Below the pieces are notes generated by a model. The model made no database searches and was not told the origin of the DNA. It worked only from the letters and a program-made list of their open reading frames with translations. Both the position numbers and the translations under genes were made by a program. Below are positions 1-64,000 of a stretch of 64,000 bases of DNA, piece by piece. Origin of the DNA: Desulfotomaculum nigrificans DSM 574. Lineage in GTDB: Bacteria > Bacillota > Desulfotomaculia > Desulfotomaculales > Desulfotomaculaceae. The DNA lies in assembly GCF_000189755.2 (NCBI RefSeq), contig NZ_KI912183.1:2780255-2844254 (forward strand). The letters run 5' to 3'. Each line of letters opens with the position of its first letter. Position 1 is the first letter of the stretch.

Positions 1-1067
1 TGGAAGTTGTTGAAGGTATGAACTTCGACCGGGGTTACATATCCCCCTACATGATTACCGATACCGATAAGATGGAGGCTTCCTTAAGCGATCCCTACAT
101 CTTAATCACCGATAAGAAAATCTCTTCCGTTCAGGATATTCTGCCTGTTCTGGAGAAAGTTGTGCAAACCGGCAACAAGCCTGTACTATTGATCTGCGAG
201 GACCTGGAAGGCGAAGCACTGGCTACCCTGGTACTGAACAAACTGCGTGGTACCCTGAATGTAGTTGCTGTTAAGGCTCCTGGCTTTGGCGATCGCCGCA
301 AGGCTATGCTGGAAGACATCGCTATCTTAACCGGTGGTACTGTTATCACCGAAGAAGTTGGCCTCAAACTGGATAAAGCTACCCTGGATATGATGGGTAC
401 TGCCCGTCAGGTTCGGGTTAAGAAAGAAGAGACCATCATCGTTGGTGGTGCTGGCGAACAGTCTAAGATTGAAGCCCGTATTGCTCAAATTAAGAAACAA
501 ATCGAAGAAACCACCTCTGACTTTGACCGTGAGAAATTACAAGAACGTCTGGCCAAGCTGGCTGGCGGCGTAGCTGTAATTCAAGTTGGTGCAGCCACCG
601 AAGTTGAAATGAAAGAGAAGAAACTGCGCATTGACGATGCTCTGAACGCTACCCGTGCCGCAGTTGAAGAAGGTATTGTACCTGGTGGCGGTACCGCTTA
701 TGTTGATATCATTGCCGCTCTGGATAGCATTAAGCTGGAAGGCGATGCTAAGACCGGTGTGGAAATTGTGAAGAAAGCTCTTGAAGAACCCCTGCGTCAA
801 ATCGCTAACAACGCTGGTTTAGAAGGTTCTGTAGTGGTTGAAAAGGTTAAAGCCACAGAAAAGGGCATTGGTTTCAACGCTGTTACCGAGCAATATGTTG
901 ATATGATTGCTGCCGGTATTGTTGACCCGGCTAAAGTAACCCGTTCTGCTCTGCAAAACGCTGCTTCCATCGCTGCTATGATCCTGACCACTGAAACTCT
1001 GGTTTCCGAAAAACCTGAAAAAGAAGCAGCTCCTAACCCCATGGCCGGGATGGGCGGCATGATGTAA
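1..1067 (+). CDS. groEL: Chaperonin GroEL, 3' part (5' end outside window)
   Basis: C-terminal two thirds of the 60-kDa chaperonin, the ATP-driven double-ring folding cage of the cytosol that works with GroES. The window opens inside the gene; the reading frame is already open at base 3, so the first in-frame ATG at 18 is internal. About 354 residues are seen against roughly 540 for the family. Visible family features are the apical segment with DRGYISPYM, the [17 protein letters not shown] stretch, the equatorial [13 protein letters not shown]-site loop, and the Gly/Met-rich tail ending GMGGMM that lines the cavity floor. The gene is closed by a strong terminator, so it ends its operon. Confidence 0.97.
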
Positions 1068-1129
1068 GTAAGTGCTGATGCGCCTTATTTTACAAGGGTT
1101 TATCACACCTGATAAATTATGACCACAAA

Positions 1130-1173
1130 ATGCCCACATTGGTTATCAAAACCGATGTGGGCATATATTTTTT
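1130..1173 (+). terminator. Intrinsic terminator after groEL
   Basis: 15-bp stem with one G-U pair (arms 1130-1144 and 1150-1164), 5-base loop, then an AT stretch ending in six T. Confidence 0.9.
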
Positions 1174-1261
1174 CCACAAGCTTCTCATTAAATTTTGGGC
1201 AGATTTTTTAAAAACAGAAGGAAAATTATTCACAGTACAGAATATATAAATTAATAAACAT

Positions 1262-1280
1262 TATTCGATAATCACGAATA
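1262..1280. repeat. Short inverted repeat TATTCG/CGAATA upstream of MFS gene
   Basis: Perfect 6-bp inverted repeat with a 7-base spacer in the AT-rich 250-bp gap before the MFS gene. It could be an operator for that gene; nothing else in the window shares it. The gap also holds a weak terminator-like hairpin at 1334-1377 (AATCGCCG/CGGTGATT then T6). Confidence 0.3.
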
Positions 1281-1427
1281 TTAAATTTTGCAAAGGTTTT
1301 TAGCTTGCAAATGCATATCAATATTTCAAATTAATCGCCGTTTCTGGCATTTTTTGGCCGTAGCGGTGATTTTTTATAAGGAACCTCAATATTACACTTA
1401 ACTATTCGGTAAACTAGGAGAAACACT

Positions 1428-2645
1428 ATGAACCTAGAGACCAATTTAGCTAATTCACGAAGTTCTTCCCATTCAAGGGCATGGTTACTTATCCTTGGAA
1501 TTATTCTCTTAGCGTCGACACTTCGTGCTCCTCTTACGGCTGTAGGACCTTTAATTGGTTTTATACGCGATGACACAGGTATATCCAATACATTTGCCGG
1601 CCTGCTTACAACGTTTCCGTTGCTCGCTTTCGCTTTTTTCTCCCCACTTGCACCTAAACTTGCCCGTCGATTTGGGACGGAGTATACATTGTTTGCTAGC
1701 TTAATTGTTATGTCGCTTGGAATTGTCTTACGTTCGTTACGGTCACTGGAGACACTCTTGGTGGGTACTGCTTTAATAGGAATAGCTATCGCATTCGGTA
1801 ATGTGCTGTTACCCAGCCTGATAAAACGGGATTTTCCCGAAAGAGTCGGCCTAATGACAGGTATTTATTCGATTTTTATGAATATGTGGGCAGCTGTTGC
1901 CTCAGGAATTAGCATTCCACTTGCACAAAAATTAGGGTTTGGCTGGCGTGGTTCTCTTATATGTTGGTCAGTTCTTTCCATAGTTTCCCTGGTGGCCTGG
2001 CTGCCACAATTGCGTGTTTGCCAACGGCCGTCCACCTATCAGGGTGTGCAAACACCAAATAACAATCTGTGGCATTCACGTCTTGCCTGGCAAGTCTCTA
2101 TTTTTATGGGACTGCAGTCCCTGACTTTTTATGTAATGATAGCGTGGCTTCCGGAAATCCTCCATCAACAAGGGATCAACCATTCATTAGCCGGATGGAT
2201 GCTCTCATTAATGCAGTTTGTCAGTCTTCCTACAACGTTAATTATACCCGTACTTGCCGGTAGATGTTCTAACCAGAGGAGGCTCGTGGGCTTTGGGGCA
2301 GTTATCCTGCTTACCGGCTATATTGGGCTTCTGAGCAGAAATACACTTTTAGCACCGTTATGGATCGTGCTGATTGGCATTGCAGTGGGAACGAATTTCA
2401 GCCTGGCTTTGATATTCTTTGTGCTTCGTACTCAAAATGCAAATGATGCAGCCGAGTTGTCAGGCATGGCGCAATCTATTGGGTATTTTCTTGCCGCTGT
2501 AGGGCCGCCTCTTTTAGGCTTTGTACATGATATGACACAAAGTTGGACGGCTCCCCTTTGCATACTAGTGGTAATTGCAATTCTTCTCTTCATTTTTGGA
2601 CTTGCTGCAGGAAGTAAAGGTTACGTCACTTCAAAAAACAATTAA
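1428..2645 (+). CDS. MFS transporter, CynX/NimT (cyanate/nitroimidazole) type
   Basis: 405-residue polytopic membrane protein of the major facilitator superfamily, about twelve hydrophobic segments. The N-terminal motif LRAPLTAVGPLIGFIRDD and the GLLTTFPLLAFAFFSPLAPKLARRFG loop are typical of the CynX/NimT branch, whose members are described as cyanate, nitroimidazole or drug exporters. The substrate cannot be read from sequence. ATG at 1428 has AGGAG at 1416-1420. Monocistronic: terminator-bounded on the 3' side and separated by a 250-bp AT-rich gap from groEL. Confidence 0.85.
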   Translation: MNLETNLANSRSSSHSRAWLLILGIILLASTLRAPLTAVGPLIGFIRDDTGISNTFAGLLTTFPLLAFAFFSPLAPKLARRFGTEYTLFASLIVMSLGIVLRSLRSLETLLVGTALIGIAIAFGNVLLPSLIKRDFPERVGLMTGIYSIFMNMWAAVASGISIPLAQKLGFGWRGSLICWSVLSIVSLVAWLPQLRVCQRPSTYQGVQTPNNNLWHSRLAWQVSIFMGLQSLTFYVMIAWLPEILHQQGINHSLAGWMLSLMQFVSLPTTLIIPVLAGRCSNQRRLVGFGAVILLTGYIGLLSRNTLLAPLWIVLIGIAVGTNFSLALIFFVLRTQNANDAAELSGMAQSIGYFLAAVGPPLLGFVHDMTQSWTAPLCILVVIAILLFIFGLAAGSKGYVTSKNN

Positions 2646-2698
2646 ATACAACCCTTATGTCCTTCAGAATAACTAAAATGCGTACTAAACTTAAAGCA

Positions 2699-2732
2699 AA
2701 AATCCTTCACATACAAGGTGGGGGATTTTTTT
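2699..2732 (+). terminator. Intrinsic terminator after MFS gene
   Basis: Arms AAAATCCTTCAC (2699-2710) and GTGGGGGATTTT (2718-2729) with two G-U pairs, followed by a T run. Confidence 0.85.
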
Positions 2733-2835
2733 ATGTTATAAAGGTTTTACCAAAAGTAAAAATTATTATTGGCATGTCATTTATTATTGGTTTCTTGGTA
2801 TTATAAACATATATAAAAAATTGGAGGAATTAACC

Positions 2836-3795
2836 ATGCCCGTTTACAACAATATTCTGGAAACCATTGGTCGCACACCCCTGGTTAGGCTGAACAAGCT
2901 GGCTAAAGATGTGGCTGCTGCGGAGGTGCTGGCCAAGGTAGAGTCTTTTAATCCCGGCGGCAGTGTTAAAGATCGGGTGGCTTATAACATGATTAAGGAC
3001 GCCCTGCAGCGGGGCGTGATTAATCAAAACAGTGTATTAATTGAGCCCACCAGCGGTAATACCGGGGTGGGGCTGGCCATGGCCTGCGCAGCCATGGGGC
3101 TTAAGCTCATCTTAACCATGCCGGAGACCATGAGCCAGGAGAGACGCAGCCTGCTACAGGCCTACGGCGCCCAGTTAGTGTTAACCCCCGGGGATCAAGG
3201 CATGAAAGGTGCTATTAGCAAGGCCGAGGAACTAAAAAACAGCATGGATAATGCTATCATCCCCCAGCAGTTTGCTAACCCCGCCAACCCCCAGGCCCAT
3301 TTAGATACCACCGGCCCGGAAATCTGGGAGGACACCCGGGGTAAAATCGATATCTTTGTGGCTGGCGTGGGTACCGGCGGCACCATCACCGGTGTATCAA
3401 AATATATTAAGGCTAAAAAACCATCGCTGCAGTCAGTGGCGGTGGAACCGGCGGCTTCCCCGGTATTATCCGGCGGTAAACCCGGCCCTCACCCCATTCA
3501 GGGCATCGGCGCCGGTTTTATTCCGGAAGTGCTAAACTTGGAACTGGTTGATGAAGTCTTTCAAGTGACCGGGGATCAAGCAATGGAAGCAGCCCGGCAC
3601 ATGGCCCGGGAAGAAGGCATCCTCATTGGCATTTCAGGGGGGGCCGCCGTTTACGCCGCCCTGGCAGTGGCCCGCCGCCCGGAAAACGCCGGAAAGACAG
3701 TGGTGGTATTACTGCCGGATACCGGCGAGCGTTACCTGTCCACCGCTTTATTTAAGGAAGCACCACCAACTGAGAGTTTTCAGGCCAATCAGTAA
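2836..3795 (+). CDS. cysK: Cysteine synthase A (O-acetylserine sulfhydrylase)
   Basis: PLP enzyme making L-cysteine from O-acetyl-L-serine and sulfide in the cytosol; it links sulfide to carbon-nitrogen metabolism. 319 residues, normal family length. The Schiff-base lysine is K45 in [16 protein letters not shown] (71-77) is the substrate loop and GTGGT the phosphate loop. An upstream in-frame TTG at 2821 lies over the ribosome binding site GGAGG (2823-2827), so the ATG at 2836 is chosen. No partner gene; the downstream 360 bp is non-coding. Confidence 0.95.
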
Positions 3796-3803
3796 AAACG
3801 GGA

Positions 3804-3947
3804 TTGACCCTAAAGGGGTTCCACAGATCTTGAATGGCTAGGAGATAAAGTTAGAAATTTAAAAAGCAAAAGGTAAGCAGGGACTTCTGTAATCCGAGAG
3901 TGAACCCCTAGCGGAGCACCGTAAAAGTCTTGTCCCCTTTAGGTTGA
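3804..3947 (+). ncRNA. Candidate structured RNA element between cysK and acs
   Basis: The 360 bp between cysK and acs hold no convincing gene but strong pairing. CCTAAAGGGG (3809-3818) pairs perfectly with CCCCTTTAGG (3934-3943), extendable past a bulge, closing a 140-nt domain. Alternatively AGGGGTTCCAC (3814-3824) can pair with GTGAACCCCT (3900-3909), and GGGACTT (3890-3896) with AAGTC..GTCCC (3925-3935). Mutually exclusive pairings of this kind suggest a switching leader for acs or a stable small RNA. TCCGAGAG at 3893-3900 resembles a block of ykkC-type riboswitches, but the rest of that consensus is not seen. Class unassigned. Confidence 0.45.
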
Positions 3948-3960
3948 GTGGTCATATAAT

Positions 3961-3999
3961 GGGCTGAGTGGTATCTACCACCGGCTAAACGGTAATTTT
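3961..3999 (+). terminator. Hairpins with T5 tail downstream of the structured element
   Basis: GTGGTA/TACCAC hairpin (3968-3981) overlaps an alternative ACCG/CGGT hairpin (3979-3992) that is followed by AATTTTT. Could be a terminator or the expression platform of the element at 3804-3947. The next 150 bases up to acs show no further clear feature. Confidence 0.35.
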
Positions 4000-4155
4000 T
4001 CAAGATAATTACTCTTAAAATGACCGGTCCACCCGTTCGGAAGAACAGTTATCACCATAGAAACGGTTTATTTCCTTTAACGGAAAAATCCTTACCCCCA
4101 GGCCGGAGTTTAAGTATGATGAAAGAAAAAGTAACGGCTTGGGAGGTTCGGTTTT

Positions 4156-6096
4156 ATGTTTCGTTCCAATATGATGGATTTTGCTGCCGAGGAGCAAGTC
4201 TTCTATCCGGACATATCCTTTTCGATCCGGGCCAATGTGCGGGACACCAGAATTTATGATTGGGCTGGGATAGACTATGAGGGCTTTTGGGCCACTGAAG
4301 CGGAGCAGCTGCACTGGTATCGGCCCTGGGATAAAGTGTTAGATTGGCAGCCCCCCTTTGCCCAGTGGTTTGTGGGCGGCAAAATAAATGCTTGCTACAA
4401 TTGTGTAGACCGGCATCTAAGCAGCTGGCGCCGGAATAAAGCTGCCATCATTTTTGAAGGGGAACTGGGTGACCAGCAGGTATTAACCTACCAGGATTTG
4501 TACCGGGAAGTTACCAAGTTTGCCAATGTGCTGCGGGGCTTGGGGGTAAAAAAGGGCGATCTGGTGAGCATCTATATGCCTATGATTCCCCAGGCAGTGG
4601 TGGCCATGCTGGCCTGTGCCCGCATCGGGGCACCCCATAGCGTAGTATTTGGCGGCTTTTCTGCCGAGGCCCTGCGAGATCGCATTAATGACGCCGGAGC
4701 TAAAGTGGTGGTTACTGCTGACGGCTGCTGGCGGCGGGGCAAGGCCATTCCGTTAAAACAAAATGTTGATATCGCCTTAACCCAGTGCCCCAGTGTAGAA
4801 AAGGTGGTAGTGGTGGAGCGGACCCGCGGTGAAGTCTATATGGAGCCAGGGCGGGATCTTTGGTATCATGAATTGATGCAGCAGGCTCCCATAGGCTGTG
4901 AGCCGGAGGTAATGGACGCCGAGGATATTCTTTTCATTTTATATACCAGCGGTACCACCGGTAAACCCAAGGGTATCGTACACACCACCGGCGGTTATTT
5001 AACCGGTGTTACCTCCACTCACCGCAACTTATTTGACCTAAAAGAAGATGATGTGTACTGGTGCACCGCCGACATCGGGTGGATCACCGGGCATAGTTAT
5101 ATTGTTTACGGTCCCCTGGCCAACGGGGCTACAGTGCTGCTGTTTGAAGGGGCCCCGGACTATCCGGCCCGGGATCGTTTTTGGGAAATCATTGAAAAAT
5201 ATCGGGTTACCATTTTTTATACCGCACCCACGGCCATTCGCTTATTTATGAAGTGGGGCGAGGTTTGGCCCAACGGTCGGGATTTATCCTCCTTAAGGGT
5301 ACTGGGTTCAGTGGGTGAACCTATTAATCCCGAAGCCTGGTTATGGTATCACAAACATATTGGCAGAGAAAAATGCCCCATCGTGGATACCTGGTGGCAA
5401 ACAGAAACCGGTATGGTCATGGTGGCCCCCCTGCCAGGCATAACTCCCACCAAACCGGGCTCCGCCACCGTGTCCCTACCCGGTGTGGCTGTGGATGTGG
5501 TAGATGAACTGGGGAACCCGGTGGAAGCCGGGCACAGCGGTTACCTGGTCATTAAAAAGCCATGGCCCGCTATGTTGCGTACGGTTTATAAAGACCCCCA
5601 GCGTTATGTTGACCAGTATTGGAGCCGCTTCCCGGGCCTGTATTTTACCGGTGACGGGGCCCGCCGGGATAAGGACGGATATATCTGGGTATCAGGCCGG
5701 GTGGATGATGTAATCAACGTATCCGGACACAGAATTGGCACCGCCGAAGTGGAAAGCGCACTGGTGGAACACCCGGCAGTGGCAGAAGCAGCGGTTATTG
5801 GTCGGTATCACGAATTAAAAGGGCAGGCCGTTTCTGCTTTCATTACCCTGAGAGAAGGTGTGGCCTGGGCACCGGAATTGGAAAAGGATTTAAAGGCCCA
5901 TGTGGCCAAAAAGATCGGTGGTTTGGCCCGACCGGAAGAAATTATCTGTGCCTGGGAACTGCCCAAAACCCGCAGCGGCAAAATCATGCGGCGTTTGCTT
6001 AAGGATATTGCTGAAGGAAGAGTGCTGGGGGATATTTCCACCCTGGCCGATCCCACAGTGATTCACCAACTAATGAATAAAAAGAGTGCCTTTTAA
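4156..6096 (+). CDS. acs: Acetyl-CoA synthetase (AMP-forming)
   Basis: Activates acetate with ATP and CoA through acetyl-AMP, the high-affinity route for acetate use. 646 residues, family length. Order: N-terminal ACAS_N segment (about 20-85), adenylation core with P-loop [11 protein letters not shown], and C-terminal domain with [11 protein letters not shown], whose K609 is the catalytic lysine regulated by acetylation in this family. GGGAGG at 4141-4146 supports ATG 4156. It lies between a long structured leader and a terminator, so it is probably transcribed alone; lytS-lytT follow directly. An acetate-type Na+ symporter lies at 40.8 kb. Confidence 0.96.
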
Positions 6097-6122
6097 GGGT
6101 GGCAACACTTTACTCCTCTCGT

Positions 6123-6152
6123 GGGCAGGTATACAAGACCTGTCCTTTTTTT
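6123..6152 (+). terminator. Intrinsic terminator after acs
   Basis: GGGCAGGT (6123-6130) pairs with ACCTGTCC (6138-6145), followed by seven T. Confidence 0.88.
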
Positions 6153-6191
6153 ATGAAGGAATACTTACTCACTTGTAGAATTAGAACACTC

Positions 6192-7529
6192 ATGAAACAA
6201 TTAAGATTATTAAGTCAATGGTTAAACCAAAAATTTGGTTTTCGTATACCCGATCTAACCACCGTCCTGCGTTTGCTGGCTGCTCAGTTAGCCATCGGTC
6301 TGATTTTTGTGCTCTGGCAACCAACCATGTGGGGTCAGGTGCTGGCTATTTGCGGCTTAAGCTTTGGGGCTACCTTTGTCATTTTAGGTTGCCGCCCCAT
6401 GCGACGGGTTCTCACAGTAAGGGTTGATGAAAAGTCCGTAGCACCTACCCTGCAGATAGCCAACGAGACCCTGCCTTTTTTAAGACGGGGGTTAAACGAG
6501 GAAACCGCCCGCCAGACAGCTGAAATTATTCAAAAGATCAGTGATGTAGCCGCCGTTGCCATCACCGACCGGGAACGGGTACTGGCCTTTCTGGGTACTG
6601 GCTGTGAACATCACCCGGTGGGGGGGTCCATTGTCACCCGAGCCACGCGGGAGGTAATTGCCACCGGCGAGCTGAAAGTGGTGCAAAATAAAAGTGAGTT
6701 TAACTGCCCGGTTAAAGATTGCAACTGCCCTCTGGAAGCAGCGGTCATTGCGCCCCTCATCTGCAAGGGCAAAGTGGTGGGTACGGTAAAACTGTACCAA
6801 ACCCACCAGGGACATATTCCAGGCAGTGTCATTAAACTGGCTGTAGGGGTAGCACAACTGTTAGGCGTACAAATGGAACTGGCAGAACTGGACCGGCAGG
6901 CCCAACTGGCTACTAAAGCCGAACTGGATGCCCTGCAGGCCCAGATTAACCCGCATTTTTTATTTAATACCATCAACACCATCAGCATGTTTACCCGCAC
7001 CAATCCGGAAACGGCCCGGCGCCTGTTGATCAGACTGTCTTCATTCTTTAGGCATTCATTAAAACGTCACGGTCGGTTTATTACTCTGGAGGAAGAACTG
7101 GAATATATTCACACTTACCTGGTGCTGGAGAAGGCTCGTTTTCGGGAAAAACTCAGGGTACTGAGGAATATAGATAAATCACTACTGCAATATAAAATAC
7201 CTGTCCTGACAGTACAGCCCCTGGTGGAAAATGCCGTTAGGCACGGCATTACACCCAAAGAGGGACAGGGTACAGTGCAGATTTCCGCCCAGCTGCACGG
7301 TGACGAAATTGAAATTGCCATCACTGATGACGGGGTAGGGATTCCCCCGGAAATTATGCCCAAGATATTGGAGCCGGGGTTTGGTTCCGGCAGCGGTGTT
7401 GGTCTTTCCAATGTTAACGAAAGATTAAAGATATTATTTGGTGAAGATCATGGTTTGCACATTGAGAGTGAACCCGGCCAGGGCACGGCAGTGTGGCTCA
7501 GGGTACCCTTAATGGTGGATGATGATTAA
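6192..7529 (+). CDS. lytS: LytS-type sensor histidine kinase, short membrane region
   Basis: Sensor kinase paired with the LytTR regulator behind it. From ATG 6192 it has 445 residues: two hydrophobic segments (about 25-66) instead of the usual 5TM-LYT domain, a GAF-like domain (about 85-230) containing CPVKDCNCPLEAA, the His_kinase box AQINPHFLFNTIN with phospho-His near 255, then an HATPase domain (ENAVRHGI, DDGVGI, GVGLSNV). The frame stays open upstream to 6099, but that region is the acs terminator, so 6192 is preferred although its ribosome binding site is poor. Related kinases sense pyruvate or envelope state; adjacency to acs suggests a carbon-acid signal (inference). Confidence 0.88.
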   Translation: MKQLRLLSQWLNQKFGFRIPDLTTVLRLLAAQLAIGLIFVLWQPTMWGQVLAICGLSFGATFVILGCRPMRRVLTVRVDEKSVAPTLQIANETLPFLRRGLNEETARQTAEIIQKISDVAAVAITDRERVLAFLGTGCEHHPVGGSIVTRATREVIATGELKVVQNKSEFNCPVKDCNCPLEAAVIAPLICKGKVVGTVKLYQTHQGHIPGSVIKLAVGVAQLLGVQMELAELDRQAQLATKAELDALQAQINPHFLFNTINTISMFTRTNPETARRLLIRLSSFFRHSLKRHGRFITLEEELEYIHTYLVLEKARFREKLRVLRNIDKSLLQYKIPVLTVQPLVENAVRHGITPKEGQGTVQISAQLHGDEIEIAITDDGVGIPPEIMPKILEPGFGSGSGVGLSNVNERLKILFGEDHGLHIESEPGQGTAVWLRVPLMVDDD

Positions 7530-7541
7530 GGAGGGTTTTAT

Positions 7542-8324
7542 GTGACTTTAAAAGCCCTGATCGTGGATGATGAATACCCGGCCCGGCAAGAGCTAAGGTT
7601 TATGTTAGATAAATTCAGCAACATAGAAATAGTGGGGGAAGCTACCAGTGCCACTGAGGCACTGGCGTTAATCAGGGCACTGGACTACCAAGTTTTGTTC
7701 CTGGATATAAATTTACCGGGCATGAACGGTCTGGAACTGGGGGCGGCGATCCAAGAGTTGCCTCGGCCACCCTTTGTTATCTTTGTCACCGCCTATGATG
7801 AGCATGCCCTGGAAGCCTTTGACGTTAATGCAGTGGACTATATTTTAAAGCCCATTGATGAGAAAAGGCTGAAACGGGCCATTGACCGGGTGATTAGGGC
7901 GGAGCAAGAACGGGCTGCCCTGGTTCCCCCACAGGTTATTGCCGCTCCGGAACCCTCTAAAGGAGAACCGGTAGGTTCAACGGCCATAAAAATTAACCGG
8001 ATACCGGCGGAAAAACAGGGTAAGACCATTTTAGTGGACACCAGTGAGGTCTTTTATGCCTTTACTGAACAGGATTATGTCTATATTAAGACCTTTGCTG
8101 ACAAATTACTTACCCGTTTTACTTTAAAGGAACTGGAGGGCAGATTGGGTGAGGGCATGTTCTTCCGCACCCACCGCTGCTATATTGTCAATCTGCAAAA
8201 GGTTAAGGAGATTGTACCATTTTTTAACGGCACTTATAATTTGATCCTGGAAGATAAGGATCGCAGCGAAGTTCCGGTAAGCCGGGCCCAGGCCAAGAAG
8301 TTGAGAAAGATTTTAGGTTTTTAA
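7542..8324 (+). CDS. lytT: LytT-type response regulator with LytTR DNA-binding domain
   Basis: 260 residues: receiver domain (1-120) with acidic pair D9/D10, phospho-acceptor D55 in [11 protein letters not shown] and conserved Lys in ILKPID; an Ala/Pro-rich linker; then a LytTR domain (about 150-255) with [12 protein letters not shown] and the [12 protein letters not shown] core. GTG start at 7542; the ribosome binding site AAGGAGG (7528-7534) overlaps the lytS stop codon, so the pair is translationally coupled. Targets unknown; LytTR proteins bind imperfect direct repeats in promoters. Confidence 0.92.
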
Positions 8325-8325
8325 A

Positions 8326-8352
8326 GTCTGCCCGGATGGGTGGGCTTTTTTT
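8326..8352 (+). terminator. Short terminator after lytT
   Basis: GCCC/GGGC hairpin (8330-8345) with a T7 tail. Confidence 0.7.
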
Positions 8353-8365
8353 ACAGGGGGTGAGG

Positions 8366-8740
8366 ATGCTGAAGGGAATTGGTACCGACATTATTGAAAT
8401 AGAAAGAATTGAACTGGCCATCAGCCGGGGCGGCCAGCAATTTTTAGACCGGGTGTTTACTCCCCGGGAGCAGGAATATTGCGGCGGTAAAGTGCATTGC
8501 CTGGCCGGACGCTTTGCCGCTAAGGAAGCTATTTTAAAGGCTCTGGGCACCGGTCTGCGGGGAATGCGCTGGACGGATATTGAAATTTTACCCAATTATT
8601 TAGGTAAGCCGGAGGTAAAATTATCTGGTCCGGCGTTAGAAATAGCTGCAGAAATGGATATAGCTAAAATATTGGTGAGTATATCCCATGACCGGGGCAG
8701 GGCGGTGGCCTTTGCGGTGGCGGCGGGGAAAGAGAGGTAG
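8366..8740 (+). CDS. acpS: Holo-[acyl-carrier-protein] synthase
   Basis: Transfers 4'-phosphopantetheine from CoA to a serine of acyl carrier protein in the cytosol. 124 residues, trimeric AcpS type. Motifs: [10 protein letters not shown] (metal-binding Asp) and [13 protein letters not shown]. An in-frame ATG at 8336 lies in the lytT terminator; ATG 8366 follows a G-rich site (8356-8365). The next gene starts 5 bp after the stop, giving the common acpS-nnr operon. Confidence 0.94.
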
Positions 8741-8745
8741 ATAAA

Positions 8746-10314
8746 GTGCGGGTAGTAACTGCTGCGGAAATGAGGCAAATTGATCAAACAGCCATAAAAC
8801 AACATGGTATTCCCGGGATTGTGTTGATGGAAAATGCCGGCCTCAGGGTGGTAGAAGTTATCGAAGGGATCCTGGGAGACGTCCGGGACCAGGTATTTTC
8901 CATTATTGTGGGTAAGGGCAATAACGGTGGTGATGGGCTGGTAGTAGCCAGACATTTACTTAACCGGGGGGCCCAGGTAAAGGTGCTTCTGATGGCGGAT
9001 CCGGCCGACTTTCAAGGGGATGCCCGGGTAAATTTAAATATTTGGCAGAACATGGGACAACCTGTCTACCAGGTTAACCAGGTAAACGGTATTAATATTA
9101 TCAAGGTAGCCTTACTTAATACCAGCATGGTCATTGATGCCCTCTACGGCACAGGCTTTCACGGTGTGGTCAATGAAAAGGTGGGGCGCATTATTGAATT
9201 AATTAACGCCAGCCATATACCGGTGGTGGCGGTGGACATTCCTTCCGGCCTGGAAGCTGATACCGGGCAGGTAAATGGGCCGTGTATTAAGGCCGATCAT
9301 ACAGTCACCTTTGGCTTGCCTAAAATTGGCCTGGTGGTGGAACCTGGTGCCAGCTATACCGGCCAACTGCACATTGTAGACATTTCTTTACCCAGGGCCT
9401 TAACGGAAGCCGGGCACTTGCAGAAATACCTGCTCACCGGCGAAACAGTGGCCCGCTGGTTGCCTCCTAGACAATCAACCGGTCATAAGGGAACCTACGG
9501 CCGGGTATTGGTGGTGGCCGGATCCCGGGGCATGGTGGGGGCAGCCCGGCTAACCACCAGGGGGACCCTGAGGGCCGGGGCCGGTTTGGTAACCCTGGCC
9601 CTGCCGGCCGGTTTGCAGCCGGTGGCGGCGGCCAGCCTGGATGAAGCCATGAGCCTGGCCCTACCGGAGACACCCGAGGGAACCCTGGCTACCGGGGCAG
9701 CGGGGGTAATTTTGGAGACTTGCCGCCAGGTGGATGTGTTAGCCCTGGGGCCGGGGCTCAGTACCCACCCGGAAACAGCGGCCATGGTTAAATCCCTACT
9801 GCCTGAATTAGAAGTGCCGACCGTACTGGATGCCGATGCCCTAAATGCCCTGGTGGGGGATGTGGACATGTTAGGTGAGGCTAAAGCACCCTTAATCATT
9901 ACCCCGCATCCGGGGGAAATGGCCCGTCTGCTGGATTTGCAGGTGGCTGAGGTGCAGGAAAACAGAATTGACCTGGCCCTGGCCGCCGCCCGAAAATGGC
10001 GGGTGGTGGTGGTGCTGAAGGGGGCCAGAACCATTGTGGCCAGCCCCAATGGTAATATTTACATTAATCCCACCGGCAATCCCGGCATGGCCACCGGGGG
10101 TAGCGGGGATGCACTCACCGGTATTATCGCCGGTCTACTGGGGCAAGGGCTCAGTCCTGAGCAAGCTGCTGCGGCCGGGGTTTATCTGCATGGCCGGGCC
10201 GGCGACCTGGCGGCGGAGCAGTTGGGTCAAGTGAGCTTGCTGGCTGGTGACATAATCAGTTTTTTACCGGATGTCTTTAAGGAATTAGAAAATTCTTTTG
10301 TCCCGGTTAGATAA
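8746..10314 (+). CDS. nnr: Bifunctional NAD(P)H-hydrate epimerase / ADP-dependent NAD(P)H-hydrate dehydratase
   Basis: Repairs hydrated NADH and NADPH. 522 residues: N-terminal YjeF_N epimerase (about 1-215; KGNNGGDGLVVARHL, DIPSGL) fused to the C-terminal ribokinase-like dehydratase (about 230-510; HKGTYGRVLVVAGS, ITPHPGEMARLL, NPGMATGGSGDALTGI). GTG start 8746. It follows acpS by 5 bp. Ends in front of a pair of long palindromes. Confidence 0.94.
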   Translation: MRVVTAAEMRQIDQTAIKQHGIPGIVLMENAGLRVVEVIEGILGDVRDQVFSIIVGKGNNGGDGLVVARHLLNRGAQVKVLLMADPADFQGDARVNLNIWQNMGQPVYQVNQVNGINIIKVALLNTSMVIDALYGTGFHGVVNEKVGRIIELINASHIPVVAVDIPSGLEADTGQVNGPCIKADHTVTFGLPKIGLVVEPGASYTGQLHIVDISLPRALTEAGHLQKYLLTGETVARWLPPRQSTGHKGTYGRVLVVAGSRGMVGAARLTTRGTLRAGAGLVTLALPAGLQPVAAASLDEAMSLALPETPEGTLATGAAGVILETCRQVDVLALGPGLSTHPETAAMVKSLLPELEVPTVLDADALNALVGDVDMLGEAKAPLIITPHPGEMARLLDLQVAEVQENRIDLALAAARKWRVVVVLKGARTIVASPNGNIYINPTGNPGMATGGSGDALTGIIAGLLGQGLSPEQAAAAGVYLHGRAGDLAAEQLGQVSLLAGDIISFLPDVFKELENSFVPVR

Positions 10315-10339
10315 AAAAATCCTGCCAATTTAAACCTGC

Positions 10340-10379
10340 TGGCAAGTTTACGTGCCATAAATGGCAAGTAAACTTGCCA
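10340..10379. repeat. 40-bp near-perfect palindrome
   Basis: TGGCAAGTTTAC (10340-10351) matches GTAAACTTGCCA (10368-10379), and inside it TGCCAT/ATGGCA pairs, with one G/A mismatch and an AA loop. Additional TGCCA/TGGCA copies lie at 10323 and 10339. No T tail on the plus strand, so not a simple terminator. Confidence 0.8.
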
Positions 10380-10391
10380 TATTTAGCGGCA

Positions 10392-10438
10392 AACCAAACC
10401 TGGTGGAAACTATACTTTCCACCAGGTTTGGTTGTTTT
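10392..10438 (+). terminator. Terminator with perfect 18-bp stem after nnr
   Basis: Arms 10392-10409 and 10416-10433 are perfectly complementary, 6-base loop, followed by GTTTT. Unusually long stem. Confidence 0.85.
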
Positions 10439-10550
10439 CTGGCTTCACTGAATTTTAGCCCTTTCTAAAGCTTTAAACTGTTGGCACAGATATTGCTATG
10501 GTTTAGTTTGGGTTATCAAACAGCAAAAGTTCAAGGAGGCGACTTTAACA

Positions 10551-11669
10551 ATGATTGTCGGAGTACCTAAGGAAATAAAAAATAATGAGAACCGGGTGGC
10601 CATTACCCCGGCTGGCGTGCAAGCCCTGGTTCATAACGGGCATCGGGTAGTTATTGAAAACAATGCCGGTCTTGGCAGTGGTATCAGCAATGAAGATTAC
10701 ATTGCTGCCGGTGCTGAAATCCTTGACACAGCCAAAGATGTTTTTGCTCAGGCAGACATGATTATGAAGGTTAAAGAACCTCTACCGGCTGAATATGACT
10801 TGTTTAAAGAAGGCCAACTGTTGTTTACCTACTTGCACCTGGCTCCTGAGCCGGAGCTTACTGCTGCTCTGCTGAAAAAGAAGGTAACCGGCATAGCTTA
10901 TGAAACCATTCAATTAGACAACGGTGCGCTGCCCCTGCTGTCTCCCATGTCTGAAGTAGCCGGCCGGATGTCTATTCAAGTGGGTGCTCATTTCCTGGAA
11001 AAAACCAATGGCGGACAGGGTATCTTACTGGGTGGTGTAGCCGGTGTGCCCGCTGCTAATGTAGTAATCCTGGGCGGCGGTATTGTTGGTACCAGTGCAG
11101 CTAAGATGGCCATGGGTCTAGGTGCTGACGTTACCATCTTAGATGTTAATATTGACCGGCTGCGTTATCTGGATGATTTGTTTGGCGGTCGTATCCATAC
11201 ACTCATGTCCAACAGCTACAACATCGCTGAGGCAGTTAAGAAGGCTGACCTGCTGGTTGGCTGTGTGCTGATTCCCGGTGCCAGAACTCCTCGTTTAGTG
11301 ACTGAGGAAATGGTTAAAACCATGAAGCCCGGTTCAGTAATTGTAGACGTAGCCATTGACCAGGGTGGTTCCATTGAAACCATTGACCGGGTAACTACCC
11401 ATGACAATCCTACCTTCGAAAAATACGGTGTAATTCATTATTCCGTAGCCAACATGCCCGGTGCTGTTGCTCGTACTTCCACCTTTGCCTTAACCAATGC
11501 TACCATGCCCTATGCCCTGCAGTTGGCCAATAAAGGTTGGCTCCAGGCGGTCAAAGATAACCGAGCACTGGCTAAGGGTGTTAACGTAGTTAATGGTTGC
11601 TGCACCTACAAGGCTGTGGCAGATGCCCTTAAACTGGAATACACTCCGCTGGAAAGAATTATCGGCTAG
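10551..11669 (+). CDS. ald: Alanine dehydrogenase
   Basis: NAD-dependent interconversion of L-alanine and pyruvate plus ammonium; catabolic entry of alanine or ammonium release. 372 residues, the hexameric family's standard length. Active-site residues fall at their classical numbers: R15, K75 (KVKEP) and H96 (TYLHLAP). Rossmann motif [20 protein letters not shown] at 10533-10539 sets ATG 10551. Alone between two strong terminators; alr follows, so D- and L-alanine metabolism sit together. Confidence 0.96.
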
Positions 11670-11693
11670 TATAAGCTAAACGAAACTTCCATA

Positions 11694-11728
11694 GGCTGTT
11701 GACAGGTTATTAGGTCAACAGCCTTTTT
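11694..11728 (+). terminator. Intrinsic terminator after ald
   Basis: GGCTGTTGAC (11694-11703) and GTCAACAGCC (11714-11723), perfect 10 bp, then TTTTT. Confidence 0.92.
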
Positions 11729-11773
11729 ATCTTATCTCTCTAAAGGATTTTTTAAAAGGTTTTGTGTTAAAAT

Positions 11774-11802
11774 AAATACAATGTTGTATTTTCTGGAAGG
11801 AG
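11774..11802 (+). promoter_or_regulatory. Hexaloop hairpin in alr leader resembling ANTAR P1
   Basis: AAATAC-AATGTT-GTATTT (11774-11791): a perfect 6-bp stem around a six-base loop with A1 and G4. The core ATACAATGTTGTAT is identical to the first hairpin before the ANTAR gene at 51106. No terminator follows; instead CTG-GAAGGAG-CAG (11793-11805) could hold the ribosome binding site in a loop. Could equally be a DNA operator. Confidence 0.4.
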
Positions 11803-11809
11803 CAGTACC

Positions 11810-12928
11810 ATGCAAGAACCAATTTGGGCGGAAATAGATTTGGGTGCCATTCGGCACAACATTAAGGAAGTAAGAAGATTAGTAGGTCCTGACAGGGAAA
11901 TTATGGCGGTGGTTAAGGCCAACGGTTACGGGCACGGAGCTGTTCCGGTGGCCAGGGCTGCTTTAAGCGCCGGGGCTACCCGGTTGGCGGTGGCCAGGCT
12001 AAATGAGGCCATGGTTCTACGGCAAGCGGGAATAAATGTACCTATCCTGGTGCTGGGCTTTATTCCCCCGGAACAGTTGGCAGCCGCGTTAACCAACCAT
12101 ATTACCTTAACTCTCTACCGGACAGATTTAGCCGAAGAAATTTCCCGGGTGGCACAAAAATTAGGCCAACCGGCAGTGATTCATTTGAAGGTAGACACGG
12201 GTATGGGGCGACTGGGCTTTATTCCGGAGCAAGGAATAGAAGAGGTTAAAAGGGTTAGCCAGTTAGCTGGTCTTAAGCTGGAGGGGATTTACACCCACTT
12301 TGCCGCAGCGGATGAAACTGATAAATCCTATACCCGCTGGCAGCTGGACAGATTTTTATCCTTTATCAGTGCTCTGGAGGAGCAGGGGGTTACCTTTGCG
12401 TTGCGTCACTGTGCCAATAGCGCTGCAATTATCGACCATCCTGAAGCCTACCTGGATATGGTTCGGCCAGGCATTATTATCTACGGGCTGTACCCTTCCG
12501 AAGAGGTGAATAAATCCCGGGTGGATTTGCGCCCGGCTATGGCTTTAAAGACCCGGGTAGCCCATTTGAAAACGGTCAAACCGGGCACCAAGATCAGCTA
12601 TGGCTGTACCTACACCGTTCCCCGGGAGACAGTGATTGGCTCCCTACCTCTTGGTTATGCTGACGGGTATCCTCGTTTATTGTCCTCCCGGGGCCAGGTG
12701 ATAATTCGGGGTCAACGGGCTCCCATTGTGGGTAGGGTATGTATGGACCAGTCCATGGTGGATGTGGGGCATATTCCCGGCGTCAAGGTGGGAGACGAGG
12801 TATTAATTTTCGGACGTGATGGTGCTGATTACCTGCCGGTGGAGGAAGTGGCTGCCTGGCTTGGTACCATTAATTATGAAATGGTTTGCCTGGTGGGGGC
12901 CAGGGTGCCACGCATATACAAAGAGTAG
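11810..12928 (+). CDS. alr: Alanine racemase
   Basis: PLP enzyme converting L- to D-alanine for peptidoglycan. 372 residues. PLP lysine is K36 in AVVKANGYGHG; the second catalytic residue is the Tyr of KISYGCTY; GRVCMDQSMVDVG is the C-terminal domain signature. GGAAGGAG (11795-11802) precedes ATG 11810. Its leader carries a palindrome matching the ANTAR-type hairpins, and an ANTAR regulator gene follows 81 bp downstream with its own promoter. Confidence 0.96.
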   Translation: MQEPIWAEIDLGAIRHNIKEVRRLVGPDREIMAVVKANGYGHGAVPVARAALSAGATRLAVARLNEAMVLRQAGINVPILVLGFIPPEQLAAALTNHITLTLYRTDLAEEISRVAQKLGQPAVIHLKVDTGMGRLGFIPEQGIEEVKRVSQLAGLKLEGIYTHFAAADETDKSYTRWQLDRFLSFISALEEQGVTFALRHCANSAAIIDHPEAYLDMVRPGIIIYGLYPSEEVNKSRVDLRPAMALKTRVAHLKTVKPGTKISYGCTYTVPRETVIGSLPLGYADGYPRLLSSRGQVIIRGQRAPIVGRVCMDQSMVDVGHIPGVKVGDEVLIFGRDGADYLPVEEVAAWLGTINYEMVCLVGARVPRIYKE

Positions 12929-12943
12929 TTCGTATATAGAATA

Positions 12944-12971
12944 TTGACAAATCCGAGCATCCTGATAATAT
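12944..12971 (+). promoter_or_regulatory. Sigma-A-type promoter of first ANTAR gene
   Basis: TTGACA (12944-12949), 16-base spacer, TAATAT (12966-12971). Confidence 0.6.
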
Positions 12972-13009
12972 AAGTTACCTGAGTGACCTTGTTTCCAGGG
13001 AGAGTGACT

Positions 13010-13585
13010 ATGCAGAGACGGTTAGTGATAGCCAGCGGAGACCCGCGGGAACTTGCACAATTGCGACAGATGTTAACCAGAAGCGGTTACCGGGTGGTGG
13101 CAGAGGCCCAAAACGGTATGGAGGCCCTCCAGGCTATTAGAGCTACTTTACCGGAAGTTGTTGTGTTGGACGACCGGTTGCCGGTTTTGGACGGTATGCA
13201 AGTGGCTAAAATTATCACGGAGGAAAACCTGGCGCCGGCGGTTTTGATGGTCTCCGTGGGCAACAAGGGCCTGGTGGAGCGGGCCAGGGATGTTACTGCC
13301 GCCTTTTTAATGCGTCCCTTTCTGGAAGACCAGGTTTATGCCGCTGTGGAAGTGGCTGCGTCTTCTTATAAAAGATTTAACCAATTACAGCAGCAACTTA
13401 ATGAGTTACAAGAAAAGCTTAAAGCCAGAAAAACCATCGAGAAAGCCAAGGGTATCTTAATGAAGCGAAGGGGTCTGTCAGAGGAGCAGGCCTACAAAGC
13501 TATGCAACAAACGGCCATGAAAAAACGCACCACCATGCAGGCTGTAGCCAAGGCGATAATTACAGCCTACGAAATGGGGGTGTGA
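13010..13585 (+). CDS. Response regulator with ANTAR RNA-binding output domain (first copy)
   Basis: 191 residues: receiver domain (1-120), coiled-coil linker (about 125-145, FNQLQQQLNELQEKLKA) and C-terminal ANTAR domain (about 140-190: EKAKGILMKRRGLSEEQAYK...AVAKAI). ANTAR dimers bind paired RNA hairpins and prevent transcription termination. The usual acceptor Asp is present (VVLDDRLP), but the conserved Lys before Pro is Arg (LMRPF), so control by phosphorylation is uncertain. ATG 13010 follows AGGGAGAG; an upstream GTG at 12983 lacks a site. Targets are inferred to be hairpin leaders like those at 45-61 kb. Confidence 0.9.
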   Translation: MQRRLVIASGDPRELAQLRQMLTRSGYRVVAEAQNGMEALQAIRATLPEVVVLDDRLPVLDGMQVAKIITEENLAPAVLMVSVGNKGLVERARDVTAAFLMRPFLEDQVYAAVEVAASSYKRFNQLQQQLNELQEKLKARKTIEKAKGILMKRRGLSEEQAYKAMQQTAMKKRTTMQAVAKAIITAYEMGV

Positions 13586-13590
13586 TTCTT

Positions 13591-13622
13591 TCACTTCGGC
13601 TATTTGCCGGAGTGATTTTTTA
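13591..13622 (+). terminator. Intrinsic terminator after first ANTAR gene
   Basis: TCACTTCGGC (13591-13600) with GCCGGAGTGA (13606-13615), one G-U pair, T run. Confidence 0.88.
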
Positions 13623-13704
13623 AAAAATTCCGGGAACCGCGCAACCAAAATGCTTTTCCACCGTCTTAACAGGTAAAAGTTTCCTTAGGGGAGGGTGGAA
13701 TTTC

Positions 13705-15891
13705 TTGCGTAAGAAAATCTGTGGTTCCCTGGTAACGGGCTGCCTGGTTACCGGTTTAATTCTAAGCCCCGCTGCTTATGCCGATGTGCAGAAAACAATA
13801 CTGCCCAAACCGCCGGTGGCCATCAACGGCGATGTGACCAAGGCGAAAATTCCGCTGGACAAGGCCGTCCAAATGGCCAAAGATGTCTTTAATATCGGCA
13901 ATGATTACGATCGCTTTGAAAGTGGCTTTAATACCTTTGACGGCAGAACGGAATGGCAATTGAATTGGAACCGCACCAAGGAGCCCGGTGGTAGTATTAG
14001 TGTACGCATTAATGCCATGACCGGTGATATCGTGGGTATGGACCGGTGGGAGTCGCCACCCCCGGGGCAACAGTATACCGGGTTACCTAAATATTCATAT
14101 GATGAGGGAGCCAAGCTGGCCCGGGAATGGGCTCAGAAACTATTGCCCGCATATTTAACCCAGACCAGACCAGGACCTCAACCGGATCAGCCCTTTTACG
14201 GTTTTGGCCAACGGGGTCCGGCGGAATACTACTACGTTTTCCAGCGGGTGGTTAACAACGTGGTCTACCCGGAAAATAATATTATCGTCCGTATTAATGG
14301 TGATACCGGTCAACTCCTAAGTATCAACCTTAACTGGCGGGAAAACGTCACGTTCCCCTCCACCGCGGGTATGATATCAATGGACCAGGCCCGACAAGTC
14401 TTTAAAGAAAACGTGGAACAGGTTTATTTCAGACCTTCAATTTACGGAGCTAAAGATGTGCCCATAAAATTGGTCTACTGGGTGAAGAAGGGGCCGGACT
14501 TGTTTATTGATGCCCTAACTGGTCAGGTTATCGATAATGGTTATGGTTATGAAATGGGCAAAGGCGGCGGCGCGGAAGCCGCCGGGGGGAGGAAACAAAA
14601 ACAAGACCTAACTCCGGTGGAACAGTCAGAAGTGGATAAACTAAAAAACTTAATGAGTGCCGAAAAGGCTCTGGAACAGGCCCAAAGAATCATAGCCATT
14701 CCCCCCGGTTTTAAACAAACCGAAAGCACCTTAACCCAGGACTACCAGTTTCCGGATACCAAACTTTGGCGTTTTCACTGGAGTGCCCAGGATAATACAA
14801 AAGAACTAAACGTGGAGATAAATGCTACCAGCGGTGAGTTAGTTTCTTATAATAATTGGGATGAAATGAGGTATAAACAACCCTCCGATCAAGAGCCCAA
14901 GTTTACCATGGAACAGGCCCGGCAAATAGCTGAACAGTTTATTAAAAAGCAGCAGACCCAGCGGTTTAAAGAAGTAAAATTGGGTGATAGCCGGGTTGGC
15001 GACATTATTCCCTTAAAGGGAAAAATGGTGCCCCGCAGCTATAATTTTACCTTTGTCAGGTTAGTTAACAACATTCCTTTCCCTAATAACGGCTTTAATG
15101 TCCAGGTTGACCCTTACACTGGGGAGGTTACTAGTTACCGGATGACCTGGTGGAAGCTGAATTTCCCATCCCCTGCCGGGGTAATTGACCGGGATAAAGC
15201 GGCAAGTCTTTTGCTCGCTGATGGCGGTCTTGATTTAAGTTATGTAAATATTTACCAGAAGGGGCCAAGGGAACCCCGGATGCATCTGGTGTACCGCTTA
15301 AAGGATCAGACTTCTTTTATGCTGGATGCCAGGACAGGCCAGCGTTTAAACTATAACGGTGAGCCCATTCCCCCCAAATCAAATAACGATATTTCGGATA
15401 TTGCCGGTCACCCGGCGGAGAATGATATCCGGTTGTTAATGAAAGCCAACATTATTAAGAGTAAAGACGGTAAGTTTTATCCCGACAAAAATATTACTAA
15501 ACGGGAGGCCCTGGAATTACTGGTGGCCAGCCGGGGTTGGTACATGGATTCATCTACCATGGACGATAATAAAATTGTTAATGCCGCCATTAATCTGGGT
15601 ATTATTGATTCCCAAGCGGCCCGGGGACTGGACGATGAACTTACCCGCCTGCAATTTGCTAAATTATTGATTAACACCCTGGACTATGATGGTGTGGCCA
15701 AACTCAAGGACCTTTATCAATTAAAAATAAAGGATGCCAATCAGATACCCGATGAACTTAAAGGATATGTCGCCTTGAGTTTGGGACTGGGCTTGCAGAC
15801 TGGCAATCAGGGATGGTTTCTGCCCAATGAAAAGATACCCCGGGGCTACGCCGCCGCTTCCATAGTACGTTTGCTTAAGGTGCAAAAGTAG
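13705..15891 (+). CDS. Secreted YcdB/YcdC-repeat protein with C-terminal SLH-like region
   Basis: 728 residues. TTG start at 13705 with GGGGAGGGTGG just upstream. Signal peptide about 1-27 (basic MRKK, hydrophobic core, cut near AYA). The body contains repeated YcdB/YcdC-like (DUF4901-type) units, each with W-x-x-x-W strands and ITGD/TGEV/TGQ hairpin turns at about 40-280 and 320-550. From about 575 the sequence changes to S-layer-homology-like repeats (FYPDKNITKREALELL, DDELTRLQFAKLL, GYAAASIVRLL), suggesting attachment to cell-wall polymers. No catalytic motif seen; function unknown, probably cell-surface. Confidence 0.8.
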   Translation: MRKKICGSLVTGCLVTGLILSPAAYADVQKTILPKPPVAINGDVTKAKIPLDKAVQMAKDVFNIGNDYDRFESGFNTFDGRTEWQLNWNRTKEPGGSISVRINAMTGDIVGMDRWESPPPGQQYTGLPKYSYDEGAKLAREWAQKLLPAYLTQTRPGPQPDQPFYGFGQRGPAEYYYVFQRVVNNVVYPENNIIVRINGDTGQLLSINLNWRENVTFPSTAGMISMDQARQVFKENVEQVYFRPSIYGAKDVPIKLVYWVKKGPDLFIDALTGQVIDNGYGYEMGKGGGAEAAGGRKQKQDLTPVEQSEVDKLKNLMSAEKALEQAQRIIAIPPGFKQTESTLTQDYQFPDTKLWRFHWSAQDNTKELNVEINATSGELVSYNNWDEMRYKQPSDQEPKFTMEQARQIAEQFIKKQQTQRFKEVKLGDSRVGDIIPLKGKMVPRSYNFTFVRLVNNIPFPNNGFNVQVDPYTGEVTSYRMTWWKLNFPSPAGVIDRDKAASLLLADGGLDLSYVNIYQKGPREPRMHLVYRLKDQTSFMLDARTGQRLNYNGEPIPPKSNNDISDIAGHPAENDIRLLMKANIIKSKDGKFYPDKNITKREALELLVASRGWYMDSSTMDDNKIVNAAINLGIIDSQAARGLDDELTRLQFAKLLINTLDYDGVAKLKDLYQLKIKDANQIPDELKGYVALSLGLGLQTGNQGWFLPNEKIPRGYAAASIVRLLKVQK

Positions 15892-15902
15892 TATTTAGAA
15901 GG

Positions 15903-16026
15903 AACACTAGGACTCACTTCCGGGCCCAAAACGGTCGCTCTCCACGCGCCTTCCTGGCGCGATTTGGCTAACGCGCACTTCCTGTGCGCGTTTCCGGTTT
16001 TTGTCCTCCGTTCGTCAAGTGTTTTT
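15903..16026 (+). repeat. Multi-hairpin non-coding element with twin TTCCT-loop stems
   Basis: AACACTAGGAC (15903-15913) pairs in two blocks with GTCCT (16003-16007) and AGTGTT (16018-16023), closing a domain that contains CGCGCC-TTCCT-GGCGCG (15945-15961) and ACGCGCAC-TTCCT-GTGCGCGT (15971-15991), and ends in T6. Could be the terminator region of the surface-protein gene, a mobile palindromic element, or a small RNA. The following 120 bases hold a GAGAGG/CCTCTC hairpin (16070-16086) and nothing else recognised. Confidence 0.55.
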
Positions 16027-16149
16027 TATTAAGGCAGCCTTTTTGAGTTAACCCCTTTGCTTTTGGAAGGAGAGGATTTTCCTCTCAAGTATGGGTAATT
16101 AAGCTATGCCTCCGGGAATAAGAATGAGTAAAACAGGCCTAAGGGGGAT

Positions 16150-17031
16150 ATGCTGACCGTGGTGTCAATTATTATTCCTTGTAAAAATGAAGGTAAGCTC
16201 ATTGAACAAACCATTAGATCAATTATAGAAACACCCACCGAGGTGGCTTACGATATTACGGTAGTTAATGATGGTTCAACCGATGGCTGTTGTGCTTTTC
16301 TCCAGGGGAAAAGGAACCCCTTTCCCGGGGTTAGGCTAATTAATACCACCGGCATTGGTTCCGCCAACGCCAGGAATTTAGGTGTACAGCAGGCTGACGG
16401 AGATGTTCTGGTATTCTGTGATGCCCATATTACAGTGGAGCCGGGCTGGTTAGAGGCCCTCACCGAAGGGGTAGTTGAGCGAGGAGCGGGGGCGGTGTCC
16501 CCGGGTGTTGCTGCCATGACTAAACCGTCGGCCATTGGCTATGGTATGACCTGGAATAAAGATATGGAGGCCAGGTGGCTGCCCAGCCCCGGCGATATCA
16601 CCGAAGTACCCATAGCGCCAGGTGGCTGCGTTGCTGTAAGACGGGAAGTATTTAATGATGTAGGAGGTTTTGAACGGGGCTTCCGGGTATATGGTTATGA
16701 GGATGCGGAATTTTCCCTCAGATTATGGCTGTTTGGCTACCGGGTGGAAGTGGATCCCTCGGTGGTAATTTACCATTATTTTAGGACCAGCCATCCTTAT
16801 CCCATCACCATGCAACAATATGCCTACAACGCCCTTAGAATGGCCGTCAGTCATTTTAATTCCCGACGGATTGGCCGGGTTATTGATATTTTTGCTGATT
16901 TAGACAATATTGGCCGGTTGGTGTCCGAGGTTATTTTTGAAAGTGATGCGCTGGAACAGCGCCGGCGTTATTTTAGCCGTCGCAGGTATGACGATGACTG
17001 GTTTATGGATAAATTTACTATACCCCTATAG
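16150..17031 (+). CDS. Family 2 glycosyltransferase
   Basis: 293 residues, GT-A fold: SIIIPCKNEGKLI (nucleotide-sugar site), VVNDGSTDG, and FCDAHITVEPGWLE, a D-x-H metal motif as in polypeptide-GalNAc-transferase-like GT2 enzymes, then GGCVAVRREVF and GYEDAEFSLRLW acceptor-side motifs. No membrane segment, so cytosolic. Donor and acceptor are not predictable. The ATG is only two bases from the AAGGGGG site; a GTG at 16159 would be better spaced, so the start may be three codons later. Stand-alone gene. Confidence 0.85.
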   Translation: MLTVVSIIIPCKNEGKLIEQTIRSIIETPTEVAYDITVVNDGSTDGCCAFLQGKRNPFPGVRLINTTGIGSANARNLGVQQADGDVLVFCDAHITVEPGWLEALTEGVVERGAGAVSPGVAAMTKPSAIGYGMTWNKDMEARWLPSPGDITEVPIAPGGCVAVRREVFNDVGGFERGFRVYGYEDAEFSLRLWLFGYRVEVDPSVVIYHYFRTSHPYPITMQQYAYNALRMAVSHFNSRRIGRVIDIFADLDNIGRLVSEVIFESDALEQRRRYFSRRRYDDDWFMDKFTIPL

Positions 17032-17049
17032 GTTAAGCAGCAAACTATG

Positions 17050-17090
17050 TTGACAACCGCTGAACAGGTGGTATAAGATAACTTTATACC
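17050..17090 (+). promoter_or_regulatory. Promoter with inverted-repeat operator over its -10 box
   Basis: TTGACA (17050-17055), 16-base spacer, TATAAG (17072-17077). A perfect 7-bp inverted repeat GGTATAA/TTATACC (17070-17090) spans the -10 box, a typical repressor site. A weak AACCGG/CCGGTT hairpin follows at 17120-17149. Confidence 0.55.
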
Positions 17091-17189
17091 AAATAAAGGA
17101 AGATAATTTGTAATTTAGCAACCGGCGGCAGAGGTTTGACGGACCGGTTTTAAAGTATTTTCATGATAAAGGAAAGGGGATAGTTTAAT

Positions 17190-17918
17190 GTGAAGTTTTT
17201 TGCCATTAGTGACCTGCACCTTTCCTTTACCAGCGAGGTAGTCCCCGGGCAGTGGGAAAAGGTTGAACTGTATAAACCCATGGATGTTTTTAATCCCGAG
17301 TGGCATATGCACTATCGCAAGATATATGAAAACTGGCATGCCCTGGTGGGTCCGGACGACATTGTATTATTGCCCGGGGATATCTCCTGGGCCACCAGGC
17401 TGGAAGAAGCCTGCCATGATGTTAATTTTTTAGCCCTGTTACCTGGTACGGTCTATACGGTGCCGGGCAACCATGATTACTGGTGGCAGGGCATTTCCAA
17501 GGTTCGCCGGTTGGTGCCGGAAAATGTGCGACCCATTCAAAATGACCATGCCATGGTGGGGGATATAGCCATTTGTGGTACCAGGGGTTGGGTATGTCCC
17601 AATGGTTATCAGTTCACCGAGCAAGATGAAAAGATTTACAAAAGGGAATTAATCCGCTTAGAAAATTCCCTCCGCAGTATCAAAGGCAATCCCAGCGAAA
17701 TTATTGTGATGATGCACTTTATGCCCACCAATGAAAGCCATGAACGTTCCGGATTTATTGATATTTTGTGTGAGTTTGGCGTTAAAACCGTGGTTTATGG
17801 CCACCTGCACGACCGTGCCAGAAATTATCGCCTGCCGGATGAAGCTTGGGGCATTCGCTTTCACCTGGTCAGCGCAGACTTTGTTAATTTCTCCCCTGTT
17901 TTAATAGCTGAAAAATAA
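17190..17918 (+). CDS. Calcineurin-like metallophosphoesterase
   Basis: 242 residues, cytosolic. Metal-site motifs in order: DLHLS (D-x-H), LPGDISWA (GD), VPGNHDYWW (GNHD), MMHFMP and YGHLHDRA (GHxH). Predicted phosphohydrolase; substrate unknown. GTG start at 17190 follows GGAAAGGGG; the ATG two bases earlier runs into a stop. A single gene with its own promoter. Confidence 0.88.
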   Translation: MKFFAISDLHLSFTSEVVPGQWEKVELYKPMDVFNPEWHMHYRKIYENWHALVGPDDIVLLPGDISWATRLEEACHDVNFLALLPGTVYTVPGNHDYWWQGISKVRRLVPENVRPIQNDHAMVGDIAICGTRGWVCPNGYQFTEQDEKIYKRELIRLENSLRSIKGNPSEIIVMMHFMPTNESHERSGFIDILCEFGVKTVVYGHLHDRARNYRLPDEAWGIRFHLVSADFVNFSPVLIAEK

Positions 17919-18030
17919 GCCGGATAAATAAAAAATTAAGCATTTTATATTGCAATTATTTCCAACAATAGATATATTTTTGTCATTATATAAGTGGTAC
18001 ATAATCGTCTGATAAAGGGAGGGAGAGCCT

Positions 18031-19593
18031 TTGAAATTAAAGTTAACTACCCGTATTGTGCTGGGTTACTGTATGGTATTGGCCATGGCAGGCCTTTTGG
18101 CCGGTGTTATGATTTACAAAATTAATCAAATTACGGTTCAGATTGACGGGCTACAACAACACAATGTGCGTACTATGCAAGGTATTAACATAGCCATGTT
18201 GGTACAGGAGCAGTCCGCCCTGCTCAATGATTACTTTTTAACCGGTGCGCCGGCAGAAAGGGAGGCCTTAGAGAAAGGGTTTAAAGAGTCCATTCAACAT
18301 GAGGAGGACTTAATTAAGATTACCCGCCAGCAGGTTAACCGGGAACGAATTACTAAAGTAAGGGATTTAAACCGGCAACTGGCCAACCAGTTTCAAAATA
18401 CCATTGTCCCCCTGGTGGAGCAGGGTAAAATTGACCAAGCCAGACAAATTAAGCAAGAGCGTTTTGACCCGCTGGTTAAGCAGTTAAAGCAAGCTGTTAA
18501 CGCTTATGTCGAGTATAAAAAACAGGAAAGCAAAAATGCCGAGAACTTATCCTATTCCGCCAGTACCGAGGCCAAGGGCATTGCCTTTGTATTTGGCGCC
18601 GTGGCGGTGCTGTTAGGTATTATTTTCAGTATTTTATCTTCCCGGGCTGTAACCAAACCGATTAACCGTTTGGTCAAAGAAACTTCGCTGGTGGCTGAGG
18701 GTGATTTAACCAAGCGGGTAGAGGTGAGCGGTAACGATGAATTGGCCCAGCTGGCCATAGCCTTTAACAAAATGGTGGAAAGCTTGCATCATATGACCAG
18801 GCAGGTGGTGGAAAAGAGCAGTAGCTTGGCAGCCCACAGCCAGGAACTGTCAGCGGCCAGTCAGGAGGTCAGTGCTACGGTAGAGGAAATCACCAGCACC
18901 ACCAGTGAACTGGCTAACTCGGCTAATCAAGAAGCCGTCGGAGCCGCCAATGCAGTGGAAGTTTCCCGCGGTGTACAAAAAGCAGCGCAACAAGGTAACC
19001 AGGCTGTGGACCAAACAGTGGAAAAAATGAATTCCATTCGTAGTAGAGTGGATGAAAGTTCCGAGCAGGTTGCTAAATTGGATGAGCGCTCCCGGGATAT
19101 CAGTAAAATTACTGAAGTCATTACTAACATTGCCGACCAAACTAATTTGCTGGCCTTAAATGCAGCCATTGAGGCAGCCAGAGCAGGAGAGCACGGGCGT
19201 GGTTTTGCCGTGGTGGCTGAAGAAGTTCGCAAGCTGGCGGAACAATCTTCCCAAGCTGCCAAGGAAATTTCTGCCATTATTAAACAAATTCAAAAGGATA
19301 CCGTGCAGGTGGTGAACGGGATGAAACTGGGCGTCCTGGAGGTACACGAAGGTATGGAGGTTGTTTCTTCTGCCGGCCAGTCTTTGCAGGATATCTTAAA
19401 TAAAGTAGAAAACACGGTAAATATTATTGAGGAAATCGCCGGTCAGGCCGAAAGAAACAGCATGAGTGCCCAGAACCTGGCCGCTGCTACCCAGCAGGCC
19501 AGTGCCACAGTACAACAAATTGCCACTTCTGCCCAGGATTTAGCCAGAATGAGCGATGAGTTTCAAAGTCTGGTGGCTCAATTTAAGGTTTAA
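18031..19593 (+). CDS. Methyl-accepting chemotaxis protein
   Basis: 520 residues, membrane chemoreceptor. First membrane segment about 10-30, extracytoplasmic four-helix-type sensor region about 35-180 ([19 protein letters not shown]), second segment about 185-205, HAMP about 207-260 ([18 protein letters not shown]), then the signalling hairpin with its tip at [23 protein letters not shown] start at 18031 with GGGAGGGAG. No chemotaxis genes adjoin it. Ligand unknown. Confidence 0.93.
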
Positions 19594-19603
19594 ACTGTTA
19601 TCC

Positions 19604-19638
19604 AAAGGTTGCCCAAAAGCTTTTTGGTGTAACCTTTT
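19604..19638 (+). terminator. Intrinsic terminator after chemoreceptor
   Basis: AAAGGTT/AACCTTT outer stem with CCAAAA/TTTTGG inner stem and a T tail. Confidence 0.8.
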
Positions 19639-19674
19639 TTTATTTATTGTGTTAGTTAGTAAAAGAGGGTAAAA

Positions 19675-20715
19675 TTGGAGATAAGCAGTGGTTCTGGTCG
19701 GGGGTTTACAATGTTGGCAAATAATTTTTTTAATATTCCTGGGCTGACTAAGTTCACCCGTATGATTATGGAGTTGTCCGAAGATCTAATTTCTGTTATT
19801 GATCACCGGGGAATTATTATTGCTATGAACCCTGCTGTGGGCAAGCTGCTGAATATCGACGTTAATAGTCTCATTGGCCAACCTATGATAAAGGCTGTTT
19901 ATAAAGGAAAGAAATATGACGCCAAGGGGAATTATTTAAGTCCCATTATTGAAACCCTGGAGACAGGACGGGAGTTTAAAGAAGTTGAGAAAACCATCAA
20001 ATCTCCCCTGGTTCGTGGCGAATTTATCTGTCGCACCACCACTGGTATATTACGTGATGCAGCAGGCCGGGTGGCAGGTGCTTATTCCTTTGATCAAAAC
20101 ATTACCGTTCGCCGCCGATTGGAACGTACCAATGAGAAACTGGAAGAAATGATTAACAACCAGCACTTGCAAACTGTGTTGGCCTTTACCGAAGCCATTG
20201 GGGCCAGGGATAACTACACCAGAGGTCACTCGGAGAGGGTGGCTGAATATGCCCAGATGATTGCCGGTGCCATGGGCTTGGGCCAACTTAACCAACTGGT
20301 GTACGTGGCGGCACTGGTACACGATGTTGGTAAAATAGGTGTGCCGGAGCATATATTAAATAAGCCCGGACGGTTAACTGATGAAGAATTTATTAAAATA
20401 AAGGAACACCCGGTTACTGGTTCCAATATCCTAAAACAGATAGGTTCTTTTAATTACCTGGTACCCATTGTCCGCGCCCACCATGAACGGTATGACGGCA
20501 GGGGATATCCTGATGGCCTGGCGGGCAAAGATATCCCTCTGATCAGTCGGATTATAGCCGTGGCCGATGCCTTTGAGGCTATGACTTCGGACCGGAGCTA
20601 CCGAAAAAGATTTACCATCGACTATGCCGTTAATGAACTAAAACTTAATGCCGGAACCCAATTTGATCCTGAAATAGTAGATCATTTTACTAAGTTAATT
20701 GGGTATTTAAAATAA
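19675..20715 (+). CDS. PAS domain plus HD-GYP phosphodiesterase
   Basis: 346 residues from TTG 19675 (334 from ATG 19711; both have G-rich sites, start undecided). PAS sensor domain about 25-150 (ELSEDLISVIDHRGIIIAMN), then HD-GYP about 165-345: HSERVAEYA, HDVGKIGVPE, HHERYDGRGYP, VADAFEAMTSDRSYR. The HHExxDGxGYP signature is intact, so it is likely active against cyclic di-GMP. Soluble. It follows the chemoreceptor after a terminator. Confidence 0.92.
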   Translation: MEISSGSGRGFTMLANNFFNIPGLTKFTRMIMELSEDLISVIDHRGIIIAMNPAVGKLLNIDVNSLIGQPMIKAVYKGKKYDAKGNYLSPIIETLETGREFKEVEKTIKSPLVRGEFICRTTTGILRDAAGRVAGAYSFDQNITVRRRLERTNEKLEEMINNQHLQTVLAFTEAIGARDNYTRGHSERVAEYAQMIAGAMGLGQLNQLVYVAALVHDVGKIGVPEHILNKPGRLTDEEFIKIKEHPVTGSNILKQIGSFNYLVPIVRAHHERYDGRGYPDGLAGKDIPLISRIIAVADAFEAMTSDRSYRKRFTIDYAVNELKLNAGTQFDPEIVDHFTKLIGYLK

Positions 20716-20746
20716 CCCACAGAGGGCATACCCTGTGGGTTATTTA
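20713..20746 (+). terminator. Intrinsic terminator after HD-GYP gene
   Basis: AACCCACAG..GGG/CCC..TGTGGGTT stem then TATTT. Confidence 0.8.
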
Positions 20747-20952
20747 TGTGCTTATTCTACAATTGCACTAATACCGTCCTGGATAACAGTTATTTCCGTA
20801 TCCTGTCCTTTCTGTCAAATATCAAAAATTTTTTAATATTAGATTAAAGGAAATTAGTCTTATTTATTTGCCGGGTATGAAAAAAGGAGAAACCGGATTA
20901 ATATATAAAATATATGATGTTAATTTAAAATCAGACGTGGAGGATTTGAGCA

Positions 20953-21342
20953 TTGGCAAAGAATATCTTACCCAAAGTGCAGGAAATATTGGAATTAAGA
21001 AAGATTTCTATGGAGGAATTGGCCCAAAGAACCATGCTGGAGGTTTCAGATATTGAAGGGTTAAAACAATTTAACCATAAAAGAGCTGCCCACCTGGCCA
21101 TTGCCCAGGCCATTGCGATGGCTCTGGGTATCAATGTATATTACTTTCTGGGTGATGATGTGATTGGCCCCCAACGCATTCTATCCCGCCTTAATGTATT
21201 TGACCGACAAAAAATCCTAAACGGTGAATTAATGCCCTTTATTAAAGTAAGTAAAGAACAGGCGGCCAAAGGACTCACTGATGAGGAATTGGATTCATTA
21301 ATTCAAGTAATGTTGGAGCAGGAAAAGAAACAGGATCAGTAA
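20953..21342 (+). CDS. Small XRE-like helix-turn-helix protein
   Basis: 129 residues. The N-terminal region ILELRKISMEELAQRTMLEVSDIEGL and AIAMALGINVYYFL has the spacing of an XRE/Cro helix-turn-helix; the C-terminal half (FDRQKILNGELMPFIKVSKEQAAKGLTDEELDSL) is not recognised. TTG start 20953 with GTGGAGG nine bases upstream. Probable transcription regulator; target unknown. The 230 bp before it hold only the HD-GYP terminator and AT-rich DNA. Confidence 0.7.
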   Translation: MAKNILPKVQEILELRKISMEELAQRTMLEVSDIEGLKQFNHKRAAHLAIAQAIAMALGINVYYFLGDDVIGPQRILSRLNVFDRQKILNGELMPFIKVSKEQAAKGLTDEELDSLIQVMLEQEKKQDQ

Positions 21343-21348
21343 AAGCAA

Positions 21349-21376
21349 GAGCCCGTACCAATTTAGGTAGGGGCTC
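21349..21376. terminator. Inverted repeat between convergent genes
   Basis: GAGCCCGTACC/GGTAGGGGCTC between the XRE gene (+) and the ATPase gene (-); likely shared terminator, weak T tails. Confidence 0.6.
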
Positions 21377-21396
21377 ATAATGTTTATATAAAGACC

Positions 21397-22737
21397 CTAA
21401 AAAATGTTCAGATCCGTTCTGCCCTTAATATGATCAATAAACTGGCGGGCGGTGCGGCCGGAACGTTCGTTATGCCACAGGGTCCACTGGAGGGCCAGTT
21501 TTTCCAGGGTTTCCGGGTCCACATCTATTGCTTCCTGGCGGGCCAGTTCCCGGACAATTTGCAGGTAGGCTTCTTTATCCGGTGCCAGAAAAGTAATCTT
21601 TAGCCCAAACCGGTCGGCCAGAGACAGTTTCTCCTGGGCGGTATCACCCATATGGACCTCACCATCCCCGGAATTACGGTCACTAAAGTATTCTTTAATT
21701 AAATTTCTCTGGTTAGAGGTCACATAAATTCGCACATTAGCAGGCTGTTGCTGCAAGCTTCCTTCCAACTGTGTCTTAAATTCTTTATACTCGGTTTCCT
21801 TTTCTTCAAAGGACAGGTCATCAATAAAAATGATAAATTTAAGGGGTAACTGGCTTAAGGCCTGGGTTAGTTTTTGCAGGCTGCCCAGGTTTTTTCTTGG
21901 TAATTGCACCAACCGGAGCCCGTCCGGGCCATACCGGTGAATCAGTGCTTTGATGGTAGAAGATTTACCGGTACCCCGGTCGCCGTACAGCAGCAGATTA
22001 TGAGCGGTGAACCCCTGTAGCAGCCTCTCAGTGTTATCCACCACCTGCTGCCTTTGGGACTGGTATCCGATTAATTGGTGCAACTGAATGGGATCCGGGT
22101 CGGCAATACCGGTGAGCTGCCAACCGGTGCCGGTTTCCTCATAACGGAAGGCCCAGTAAAGAATGAATTGTCCCACCCCTGTCCGGCGGTAGAAAGAGAT
22201 CATTTGGGGCACCTGTTCACACCAATTGGTGGATCCTAAAAGAAAACGTTTTAAATCCAGCACTTCCCTACCGATCCCATGGTTGTCAGCAGTAACAGTG
22301 ATTTCTGTTAAGTCGCCCATTTTAAAATAAGGGTCCATCCCCCGGAAAATGCAGTCCAGACTCTGGACACCCTGCTGGCAGAGTACCTGCAGCATGTCTA
22401 AATCATGCTGATAAGCTGCCTTAAGTACGGCAGAAACCTGCTGCCCGGCTGCAGCTTGCCGGGCAAATAAGTTATCATCCAGCAGAATTAAGTTTAACAA
22501 ATGGTTTTGCCACAGGTTACCAGTCGGCGGCAGCAGCTTGTGGGCGCTTTGTTCTAACAGCAGGGACATCAGCCGGTGGTAGTCCCCTAATAAATGCCAG
22601 GGGTCCAACTGCTCCACCATAGCTGCGTTAATAATTTTATTAAAGTATTTTACCGCAGCATCATGCTGTAAGTTTTGAAATAAGGTTAAGCTGTTGAGAG
22701 CCCGGTAAACAGATTTAACTATGTTTTCACTGGTCAA
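21397..22737 (-). CDS. DUF815-type AAA ATPase
   Basis: 446 residues. Helical N-terminal half (1-230), then an AAA module: Walker A LYGDRGTGKSST (about 250), Walker B FIIFIDDLSFEE, sensor-1 VTSN (YVTSNQRNL), arginine-finger region DRFGLKITF and C-terminal lid ending RSGRTARQFIDHI. This matches the DUF815 family, predicted ATPases of unknown job. TTG start at 22737 with GGAGG upstream. Transcribed away from the XRE gene. Confidence 0.85.
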   Translation of the reverse strand: MTSENIVKSVYRALNSLTLFQNLQHDAAVKYFNKIINAAMVEQLDPWHLLGDYHRLMSLLLEQSAHKLLPPTGNLWQNHLLNLILLDDNLFARQAAAGQQVSAVLKAAYQHDLDMLQVLCQQGVQSLDCIFRGMDPYFKMGDLTEITVTADNHGIGREVLDLKRFLLGSTNWCEQVPQMISFYRRTGVGQFILYWAFRYEETGTGWQLTGIADPDPIQLHQLIGYQSQRQQVVDNTERLLQGFTAHNLLLYGDRGTGKSSTIKALIHRYGPDGLRLVQLPRKNLGSLQKLTQALSQLPLKFIIFIDDLSFEEKETEYKEFKTQLEGSLQQQPANVRIYVTSNQRNLIKEYFSDRNSGDGEVHMGDTAQEKLSLADRFGLKITFLAPDKEAYLQIVRELARQEAIDVDPETLEKLALQWTLWHNERSGRTARQFIDHIKGRTDLNIF

Positions 22738-22784
22738 TCTAATCGCCTCCGGAATTATGCTACCGGAAGTACTTCTACTTTTTT

Positions 22785-24863
22785 TTAATTACCCCTGCTA
22801 ATAATGGCCATCAATTGATCTAGATCGGTAACTGGTGGTTGGCAGGCGAAATTTTTACATACATAAGCAGTGGCTTTTCCTGCCACCGGTAACCTGTCTT
22901 TTAGCAGGGGTACCAGTTCCTCTGCCTGGGCAGCGGCTTCACCTTCATAGCGCACCGCTAGTACGGCGGAAGGTAAAAATTCCTTTTGCACCACATCAAT
23001 CATCTGTTTCAGGGCTGAATCTTCCCTTTTGCCGGACAGTACGATTTCCGTGGGTGGTTCTTGGTTTAAATAAGCCGCTATCATGAAGTAGGAATAGCCA
23101 ATGGGATAATGCTCCAATTCCCCGGCAAATACCTGCAGTTGTTTAGTGGCCAGTTCCTCATAACGGTTTCGTTCCGTCAGCCGGGCCAGCCGAAACAGGT
23201 TTACTGTGGCCACTGAGTTGCCCGAAGGAATGGCCCCGTCATATATCTCCTTGGGTCGGCTGATTAGCTGTTCACTATCTTTACCGTAGAAGAAAAATCC
23301 ACCGTTCTGACGGTCCCAGAAAAGGTCAATCATGCTATCTGTCAACTGCACAGCTTGCTCCAAATGCTTAATATCAAAGGTGGCTTCGTAAAGTTCCAGC
23401 AACCCCCAGATTAAAAAGGCATAATCATCCAGGTAGGCTGGGTAGGCTGCTTCACCGTCCCGGTAGCGGGCCAGCAGTCGCCCGTCCGCACGCTGCAGGT
23501 TGTGGTAAATGAAATCCACAGCTTTTTCTGCCGCCTGGCTGTATTTCTCATCACCCAGCACCCGGGCGCCCCGGGCCAGAGCGGCAATCATGAGGCCGTT
23601 CCAGGAAGTAAGAATTTTATCATCCTTGTGCGGGTGAACTCTTTTTTCCCGCTGGGCAAATAACAGCTGGCGGCATTTTTCCAGACCATCCACCAGGTCC
23701 TCCAGGGTGATATCCAATTCCTGGGCAAATTTTAGGGGATCTTGATTTATTAAATTCGGTATGCTGGCCCCTTCAAAATTACCCCGGGGGGTAATATCAT
23801 AATAACGGCAAAACAGCTGGCCATCAATTTGCCCTAAAACTTGCTCAACCTCCTGCGGGTGCCATACATAAAATTTACCTTCAACACCTTCTGAATCAGC
23901 ATCTTCAGCGGAATAAAAACCGCCCTCCGGAGCAGTCATATCCCTTAATACATAGGTAAATATTTCCTTAGCCACCCGGCTAAACCGGGGGTTACGGTTA
24001 ATCTGGTAAGTTTCTAAAAAGGCAATGGCCAGCAATGCGTTGTCATAAAGCATCTTTTCAAAGTGGGGAACTAACCACCGGCGGTCGGTGGAATAGCGGG
24101 AAAAACCAAAACCGATGTGGTCATAAATCCCGCCCCGGTGCATGGCATCCAGCGTGTCTTCCACCATGGTCAAGGCTTTTTTTTGGCTTGTTTTTTTCCA
24201 GCAGCGCAGTAACAACATCAAGTTATGGGGGGTGGGGAACTTAGGCGGATTACCAAAACCGCCGTATGTACTGTCAAAATGCCGGGCAAACAACAGGTAA
24301 GCTTTATCCAGCACCTCCGGAGACAATTGACCCGGGGCGGTAGCAGTTTTCATATTAAGCCTGGCCATAAGCTGGTCACTGATTCCCAGTAACTGCTGGC
24401 GGTTCTTGGCCCATAAATCAGCAATTTGCTGCAAAATATCTATTAAACCAGGCTTACCGTAATTACTGTTTTTAGGAAAATATGTACCGGCAAAAAAGGG
24501 CTTTTGATCGGGAGTCATAATTATATTTAAAGGCCATCCCCCCTGCCCGGTTAAGGCTTGGCAGACCGTCATATAGATTTGGTCAATATCCGGCCGTTCT
24601 TCTCGATCAACCTTAATGGCGACATAATATTTATTTAAAACTTCAGCTACGTCCTCCGACTCAAAGGACTCTCGTTCCATCACATGGCACCAGTGGCAGG
24701 TGGAGTACCCGATGGAGAGAAACACTGGTTTGTTCTCCCGCTTCGCCTTCTCGAAAGCCTCCTCTCCCCACGGATACCAGTCTACGGGGTTATAAGCATG
24801 TTGCAGGAGATATGGCGATTTCTCATGTATTAAACGATTAGGCTTATGTTCGGTTCGCTCCAA
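22785..24863 (-). CDS. DUF255 thioredoxin-domain protein (YyaL/spermatogenesis-associated 20 family)
   Basis: 692 residues. N-terminal thioredoxin-like domain (1-165) with the diagnostic [21 protein letters not shown] and the active-site-like CHWCHVM, followed by an (alpha/alpha)6-barrel, glycosidase-like region (about 190-680; [42 protein letters not shown]). Family function is not settled. The frame is open to 24905, but TTG 24863 has AGGAGGTG five bases upstream and is preferred. It is 47 bp upstream of the DUF815 gene on the same strand, so they may be co-transcribed. Confidence 0.9.
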
Positions 24864-24914
24864 AAGTGCACCTCCTAAAGTAGGTTTTACGTTATTTATA
24901 ACCAATATGCAACT

Positions 24915-24946
24915 AAAAGGACACTGGCCGTGTTGGTCAATGTCCT
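24915..24946 (-). terminator. Terminator of the VOC gene
   Basis: AGGACA..TGTCCT stem with inner TGGCC/GGTCA, followed on the minus strand by TTTT. Confidence 0.7.
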
Positions 24947-24970
24947 GACTTCATTTTACAATCCCGTTTC

Positions 24971-25384
24971 TCAACTGTCATAGTTAAACTGCCATCCAAT
25001 TCCAAACTTATCTGTGAGATTGCCGTAGCATTTGCTCCAAAATGTTTCTTGAAGGTCCATACCTACAGTGCCGCCTTTTTTCAGTTTACTAAATATAGAT
25101 TTAATTTCATCCATGTTCTTACTTGCAATTGTAAGGCTGATGTTGTTTCCAACAACAAAGGGCATACCAGGAAGAACATCAGAAAACATAACAGTGCTTC
25201 CATTAATGTTAAGCCGTGCGTGCATGACTAAATTTTTCGCTTCCTCTGGAAGGGTAAATTCCGGGTCAGGCGGCATTTGGCCATAGGTCATTATTTGTGG
25301 TTGTTCTGTTTCAAAAACCTCTGCGTAAAACTCTAATGCTTCACGACAATTTCCATTAAAATTCAGATATACTTCAACAGCCAT
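24971..25384 (-). CDS. VOC-superfamily protein, PhnB-like
   Basis: 137 residues. N-terminal YLNFNGNCREALEFYAEVF and the second beta-alpha-beta unit (ISLTIASKNMDEIKSIFSKL, ETFWSKCYGNLTDKFGIGW) are the PhnB/3-demethylubiquinone-methyltransferase-like subgroup of the glyoxalase fold. Function unknown; these proteins often bind small molecules. Start ATG 25384. Confidence 0.85.
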   Translation of the reverse strand: MAVEVYLNFNGNCREALEFYAEVFETEQPQIMTYGQMPPDPEFTLPEEAKNLVMHARLNINGSTVMFSDVLPGMPFVVGNNISLTIASKNMDEIKSIFSKLKKGGTVGMDLQETFWSKCYGNLTDKFGIGWQFNYDS

Positions 25385-25436
25385 TTGCTTAACTCCTTCT
25401 TATTAATTGTTCATGATTGATAAATGACTACCTGTA

Positions 25437-25529
25437 GATGTATTGCAGCTGACACCAGTGGCAGGTGCTATATCCCACCGAAAGGAAGATAGGCTTGTCC
25501 TCCTGCCGGGCTTTATCAAAGGCTTCTTT
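25437..25529 (-). pseudogene. Fragment of a second DUF255 gene
   Basis: Minus-strand translation gives [19 protein letters not shown] followed by STCHWC, which closely parallels the thioredoxin-domain segment [19 protein letters not shown] then STCHWCHVM of the intact gene at 22785-24863. No start and no continuation beyond the Cys motif, so it is a remnant of a duplicated or recombined copy. Confidence 0.75.
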
Positions 25530-25608
25530 TCATAAGGCAATCTAATCCCCCTTAAAAATTTTTTATTAGTATTCCCCGAAATGACTTTAATTTTTTCCCT
25601 CAATTATT

Positions 25609-25650
25609 AAAAAAAGCCATGGCAGAAAGTAAACTGCCCCGGCTTTTTAT
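25609..25650. terminator. Terminator of the Uma2 gene, possibly bidirectional
   Basis: AAAAAGCC/GGCTTTTT outer stem and GGCAG/CTGCC inner stem (25611-25648). Confidence 0.75.
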
Positions 25651-25652
25651 TC

Positions 25653-26207
25653 TTAGAATATTTCATTTAGTTTTATTTCTAATCCTGGAATTAACTGAGT
25701 TGTAATGGTATCTTCTTCATCATAAGAACCCAACCATTGCCATTGCTTTTCGCCAACTTTATAGACGTCTATGATTTTGGCATCTATGTCTACGGTCCAG
25801 TATTCCTTAACCCCATACTTTAAATAAATCTGACCCTTTTTCTTTTTGTCGTAACTCGCTGTAGAAGGGGATAGTACCTCAATAACAAGATCAGGAGCAC
25901 CTTGAATATTTAGTTCACCTACAATGTTTAAGCGGTTGTCTGAAATAAAAATAATATCAGGTTGTACCACTTGATCACCAAGTAAAACATCAATAGGGGC
26001 GTAATAAACTTCGCCTAAAGGGTTTTGCCTAAGAAAACTTTCAAATTGAAATGAGATTTTCGCACTAACTCTTTGGTGTCTGGGTTTTGGACTTGGAACC
26101 ATAATTAATTCCCCTCCGATTAATTCATACCGCTGCCCGTCATCTATTTTCATATAATCTTCAATTGTATACTCTCTGTCGTTAAAAATGGTGAGTTCGG
26201 TGGCCAT
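25653..26207 (-). CDS. Uma2-family putative restriction-endonuclease-fold protein
   Basis: 184 residues. PF05685-like order: YTIEDYMKIDDGQRYELIGGELIMV, HQRVSAKISFQFE, VVQPDIIFIS, APDLVIEVLSPSTASYDKKKKGQIYLKYGVKEYWTVD. The PD-(D/E)xK-type residues (PDI and the EVLSPS glutamate, K of the KKK stretch) are present. Biological role unknown; common in cyanobacteria and in multi-copy families. ATG 26207 after AGGGGG. Confidence 0.9.
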   Translation of the reverse strand: MATELTIFNDREYTIEDYMKIDDGQRYELIGGELIMVPSPKPRHQRVSAKISFQFESFLRQNPLGEVYYAPIDVLLGDQVVQPDIIFISDNRLNIVGELNIQGAPDLVIEVLSPSTASYDKKKKGQIYLKYGVKEYWTVDIDAKIIDVYKVGEKQWQWLGSYDEEDTITTQLIPGLEIKLNEIF

Positions 26208-26223
26208 TTTCCCCCTGGTTTCT

Positions 26224-26484
26224 AAAACTTACGCATACTTACTTAAAATATAGCGTAAGTTTTTCACCCGTCCGACTAACGGGCGGCAGTGTCACAGGAT
26301 TCAACTGCTGGGCCATAAGCTCTCGCTTATGTTCCGGGTGGTTTACCTTGCGGTTCACCACCGTCAGCTTATGCTGTCCGTCCGGCCCGGAAAGGGTGTT
26401 ACCCTTGCCTCGGTAGTTAACTTTTGACAGCAGCCTTTCACAGCGTGTACTGCTGCCATCACGCAAACTTATGAGAATAGGGTC
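26224..26484 (-). ncRNA. Putative TnpB guide-RNA (omega/reRNA) region and element right end
   Basis: Directly 3' of tnpB on the same strand and strongly folded: CATAAGC-GAGA-GCTTATG, GGTGGT/ACCACC around a GAACCGCAAGGTAA loop, CCGCCCG/CGGACGGG, and a terminal AAAACTTACGC/GCGTAAGTTTT stem (26224-26234 with 26253-26263). The 75-codon ORF across it has no recognisable protein. In this family, guide RNA comes from the 3' end of tnpB and the flank; that assignment here is inference. Confidence 0.5.
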
Positions 26485-27942
26485 TTACCCTACACCTAAC
26501 AGTTCTTTCCGGTGAACCTGCCAGGAAACCAGGCTGTTCACCCCTTTCTTCTTTAGCTGTTTTAATATTGCTTTCTTGACAGCAGACCACTGCTGCCAGT
26601 TATTTAACTTTCTAAAGCCTTCTTTTGCTTTAATAAACCTGTCTACCAATCGTTTAGGAATTCTTTCATAGTCAAACCCCAGACCCCTCCGGGCTATCAC
26701 TAAGGCTGCTGCCTGGTGGTTTGATAACCCGTACTGGTGCTGGTATTTCAGAATTCCTATGACCGAGGTAAAGGCCGGTTTTACCTTTATTACCGGCACA
26801 CCCTCACGGGCAGCACACCGGTCAATATATGCCAGAAACTTTGACCAGACAAAACCGTGGCTCATACGGTTAAATTTGGCCGTTACGGATTTGTCGTGTT
26901 TAAATTTCAAATCTTCTACTGCCAGGGCACCGCCTGTTTCTTTTGCCAGAGCTACTACTTTCTTTGCCTTTTCTCCAATAAGGTTATTCCTCCGGTTGCT
27001 TTTGGCATAAGTCCATTCTCCCTGTCTTATCCACTGACTGCCCCGGTACTGTCCCAGGCAGTCTGTTAGGGCAATTCCTAAGCCGTCAGGGTTGGTATCT
27101 ACCCCAACAGCACCGTGGGCATGATAGGGATCCGGCATATCTTCTTCGATGGTGACATGAATATAGTACCTGCCGTCCTTACGAATTATTTCTACTTGGT
27201 AGGAGCTGCCTGTTTTAAGGTAGTCCAAAACCATCTGCCGGTAGTTTCGACCATTGATTTTTCTTGTTTTTTTGGAAGGTTTATGGGCCAGGTAAACCGG
27301 AACGGTGATACGCTTATATCTGCCTGTTCCAGTTGGCTCGGCGGCTATATCAAGATAGATTTGACCGTTCATCTCGTACAGGCGTGTATTCAAGTTGCCG
27401 CCCTTGGTTTTGTCTCCCCGGGACAGGTAACGGTTGCTTCTTGCTTCCTGCCATTCTTCCCGGGTGATATTGCCCTTACACCTTTCCAGAAACAGTCTCT
27501 TTCCTCCGAAAACTATTGTCGGAAAGGTCTTGGCTTCCAGGTGTTTTTGCCAGTCTGCCAGCTTCCTCTGTTCCTTTTCCAGTCGTTTTTGCAGGTTGGC
27601 TTTTTTCTTGGACGATTTGGCTTTAGTTATTCGCTTTTGGGTAAACTCTACTTTGGCCAGGGCATTGGCGTAGTGTAACTTGACCAATTCATGCTGGCTT
27701 TTGATGGTGCTTTGGGCATCATACACCGCATCGTTGGCCTGGCGGGAGTTGAGGTTAAACTTGACCTGCACGCCTTGGCGGATGTCCTGGTTTCTTTTGC
27801 CTTCCAGTAATCTTTTAAAGCTCCACCTGACTGCTGCACAGTAACGGGCCATGAGGTTATCGAGGTAGGCTTGTTGGGTTTCGGTAAGTTCAAGGATTAC
27901 TCCCATTGCCGTCGTTTTCACCGGCAGCCGCCTCGCTTTCAA
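26485..27942 (-). mobile_element. tnpB: TnpB-related protein of an IS607-type element
   Basis: 485 residues. N-terminal helical wedge (1-230), then RuvC-like blocks: HGAVGVDTNPDGLGIALTD (first Asp) and ETGGALAVEDLKFK (Glu). The usual CxxC...CxxC zinc ribbon and DRDxNAA block are missing; in their place is VKPAFTSVIGILKYQHQYGL then SNHQAAALVIARRGLGF. This matches the TnpB-related accessory-protein branch rather than classical TnpB, so nuclease activity is doubtful. Start uncertain: TTG 27942 or GTG 27921. It overlaps the remnant of tnpA. Confidence 0.82.
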
Positions 27943-28113
27943 TGACCTGCACCAGCTTTTTTGCCACTCTACCGCCGCGTTTTCCGTAAAGTCTGGCTGA
28001 AAAACCGGTTACTATGGCTATCATGTCTTCTACTCTCTTGACCATCTGTGAAGGGTACTGATGTGCAAATTGTATAATTTTTTAACCTCTTTTGCTGTTA
28101 AATATTTTCTCAT
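27890..28113 (-). pseudogene. tnpA: IS607-type serine recombinase tnpA with internal deletion
   Basis: From ATG 28113 the strand encodes a MerR-like HTH start (RKYLTAKEVKKLYNLHIS then TLHRW) that stops at 28030. From 28030 another frame encodes the typical C-terminal tail (EDMIAIVTGFSARLYGKRGG) to a stop at 27890. The catalytic resolvase domain between them, roughly 120 residues, is gone. The tail overlaps tnpB as in intact IS607 elements. The element is therefore immobile unless helped in trans. Confidence 0.8.
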
Positions 28114-28397
28114 TATTAACCACCTCTGTTACCATTGTAACATATTGGTTAATAATGGCTATGATTAACTATCTTTGCATAAGTATTTTGGAAGCTGTTT
28201 TAACCTCCTTCATCTTCCATTAATAATTAATTATAACACAAAACCTGCTGCCAGCTGGTGTAGTATGACCCGTGCCCAATTCCGGTATTACTGGCCGCTC
28301 TATGTAGAAGTAGAAAAAAATTATTAATTTGTCATACTTAGTCCTGGCCCAGCATATGATTATTAGGTAACAAATTTTATAATAATGGGGTGAAGGT

Positions 28398-28517
28398 ATG
28401 AACCAGGAGCTAATTAACGAGATTTTGGACAGTATTGGGTTGGAAAGTCTGGTATTGGAAAAGGATAAGCGAAACCAACCGGAGGGTACCACTATAATTT
28501 TAAGAAACGCAGAATAA
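28398..28517 (+). CDS. 39-residue small protein, unknown
   Basis: Encodes MNQELINEILDSIGLESLVL, then a charged stretch and a TTIILRNAE end. GGGGTGAAGG lies just before ATG 28398, and a terminator overlaps the stop codon. No homologue recognised. The 180 bases upstream are AT-rich without another feature. Terminator and ribosome site make it a plausible real gene. Confidence 0.5.
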   Translation: MNQELINEILDSIGLESLVLEKDKRNQPEGTTIILRNAE

Positions 28518-28551
28518 AAACCGGGTGTGGCTTAAGGGTCTACCCGGTTTT
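28517..28551. terminator. Bidirectional terminator between 39-aa ORF and Cys-rich gene
   Basis: AAAACCGGGT (28517-28526) and ACCCGGTTTT (28542-28551), perfect 10 bp. Confidence 0.85.
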
Positions 28552-29062
28552 AAAATTTAGATATTGTTTTATTATGCGGGTCTAAATATGCCGGTAGCTT
28601 CCGAGAAACTTTGGGGCTAATTAAGCAGCAAGAGTTTCCCTGAGCGGCACTTCTAATGGTATAGGCGGTAGATTTCAGTGTGGTACAAAGGTGCGGAGAT
28701 ATTTCAATATTTAATCTGGGGTGGCGCATTTTGTACCTGGTGTTAGCAGGGCAATGCTGACATTTAGCTTGCTGTTGTTTCATGAATTGCAACTGGCGGT
28801 CAGTGGGGCGTATGAAGCCCTTGGCACAATGCTCAAAGAAATCCTTAATCCCCAGCGGATCCTCTTCAAAGGGGCAGTTACATACGATTTCCACTGAATC
28901 CGGCTTTGCCTTGATGTGGGAAGTGACCAGCTCGCACACCGTCATGCCCAGGGTGCCTTTGGTTTTTAAGGGGCAAGAACAGTTGTTACAATTGTTTGAA
29001 TCACTTTCTCCACAGGCCTTACGAATATCAACAACCTCTTTAAAATTACGAATTAATGTCAT
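28550..29062 (-). CDS. Cysteine-rich protein of unknown function
   Basis: 170 residues with about fourteen cysteines, many in pairs: NNCNNCSCPL, VCNCPFEED, EHCAKGF, KCQHCPANTRY and a later SCCL. The spacing suggests zinc or iron-sulfur binding, but no family is recognised. Soluble. ATG 29062 with GGAGG upstream, and a proper terminator, so it looks like a real expressed gene. Lies next to the decayed IS607 element. Confidence 0.65.
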   Translation of the reverse strand: MTLIRNFKEVVDIRKACGESDSNNCNNCSCPLKTKGTLGMTVCELVTSHIKAKPDSVEIVCNCPFEEDPLGIKDFFEHCAKGFIRPTDRQLQFMKQQQAKCQHCPANTRYKMRHPRLNIEISPHLCTTLKSTAYTIRSAAQGNSCCLISPKVSRKLPAYLDPHNKTISKF

Positions 29063-29355
29063 AATGACCTCCAGTGGTGTGAAAATAATTACAATCTATG
29101 TGACTTGCCACGGGATAAATATTTATTAGAATGACATCATTCGACATAGGCTTGGCAAATCCTTTTAAAATATTAAATTTTTATTTTAACTTTTTTAAAT
29201 AGTTATAAAAGTCGTTTAAAATTATACGAAATTTTTATATTTGGGCAACTAGTAAAAATATTTAAAATAATATTTTAAGTAGTTGGGCTTTATAACATTG
29301 ACAAACTGAAACTGTCAGGACCAAAATTTTGAATAAAATGATTAAAAAATAGAAC

Positions 29356-29384
29356 TTGTTAGAGAATAAACCTCATGGTAGAAT
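29356..29384 (+). promoter_or_regulatory. Promoter of the permease gene
   Basis: TTGTTA (29356-29361), 17-base spacer, TAGAAT (29379-29384). The surrounding 300 bases are very AT-rich. Confidence 0.5.
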
Positions 29385-29419
29385 ATAATCGAACAACTTA
29401 ATATTGTGATTATTTCGGG

Positions 29420-29493
29420 TTCAACCTTTCAGGTTGTTAACGGATTTTTGACTATCAGGGGGGGTAGTCAGCTTTTGGGCTGGCTACCCCCTA
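29420..29493 (+). promoter_or_regulatory. Structured leader of the permease gene
   Basis: Two hairpins in a 200-nt untranslated leader: CAACC/GGTTG (29422-29436) and AGGGGGGGTAGTCAGC with GCTGGCTACCCCCT (29457-29493). No T tail follows, so not a plain terminator. An ion-responsive leader is possible; no known class recognised. Confidence 0.4.
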
Positions 29494-29591
29494 TGTTTAT
29501 GTCATAGAAAAGGGGGGGAATATCATTGATAAAAATTTTTTGACCAGTAAATATTTAAATTTAAATAATTTTAATTTAAGGAGGGACCATT

Positions 29592-30875
29592 ATGGAGGGG
29601 AATAGCCAGGCAATTTTAGCCACCGCGGTGTTTTTGGTGGCCTATGCCATAATTATATCTGAAAAAATTCACCGGGCCGTGGTTGCTCTTTTGGGCGCCA
29701 TGGTTGTTGTGGTGGCAGGCATTCTATCCCAGGAAAAGGCCGTAGAAGCCATTGATTTTAACACGATTGGCTTGTTAGTTGGTATGATGATCATTGTGGG
29801 TATTGCCAGAAACTCAGGGGTATTTGAATATTTGGCCGTTAAGGCAGCTAAACAAAGCAAGGGCGAACCACTGGCCATCATGGTGGCGCTTTCAGTCATT
29901 ACAGCCATTTTATCTGCCCTGTTGGATAACGTAACTACGGTTTTACTGATCGTGCCGGTTACTTTCTCCATTGCCAGGTCATTGGAGATAAATCCCATGC
30001 CCATATTATTTGCGGAGGTAATGGCCTCTAATATTGGAGGTACCGCCACTTTGATTGGTGACCCGCCCAATATTATGATTGGTTCGGCCACCGGCTTAGG
30101 CTTTATGGACTTTGTGATTAACTTAACCCCGGTGGTTATTGTGATTATGGTGGTTACTGTCTTGTTGCTAAAAATGATTTTCCGTAAGCAACTGGTGGTA
30201 CGTCAAGAATTAAAGCAAAACATCATGAATTTGGATCCCCGGGACGAAATTAAAGACCCTGTACTACTGAAAAAATCATTAATTGTTATCGCCTTGACCA
30301 TTGGTGGCTTTTTACTGCACCAGTATGTTCATTTGGAGTCTGCCACCATTGCCTTAGCCGGGGCAGCTTTACTGCTGTTGCTTACCCGGGAAGACCCCGA
30401 GCATGCCCTCACTGCAGTGGAGTGGCCAGTGATCTTCTTCTTTGCCGGTCTGTTCATACTGGTGGGAGGATTAGAGGAAGTTGGGGTAATCGAGTGGATT
30501 GCTAAGAAATCCCTGGAGTTAACCGGCGGTGCCATGTTACCCACCGGCATGCTAATCCTGTGGCTGTCTGCCATTGCCTCAGCCTTTGTGGATAACATTC
30601 CCTTTGTGGCCACCATGATTCCCTTGATTCAAGATATGGGTAGACTGGGCGGCATAACTGACCTTGATCCTCTCTGGTGGTCCCTGTCCCTGGGGGCTTG
30701 CCTGGGCGGTAACGGTACTATTATTGGTGCCTCTGCCAACGTCGTGGTGGTGGGCATGGCGGAAAAGCGCGGCTACAAATGGACCTTCCTGGGCTTTATG
30801 AAGGTAGCCTTTCCTTTAATGATAGTTTCCATTATCATTTCTACTGTTTATCTATACTTCTTCTACTTGACATAA
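29592..30875 (+). CDS. ArsB/NhaD-family ion transporter
   Basis: 427 residues, about eleven membrane segments, ion-transporter superfamily. Characteristic pieces: GLLVGMMIIVGIARNSGVFEY, SALLDNVTTVLL, ASNIGGTATLIGDPPNIMIG, and the repeat ASAFVDNIPFVATMIPLI with LGGNGTIIGASANVV. The two-fold DN..T / GGT..GDPPN repeat is typical of NhaD, P-protein and ArsB relatives. Substrate (Na+/H+, arsenite or dicarboxylate) cannot be decided. AAGGAGGG before ATG 29592. Confidence 0.9.
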   Translation: MEGNSQAILATAVFLVAYAIIISEKIHRAVVALLGAMVVVVAGILSQEKAVEAIDFNTIGLLVGMMIIVGIARNSGVFEYLAVKAAKQSKGEPLAIMVALSVITAILSALLDNVTTVLLIVPVTFSIARSLEINPMPILFAEVMASNIGGTATLIGDPPNIMIGSATGLGFMDFVINLTPVVIVIMVVTVLLLKMIFRKQLVVRQELKQNIMNLDPRDEIKDPVLLKKSLIVIALTIGGFLLHQYVHLESATIALAGAALLLLLTREDPEHALTAVEWPVIFFFAGLFILVGGLEEVGVIEWIAKKSLELTGGAMLPTGMLILWLSAIASAFVDNIPFVATMIPLIQDMGRLGGITDLDPLWWSLSLGACLGGNGTIIGASANVVVVGMAEKRGYKWTFLGFMKVAFPLMIVSIIISTVYLYFFYLT

Positions 30876-30906
30876 ATACAATAAGATACTCTTTATCAAT
30901 AAATTG

Positions 30907-30932
30907 ACGGCGCCCGGGGGGGTGCCGTTTTT
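30907..30932 (+). terminator. Intrinsic terminator after permease
   Basis: ACGGCGCC/GGTGCCGT with a T5 tail. Confidence 0.85.
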
Positions 30933-31021
30933 CGTTATATATAGAAGTTTGCAATAGTTTTACAATATAGCAGCAAACTTTGTATTATAATATTATTATT
31001 GTTTAAGAAAGGAGTAGGGAC

Positions 31022-31117
31022 ATGGAAATCGTTGATTCTCAAACTCACGTGGATGAGTTTGGCCTTTGGTTAAATTTAGTTGCGCTATTAAATATTAATC
31101 CTGATAATAATAAGTAA
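31022..31117 (+). CDS. 31-residue small protein, unknown
   Basis: Encodes MEIVDSQTHVDEFGLWLNLV, ending ALLNINPDNNK. AAAGGAG sits eight bases before the ATG and an AT-rich promoter-like region (TATTATAAT at 30983) precedes it. No family recognised. It precedes the asparaginase gene by 51 bp without a terminator, so could be its leader peptide or an operon partner. Confidence 0.45.
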   Translation: MEIVDSQTHVDEFGLWLNLVALLNINPDNNK

Positions 31118-31168
31118 AAGTACGATAATTACCAGGAAATCTAAATTATTCTTACCAGGGATGATAGA

Positions 31169-32149
31169 ATGAGTAATAAGAAAAAAATTGTCATTTTTAG
31201 TACCGGCGGTACTATTTTATGTGACTTTGTACCCGGCCAGAAGGCGGTATTACCTGCCCGACGGGGCGGTGATTTATTAAGGCAAATCCCCGGTCTTGAT
31301 CAGTGGGTGGAGATAAATATTGTAGAGCCCTTTCAACTGCCCAGTCCCCATTTGACCGTAGAACACGGATTACAGTTAAGTGAGGAGATTGAACAATATT
31401 TATCCCGCCAGGAATATGAGGGGGCAGTGGTACTGCAGGGAACGGATACTTTGGAGGAAATGGCCTATCTGGTTCACCTGACCCTGCGGACGAATAAACC
31501 GGTGGTTTTTACCGGTGCCATGAAAAGTAACGGCGAACTTTACTGTGATGCTCTGGGTAACATTGCTGCTGCCCTGCAAGTAGCCAGTACGGATGAAGCT
31601 CAGGGTAGAGGGGTGCTGGTGGTGATGAACCAGGAAATTCATGGCGCCGTGCATGTTAGCAAAACGCACAGTGAAAGTGTAGCTGCCTTTCAATCGCCGC
31701 AATTTAGCCCCCTGGGTAGAATCTCCATGGATGAAGTTGTTTTTTATACTTCCATTGATCATGCAGGAATGGCGGACAAAGGCAGGTATCAAAGACAAGT
31801 TGAACAGCCGGTGTTGCTATTGAAAGCCTACTTGGGCATGGAACCGGGGCTAATCCGCCTGGCTCGGGAGACCGGTATAAAAGGGCTGGTCATTGAGGCC
31901 TTTGGAGCGGGCAATTTACATCCGGCGGTGGCCGCGGAGGCGGCAGTAATGGTGCAGCATGGCATCCCGGTGGTAATTGCCACCCGCTGTTGGGCAGGGC
32001 GGGCATTACCCCTGTATGCTTATGAAGGTGGAGGTAAGATATTAAAGGAAGCCGGACTGATTCTCGGAGGAGGTTTAAGCGGCGTTAAATGTCGCTTAAA
32101 ACTGATGCTGGCTTTAGGGAACCAATTAAACCCTCATTTGGAATTTTGA
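31169..32149 (+). CDS. ansA: L-asparaginase, type I (AnsA-like)
   Basis: Hydrolyses L-asparagine to aspartate and ammonium. 326 residues without a signal peptide, so cytosolic. Nucleophile region FSTGGTILCD, second catalytic block LQGTDTLEEMAYL, and the FTGAMKSNGE loop are intact. ATG 31169 after AGGGATGA. Opposes asnB, which makes asparagine elsewhere in the window. The frame end overlaps the upstream extension of the next ORF, but that gene starts later. Confidence 0.92.
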   Translation: MSNKKKIVIFSTGGTILCDFVPGQKAVLPARRGGDLLRQIPGLDQWVEINIVEPFQLPSPHLTVEHGLQLSEEIEQYLSRQEYEGAVVLQGTDTLEEMAYLVHLTLRTNKPVVFTGAMKSNGELYCDALGNIAAALQVASTDEAQGRGVLVVMNQEIHGAVHVSKTHSESVAAFQSPQFSPLGRISMDEVVFYTSIDHAGMADKGRYQRQVEQPVLLLKAYLGMEPGLIRLARETGIKGLVIEAFGAGNLHPAVAAEAAVMVQHGIPVVIATRCWAGRALPLYAYEGGGKILKEAGLILGGGLSGVKCRLKLMLALGNQLNPHLEF

Positions 32150-32199
32150 TTTTGGTGGGATTCCCCAATTGTTGGTACCAGATAGGTGGGAAGTTTAAA

Positions 32200-32952
32200 T
32201 TGTTAAACAGAAAGTATCGCAAGGAATTTGAAGTTCATTATTATGAAATTAACCAATTCGAAGAAGCAACGCCGGTGGCTGTATTAAATTACCTGGAGGA
32301 AACAGCAGTGGCCCACTCTGAGTCAGTAGGGGTAGGTATCAGTAAGCTCAAATCCCAAGGTGTAGCCTGGATGCTAAACCGCTGGCACATCAAAATGGAA
32401 AGGTACCCTTTATGGAATGAAAAAATAGTAATAGAAACCTGGCCTTCTAGATTTGAACGTTTTTATGCCACCAGGGAGTTTAACATTAGAGACAGCCATG
32501 ACCACATTATCGGTCGGGCATCTTCCCTCTGGGTATTTTTAAATATTGAAAAGAAGCGTCCCTTAAGAATCCCTGATAAAATTAAGGATGCCTATGGCAC
32601 CGACCCACACAGGGCCATAGATGAACCCTTTGGCGAGCTTTACAACCTAGATGATTCAGTGGAGAAAAAAGAGTTCCGGGTAAGAAGAAGTGATATTGAT
32701 ACCAACAATCATGTGAACAATGCCAAATACGTTGACTGGGTTCTGGAAACAATTCCTGCGGAGATTTATCATAACTATACCCTTGCTTCTCTGGAAGTAT
32801 TGTATAGAAAGGAAGTAGCTTTTGGTGCCACCATTTGGGCCGGTTGTCAGGGGATCGGCAAGGGGCTAAATCCGGTGTACGCTCATAGTATTATGAACCA
32901 GGATGGTAACCTGGCCCTGGCCAGAACTATGTGGCAGAGAAGAAATAAATAA
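32200..32952 (+). CDS. Acyl-ACP thioesterase
   Basis: Hydrolyses acyl-acyl-carrier-protein to release fatty acids. 250 residues from TTG 32200, which has AGGTGGG nine bases upstream; the open frame reaches back to 32089 inside the asparaginase gene but lacks a site. Two hotdog domains: first with YLEETAVAHSESVG and WMLNRWHIKMERYP, second with VRRSDIDTNNHVNNAKYVDW (Asn/His catalytic motif DTNNHVNN). FatA-like (PF01643) family. Confidence 0.9.
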   Translation: MLNRKYRKEFEVHYYEINQFEEATPVAVLNYLEETAVAHSESVGVGISKLKSQGVAWMLNRWHIKMERYPLWNEKIVIETWPSRFERFYATREFNIRDSHDHIIGRASSLWVFLNIEKKRPLRIPDKIKDAYGTDPHRAIDEPFGELYNLDDSVEKKEFRVRRSDIDTNNHVNNAKYVDWVLETIPAEIYHNYTLASLEVLYRKEVAFGATIWAGCQGIGKGLNPVYAHSIMNQDGNLALARTMWQRRNK

Positions 32953-33000
32953 ATATTTGCATACTAATTAGTTCCATAATAAGATTATAACTTTTAATTT

Positions 33001-33034
33001 AAAAAACCTCACTGATCAGCCAGTGAGGTTTTTT
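33001..33034. terminator. Bidirectional terminator between thioesterase and ATPase genes
   Basis: AAAAAACCTCACTG and CAGTGAGGTTTTTT, perfect 14 bp, 6-base loop. Confidence 0.95.
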
Positions 33035-33053
33035 ATCATCAAAAATTTAGTTC

Positions 33054-34175
33054 TTATTTAAACTCCTCCGCATATTTCAAAATCCGAGCCAGAATCTCAC
33101 CCCGCTTGGCGTTGATAGCCTCAAAATCCATGGCCGGGATGTAGTATTGCTCCATTAAATCATGCTCAGCCTTGGCGGCGGCAATGTAACTGATGGCCCG
33201 GCCAATGGCTGAGTGCAGCCGTTCGTGGGCACATTTAATTTCCTCTTCATAAAGAGCCATAATATACTCATCAAGGTATTGATTAAGGTAACTGATCTTA
33301 ATTTTCTTTAACCCCGGCACGTCTTGCAGTTTAAAATCAATGCCGGGAATTTCTTTCAACACCGCTACTTTCATGGCCGGTACAACAACCAAGTCTACTG
33401 CGGTGGGTTCAAAGGCACAGTGATATACTTCGGTGTCAAGGCCGTGCATATGCATGGCCTGGGCAATGGTGCCCACCACCTGCGAACCGATGGCACCGGC
33501 ATCGCCGGCAATAAAATACAGCTTTTTAACCCCGTCAAGAACGGTGTCAAGATAGTGGACCTGACCATTGGGGGTGAAGGCCGTGGCAAAGAGGTGCCGG
33601 TCTTTTGCTTTTTTATTAAATTGAATGTAGGCATCTTCAATAATGTCCTTGGCGATGTCATGGATGATCCCGTTAATGGCCGCCATGTTCATGGCTTCGG
33701 CATAGTAGCTGTCTAACTCGTCCTTAATGGCTTTGGCTTCGGCCAGTTGGTAATAGGCAATTTTAAACAAACGGCCAACCCTGGCGTTGCTTCTTAGTAC
33801 AGCTTCTTTATTTTTTACCATCTTTTCTTCATCCCAATAATCGCCTAGATGGATAATCTCATCCACTACTCCCGGGTTTTTAGGATCCACCACGTGGGGG
33901 GCGGTGCCATCCAGCAAAGCCACACCAATGGAGGGAATACAAACACCGTCCAGGGACCCGTTGTCAGAAGAGCAGCAATGAAACTCAACATCATAGCCCA
34001 GTTCCAGCATTTTTTCCCCGATGTAACGCATAAATGTTGACTTTCCTACTCCTGGACCACCTTTTATTACTAAAATTCGGGTTGCGTCCGGGTTAATTAT
34101 ATGGTCGTAGTAGGAAAAAAAGCCGCGACAAGTATTTCCGCCTGGGAATACTTTTTTTAATTTCCCTTTACTCAT
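33054..34175 (-). CDS. Duplicated P-loop ATPase of the PRK06851 type
   Basis: 373 residues. N-terminal Walker A VIKGGPGVGKSTFMRYIG (about 35-52), FHCCSSDNGSLDGV, and a second half beginning HLFATAFTPNGQVHYLDT with the degenerate loop FIAGDAGAIGSQV. Matches a conserved clostridial two-domain ATPase family with no assigned function. ATG 34175. Its leader has a terminator and a hexaloop hairpin (see 34215-34286). Confidence 0.8.
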   Translation of the reverse strand: MSKGKLKKVFPGGNTCRGFFSYYDHIINPDATRILVIKGGPGVGKSTFMRYIGEKMLELGYDVEFHCCSSDNGSLDGVCIPSIGVALLDGTAPHVVDPKNPGVVDEIIHLGDYWDEEKMVKNKEAVLRSNARVGRLFKIAYYQLAEAKAIKDELDSYYAEAMNMAAINGIIHDIAKDIIEDAYIQFNKKAKDRHLFATAFTPNGQVHYLDTVLDGVKKLYFIAGDAGAIGSQVVGTIAQAMHMHGLDTEVYHCAFEPTAVDLVVVPAMKVAVLKEIPGIDFKLQDVPGLKKIKISYLNQYLDEYIMALYEEEIKCAHERLHSAIGRAISYIAAAKAEHDLMEQYYIPAMDFEAINAKRGEILARILKYAEEFK

Positions 34176-34214
34176 AAATTTACCCCCTTGTAAATTTAGA
34201 ATTTGGTCGGCATC

Positions 34215-34286
34215 AAAAAAGCACCACGAATCAGGGAGAATCCTGAGACTATTGTGGCGCTTATGATCAGAGTCACCCCATTGTGA
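34215..34286 (-). promoter_or_regulatory. Leader terminator with an upstream hexaloop hairpin
   Basis: On the minus strand TCAC-AATGGG-GTGA (34273-34286; loop A1, G4) lies before an intrinsic terminator (AGCGCCAC/GTGGTGCT at 34220-34261 with inner TCAGG/CCTGA and T6) in the leader of the P-loop ATPase gene. The second hairpin expected for an ANTAR target is not evident, so assignment is tentative. Confidence 0.4.
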
Positions 34287-34335
34287 TTCCTTAGCATATT
34301 AAATAGATATTAATTAAATAGAGTATGTATGATAG

Positions 34336-34373
34336 GCTTTTTGACGGAAATAAATGGTACATGGCTGTTAGGA
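34336..34373 (+). repeat. Dispersed 38-base repeat, copy A
   Basis: 35 of 38 bases match 43495-43532 in the same orientation. Lies in a 380-bp gene-free stretch between the ATPase gene and tRNA-Lys; the rest of that stretch is AT-rich with no other feature seen. Confidence 0.7.
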
Positions 34374-34555
34374 AATTTACATCTAGAAGAATAGATTATT
34401 GCTCTGCCAACTTAAAAATACCAAGGAAAATATAGACAGAAGTTTGTAAAAATGCCACTTGTCTTTAAGTTGAATTCTATGATAACATAACAAAAGCCGC
34501 ACTTGAGCGTCGATCAAATAGTGATTTCAAAACTAATAAATTTGCAAGACAATAA

Positions 34556-34631
34556 GATCCATTAGCTCAGTTGGTAGAGCACCTGACTTTTAATCAGGGT
34601 GTCCCGCGTTCGAGTCGCGGATGGATCACCA
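34556..34631 (+). tRNA. tRNA-Lys (anticodon TTT)
   Basis: Acceptor GATCCAT/ATGGATC, D-arm TAGCTCAGTTGGTAGAGC, anticodon loop CTTTTAA within CCTGA/TCAGG, T-arm CGCG-TTCGAGT-CGCG. CCA end encoded. Confidence 0.97.
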
Positions 34632-34636
34632 CATAT

Positions 34637-34727
34637 GGAGTGGTACTCAAGTGGCTGAAGAGGACGGTTTGCTAAACCGTTAGTGGTCGCAAGGCCAGCG
34701 CGGGTTCAAATCCCGCCCACTCCGCCA
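34637..34727 (+). tRNA. tRNA-Ser (anticodon GCT)
   Basis: Acceptor GGAGTGG/CCACTCC, anticodon loop TTGCTAA, long variable arm (GTGGTCGCAAGGCCAGC region) as in class II tRNAs, T-arm GCGGG-TTCAAAT-CCCGC, CCA encoded. Confidence 0.96.
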
Positions 34728-34730
34728 TAT

Positions 34731-34756
34731 TCCCCGATAGCTCAATGGTAGAGCAT
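34731..34756 (+). pseudogene. 5' fragment of a tRNA gene (tRNA-Asn-like)
   Basis: TCCCCGATAGCTCAATGGTA then GAGCA reads as acceptor strand plus D-arm, then the match stops and AT-rich sequence follows. No anticodon or T-arm. Three bases after tRNA-Ser, so a third tRNA was truncated in front of the rRNA operon. Confidence 0.7.
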
Positions 34757-34796
34757 GTGAAATTTCTACCAAATTTAAAATTATAAAAATTACCAC

Positions 34797-34825
34797 TTGA
34801 ATATAGCTAAAAGCTATGCTAAGAT
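34797..34825 (+). promoter_or_regulatory. rRNA operon promoter P1
   Basis: TTGAAT (34797-34802), 17-base spacer, TAAGAT (34820-34825); a GCCG/CGGC hairpin follows. Confidence 0.7.
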
Positions 34826-34885
34826 AACAAATGTCGCCGCTGAACGGCGGCAACAAAAGATGGACAAGCTACCAAAAACTTTCAG

Positions 34886-34914
34886 TTGACGAACAACGAA
34901 AGTGATGGTAAGAT
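34886..34914 (+). promoter_or_regulatory. rRNA operon promoter P2
   Basis: TTGACG (34886-34891), 17-base spacer, TAAGAT (34909-34914). Same -10 and a similar CCGC/GCGG hairpin after it as P1, suggesting duplication. The 240-nt leader to 16S contains GTCCCC/GGGGAC (35009-35024) and the TCTTTGAAAACTAAACAG type of leader motif. Confidence 0.8.
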
Positions 34915-35156
34915 AAAATTCCCGCCGCATGAGCGGTGGTGAATAAATGGTCTTTGAAAACTAAACAGTGGATGATGGATGTGCAGCACGGTCAAGTCAA
35001 AAGTCAGCGTCCCCTAAAGGGGACAAGTAAAGCTGATACTATGACGACCACATCCTCGTCAAGCGTGAAAGCGCTAGCGAGTAATTCCTGGAAAAGTAAA
35101 CTAAAGAGCCGAAGAACTCTTTAAGATATTGAACACCCTAAAGGGTGCGAGAAATA

Positions 35157-37010
<1,854 letters not shown>

Positions 37011-37186
37011 CCGTTCCTTGAAAACTGAACAGCAAACAAGTAAAGCGTCGCAGACAAACACTGCAGGATACAGCAAAGTAACCGAGCAAAAGGGGAAGCT
37101 GCTTAAAAGGAAAGCTGAAAAGCTAATGGCCAAAAGCCAAAAGCCAACAGCTGACCCAAGAGCACTACCCGAAAGGCAAACAGCAT

Positions 37187-40123
<2,937 letters not shown>

Positions 40124-40194
40124 ATATTGGCAGTTGGCCAGGTTACAAAGAATACGACGATTTACTTGAAGGCTGTTCAGTTTTGAGGGAATTA

Positions 40195-40291
40195 GCCGTT
40201 CGCTATTCGCCATTCGCTGTTCGCTTTAGGGCAAGACCCTAAAGGAACGTAAGAGCAAAAACGAAAAGCGAATAGCGAAAAGCGAAAAGCC
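40195..40291 (+). repeat. TTCGC/GCGAA repeat hairpin between 23S and 5S
   Basis: CCGTTCGCTATTCGCCATTC then GCTGTTCGC on the 5' side and AAGCGAATAGCGAAAAGCGA on the 3' side form a long imperfect hairpin around an internal GGGCAAGACCC.. segment. Same repeat type as in the 16S-23S spacer. Confidence 0.7.
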
Positions 40292-40324
40292 AGACCTCAA
40301 AGAATTACCCAACAGCATAAATTT

Positions 40325-40440
40325 TCTGGTGGCGATACCGGAGGGGGTACACCTGTTCCCATCCCGAACACAGCAGTTAAGCCCTCCAGGGCCGATGGTA
40401 CTTGGGGCTCACGCCCCTGGGAGAGTAGGTCGCTGCCAGA
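40325..40440 (+). rRNA. rrf: 5S ribosomal RNA
   Basis: TCTGGTGGCG at the 5' end pairs with CGCTGCCAGA; CCCATCCCGAACACAG and GGGAGAGTAGGTCGC are diagnostic. 116 nt. Confidence 0.96.
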
Positions 40441-40448
40441 GTAATTTT

Positions 40449-40485
40449 AAGAACACCCATAGTCATTGACATGGGTGTTCTTTTA
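40449..40485 (+). terminator. rRNA operon terminator
   Basis: AAGAACACCCAT (40449-40460) and ATGGGTGTTCTT (40471-40482), perfect 12 bp, T tail. Confidence 0.93.
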
Positions 40486-40620
40486 TGTGCGACAGGCAGT
40501 CGCACCTGTCCCGTTAATAGTTCGGGACAAACTCATGTTATAATGTATTTGTCAACTCAAAATTCCCCCATGTGGCTATTAAAAATTCCCTGTAAATTTG
40601 CAAGACAAGAACTAGGGGTT

Positions 40621-40689
40621 ATGTCAGAGACCGTCTGCCCAAAATGTGAGGGAGATATGGCCTATACAGGGGAAACCGAGGATAGATGA
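40621..40689 (+). CDS. 22-residue CxxC small protein
   Basis: Encodes MSETVCPKCEGDMAYTGETE then DR. It follows TAGGGGTT, a TATAAT-like box at about 40540 and a GTCCCG/CGGGAC hairpin (40508-40529). The stop codon lies inside a perfect terminator. The frame is open back to 40471, but that part overlaps the rRNA terminator. The CPKC pair suggests a zinc-knuckle; no family recognised. Confidence 0.4.
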   Translation: MSETVCPKCEGDMAYTGETEDR

Positions 40690-40715
40690 AGTACTATCCT
40701 CGGTTTTAATTTTTT
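40676..40715 (+). terminator. Terminator overlapping the 22-aa ORF stop
   Basis: CCGAGGATAG (40676-40685) and CTATCCTCGG (40694-40703), perfect 10 bp, TTTTAATTTTTT tail. Confidence 0.9.
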
Positions 40716-40803
40716 AGTCGCCCGATAGGGCAAATTTGTTCGTATATCAGAAAGTATAAGTTTTTTGGGGTGCCTCTATTATTTGGGGGTATCCCTTTAC
40801 TTT

Positions 40804-42432
40804 TTATGAAGATATTTTGGATTGAGCAGACGGGTTATGGGCTAGGGACATAAATTTGTCAACTTTGCCATAGTCAATAGTTAACTTGCTAACAACAACT
40901 GTTACCACAAAAGCTGCGGTAACACTATAGACAGCCGGATTTACTAAAACGGGGAGGCCCAAAATATTTTTACTCTTCATAAACATGGCAACAGTAAACA
41001 AGATGGACACCGCAAGCCCGGTACACATGCCGACAACTACACCTTCTTTGGTAAGTTTTTCCCACCAAATGGCTAATATCAGGGCCGGGGCAAAGGTGCT
41101 GGCACCAATACCAAAAGAGATGGCAACCAGGAAAGAAATTCCTTGATCCTTTAATACTATCGACAGGATTATAGCAATAATGGACAATACTGCTGCACCG
41201 GCTTTAGCAAATCTTAGCTGTTCAGCTTGGCTGGCACCGGGGCGCAATAACTTTGCATATATATCGTGGGCAAGGCAAGTGGTGGCCGAAATCATTAATC
41301 CAGCTGCGGTACTGAGCATCGCCGCAACGGCGCCTGCTGCGGCCAGACCCATTAAAAACTCTCCGCCGATCATCTGACTTAACAGGGGCACTACCATATT
41401 GGTGGCTATCCCGCTTTTTCCCTGCACAAGTAAGGCCAGCAAGTCAGGATAAAGCACAATCATTGCTGCTAAACCAACAAAACAAGTGGCAATATAAAAT
41501 ATGGACAGTCCCGCCAGGGTAAGTGCAAGACTTTTTTTAGCTTCGGTGGCGTCAGGAACAGTATACAGCCGAGTTAAAATATGGGGTAATCCGGCCACCC
41601 CAAGCAATAGAGCCAGTACAAAGCTAATCTGATCTGGTAAACTCTTAGAGAACACACCCGGTGTTAAAGCGGACTCCTTGCCCACCAGCAGGTTATTAAC
41701 GGACATTATTACCTCTTTGCTGTTACCGCCGGAGGTTCCGGTAAGCAATTCCGCAGCCACCGTTTGAGATACCTGCGGCGGTATGGTAGAATGGGCTGAA
41801 TGTATTATTTTCATGGGATTGCCATCAAAATACTTTACAGTTACTAATATAAAAATAAATAGCATTACCGACCAGAGTACAACCCCCTGGATAATTTGAT
41901 TATATGTTGTCCCACGCATTCCTCCGAGTATAACATAGATAGCCATCATAGAACCAACCAGCACCATGGTAAACATGTAGTCCCATCCTAAAAGAAGGTG
42001 AAACAAACCTCCGGCACCAATGATCTGAGGAACAAGATAGAAGGTACAGATCACGAGGGTTGTTACAGCCGAAACTATCCTGATATATTTCCAATCAAAC
42101 CTGGCCATTAACACGTCGGCAACAGTAAACTTGCCGGTATTTCTTAAAGCCGAGGCGATAATAAACAAAACAGTCATATAACCGGCAAAGTAACCAAGGC
42201 CATCCCAAAACCTGTCGATGCCAAAAATAGCAACTGCTCCGGCCACCCCCAGAAAACTTGCTGCACTTAAATAATCCCCAATCAAGGCCAGACCGTTGGA
42301 TACCCAGGAAATTTTTCCGCCTGCCACAAAAAACTCATCGGTGGTTCTTGTCCACCTTCTGCTATACCAGGCCACAAATAAAGTAAAAAACAAACTGATA
42401 ACAACTATTATCAAAGCAATTGGATTCTGCAT
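40804..42432 (-). CDS. Sodium:solute symporter, acetate (ActP)-like
   Basis: 542 residues, about thirteen membrane segments. SSS-family blocks: WYSRRWTRTTDEFFVAGGKI, LIGDYLSAASFLGVAG, VAGLPHILTRLYTVPDATEA, LSTAAGLMISATTCLAHDIY. Closest in layout to cation/acetate symporters; with acs in the same genome stretch, acetate or pyruvate uptake is likely (inference). ATG 42432 starts two bases after the stop of the upstream UspA fusion, whose last codons contain its GGGAGGTAA site: translational coupling. Confidence 0.88.
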   Translation of the reverse strand: MQNPIALIIVVISLFFTLFVAWYSRRWTRTTDEFFVAGGKISWVSNGLALIGDYLSAASFLGVAGAVAIFGIDRFWDGLGYFAGYMTVLFIIASALRNTGKFTVADVLMARFDWKYIRIVSAVTTLVICTFYLVPQIIGAGGLFHLLLGWDYMFTMVLVGSMMAIYVILGGMRGTTYNQIIQGVVLWSVMLFIFILVTVKYFDGNPMKIIHSAHSTIPPQVSQTVAAELLTGTSGGNSKEVIMSVNNLLVGKESALTPGVFSKSLPDQISFVLALLLGVAGLPHILTRLYTVPDATEAKKSLALTLAGLSIFYIATCFVGLAAMIVLYPDLLALLVQGKSGIATNMVVPLLSQMIGGEFLMGLAAAGAVAAMLSTAAGLMISATTCLAHDIYAKLLRPGASQAEQLRFAKAGAAVLSIIAIILSIVLKDQGISFLVAISFGIGASTFAPALILAIWWEKLTKEGVVVGMCTGLAVSILFTVAMFMKSKNILGLPVLVNPAVYSVTAAFVVTVVVSKLTIDYGKVDKFMSLAHNPSAQSKISS

Positions 42433-42434
42433 TG

Positions 42435-43163
42435 TTATTGTTTACCTCCCGTTTTGAGATACACTCCACATAATGCCAGCGCTATGGGAAAAACCGAAAA
42501 ACTTGCCAGCACGCCTAGCGGAATACCTGCCACCGGTACCGCAGCTACACTTTGATATGTCGTTGAATTAATAATAGCTGTACTAAAGTAAACCAGGGTA
42601 AAAAGACCAAAAAAGCTAAAGGAGATAACACGATTATTTCGGAATGATTCCTGATACGGGTAAAAGATGTTTGATTCAACCTCGTACCCCGGCAACCTGG
42701 CATTTAAATCTTCTGCTAAGCTTTTTATATCAGAAATATCTACACATCCCCGTTTTACCACCAGAACCGGCAGTGGGGAATTTTTCAAAACACTTTCGGC
42801 TACACTGCCAAAGTGCAGTTTTTCCAGACCTTTACGGGCAGTATCACCAATGACGATCATATCTACCATATACTCGTTGGCTATACTGAGTATTTTTCCT
42901 GTTATCTTCCCCTGGGTTTTTACCAACTGCAAATTAACCTTTACCTGCTTACCATATTCGGCCATAAGCTCCAGCGGGTGATCAGATATTCTTTCTTTCA
43001 TCATTGACGATTCGATGGTTTTTTCTGATGGTAGCATTGGCGTTTTTTCTTCCACATACAGGACGATTACTTCAGCTCCATACCTTTCGGCTAATTCTAT
43101 GGCCTTTTTTGCCGCACCAAAAGAAGGTGCACAGCCGTCTATTGCCACAAGCAACTTTTTCAT
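42435..43163 (-). CDS. UspA domain fused to a two-helix membrane subunit
   Basis: 242 residues. Residues 1-145 are a universal-stress-protein domain (KKLLVAIDGCAPSFGAAKKA, then MIVIGDTARKGLEKLHFGS and ESVLKNSPLPVLVV, the ATP-binding G-2x-G-9x-GS/N type motif). A linker leads to two hydrophobic segments (about 180-235, FSFFGLFTLVYFSTAII and LGVLASFSVFPIALAL), like the small membrane partner (DUF485/DUF4212) often encoded before acetate symporters. Probably a nucleotide-sensing regulatory subunit of the adjacent symporter. ATG 43163 follows GGGGG. Confidence 0.75.
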   Translation of the reverse strand: MKKLLVAIDGCAPSFGAAKKAIELAERYGAEVIVLYVEEKTPMLPSEKTIESSMMKERISDHPLELMAEYGKQVKVNLQLVKTQGKITGKILSIANEYMVDMIVIGDTARKGLEKLHFGSVAESVLKNSPLPVLVVKRGCVDISDIKSLAEDLNARLPGYEVESNIFYPYQESFRNNRVISFSFFGLFTLVYFSTAIINSTTYQSVAAVPVAGIPLGVLASFSVFPIALALCGVYLKTGGKQ

Positions 43164-43494
43164 AGATTGCCCCCCTTTATTATTTGATGAACCAAGTATA
43201 AAAGAGTGCCAGTGTTCAGTAAATAAATCTCCGGTCAACAACCATATTAACCGGTCCAACCGCTTACTAAAAAAAATTACCTGAATCAATATATTTTCCC
43301 AAACTGATATACCGGCCAAAGGACAAAAAGAAGCCCCCGGCTGTAAAAACCGACGGCTATAATTTTACTAAATTAAACTTAGCCATTTAATTGAATACAC
43401 TGCTTTTTAAACTGCATAAAAATACTGCTGGACGAATCTTCTGGGTTTTTAATTTCAGTCATGAGTTATGCAGTTGCTGTAAAACATGACCTGA

Positions 43495-43532
43495 GCTTTT
43501 TAGCGGAAATAAATGGTATATGGCTGTTAGGA
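43495..43532 (+). repeat. Dispersed 38-base repeat, copy B
   Basis: Same orientation as 34336-34373, three mismatches; its last six bases overlap the 3' end of the MCP-like gene. The 360-bp gap 43164-43526 otherwise shows only AT-rich DNA and weak hairpins. Confidence 0.7.
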
Positions 43533-44912
43533 TAAACCTATGTCAGCACCTAGTACACCGATTATTTGATTATCCCGATAAATCGGTACAGATACGGTAA
43601 GGCAGGGCTTGCGTGTTATGGCAGAAATATAGACCGATGAGATAAAGGTTTCCCCACCCATAGCCCTTTGCCACCACTCCCTGACTTTGGCACTGGCAAG
43701 GCCGGCAGGGGGCTGAGAGAAAAGGAAAAAACCATTTGAATCGTTGGACCAGATTGCCTCTATATCTGGATTATCAGTCATTATCTGTGAAAGAATGCTT
43801 TTATGTTGAAACGCATCCAGAGTGATAATGGATTGATCTTTGGCAGTTTTGGATAGTAAGGTTTTGATGTGTTCTATGCGTAACAGTGTTTCCTTTTGAA
43901 CAATATATTCTAGTGGATTTTTTTCAACCACCTTTTCCAGGTCGTTGGCCAGGCTGGCCAGGAGTTTTCCGGTATCAACGATTGACTGCAAATCTTGCTT
44001 GCGGGACTCTAGTAACGATGCAACCTGCTGTAGGCTGTCATTCACATCACAGAGGGATTCACGGGCTGTACTGTTTACTTGAGAAATTAATCGGAAACTC
44101 TGGCTGAATACGTTTTGAACGTCGTTTAACTGAACGGCGGCGGCATCCGATGAACGGAGGCTGTCGGTAATACTGCTGACTACGGCAGCCACGTCTTGTT
44201 TTATTTGCTCCAACACAGTAGATGTTTGTTTAACAGCACTGGCAGTAAGATCTGATAGTTTTCCTATTTCTTCAGCCACCACACCAAATCCCCGTCCATG
44301 TTCCCCGGCCCGGGCGGCCTCAATGGCCGCATTTAAGGCTAAGAGCTTGGTCTGTTCTGAAATTTCTCCAATGTTTTCTGAAATCATTCTTACCTGTTCT
44401 ACGGCTTCTTTCAAAGCGGTGATTTGTTGGTCCAACCTGCTATTGCCGCTTTTGATTTCGTTAATGACTTGATTTACTGACCTAATGGCTTGAATACTTT
44501 TTTCCACTGCACTCTCGCTGGTAGAAAAGTCCTTTTTCAATAATTCTCCGGTTACCTGCAAGGTATTGGCAATATCCTGAATTTGATGAAAAGCCTTGGA
44601 AATATCTGAAGCCGAGCGAACTGAGACGTCCATTTGATCAGAGGCTGCCCGTACCTGCTGAGACGTAAGCTGAATTTCCTGAGCTAAAATCCTGATCCTA
44701 CCGGTTAATCCGCAAACCGCACTGTTGAGTTGAGAGAATTCCTTTGTATCATCAATCTTACACACAGGAGGTAATTCTACCCGCTGCCAGTGGGCTGCTT
44801 CAATTTCTACTTTCTTCATTACAGCATAATAACGTTTCTTTAAGGAAAGATATGCAATGGCCCCTCCCAGAGATGCCAGGGTAAACCCGGCAGCAAAATC
44901 GATAATTGACAC
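43527..44912 (-). CDS. MCP-like signalling protein with C-terminal Cache-like sensor
   Basis: 461 residues. One N-terminal membrane helix (about 5-25), a methyl-accepting signalling domain (about 60-330) with the conserved tip [20 protein letters not shown], and after it a sensor region (about 345-460; [38 protein letters not shown]) resembling a single Cache domain. Sensor after signalling domain is the reverse of a normal chemoreceptor. GTG 44912 has GGGAGGGAAG; the longer frame to 44963 overlaps a terminator. Its leader carries an ANTAR-type switch, linking it to the nitrogen genes. Confidence 0.8.
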
Positions 44913-44927
44913 TGTCTTCCCTCCCAA

Positions 44928-44995
44928 CAAAAAACGCCTATCTCCTAAAAAGGAAATAGGCAACTCAGCCTTTATTAGCGATACCTCATTGTATC
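44928..44995 (-). promoter_or_regulatory. ANTAR-type attenuator leader of the MCP-like gene
   Basis: Read on the minus strand: P1 GATAC-AATGAG-GTATC (44980-44995), P2 AGGC-TGAGTT-GCCT (44958-44971), then terminator GCCTATTTCCT/AGGAGATAGGC (44936-44961) with T tail ending just before the ribosome site. The P2 3' arm is part of the terminator 5' arm, so P2 and the terminator exclude each other. Loop position 4 is G in both; position 1 is A and T. Confidence 0.7.
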
Positions 44996-45068
44996 AAATT
45001 TAATAATACCATAAATTTTGCCAAGGCCAGTCTTTTGGGGAGAGAAATACATAATACATATTGGGCCT

Positions 45069-46913
45069 TTACTTAATCACCACTTTGTATTCCTGCAGCC
45101 AGATGTTAACCTGGTACAAATAAGCAAAGAGTTGGGGACCGGTCATCAACTGACCGAACCAGGGCCTATTGAAGCTATCGCTGTCACACTCAGCCATAGC
45201 CCGGACGGTGGGAACATCAATTAGCTGCAGTAGTGGCGAGGACGGATCATTTAAAATATCCTGCACCAGGCCTCGTACCGCCGATAGGTAGGAGGGATTA
45301 TGAGTTTTGGGATAGGGACTTTTCCGGCGCTCCAGCACATCTTCCGGCAAAATCCCGTTCAGGGCCAAACGGAGCAATCCCTTTTCCCTCCCGCCATAGT
45401 TTTTCATGGACCAGGGAATGTTCCAAACGTATTCTACCAGCCGGTGATCGCAAAACGGCACCCGGACTTCCAGACCGGTGGCCATACTCATGCGATCTTT
45501 ACGATCCAACAGGTTTTGCATAAACCAAACCATGTTCAAGTAAAACATTTCCCGCCATCTGGCCTCGGCGGGGCTTTCCCCGGGTAACCTGGGAACTTCA
45601 TTTAGGGTTTCACGGTAGCGGTTTGCCACATACTCTTCGGGCTTTATTTGATCTCGTAATTCCGGGGAGAGTAGTTTCAACCGGTGTTGCAGCGAACGAG
45701 ACCAGGGGAAGGTGTTGGCCTTCAGATCTTCTTCCCGGTGAAACCACGGGTAACCTCCAAAGACTTCATCGGCACACTCACCGGACAGAGCCACGGTGGC
45801 CTCCTTTTTAATTTCCCGGCAAAAGAGGTAAAGAGATGAATCAACATCCGCCATGCCAGGTAAGTCCCGGGCCAGTACGGCCGTTTTTAAAGCATCTACC
45901 AGTGCCGGTGTATCAACGGTGACATACCGGTGGCGGGTACCCAGGTAATCTACCATCCGTTTAATCCAAGGGGCATCGGCATTGGGCTGATAAGCATTGG
46001 CCTGGAAATAGCGATCATTGCCCAGGTAATCCACCGAATAGGTATGCAGGGGTTCCCGTCCTTTCTTTTGATAGGCCATGGCTGCAAAGGCAGAGAGGGC
46101 ACTGGAATCTAATCCCCCGGACAGTAAAGTACAAACAGGAACATCAGCCACCAGTTGCCGGGATATGGAATCTTTCAATAATTCCCGTACTTTTTCAATG
46201 GTCGTATTGAGGTCGTCTTCATGAGGTTTACTGACTAAACTCCAGTAGCGGCTTATGTGGATCCCTTTGTCATTAAAAATTAAACAATACCCCGGGCGTA
46301 ATTCATAAACATCTTTAAAGACCCCGTGCCCCGGTGTACGGGCCGGCCCCAGGGCAAATATTTCTGCCAGGCCGTCAGTGTCTACTTCCGGCCTTATTTT
46401 AGGATGGGCCAGCAGGGCCTTTAGTTCACTGCCAAAGATGAAGGTGTCTCCCCGCCGGGCGTAAAACAGGGGTTTTACACCCATGCGGTCCCGGGCCATA
46501 AATAAACTTTGTTCTGCCTCGTTCCAGATGGCAAAGGCAAAGATACCGTTAAACCGTTTTACACACTGGGGCCCCCATTCGATATAGGAGGTCAACAATA
46601 CTTCGGTATCCGAGTGAGTACTAAAGGTGTATCCACGCAGTTCAAGCTCCCGCCGAAGTTCGGGCGTATTATATAATTCGCCATTATAGACAATGACAAA
46701 GGTTTGCTCACCCAGCTGGCGGATCATTGGCTGGCCCCCCCCTGCGGGGTCCACCACACTTAGACGCCGGTGTCCCAAGGCTACCCGGCGGGAATACCAG
46801 TAACCCACATCGTCAGGACCCCGGTTGATCAGGGTGGCAGTCATTGACTCAAGAACTGCACGATCTTTGTTAAAATTAATTTCCCGGTCAACCCAGCCGG
46901 TTATACCACACAT
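45069..46913 (-). CDS. asnB: Asparagine synthetase (glutamine-hydrolysing)
   Basis: Makes asparagine from aspartate, ATP and glutamine amide. 614 residues. Cys2 of MCGITGWVDRE is the Ntn glutaminase nucleophile; RRLSVVD, YNGELYN follow. The synthetase half has the PP-loop LLSGGLDSSALSAFAA, SGECADEVFGGY and MSMATGLEVRVPF. Cys must follow the initiator Met, which fixes the start at 46913 (GGGAGGAG upstream) rather than the open 46997. Its leader carries an ANTAR-type switch. Confidence 0.95.
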   Translation of the reverse strand: MCGITGWVDREINFNKDRAVLESMTATLINRGPDDVGYWYSRRVALGHRRLSVVDPAGGGQPMIRQLGEQTFVIVYNGELYNTPELRRELELRGYTFSTHSDTEVLLTSYIEWGPQCVKRFNGIFAFAIWNEAEQSLFMARDRMGVKPLFYARRGDTFIFGSELKALLAHPKIRPEVDTDGLAEIFALGPARTPGHGVFKDVYELRPGYCLIFNDKGIHISRYWSLVSKPHEDDLNTTIEKVRELLKDSISRQLVADVPVCTLLSGGLDSSALSAFAAMAYQKKGREPLHTYSVDYLGNDRYFQANAYQPNADAPWIKRMVDYLGTRHRYVTVDTPALVDALKTAVLARDLPGMADVDSSLYLFCREIKKEATVALSGECADEVFGGYPWFHREEDLKANTFPWSRSLQHRLKLLSPELRDQIKPEEYVANRYRETLNEVPRLPGESPAEARWREMFYLNMVWFMQNLLDRKDRMSMATGLEVRVPFCDHRLVEYVWNIPWSMKNYGGREKGLLRLALNGILPEDVLERRKSPYPKTHNPSYLSAVRGLVQDILNDPSSPLLQLIDVPTVRAMAECDSDSFNRPWFGQLMTGPQLFAYLYQVNIWLQEYKVVIK

Positions 46914-46952
46914 TGCTTTCTCCTCCCTTAAAATAAAAAATATTAACCGGGC

Positions 46953-47031
46953 AAAAATAAAACGCCACAGTACAAGGGTTAAGGTACCCTCTACCAAGTG
47001 GCGTCGTTGCCCGGTGTCACGTCCCAGTGAC
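46953..47031 (-). promoter_or_regulatory. ANTAR-type attenuator leader of asnB
   Basis: On the minus strand: P1 GTCAC-TGGGAC-GTGAC (47016-47031), P2 GGC-AACGAC-GCC (47000-47011), then terminator ACGCCAC/GTGGCGT (46962-47004) with inner GGTA/TACC and a TTTTATTTTT tail. The P2 3' arm overlaps the terminator arm. Loop G4 in both, A1 only in P2. Confidence 0.65.
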
Positions 47032-47206
47032 TGGTTACTATTTAATTTATATTACGTTAACAGACCCTAAAATGTTATTGTCGGTTACATGCAATTTCTG
47101 GTTTTACCTGTGAGATGGTAAGGATGTAATAAATCTAGACTTTTATGGTTAGACAGTTTACAATAAAAATATTTCAGATAAGATTCAATGGGGCTGGGGT
47201 GAAATA

Positions 47207-47787
47207 ATGTTTGGCAGGCGTGTACTACTGGCGGATCCGGATCCGGAGTTCAGGAGAAAATTAAAGGATTTGCTCCGGCAGCATGGTTATCTGGTGGTAG
47301 CAGAAGCTGAAGATGGGCGAAGCACCCTGCAGGCGGCCTTTCGAAGCCAGCCAGACTTGATTATTATGGAAGGGAAAATTCCCGGCAGCAAGGGGTTAGA
47401 AGTAGCCAGGTTGATTGAGGAAAACCGGCTGGCACCGGTGGTGCTGGTAACTTCCCATACCCACAGGGAACTAGTCGAGGAGGCCAAGTTCTCGTCTGTA
47501 TATGGTTACCTGACCAAGCCCATTGATGATAACAGCCTGATTCCCACCATTGAAATGGCTTTAGCTACTTTTAAAAGGTTAATCAGAATTGAAGAAGAGA
47601 ACCGCAAACTCAGAAAGAAATTGGAAGAGAAAACCCTGGTGGAACGGGCTAAAAGACTGCTGATGGAAAAAAAGGTTTAAGTGAACAGGTGGCACACCGC
47701 TACTTACAAAAAATAAGCATGGACCAGAGTTGTAGTTTAGCCAGGGTGGCCCAGCAGGTTATTTCATCCCTGACGAGAACCAGTTAG
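47207..47787 (+). CDS. Response regulator with ANTAR domain split by an A7 frameshift site
   Basis: Frame 0 gives 157 residues: receiver domain (1-120), linker helix, start of ANTAR (LVERAKRLLMEKK) and a stop at 47678-47680. The -1 frame entered at A_AAA_AAG (47668-47674) continues GLSEQVAHRYLQKISM and SLARVAQQVISSLTRTS to a stop at 47785, giving 193 residues and a normal ANTAR domain. The heptamer is in the correct phase for -1 slippage, and a GGTG/CACC hairpin follows. The receiver lacks the acceptor Asp (IIMEGKIPG has Glu there). Site GGGGTGA before ATG 47207. Divergent from asnB. Either programmed frameshift, real mutation or sequencing error. Confidence 0.8.
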
Positions 47788-47823
47788 TGGTTAGATGTAT
47801 ACAATATATCTGTCGCAGGATAA

Positions 47824-47852
47824 TTGACTGAGGTATTACTAGCAGTTATATT
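47824..47852 (+). promoter_or_regulatory. Promoter of the GS-like gene
   Basis: TTGACT (47824-47829), exact 17-base spacer, TATATT (47847-47852). The block GGATAATTGACT also occurs at 53253-53264 before a glnA. Confidence 0.7.
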
Positions 47853-47876
47853 TATTTTGTCAGGTAAATATGTTTC

Positions 47877-47943
47877 GGGGCAAGGGCGTCCCAACGAGGC
47901 CTTTAAATATGTGAAAGGCCTGGTTGGGGCGCTTTTTTTTTTT
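47877..47943 (+). promoter_or_regulatory. Attenuator leader of the GS-like gene (one ANTAR-type hairpin)
   Basis: GGGGC-AAGGGC-GTCCC (47877-47892; loop A1, G4) overlaps terminator GCGTCCCAAC..GGCCTTT / AAAGGCC..GTTGGGGCGC (47886-47932) with eleven T. A matching first hairpin is not evident between the promoter and this hairpin. Confidence 0.6.
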
Positions 47944-47982
47944 ACACCCTACAACCAATAAGGTTTTGCAAGGAGGAAAATG

Positions 47983-49284
47983 ATGAAGCCCTTGACTGCC
48001 CAGGAAGTCATAGAAAAGGCCAAGGAATACCATGTGAAATTCGTCCGCTTACAATTTACTGATATTCATGGTTCATTTAAAAATGTTGCTGTTACAGTGG
48101 AAGAGCTGGAGAGGGCTATGGACGGCAGGATAGGCTTTGACAGTGCAGTTTTGGAGGGTAAATTCGGTCCCCGGCAAACGGATATATTTTTAAGGCCGGA
48201 CCCCACTACCTTTGAAGTGTTTCCCTGGCGTCCCAGGGAAGGGGCAGTGGCTCGACTCATTTGTGATGCAGTAAGTGCAGAGGGAAAACCCTATCCGGGG
48301 TGTGTACGGAGCAACTTAAGGAACTCCCTGGAGGTATTAAAAGAAACCGCCCTGGAAATCTCAGTGGGGGCTGAAATTGAGTTTTTTTTGTTCCACATTG
48401 ACCAGCAAGGCCACCCCATTCCGCAAACCCATGACAATGCGGGAATCTGCGACTTAACCCCGGTGGACCTGGGGGAAAACGCACGCCGGGATATGGTTCT
48501 AACCCTTGAAGAAATGGGTTTTCAAATTGTTTCCAGTCACCATGAAATATCCCCCGGACAGCATGAAATTGTGCTGCGGGAAGATAGCCCATTAAGTATG
48601 GCTGATAAGATTGCCACTTTTAAGTTTGTGGTGCGAACTATTGCCCAGCGGCACGGGTTGCATGCCTCATTTATGCCTAAGCCGCTCCCCCACCATTATG
48701 GTTCGGGGATGGCCTTAAGTCTAGGTCTGTGGAGGCAGGACGGTGAAAATGCCCTGGCCGATCCCACGGGAACCTGTGGACTCAGTTCAATGGCGGGCGG
48801 CTTTATGGCGGGGATTATAAACCATGCCGGTGCTATCACCGCCATCACCAACCCGCTGGTAAATTCCTACAAGCGACTGGCCAATTCAGAATTGGACAGG
48901 GTGTTAAAGGGCTGGTCGGAAGGGAATAGAAATTCCATGATCAGGGTGCCGGCCCAGCGGGGTAAAGATACCCGCATTGTTTTGTGCAGCCCCGATGCTA
49001 CATGCAATCCTTACTTGGCTTTATCTTTGTTGATCCGGGCAGGCTTGCAGGGGATTAAGGAACAAATGGTCTTGCCCGCTTCCCTGGATCAGGATTTACC
49101 CAGTGAGCGAATACCCGGAAATTTGGGTGAAGCGCTGGAAGCATTAAGGGCTGATGAATTTGTGCAACAGATTTTAGGCAGTCATACCTTTAACCGTTAT
49201 ATGGAAATTAAGCAGCAAGAGTGGGATGAGTTTCAATATCATGTTCATCCCTGGGAATTAGAGAAGTATTTAACCAATTACTAA
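47983..49284 (+). CDS. Glutamine-synthetase-like protein, predicted inactive
   Basis: 433 residues, full-length GSI-alpha fold aligning end to end with the two glnA products in this window. Retained: GAEIEFFLF, SHHEISPGQHEI, NSYKRL, IRVP. Changed: the MH of GSGMHLNQS is MA (metal/ATP His lost), RIELR is RIVLC (metal Glu and phosphate Arg lost), the flap Glu of GYEAP is not in place, and DGSSIEGF is DSAVLEGK. Three of the residues needed for catalysis are gone, so it is likely a pseudoenzyme, possibly a glutamine or GS-binding regulator. AGGAGG (47971-47976) fits ATG 47983 better than ATG 47980. Confidence 0.88.
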   Translation: MKPLTAQEVIEKAKEYHVKFVRLQFTDIHGSFKNVAVTVEELERAMDGRIGFDSAVLEGKFGPRQTDIFLRPDPTTFEVFPWRPREGAVARLICDAVSAEGKPYPGCVRSNLRNSLEVLKETALEISVGAEIEFFLFHIDQQGHPIPQTHDNAGICDLTPVDLGENARRDMVLTLEEMGFQIVSSHHEISPGQHEIVLREDSPLSMADKIATFKFVVRTIAQRHGLHASFMPKPLPHHYGSGMALSLGLWRQDGENALADPTGTCGLSSMAGGFMAGIINHAGAITAITNPLVNSYKRLANSELDRVLKGWSEGNRNSMIRVPAQRGKDTRIVLCSPDATCNPYLALSLLIRAGLQGIKEQMVLPASLDQDLPSERIPGNLGEALEALRADEFVQQILGSHTFNRYMEIKQQEWDEFQYHVHPWELEKYLTNY

Positions 49285-49341
49285 AAAAAGACAGAAGGAT
49301 TAATCCTTCGTTGAAAATAAAAATCAGGAGGTTTATGAAAA

Positions 49342-50919
49342 ATGACATTTAGCAAAGGCACCAATGCCAGTACCGCTACTTTAACTAAACTGCGTACCCC
49401 GGAAAGCTACTGCCCCTTCAGCGGCATGTGCACCACCTGTTTGGATGGTTGCCCCGGTTTTTGCGAAATCGGTAAATCCGCCGTTAGAGGCAAGGAAGTC
49501 TTGTATCCCCAGCCTTTCGGTAAGATCACATCGGCTTCCCAGAAGGATTATCCGGTTGATTACTCTCATTTTAACATCATGGGTACCGCTGTAGGAGCCC
49601 ACGGCATTGAAGCTGACCCTGATAAAGCTATTTTCCCGGCTGTTAACCTGGAAACTTTTCTGGGCGCTAATAAAGACCTCAAGTTAAATATCCCCATCGT
49701 AGTTGCTGCTATGGGTTCCACCAATGTGTCTGCTGAGAACTGGGATCACCTGGCCGCCGGTTGTGCTATCTCCGGAGCAGGTATTGCCATCGGCGAAAAC
49801 GTCTGCGCTATGGACCCCAATGTTGAAATTAAAAACGGTCGTGTGGTTCACTCCCCCAACCTCTCCAGAAGGGTGAAGGACTTCCAGGAATGGTCTGAAG
49901 GTGCCGGCTTTATTGCTGTGCAGGCCAATGTTGAGGACACTAAACTGGGTGTACAGGAATACGCCATAGAAAAACTGGGTGTTGAGGCAGTTGAAATTAA
50001 GTGGGGCCAGGGGGCTAAGGATATTGGCGGCGAAGTTAAGCTGAACAGCCTGGAGCGTGCCCTGCAACTCAAGAGTCGCGGCTACATTGTACTGCCCAAC
50101 CCCGAGGATCCCAAGGTACAGGAAGCTTACAAAATGGGCGCCTTTAAGGAGTTTGAGCGCCACTCCCGTATCGGCATGGTATCTGTAGAGAGCTTTGTTA
50201 AGCGGGTAGAAGAGCTGCGGGCTGCCGGTGCCAAGTATGTGTTCCTGAAGACCGGTGCTTACCGTCCCGCTGATCTGGCCCGGGCCGTTAAGTTTGCTTC
50301 ACTGGCCAAAATTGACCTGCTCACCGTTGACGGAGCCGGCGGCGGCACTGGTATGAGCCCCTGGAGAATGATGAACGAGTGGGGCGTACCCAGCGTTTAT
50401 CTCCATTCCTTATTGACCCAATACTGCGATAAGCTGGCTGCTAAAGGTGAATATGTACCGCCTATTGCCCTGGCCGGTGGATTCACTTTAGAAGATCACC
50501 TGTTCAAAGGCCTAGCTATTGGTGCCCCTTATGTTAAAGCCATTGGTATAGCCCGTTCCGCTCTTACCGCTGCTATGGTGGGCAAGAACGTTGGTGAAAT
50601 GGTTAAGAGCGGCAAGGTTCCCGCCGAATACAAGAAATATGGCGAAACCCTGGAGCAAATCTTCATCAACACGGCAACCCTGAAGGATAAATTGGGCGAT
50701 CGTTTCGATGCCCTGCCGGTAGGCGCCATCGGCGTATACACCTACTTCGAACGCCTGTCTCAAGGCCTACGTCAGTTTATGTGCGGTGCCCGTAAGTTTG
50801 CTTTAGAATACATTGACCGCAATGATCTGGTGGCTCTGACCAGGGAAGCTGCTGAAGTCAGCGGTATTAAATATGTAATGGATGCAGATGCTGATGAAGT
50901 AGAGAAAATCCTTGGTTAG
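49342..50919 (+). CDS. FMN-binding glutamate-synthase-family protein with N-terminal Cys cluster
   Basis: 525 residues. N-terminal Cys-rich segment CPFSGMCTTCLDGCPGFCEI (about 24-43), then a glutamate-synthase alpha-subunit-type TIM barrel with FMN motifs (NIPIVVAAMGSTN, TVDGAGGGTGMSPW, IALAGGFTLEDHLFKG, VKAIGIARSA). It lacks the amidotransferase domain, so it is not a complete GltB. Related proteins occur in archaea and clostridia, with roles unproved. AGGAGG 49326-49331. 57 bp after the GS-like gene, with a small GAAGGA/TCCTTC hairpin between, so probably one operon. Confidence 0.87.
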   Translation: MTFSKGTNASTATLTKLRTPESYCPFSGMCTTCLDGCPGFCEIGKSAVRGKEVLYPQPFGKITSASQKDYPVDYSHFNIMGTAVGAHGIEADPDKAIFPAVNLETFLGANKDLKLNIPIVVAAMGSTNVSAENWDHLAAGCAISGAGIAIGENVCAMDPNVEIKNGRVVHSPNLSRRVKDFQEWSEGAGFIAVQANVEDTKLGVQEYAIEKLGVEAVEIKWGQGAKDIGGEVKLNSLERALQLKSRGYIVLPNPEDPKVQEAYKMGAFKEFERHSRIGMVSVESFVKRVEELRAAGAKYVFLKTGAYRPADLARAVKFASLAKIDLLTVDGAGGGTGMSPWRMMNEWGVPSVYLHSLLTQYCDKLAAKGEYVPPIALAGGFTLEDHLFKGLAIGAPYVKAIGIARSALTAAMVGKNVGEMVKSGKVPAEYKKYGETLEQIFINTATLKDKLGDRFDALPVGAIGVYTYFERLSQGLRQFMCGARKFALEYIDRNDLVALTREAAEVSGIKYVMDADADEVEKILG

Positions 50920-50959
50920 TTAACTGGCAACAGCATTATGTATACATTAAAATTACCTA

Positions 50960-50988
50960 TTGACTGCATCAAACTGTCGGTCTATAAT
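50960..50988 (+). promoter_or_regulatory. Promoter of second ANTAR gene
   Basis: TTGACT (50960-50965), exact 17-base spacer, TATAAT (50983-50988). Start point predicted near 50995. Confidence 0.85.
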
Positions 50989-51017
50989 TCTAAACAAATA
51001 GTTAGTTGAATATCAAT

Positions 51018-51086
51018 GGATACAATGTTGTATCCTATCACGGCAATGATGCCCAGGCAGGTCTTGTATACCTGTCTGGGTTTCTT
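51018..51086 (+). promoter_or_regulatory. ANTAR-type attenuator leader of the second ANTAR gene
   Basis: P1 GGATAC-AATGTT-GTATCC (51018-51035), P2 GGC-AATGAT-GCC (51042-51053), then terminator CCCAGGCAGG/CCTGTCTGGG (51052-51080) with a TTTCTTGTT tail. Both loops have A1 and G4; the P2 3' arm overlaps the terminator. This predicts autoregulation. The open frame from ATG 51016 runs through it and is not coding. Confidence 0.8.
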
Positions 51087-51105
51087 GTTGTTGTGGGGGG
51101 ATTCC

Positions 51106-51690
51106 GTGGCAAATCAACGAATAATTATTGTAGATACTGATGAAATATGGCGTAAGAACTTAAAAACCATGTTGGGTAAGCTGGGCTACCTGGTTGTGGG
51201 GGAAGCCTCTGATGGTCCTGGCGCACTAAAATTAGTGCGTACTCGGCACCCGGATTTACTAATTATTCATGATAACCTACCCGGCCTTAACGGCCTGGAG
51301 GTTGCCCGGATTCTATACGAAGATAAGCTGGCCCCGGTGGTCATAACCACCGATTACATCTGCCAGGATTTGATTGAAAAGGCCCGGGAGGCCAGAGTAT
51401 TTTCAGTCATGGTTAAACCCATTGAGGAAGCTGCTTTACTCCCCACGGTAGAATTGGCCCTGGGCAACTACCAGGAGATTATTAAGCTGGAGAAACAGGT
51501 TAAGGAACTAAAAGATACTCTGGAAACTCGTAAAATGGTTGAGAAGGCTAAGGGTATCTTAATGAAAACCATGGGCCTTAGCGAAGAGGAAGCCTTTAGA
51601 CGAATTCAACGGCAGAGTATGAATAAACGTATTTCCATGCGGGCGGTAGCCGAAGCGGTTATCCTGGCTCATAATATTAATCAAGACTAA
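51106..51690 (+). CDS. Response regulator with ANTAR RNA-binding output domain (second copy)
   Basis: 194 residues from GTG 51106 (GGGGGG upstream). Receiver (1-120) with IVDTDE acidic pocket and VMVKPIEE Lys-Pro, but the acceptor position is His (LLIIHDNLPG), so standard Asp phosphorylation is unlikely. Coiled-coil linker EIIKLEKQVKELKDTLE, then ANTAR (EKAKGILMKTMGLSEEEAFR, MRAVAEAVILAH). Expected to bind hairpin leaders of glnA, amt and others, and its own. Upstream ATG 51016 would add the leader hairpins and is rejected. glnA follows after 134 bp. Confidence 0.92.
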   Translation: MANQRIIIVDTDEIWRKNLKTMLGKLGYLVVGEASDGPGALKLVRTRHPDLLIIHDNLPGLNGLEVARILYEDKLAPVVITTDYICQDLIEKAREARVFSVMVKPIEEAALLPTVELALGNYQEIIKLEKQVKELKDTLETRKMVEKAKGILMKTMGLSEEEAFRRIQRQSMNKRISMRAVAEAVILAHNINQD

Positions 51691-51704
51691 TTGAATAAAT
51701 ACCG

Positions 51705-51781
51705 TCACAATGTTGTGAACATCAGGCAATGGCGCCTTTTATCAAGGGAAATCCCTTCCCTTTTAAAAGGCGTTTATTTTT
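51705..51781 (+). promoter_or_regulatory. ANTAR-type attenuator leader of the first glnA
   Basis: P1 TCAC-AATGTT-GTGA (51705-51718), P2 AGGC-AATGGC-GCCT (51724-51737), then terminator CGCCTTTT/AAAAGGCG with inner AAGGGAA/TTCCCTT (51733-51772) and TTTATTTTT. Loops A1, G4 in both; P2 overlaps the terminator. No promoter of its own seen, so it probably gates read-through from the ANTAR gene. Confidence 0.8.
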
Positions 51782-51824
51782 AAAATGTATACCAAAATTA
51801 CCCAAAGAAAGGTGGATAATTTTT

Positions 51825-53159
51825 ATGGATGTGGCAGTTAAAAAGGAAGTACTGGACAAAGCCAGAGAGCTGGGCGTAAAGTTTGTTCGCCTGCAGTTTA
51901 CCGACATTTTTGGAACTTTGAAGAACGTGGCCATTACTGTAGAACAGCTGGAAAAGGCCCTGGATGGCGAGTTAATGTTTGATGGCTCCTCCATTCATGG
52001 TTTTACCCGGATTGAAGAATCTGACATGTATCTTCGTCCGGACCCCAATACCTTTACTGTATTTCCCTGGCGCCCTCGTGAAGGGGCGGTAGCCCGCCTG
52101 ATTTGTGATGTTTACAATCCAGACGGAACTCCCTTCGAAGGCTGCCCTCGGTATGCTCTCAAGAGAGTTCTGGCCGAAGCTAAAGAAATGGGCTACACTA
52201 TGAATGTAGGTCCCGAATGTGAGTTTTTCCTTTTCCATGTGGATAAAGACGGCAAACCCACCACCGAGACCCACGATCAGGCCGGTTACTTTGATATGAC
52301 TCCCGTGGATTTAGGGGAAAATGCCCGTAGGGACATGGTATTGACCCTGGAGGACATGGGCTTTGAAATTGAGGCCTCCCACCATGAGGTAGCACCCGGC
52401 CAGCATGAAATCGACTTTAAGTATTCCGATGCCCTAGACGTGGCTGATAAAATTATGACCTTTAAGTTTGTGGTGCGTACCATTGCCCAGCGTCACGGCC
52501 TGCATGCTACTTTTATGCCCAAACCGATCTTTGGTATCAACGGTTCCGGTATGCACATGAACCAGTCCCTGTTTACCCTGGATGGTAAAAATGCTTTTTA
52601 TGATCCCAGTACACCGGATCAATTGAGTGAAACAGCAAAATATTACATTGGTGGTTTAATTAAACATGCTCGTTCCTTTGCCGCCTTGACCAACTCCAGC
52701 GTTAACTCCTACAAACGCTTGGTACCCGGCTATGAGGCACCCTGTTATGTAGCTTGGTCCGGCCGCAACCGCAGCCCCTTGATTCGCATTCCGGCAAAGC
52801 GTGGTATGTCCACCAGGATAGAATTAAGGAACCCCGACCCGGCCTGCAACCCTTACCTGGCCATTGCCGCAGCTCTCAAGGCTGGTTTGGATGGTATCAA
52901 AAATAAAATTACTCCGCCACCACCGACTGATCGCAACATCTACACCATGACTGCCGCCGAGCGGGAAGAGTTAGGTATTGCCAGTCTGCCAGCCAGCCTG
53001 CGTGAAGCCCTTATGGAACTAAAGAGCAATCCTGTTATTTGTTCTGTGTTGGGCGAGCACATTCTTGAGCGGTTCATTGAAGCGAAGACTAAGGAATGGG
53101 ATGAATTCCGGGTAACCGTACACGATTGGGAGGTTAAAAAATACCTGACCCTTTACTAA
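51825..53159 (+). CDS. glnA: Glutamine synthetase, GSI-alpha (first copy)
   Basis: ATP-dependent synthesis of glutamine from glutamate and ammonium; cytosolic dodecamer. 444 residues, equal to Firmicute GlnA. Catalytic elements intact: [69 protein letters not shown]. Lacks the adenylylation insertion of GSI-beta, so control is by feedback and expression. ATG 51825 with AAAGGTGG; the open frame back to 51729 crosses the attenuator. Confidence 0.97.
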
Positions 53160-53172
53160 AATTTATAACATT

Positions 53173-53212
53173 AAGCCGACCTGGGTTTGTCGATGGGTCG
53201 GCTTTTTTTATA
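53173..53212 (+). terminator. Terminator after first glnA
   Basis: AAGCCGACC..GGGTCGGCTT stem (about 53173-53204) with a T7 tail. Confidence 0.85.
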
Positions 53213-53295
53213 AGTATACATAATTCATGTTTACCAGGTGTAGATTTTTGCTGGATAATTGACTATACTTAAATATATAAAAAATAAAAAGAAGA

Positions 53296-53374
53296 TGCAC
53301 AACGGGGTGCAGAAAAGATAGGCGACGAAGCCTACAGCGGGTAAGTATTTTGGGTTACCTGTGTGTAGGCTTTT
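53296..53374 (+). promoter_or_regulatory. ANTAR-type attenuator leader of the second glnA
   Basis: P1 TGCAC-AACGGG-GTGCA (53296-53311), P2 TAGGC-GACGAA-GCCTA (53319-53334), then terminator AGCCTACA..GGGTAA / TTACCT..TGTAGGCT (53329-53371) and TTTT. The P2 3' arm lies within the terminator arm. Loop G4 in both; P2 has G at position 1. A TTGACT box at 53259-53264 suggests a promoter, but its -10 is unclear. Confidence 0.75.
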
Positions 53375-53427
53375 CCATTTGTGGTATAATAGACATCATG
53401 TAAGATTATGTAGAAGGGTGTGTTATT

Positions 53428-54762
53428 GTGGCCAAACTGACTAACGATGATGTTAGGCTGATGTGCAAAGAACTCAATGTAAAATTTATCCGCCTGCAGT
53501 TCACAGATATCTTTGGCGTACTAAAGAACGTAGCCATCCCAGTAGAGCAGTTGGATAAAGCATTGAACGGGGAATTAATGTTTGACGGGTCTTCCATCGA
53601 AGGATTTGTTCGTATTGAGGAATCTGATATGTACCTTCGCCCAGACCCCAACAGCTTTGTAGTGTTCCCCTGGAAATCCCGGGAAAGTGCAGTGGCCCGT
53701 CTGATTTGTGATATTTATAATCATGATGGAACTCCTTTTATCGGTGATCCTCGTTATGCGCTGCGGAGGGCCATTGCTGAAGCCGAGGAAATGGGTTACA
53801 CGATGAATGTAGGACCCGAGGCTGAGTTCTTTCTCTTCCACGTGGATGCTGATGGCCGCCCCACCACCAAAACCCACGATAAGGCTGGTTACTTTGATAT
53901 GACTCCCATCGACCTGGGTGAAGATGCCCGGCGGGATATGGTCTTAACCCTGGAACAGATGGGATTTGAAATAGAAGCTTCTCACCACGAGGTGGCTCCC
54001 GGTCAGCACGAAATTGATTTCAAATATTCCGATGCTTTGACCGCCGCTGACAATATTGTTACCTTTAAGCTGGCTGTGCGCACCATTGCTCAGCGTCATG
54101 GCCTGCACGCCACCTTTATGCCGAAACCTGTTTTTGGTATGGCCGGTTCCGGCATGCACCTGAACCAATCTTTAATTACTAAAGACGGTCGTAATGCCTT
54201 TTATGATCCCAACGCTCCCATCGGTATGAGTGAAATTAGTATGAACTATATTGCCGGGCTGATGAACCACATTGGCGCTATTACTGCTATAATCAATCCC
54301 ACCGTAAACTCCTATAAACGGCTGGTATCAGGTTATGAAGCGCCCGTTTATGTAGCCTGGTCTTCCCGTAACAGGAGTCCCTTAATCCGTATTCCGGCTA
54401 AACGAGGTATGTCCACCCGGATTGAATTGCGGAGTCCCGATCCCTCCTGTAACCCCTACCTGGCACTGGCGGTTTGCCTGAAGGCCGGTTTGGACGGGAT
54501 AAAAAAAGGAATGGTTCCACCGCCGCCCTGCGACAGAAACATTTACGAAATGACTGCAAGCGAGCGGCAGGAACTGGGTATCAGCAGCCTGCCTGAGAAC
54601 TTGTCCGAAGCGTTAAAATGTTTAACCGCCGATGAAGTTATTAAAGAAGCCTTAGGCCCCCATATTTATGACCGCTTTATCGAGGCCAAGAGCATAGAGT
54701 GGGATAGATATCGGATGCAGGTTAGCCCCTGGGAGCTGGAAGAATATCTGACCAAGTTTTAA
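53428..54762 (+). CDS. glnA: Glutamine synthetase, GSI-alpha (second copy)
   Basis: 444 residues, closely similar along its length to the first copy. Same catalytic set: [72 protein letters not shown] start at 53428 with AGAAGGGTG upstream. Separate leader from the first copy, so the two can be expressed independently. Differences such as PECE/PEAE and the 236-246 region might alter feedback control. Confidence 0.97.
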
Positions 54763-54790
54763 TTCATTACTAAATTCATTGTAAAAATTT

Positions 54791-54845
54791 TTACCCGGGC
54801 AAGCATACTTTGATAAAGGTATGGCCTAAGTCCGGGCATTTTTAT
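54791..54845 (+). terminator. Terminator after second glnA
   Basis: CCCGG/CCGGG outer arms with CATAC/GTATG inner hairpin, tail ATTTTTA. No hexaloop hairpin is seen before gltB. Confidence 0.75.
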
Positions 54846-54953
54846 CCCCTGCTGGTAGAATATTCTGGATAATTGGTTGTTCAATAATTTGGAAACATTT
54901 TAAATTCCATGTCCTCTTTTTAAAAATATTTGGCAATAGGAGGTAATGACAAC

Positions 54954-57900
54954 ATGACGGCTGTGTCTCCCGGAAATGTCTATGGCTTACCGCCGAAACA
55001 AGGTCTGTATGATCCAAGATTTGAGCATGATGCCTGCGGTATTGGATTTGTGGCCAATATTAAAGGAGAAAAATCTAACGAAATACTGCATAAGGCTCTG
55101 AACATCCTAATTAACCTTGACCACCGCGGGGGTCAGGGTGCCGATACCAATACAGGCGATGGTGCGGGAATTCTTATGCAGATACCGCATATTTTCTTTG
55201 AAAAAGAGTGTGCCAAAATAGGTTTTAAGCTGCCCCCGGCGGGTAATTACGGTATTGGCATGCTATTTCTACCCCATGACACAGATAAACGTGTCGGCTG
55301 CCAGCGGATCCTGGAGCAGGTTATTCAGGAAGAAGGCCAAATTTTATTGGGCTGGCGAGAGGTGCCAGTCAACCACGCTGTGCCGGGGGAAACTGCCAGG
55401 TTGGCCCAGCCTGCCATATGGCAAGTTTTTATTGGGGCAAATCCGCAGATCAAAGACAGCCTGGACTTTGAACGTAAACTATATGTGATTAGAAAACGTG
55501 CTAAAAGGGAGGTTCGCCGCTCCTGGCTAAAGGATGGGGAGACCTTCTATTTTGCCAGCCTATCCTCCAGAACCATTGTGTATAAAGGTATGCTCACCCC
55601 CGCGCAATTAGATCAGTTTTACCTTGACTTACAAGATCCGGATATAGAAATTGCCCTGGCTCTGGTGCATTCACGGTTTAGTACCAATACCTTTCCCAGC
55701 TGGGAACGTGCCCACCCGTACCGGTATACAATCCATAATGGTGAAATTAACACATTGCGCGGTAATGTTAACTGGATGCATGCCCGGCAGTCTATGTGCC
55801 AGTCGGAATTGTTTGGTGACGACATTAAAAAGATTTTACCGGTTATTGATCAGCAGGGTAGTGACTCCGCCATGTTTGACAACTGTTTGGAGTTCCTGTT
55901 CCTGACCGGACGTTCGCTGCCCCATGCTGCTATGATGATGATTCCGGAGCCCTGGTATCATCATGAAAGTATGAGCGATGAAAAGAAAGCCTTTTATGAA
56001 TACCACAGTTGCTTGATGGAGCCCTGGGACGGCCCCGCTGCCGTGGCTTTTACCGATGGTAAAATTATCTGTGCTTCCCTGGACCGCAACGGTTTGCGCC
56101 CTTCCCGTTATTATGTGACCAAGGATAACCTGATTGTCCTTGCTTCAGAAGTGGGGGTACTGGATATAGAACCGGAGAACGTTCTTTATAAAGAACGTCT
56201 TCGCCCGGGGAGAATGTTGCTGGTTGATACCGAACAGGGCCGGATTGTTACTGACGAAGAATTAAAGCAGCGGATGGTTTCCGAGCATCCCTATCGCCAG
56301 TGGATAGATCAATATATGACTAACCTGGAAGACCTGCCGGAGGCTACCGAAGTCCCGGAACCGGACTATGAAAATATAACCCGGCGGCAGCAAGCCTTTG
56401 GTTATACCCATGAGGATCTGGTAAAAATCTTGGAACCGATGGCCAAAAACGGAGTTGAGCCGGTGGGGGCCATGGGTAATGACGCCTCACTGGCAGTATT
56501 ATCGGAAAAACCACAGTTATTATATAACTATTTTAAGCAGCTGTTTGCTCAGGTAACCAATCCTCCCATCGATGCCATAAGGGAAGAAATAGTAACTGCC
56601 ATCGGAACAACCATTGGTTCTGAAAAGAACCTCATTAAACCGGAGCCTGACAGCTGTCGTAGAATCAGGATCAAAACTCCTATTTTAAACAACAGAGAAT
56701 TGGCTAAACTGCGCAGCATCAAGCAAGAAGGTTATAAAGCCATAACTCTGCCCATTTTGTACAAGCTTTCCGAGGGGATGCGGGGACTGGAACAGGCTTT
56801 AGATAACCTATTTCGGACAGCGGATGCCGCCATCAATGATGGTGCCAACTTGCTGATTTTGTCAGATAGGGGTATAAACCAGGAAAATGCGGCCATTCCT
56901 GCCCTGCTTGCTGTATCCGGCCTCCATCACCATCTGATACGAGAAGGAACCCGAACCAGGGTAAGCCTGCTGTTGGAATCCGGAGAGCCTCGGGAAGTAC
57001 ACCATTTTTCAGTTTTACTGGGATATGGGGCCAACGCCATTAACCCTTACCTGGCTATTGAAACCCTGGAAAACATGATTAACCGGGGATACATTAGCGA
57101 ACTAAGCCCCCAGGAAGCCGTTAAGAATTACCTTAAGGCTGCCACCAAGGGTGTGGTGAAAGTAATGTCCAAGATGGGCATTTCCACCATTCAAAGTTAT
57201 TGCGGTGCCCAAATATTTGAGGCTGTTGGCATTCACCAGTCAGTGATTGATAAATACTTTACTTGGACCCCTTCCCGCATTGGCGGCATTGATCTGGAGG
57301 CCATTGCCCGGGAAGTTGAACTCCGTCACCGGCGGGCCTATTCAGAACAAGCAGGCCTTGACGATACCCTTGATTCAGGTTCTGCTTACCAATGGCGGCA
57401 TGACGGTGAAGAACACATGTTTAATCCGCAAACTATTTACTATTTACAACAGGCCTGCCGCAACAATGATTATGGCTCTTTTAAAGAATACTCAACCCTG
57501 CTTGACCAGGAAACAAGAAAGAGATGTACATTACGAGGGCTATTTGCCTTTAAATCAAACAGACAGCCCGTACCCATCGATGAGGTAGAACCTGTAGAAT
57601 CAATCTGCCGCCGTTTTAAAACCGGGGCCATGTCCTTTGGTTCCATTAGCAAAGAAGCCCATGAGTGCCTGGCCATTGCTATGAACCGGATTGGCGGTAA
57701 GAGTAATACCGGGGAAGGCGGGGAAGACCCGGCCCGCTTCATCCCTGATGCCAACGGTGACTCCAGGCGCAGTGCCATCAAGCAAGTGGCCTCCGGTAGA
57801 TTTGGTGTGACCAGCAACTATTTAGTAAATGCTGATGAAATTCAAATTAAAATGGCCCAGGGGGCTAAACCGGGAGAAGGCGGTCAGTTACCAGGTAGAA

Positions 57901-59570
57901 AAGTTTATCCCTGGGTTGCCGAGGTACGGGGCACCACTGCCGGTGTAGGGCTGATCTCTCCCCCACCGCACCACGATATTTATTCCATTGAAGACCTGGC
58001 TGAGTTGATTCACGATCTGAAGAATGCCAACCCCAGAGCCAGGATTAATGTCAAACTGGTTTCGGAAGTAGGCGTGGGGACTATTGCTGCCGGGGTGGCC
58101 AAAGGCCGGGCCGATGTGGTATTAATCAGCGGTTATGACGGTGGTACCGGTGCATCTCCACGAACCTCTATGAGGCATGCCGGGTTACCGTGGGAATTAG
58201 GTTTGGCCGAGACCCATCAGACATTGGTACTGAATAAACTACGCGACAGAATTGTGGTTGAGACCGACGGTAAGCTGATGACCGGCCGGGATGTGGTTAT
58301 CGCTGCCCTTTTGGGGGCCGAGGAATACGGGTTTGCCACAGCTCCCCTGGTGGCCATGGGCTGCGTAATGATGCGGGTTTGTAACCTGGATACCTGCCCG
58401 GTGGGTATTGCTACCCAGAATCCGGAATTACGTAAAAATTTCACTGGCAAGCCGGAGCATGTAGTTAACTTCATGCGGTTTATTGCCCAGGAAATGCGGG
58501 AGATTATGGCCCAACTGGGTTTCCGGACCATCAATGAAATGATCGGTCGGACAGATGTGCTGGAAGTCAGTGATGCCGTTAACCACTGGAAGAGAAAAGG
58601 CTTGGATCTTTCAGCGCTGCTGTACCAACCCAATGTCCCTGAAACCGTGGGCAGATATTGCCGGGTTGCCCAGGATCACGGGCTAGAGAAATCTCTTGAC
58701 ATGCAACAACTTTTGACCATATGTCAGCCTGCCTTGGAGCATGGAGAACGGGTGGCAGCTAAGTTACCCATTCGCAATACCAACCGGGTGGTCGGCACTA
58801 TTTTAGGTAGCGAGGTAACCAGACGGTATGGTGCAGCAGGATTGCCCGAAGATACCATTCAATTAACCTTTACGGGATCCGCCGGACAGAGTTTTGGTGC
58901 TTTTGTTCCTAAAGGAATTACCCTGATTCTGGAAGGTGATGCCAACGATTACATCGGAAAAGGTCTGTCAGGAGGTAAGGTAATTGTTTTCCCGCCGGCC
59001 AAATCCACCTTTGTGCCGGAAGAAAATATTATTATCGGTAACGTGGCTTTCTACGGTGCAACCTCCGGCGAGGCTTACATCCGTGGTGTGGCAGGGGAAA
59101 GGTTCTGCGTTAGAAATAGTGGTGTCCGGGCAGTGGTAGAAGGTGTAGGTGACCACGGCTGTGAATATATGACCGGCGGCCGGGTGGTGGTGCTTGGTTC
59201 AACCGGTCGGAACTTTGCCGCAGGTATGTCAGGTGGTATTGCTTACGTGTTGGACGAAGACGGAACTTTCCCAACTCGCTGCAACAAGGAAATGGTTCTT
59301 CTGGAAAAGCTGACCGATGCTGAGGAAATCAAAGAAGTTAAAGGCATGATTGAACAGCATTTGAAATATACGCAAAGTAAGGTGGCCCAAAGGGTATTAG
59401 ACAATTGGGATAACATGCTGCCCAGATTTGTCCGGGTGATTCCCAAGGATTATAAACGTATGATGGAAGCTATGCAACGTGCTTACAAGATGGGCTTAAG
59501 CGGAGAAGAAGCTGTGATGGCTGCCTTTGAAGAAAACAAGAATGATAAGTCCCGGGTAAGCGGTAATTAA
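54954..59570 (+). CDS. gltB: Glutamate synthase large subunit
   Basis: Converts glutamine plus 2-oxoglutarate to two glutamates; works with GltD. 1538 residues, standard. A 27-residue propeptide precedes the nucleophile Cys28 ([14 protein letters not shown]) of the Ntn amidotransferase domain (28-430). Central domain, then FMN-binding synthase domain (about 850-1220; [29 protein letters not shown]) with [3Fe-4S] cysteines [15 protein letters not shown], then the GXGXG beta-helix ([21 protein letters not shown]). AGGAGG 54938-54943 sets ATG 54954 over the in-frame TTG 54930. Confidence 0.97.
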
Positions 59571-59599
59571 CCGGGCCAGATTGGTTGGGAGGAAACAGC

Positions 59600-61084
59600 A
59601 TGGGTAAACCTACCGGATTTATGGAATACGACAGAGAAACAGCCGCTGATCGTGCTCCCCTGGAGCGCATCAATGATTGGCAGGAGTTCTACAATGGGTT
59701 ACCGGAAGAAAAGCTAAGAACACAGGCTGCCCGCTGCATGGAGTGCGGTACTCCCTTTTGTCACAGCGGGATGATGATTAACGGGGTGGCTTCAGGCTGC
59801 CCCAACCATAACTTGCCCCCGGAGTGGAATGATTTAGTTTACCGGGGCTTGTGGAAGGAAGCTCTGGACCGTCTTTTAAAGACTAATAATTTTCCGGAGT
59901 TCACCGGCAGGGTTTGCCCGGCCCTGTGTGAGGGTGCCTGCACGGAGGGACTGATTGGTTCACCCGTTACCATAAAAAGCATTGAACGGGCCATTATTGA
60001 CCGGGCCTTTGCCGAGGGATGGATCAAACCGCAGCCTCCGGCCAAACGCACTGGCAAAAAAGTTGCAGTGGTGGGTTCAGGGCCTGCCGGATTGGCCTGT
60101 GCGGCCCAGCTGAATAAAGCCGGCCACTGGGTGACTGTGTTTGAACGGGCGGATAGAATCGGCGGGCTGTTAATGTATGGCATTCCTAATATGAAGCTGG
60201 ATAAGCGGTACGTGCAAAGACGGGTTGACCTAATGGCCGCCGAAGGTGTTGAGTTTGTGACTAATACTGAAGTGGGTAAGGATTATCCCGCTGATAAACT
60301 ACTTAGGGAATTTGACGCGGTGGTTCTCTGCGGGGGCGCTACCAAACCGCGCGACCTGGCTGTGGAAGGGCGCCATCTCAAGGGTATTCACTTTGCCGTG
60401 GAATTCCTCAGTGCCAATACCAGAAGCCTGTTGGATTCTAACCATCAGGACGGAAAATTTATTTCCGCCGCCGGCAAAGATGTGATAGTCATAGGTGGTG
60501 GTGACACCGGAACCGACTGTGTTGGCACGGCTTTACGTCATAAGTGTAAGAGTGTGGTGCAGTTTGAAATTATGCCCCAGCTTCCTTTGCAGCGCAGTGC
60601 CAATAACCCCTGGCCCCAGTACCCAAGAGTACACAAAGTTGATTACGGCCAGCAAGAGGCAACCGCCCTTTATGGGGATGACCCGCGGCAGTATTGCATC
60701 ATGACCAAAAGAATTGTGGGGGACGAACAGGGACAGGTAAAAGAAGTGCATACCGTTAATGTTGAATGGGTAAAGAATGACCAGGGACGTATGGTGCCCA
60801 GGGAAGTTCCCGGATCCGAAAAGGTTTGGCCTGCTCAACTGGTACTTTTGGCTATGGGCTTTACCGGCCCCGAAGACACCCTGCTTGACCAGCTGGGCGT
60901 GGAACGTGATCAACGCACTAACGCCAAGGCGGAATATGGGAAGTTTGCCACCAATATAAAAGGGGTATTTGCTGCCGGGGATATGCGCCGGGGGCAAAGT
61001 CTGGTGATCTGGGCTATCAATGAAGGACGGGGTGCAGCACGGGAGTGCGACCGTTATTTGATGGGTTCTACCAATCTTTTGTAA
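59600..61084 (+). CDS. gltD: Glutamate synthase small subunit
   Basis: Supplies electrons from NAD(P)H to GltB through FAD and [4Fe-4S] centres. 494 residues. N-terminal Cys motifs [14 protein letters not shown] and [22 protein letters not shown]-binding [22 protein letters not shown](P)H-binding [19 protein letters not shown]-terminal [25 protein letters not shown] 59587-59592. Starts 29 bp after gltB: one operon. Confidence 0.97.
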
Positions 61085-61148
61085 TGCCCGGAACTGCTGA
61101 TATGGAAAGTGCTTTTAACAAGTATACAGAATTTCTGGTGTTTGATCA

Positions 61149-61177
61149 TTGCCATAACCGGCAAGACCGACTATAAT
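61149..61177 (+). promoter_or_regulatory. Promoter of the amt-glnB unit
   Basis: TTGCCA (61149-61154), exact 17-base spacer, TATAAT (61172-61177). Transcript start near 61184, leaving a leader of about 330 nt. Confidence 0.8.
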
Positions 61178-61190
61178 ATGAATATAGCAA

Positions 61191-61265
61191 GGAAGCAATG
61201 ATGCATCCAAGAAATGCCAACGGAGGCCCAATGTTTGTCAGCGCAAACATTGGGCCTGTTGTTTT
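61191..61265 (+). promoter_or_regulatory. ANTAR-type attenuator leader of amt, module 1
   Basis: P1 GGAAGC-AATGAT-GCATCC (61191-61208, one A/A mismatch), P2 GCC-AACGGA-GGC (61216-61227), then terminator GGCCCAATGTTTG/CAAACATTGGGCC (61225-61256, perfect 13 bp) and TGTTGTTTTT. Loops A1, G4 in both; P2 3' arm inside the terminator. Confidence 0.8.
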
Positions 61266-61274
61266 TAAGTAGAT

Positions 61275-61355
61275 AAAACACAAAGATGTGTTTTAAGCAA
61301 AGGTGCTTGGTTTAAGGGAAGCTGAACTTTTCTTGAACCAGGCACCTTTCTTTTT
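61275..61355 (+). promoter_or_regulatory. ANTAR-type attenuator leader of amt, module 2
   Basis: P1 AAAACAC-AAAGAT-GTGTTTT (61275-61294), P2 AAGC-AAAGGT-GCTT (61295-61308), then an 18-bp terminator (61299-61316 with 61332-61349, two G-U pairs) and CTTTTT. Loops A1, G4 in both; P2 lies within the terminator arm. A complete second switch in series with module 1. Confidence 0.8.
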
Positions 61356-61361
61356 AGCATA

Positions 61362-61450
61362 TCGGAAAGATAAACTTTCCGACATGCACAAGGGCAACTA
61401 AGGTTGCCGCCGACGCCCCAAGGGCTTGGCGCCAACCAAGTTTTCTTTGG
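61362..61450 (+). promoter_or_regulatory. Third hairpin cluster in the amt leader
   Basis: TCGGAAAG-ATAAA-CTTTCCGA, GGCAAC-TAAG-GTTGCC, CCAA-GGGC-TTGG and CTTGG/CCAAG followed by TTTTCTTT (61425-61448). Terminator-like at the end, but loops do not follow the A1/G4 six-base rule. Confidence 0.45.
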
Positions 61451-61515
61451 AAGCCTTCTGGAAAAAGGGTACCCACAGATGGTTTCAAATAAAAAATTAT
61501 ACGAGGAGTGGTAAC

Positions 61516-63265
<1,750 letters not shown>

Positions 63266-63316
63266 GGATTTAATGTTTTAAAATACATTTTTATGCATTT
63301 AACTTTTACCAAACTG

Positions 63317-63347
63317 ATAAGCCGCTCATTATTGAGCGGCTTATTTT
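63317..63347. terminator. Terminator after the PII gene
   Basis: ATAAGCCGCTCA/TGAGCGGCTTAT, perfect 12 bp, TTAT loop, T tail; probably serves hydF on the other strand too. Confidence 0.93.
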
Positions 63348-63367
63348 AAGGCCCTTTTTAGTTCCTT

Positions 63368-64000
63368 TTAATCCAGCATTGCTGCCAAATGCGGGAAGGG
63401 TGACAGGGCGCGGCGCAAGATGCCGTGGAGGTGGGCGATGGCCACCCCGTAGTTTACTATCGGTACACCGGCCTGGCGCACCTGCATGATGCGGGCAAGC
63501 ATCTCCCGCCGGTTAATCATGCATCCCCCGCAGTGTACCACCAGCTTATATTCTGCCAGGTTATGGGGAAACTTGGTGCCGCTTACCCAGTCAAACTGCA
63601 GTTCCCCGCCCACAAACTGGCGCATCCAGCGGGGAATTTTAACTGTTCCAATATCATCCTCCACTCTATGGTGGGTGCAGGCCTCGGCAATTAATACTTT
63701 ATCCCCCGGCTTTAAACTTTCAATGGCCTTAGCTCCGTCCACCAGGGTTTCCAAATCTCCTTTATACCTGGCAAAGAGAATAGAGAAAGAAGTTAATAAT
63801 ACGTCCGGCGGAGTATCTGCATCTGCTTTCAGAAATGCCTGGGAGTCGGTAACCACCATTTTAGGCTTACAGACCAGATTATCGATGGTTTGTTTAAGTT
63901 CTCTTTCCTTGGCCACCACTGCTATGGCATCGTGATCCAAAATATCTCGGATTGTTTGTACTTGGGGCAGAATCAGCCTGCCCTTGGGGGCGGCCAGGTC
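63368..64000 (-). CDS. hydF: [FeFe]-hydrogenase maturation GTPase HydF, C-terminal part
   Basis: 210 residues of the C-terminal region; the gene continues past the right edge (the TTG-type start at 63940 is internal, the frame is open to 64000). HydF scaffolds the 2Fe subcluster before delivery to hydrogenase HydA. Cluster ligands are visible: EACTHHRVEDDIGTVKIPRW and HCGGCMINRREM (H..CxxC arrangement), plus GVPIVNYGVAIAHLHG. The GTPase domain is outside the window. Indicates hydrogen metabolism. Confidence 0.94.
   Translation of the reverse strand, partial: DLAAPKGRLILPQVQTIRDILDHDAIAVVAKERELKQTIDNLVCKPKMVVTDSQAFLKADADTPPDVLLTSFSILFARYKGDLETLVDGAKAIESLKPGDKVLIAEACTHHRVEDDIGTVKIPRWMRQFVGGELQFDWVSGTKFPHNLAEYKLVVHCGGCMINRREMLARIMQVRQAGVPIVNYGVAIAHLHGILRRALSPFPHLAAMLD

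Follow-up and report, generated by a model that had tools for sequence, protein, structure and literature searches.

The amt-PII locus and its leader

The DNA analysed here, referred to below as the window, is a stretch of 64,000 nucleotides from Desulfotomaculum nigrificans DSM 574, whose genome (G000) is one contig of 3,052,787 bases. The last 14 kb of the window carry glnA, genes of the gltB/gltD type and then amt and a PII gene; glnA and gltD are names that we presume from the sequences. The ammonium transporter gene amt (61516-62892) matches Pfam family PF00909 and is followed by a PII gene of the glnK/glnB type (62894-63265; Pfam PF00543), whose open reading frame as listed begins further 5'. 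In the leader, 61085-61515, we found in 5' to 3' order a promoter, two ANTAR-type modules (module 1, 61191-61266, and module 2, 61275-61355), a 93-bp repeat, an amt-proximal hairpin, a Shine-Dalgarno sequence and the ATG of amt. These features, like both genes, lie on the plus strand.

The predicted promoter, TTGCCA-17-TATAAT (61149-61177), has 11 of 12 consensus matches, and comparable TTGYCA...TATAAT sites stand upstream of module 1 in relatives. It was the sole sigma-70-like site found by consensus scan on both strands of 60900-61600, a scan with limited power against a promoter located inside module 1. Only 8 nt separate the end of the T tract of module 1 from the P1 hairpin of module 2, so there is no room for a second promoter between the modules. 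Assuming a start about 7 nt after the -10 box, the predicted terminated RNAs measure approximately 83 and 172 nt, in agreement with the short RNAs of 75-85 and 165-175 nt that an earlier, sequence-only reading of this DNA had forecast.

Two ANTAR-type modules in series

In module 1, the P1 hexaloop hairpin GGAAGC[AATGAT]GCATCC (61191-61208) has an A.A mismatch as its third pair and just two pairs above it. The P2 hexaloop hairpin GCC[AACGGA]GGC (61216-61227) overlaps terminator 1, which with its T tract occupies 61224-61266 and has a stem of 15 bp (61224-61257). Module 2 has a fully paired P1, AAAACAC[AAAGAT]GTGTTTT (61275-61294), directly followed by P2, AAGC[AAAGGT]GCTT (61295-61308), and the latter overlaps terminator 2 (61299-61355 with the T tract; stem 61299-61349, at least 20 bp). 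The earlier reading had assigned 13 and 18 bp to these stems, too few in both cases. In each module P2 lies within the 5' arm of the terminator, and the two folds are mutually exclusive.

All four hexaloops carry A at position 1 and G at position 4. Among relatives, G replaces A at the first loop position in one module 1 P1 loop of eight species and in some module 2 loops. The closing C-G pair of P1 and P2 was fixed in 8/8 species in both module alignments, and the hairpins of both modules have, as ANTAR RNAs do, three or more base pairs per stem. There was little covariation in the P1 and P2 stems of either alignment (8 species each), as their sequences are nearly invariant. The terminators, on the other hand, vary in a paired fashion. 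For terminator 1, 92.8% of cells in the 8-species alignment were paired and two-sided changes occurred at 7 of 14 pairs; two-sided cells numbered 20 against a shuffle mean of 7.9, and none of 500 shuffles scored as high, although the number of two-sided pairs was matched in 33 of 500. For terminator 2, 87.6% were paired, with two-sided changes at 10 of 23 pairs (0/500 shuffles). Judged by these alignments, each terminator is maintained by compensatory changes across eight species of the genus and family. Anatomy, conservation and shuffled controls thus bear out the earlier description of two ANTAR-type modules in series after one promoter, with P2 overlapping the terminators.

The modules are not alike. 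The third P1 pair of module 1 is unpaired in 8/8 species and module 2 P1 has no such mismatch; P2 is GCC[..]GGC in module 1 and AGC[..]GCT in module 2, and these differences are consistent across relatives. Because the mismatch is present in every module 1 and absent from module 2, the modules are distinct lineages and not a fresh duplication. We also built a dual-hexaloop ANTAR model of 33 positions from 18 modules. Module 2 was its top match genome-wide, although it is itself among the 18 seeds; module 1 was not recovered when the model was searched against the whole genome. Both its P1 mismatch and its being missed by the ANTAR model set module 1 apart from the ANTAR consensus, which counts against the ANTAR reading.

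ANTAR regulators and other ANTAR elements

The genus carries three orthologous groups of ANTAR response regulators: A adjoins glnA1, B adjoins amt in several relatives and C adjoins a third glnA-like gene. There are three ANTAR matches in the window's genome, two of them with intact frames, and the three genes of the window are all on the plus strand. The gene for regulator A (antarA, 51016-51690) is intact; its true start is probably further downstream, since a leader module falls within the 5' end of the open reading frame. That module is an ANTAR attenuator upstream of antarA (51018-51081, plus strand), and a second one (51705-51780, plus strand) stands between antarA and glnA1, the antarA stop codon being 15 nt upstream of it. 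The lone promoter-like site there with 11 of 12 matches is at 50960-50988, 5' of antarA. Because this single strong site precedes both attenuators, glnA1 is probably read through two gates too, and the suggestion that amt-PII expression would be steeper than that of glnA falls away, as glnA1 is likewise behind two attenuators.

Regulator B (12983-13585) is intact and orthologous to an ANTAR gene found next to amt in some of the relatives, but here it lies about 48 kb from amt. Immediately 5' of the alr ribosome site, ahead of alr and ANTAR B, stands a lone ANTAR-type hexaloop hairpin (11775-11790), which might work at the level of translation. The frame of regulator C (47209-47780) is broken at a run of A and is intact in most relatives. 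Before the third glnA-like gene, at 47877-47892, we observed a single-hexaloop attenuator, GGGGC[AAGGGC]GTCCC, with a terminator of 19-24 bp and without P1, which also follows ANTAR C in relatives. A dual-hairpin ANTAR-like element at 53296-53334, in which the P2 loop starts with G and not A, precedes the glnA gene at 53428.

Outside the window, the ANTAR model gave two non-seed matches, each accompanied by a terminator: one (E 1.9e-4; L242, G000:C1:844503-844536) is upstream of a urea-transporter-like gene, the other (E 0.086; L243, G000:C1:841182-841219) upstream of nifH and a PII gene. On sequence evidence this is a nitrogen regulon, and among the leaders examined adjacent double modules are found at amt only.

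The existence of several regulators bears on whether each module answers to an ANTAR protein of its own (module 1 to B and module 2 to A, for instance), both of which would be needed for amt. The three orthologous groups in the genus, the fact that ANTAR B immediately precedes module 1 and amt in several relatives, and the consistent differences between the modules (the P1 mismatch; the two P2 types) all speak for such a logical AND, which had been proposed earlier. Two intact ANTAR genes are present here, so the proposal stands to that extent for this genome, but they are just two and B is distant from amt. Nor does it hold in general: of the 17 genomes in which a lone ANTAR gene goes together with an orthologous amt leader, two or three attenuators were counted in 7. 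We therefore regard a requirement for two proteins as unlikely.

Serial attenuators across the order

Among 113 genomes of the order, an amt match was found in 87 and an ANTAR match in 99. For 84 orthologous amt genes, with partial genes lacking a start excluded, the leader was taken as at most 600 nt of upstream sequence; for amt paralogs, the leaders of a subset of 27 more distant genes were used. All were scanned strictly, with P2 closed by C-G and a terminator of at least 11 pairs plus a T tract. The scanner undercounts P1, the window's own module 2 P1 being an example, and misses P1s where stems merge. On these terms 15 orthologous leaders had no attenuator, 34 had one, 30 had two and 5 had three (n=84); P1 and P2 were both recognised in no module of 48 leaders, in one module of 24 and in two of 12. 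Counted per genome (n=77), the numbers were none in 13, one in 31, two in 28 and three in 5, and in the paralog leaders (n=27) none in 5, one in 18 and two in 4. In 252 shuffled amt leaders the scanner found no attenuator in 247, one in 5 and two never, and not a single full P1+P2 module. The first collection scan gave one full module among the leaders of 80 distant amt loci. Some upstream attenuators may serve an intervening gene, as in G006.

Two genomes of the order have amt without an ANTAR match. In G081 (96% complete) the amt leader has no attenuator, which favours the ANTAR-attenuator reading; in G099 (64% complete) it has one, which counts against that reading.

In G006, module 1 precedes PII and another attenuator separates PII from amt, an arrangement that suggests how a double leader could have arisen. 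Each ancestral gene may have had its own attenuator, the loss or movement of PII leaving two modules without a function of their own; in G007, too, PII is upstream of amt with later attenuators following PII, and in the window PII is downstream of amt. Yet amt is behind two gates in either arrangement, compensatory changes persist in both terminators where PII is not in the middle, and two-gate amt leaders were seen in several families of the order. That the pair is only a relic of operon rearrangement is thus somewhat unlikely.

In G004 and G005 single-hexaloop attenuators follow a full module, and the G009 leader is alike by eye. Such leaders are compatible with a relay: the ANTAR dimer would be loaded at the first full module and passed on to a hexaloop further downstream, so that later attenuators could drop P1. 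The EutV structure paper (PMC8934654) proposes that P1 and then P2 are bound successively. The third glnA, however, is likewise preceded by single-hexaloop attenuators, and upstream of these no full module was detected by the scan; the P1 detector, too, overlooks some true P1s, including that of module 2 in the window. We consider a relay distinctly improbable.

Proposed working of the serial gates

Our preferred reading, to which we assign a probability of about 0.82, is that one promoter drives the amt-PII operon through two serial ANTAR-controlled transcription attenuators, the operon's expression being the product of the two readthroughs. When no active (phosphorylated, dimeric) ANTAR regulator is present, each P2 would be swallowed by its terminator and the polymerase would halt at about 83 or 172 nt. 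Under nitrogen shortage, an ANTAR dimer would grip the hexaloop hairpins and both terminators would be blocked. The output of amt would then equal the product of two readthrough probabilities, the main benefit being very little leak and a broad range. The sequence elements, their conservation and compensatory changes, their serial order and the presence of ANTAR proteins are observed; that a protein binds, that it is phosphorylated, that it follows a nitrogen signal and that one regulator serves both gates we infer.

In a product model with readthrough of 0.1 in the off state and 0.9 in the on state, a second gate lowers the leak from 0.1 to 0.01 and raises the range from 9 to 81. The Hill number moves from 1.00 to 1.13 or, with second-order binding, from 2.00 to 2.25. 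Because the Hill number barely rises over this gain in range, series gating would give tightness more than steepness. Multiplied repression, as first suggested for this leader, is the best reading of the sequence, and the arrangement is conserved; on the product model its gain would be chiefly in leak and range and little in steepness. Throughout the order, ANTAR attenuators appear to be used in series as an established design, and both leak multiplication and any protein hand-over are thereby open to direct test.

A dispersed repeat and a conserved amt-proximal hairpin

Between module 2 and the amt-proximal hairpin lies a dispersed repeat of approximately 93 bp, GCATATCGG...TTTTCTTTG (61357-61449, plus strand). 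The DNA of 61350-61450 has 27-29 matches in its own genome, and aligned copies have identical ends, GCATATCGG...TTTTCTTTG. Five of 10 family genomes carry the repeat (27, 30, 3, 42 and 12 matches). At the amt leader it is absent in 9/9 relatives, including G001, G002, G006 and G008, which are carriers at other sites. Of 10 copies inspected by eye, 6 stand directly after a clear terminator hairpin and T tract, as at amt, where the repeat is placed downstream of both gates. It is of a mobile type, with an apparent preference for terminators.

This repeat is what the sequence-only reading had listed as a third terminator-like hairpin cluster. The copy in the amt leader does fold strongly (z -7.8), but we rejected it as a third attenuator or rho-independent terminator, as it is dispersed and missing at this site in nine relatives. 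A terminator scan of the window leader did not call the 61357-61449 cluster among its terminators.

The amt-proximal hairpin (61449-61486, plus strand) carries GGGTACCC in its loop. Most leaders of the order have a long hairpin downstream of their last terminator and ahead of the amt start codon. One of the palindromes GGCGCC, GGTACC or GGGCCC was present 10-175 nt 5' of the hit start in 57/84 orthologous leaders, against 12.8% expected from shuffles, and in 6/27 paralog leaders against 13.3% expected. Nine orthologous leaders with the palindrome in ANTAR elements or elsewhere were removed by eye. The 48 kept had GGCGCC (37), GGTACC (10, all from the window's family) or GGGCCC (1). In a free fold the hexamer lay in a hairpin loop in 19/48 (1.4% with shuffled flanks) and, when held unpaired, in 41/48 (32% with shuffled flanks). 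In one family of the order, amt seems to be preceded by a short TTG-started frame that has a separate ribosome site, in the position taken by the hairpin elsewhere (L161, L173, L177, L180, L181 and L184-L186).

In an alignment of 15 sequences with the outer stem, two-sided changes were found at 16 of 22 pairs, a score reached by 0/500 shuffles. The covariance model built from these 15 gave 20 coding-strand sites and one weak partial site (G026), in 18 of 113 genomes. All but one of the sites were within leaders already collected via amt and were mostly seeds of the model; the remaining one (G098) is upstream of an apparent decayed PII gene. Searched against 398 genomes of the phylum, the model, which is blind to amt, returned one seed, one weak match that we do not trust, and a match directly 5' of an ammonium transporter in another family of the phylum (G419, E 3.7e-4). 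It gave no match among 80 distant amt loci, nor in the window's own family, where the loop is longer (GGGTACCC). That the hairpin of the window's family and the modelled hairpin are one element is our judgement from place, shape and palindrome, and the copy in the window folds only moderately (z -1.9 relative to plain shuffles).

A search of Rfam gave no match at gathering score to the amt-proximal hairpin in the window leader and no cis-regulatory family in the whole window. For the leaders of 20 relatives, only two matches were listed at E of 0.5 or less, both below gathering score.

We suggest, tentatively and with more doubt than confidence, that the hairpin is a third, previously undescribed regulatory RNA peculiar to amt mRNAs of the order: a long covarying hairpin with a 7-10 nt loop bearing a self-complementary GGCGCC, GGUACC or GGGCCC, in which kissing (amt with amt or with another loop) or the binding of a protein or ligand would, once the ANTAR gates are open, govern how well amt is translated or how stable its mRNA is. 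The palindromic loop is suggestive of loop-loop pairing, for which the HIV-1 dimer loop offers a comparison. All three loop types are palindromic; however, they represent only two changes of the central pair, and the chance of staying palindromic is not small. A conserved, unnamed hairpin of amt leaders can in any case now be told apart from the mobile repeat that obscured it.

Comparison with known systems

Ramesh et al. 2012 (PMC3369931) cover ANTAR dual-hexaloop antiterminator RNAs, including those of EutV/eut, NasR/nasF and AmiR/amiE, and place such RNAs ahead of nitrogen genes, ammonium transporters among them, in related species of Desulfotomaculum. For D. acetoxidans that paper gives at least 13 ANTAR elements spread over six transcription units, and these numbers already imply several ANTAR RNAs per unit. 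Serial ANTAR attenuators before amt are real and conserved, and ANTAR RNAs before ammonium transporters have been in print since 2012. Adjacent ANTAR attenuators acting in series were not discussed in the portions of the literature searched.

Like the RNAs of PMC3369931, each module of the amt leader combines two A1/G4 hexaloop hairpins with an intrinsic terminator that P2 overlaps; unlike them, the leader has two complete modules before one gene and a fixed P1 mismatch in module 1. The antarA-glnA1 stretch resembles eut of Enterococcus faecalis, in which the terminators stand before different genes, whereas the amt attenuators are adjacent within one leader. There are four such ANTAR terminators within the one eut locus (PMC3369931). 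The conserved single-hexaloop attenuators that precede amt and glnA3 in the genus, with their long terminators, fit the EutV one-hexaloop site of PMC8934654; that paper proposes single sites where polymerase timing is irrelevant, while the single sites of the genus overlap terminators. In cyanobacteria, the tandem layout of glnA RNAs is tied to more digital regulation in PMC2864571. The amt leader shares with these RNAs and with tandem riboswitches the repetition of control elements, but those are of metabolite type and not protein-read attenuators. Set beside these systems, the amt-proximal hairpin is the component most likely to be new.
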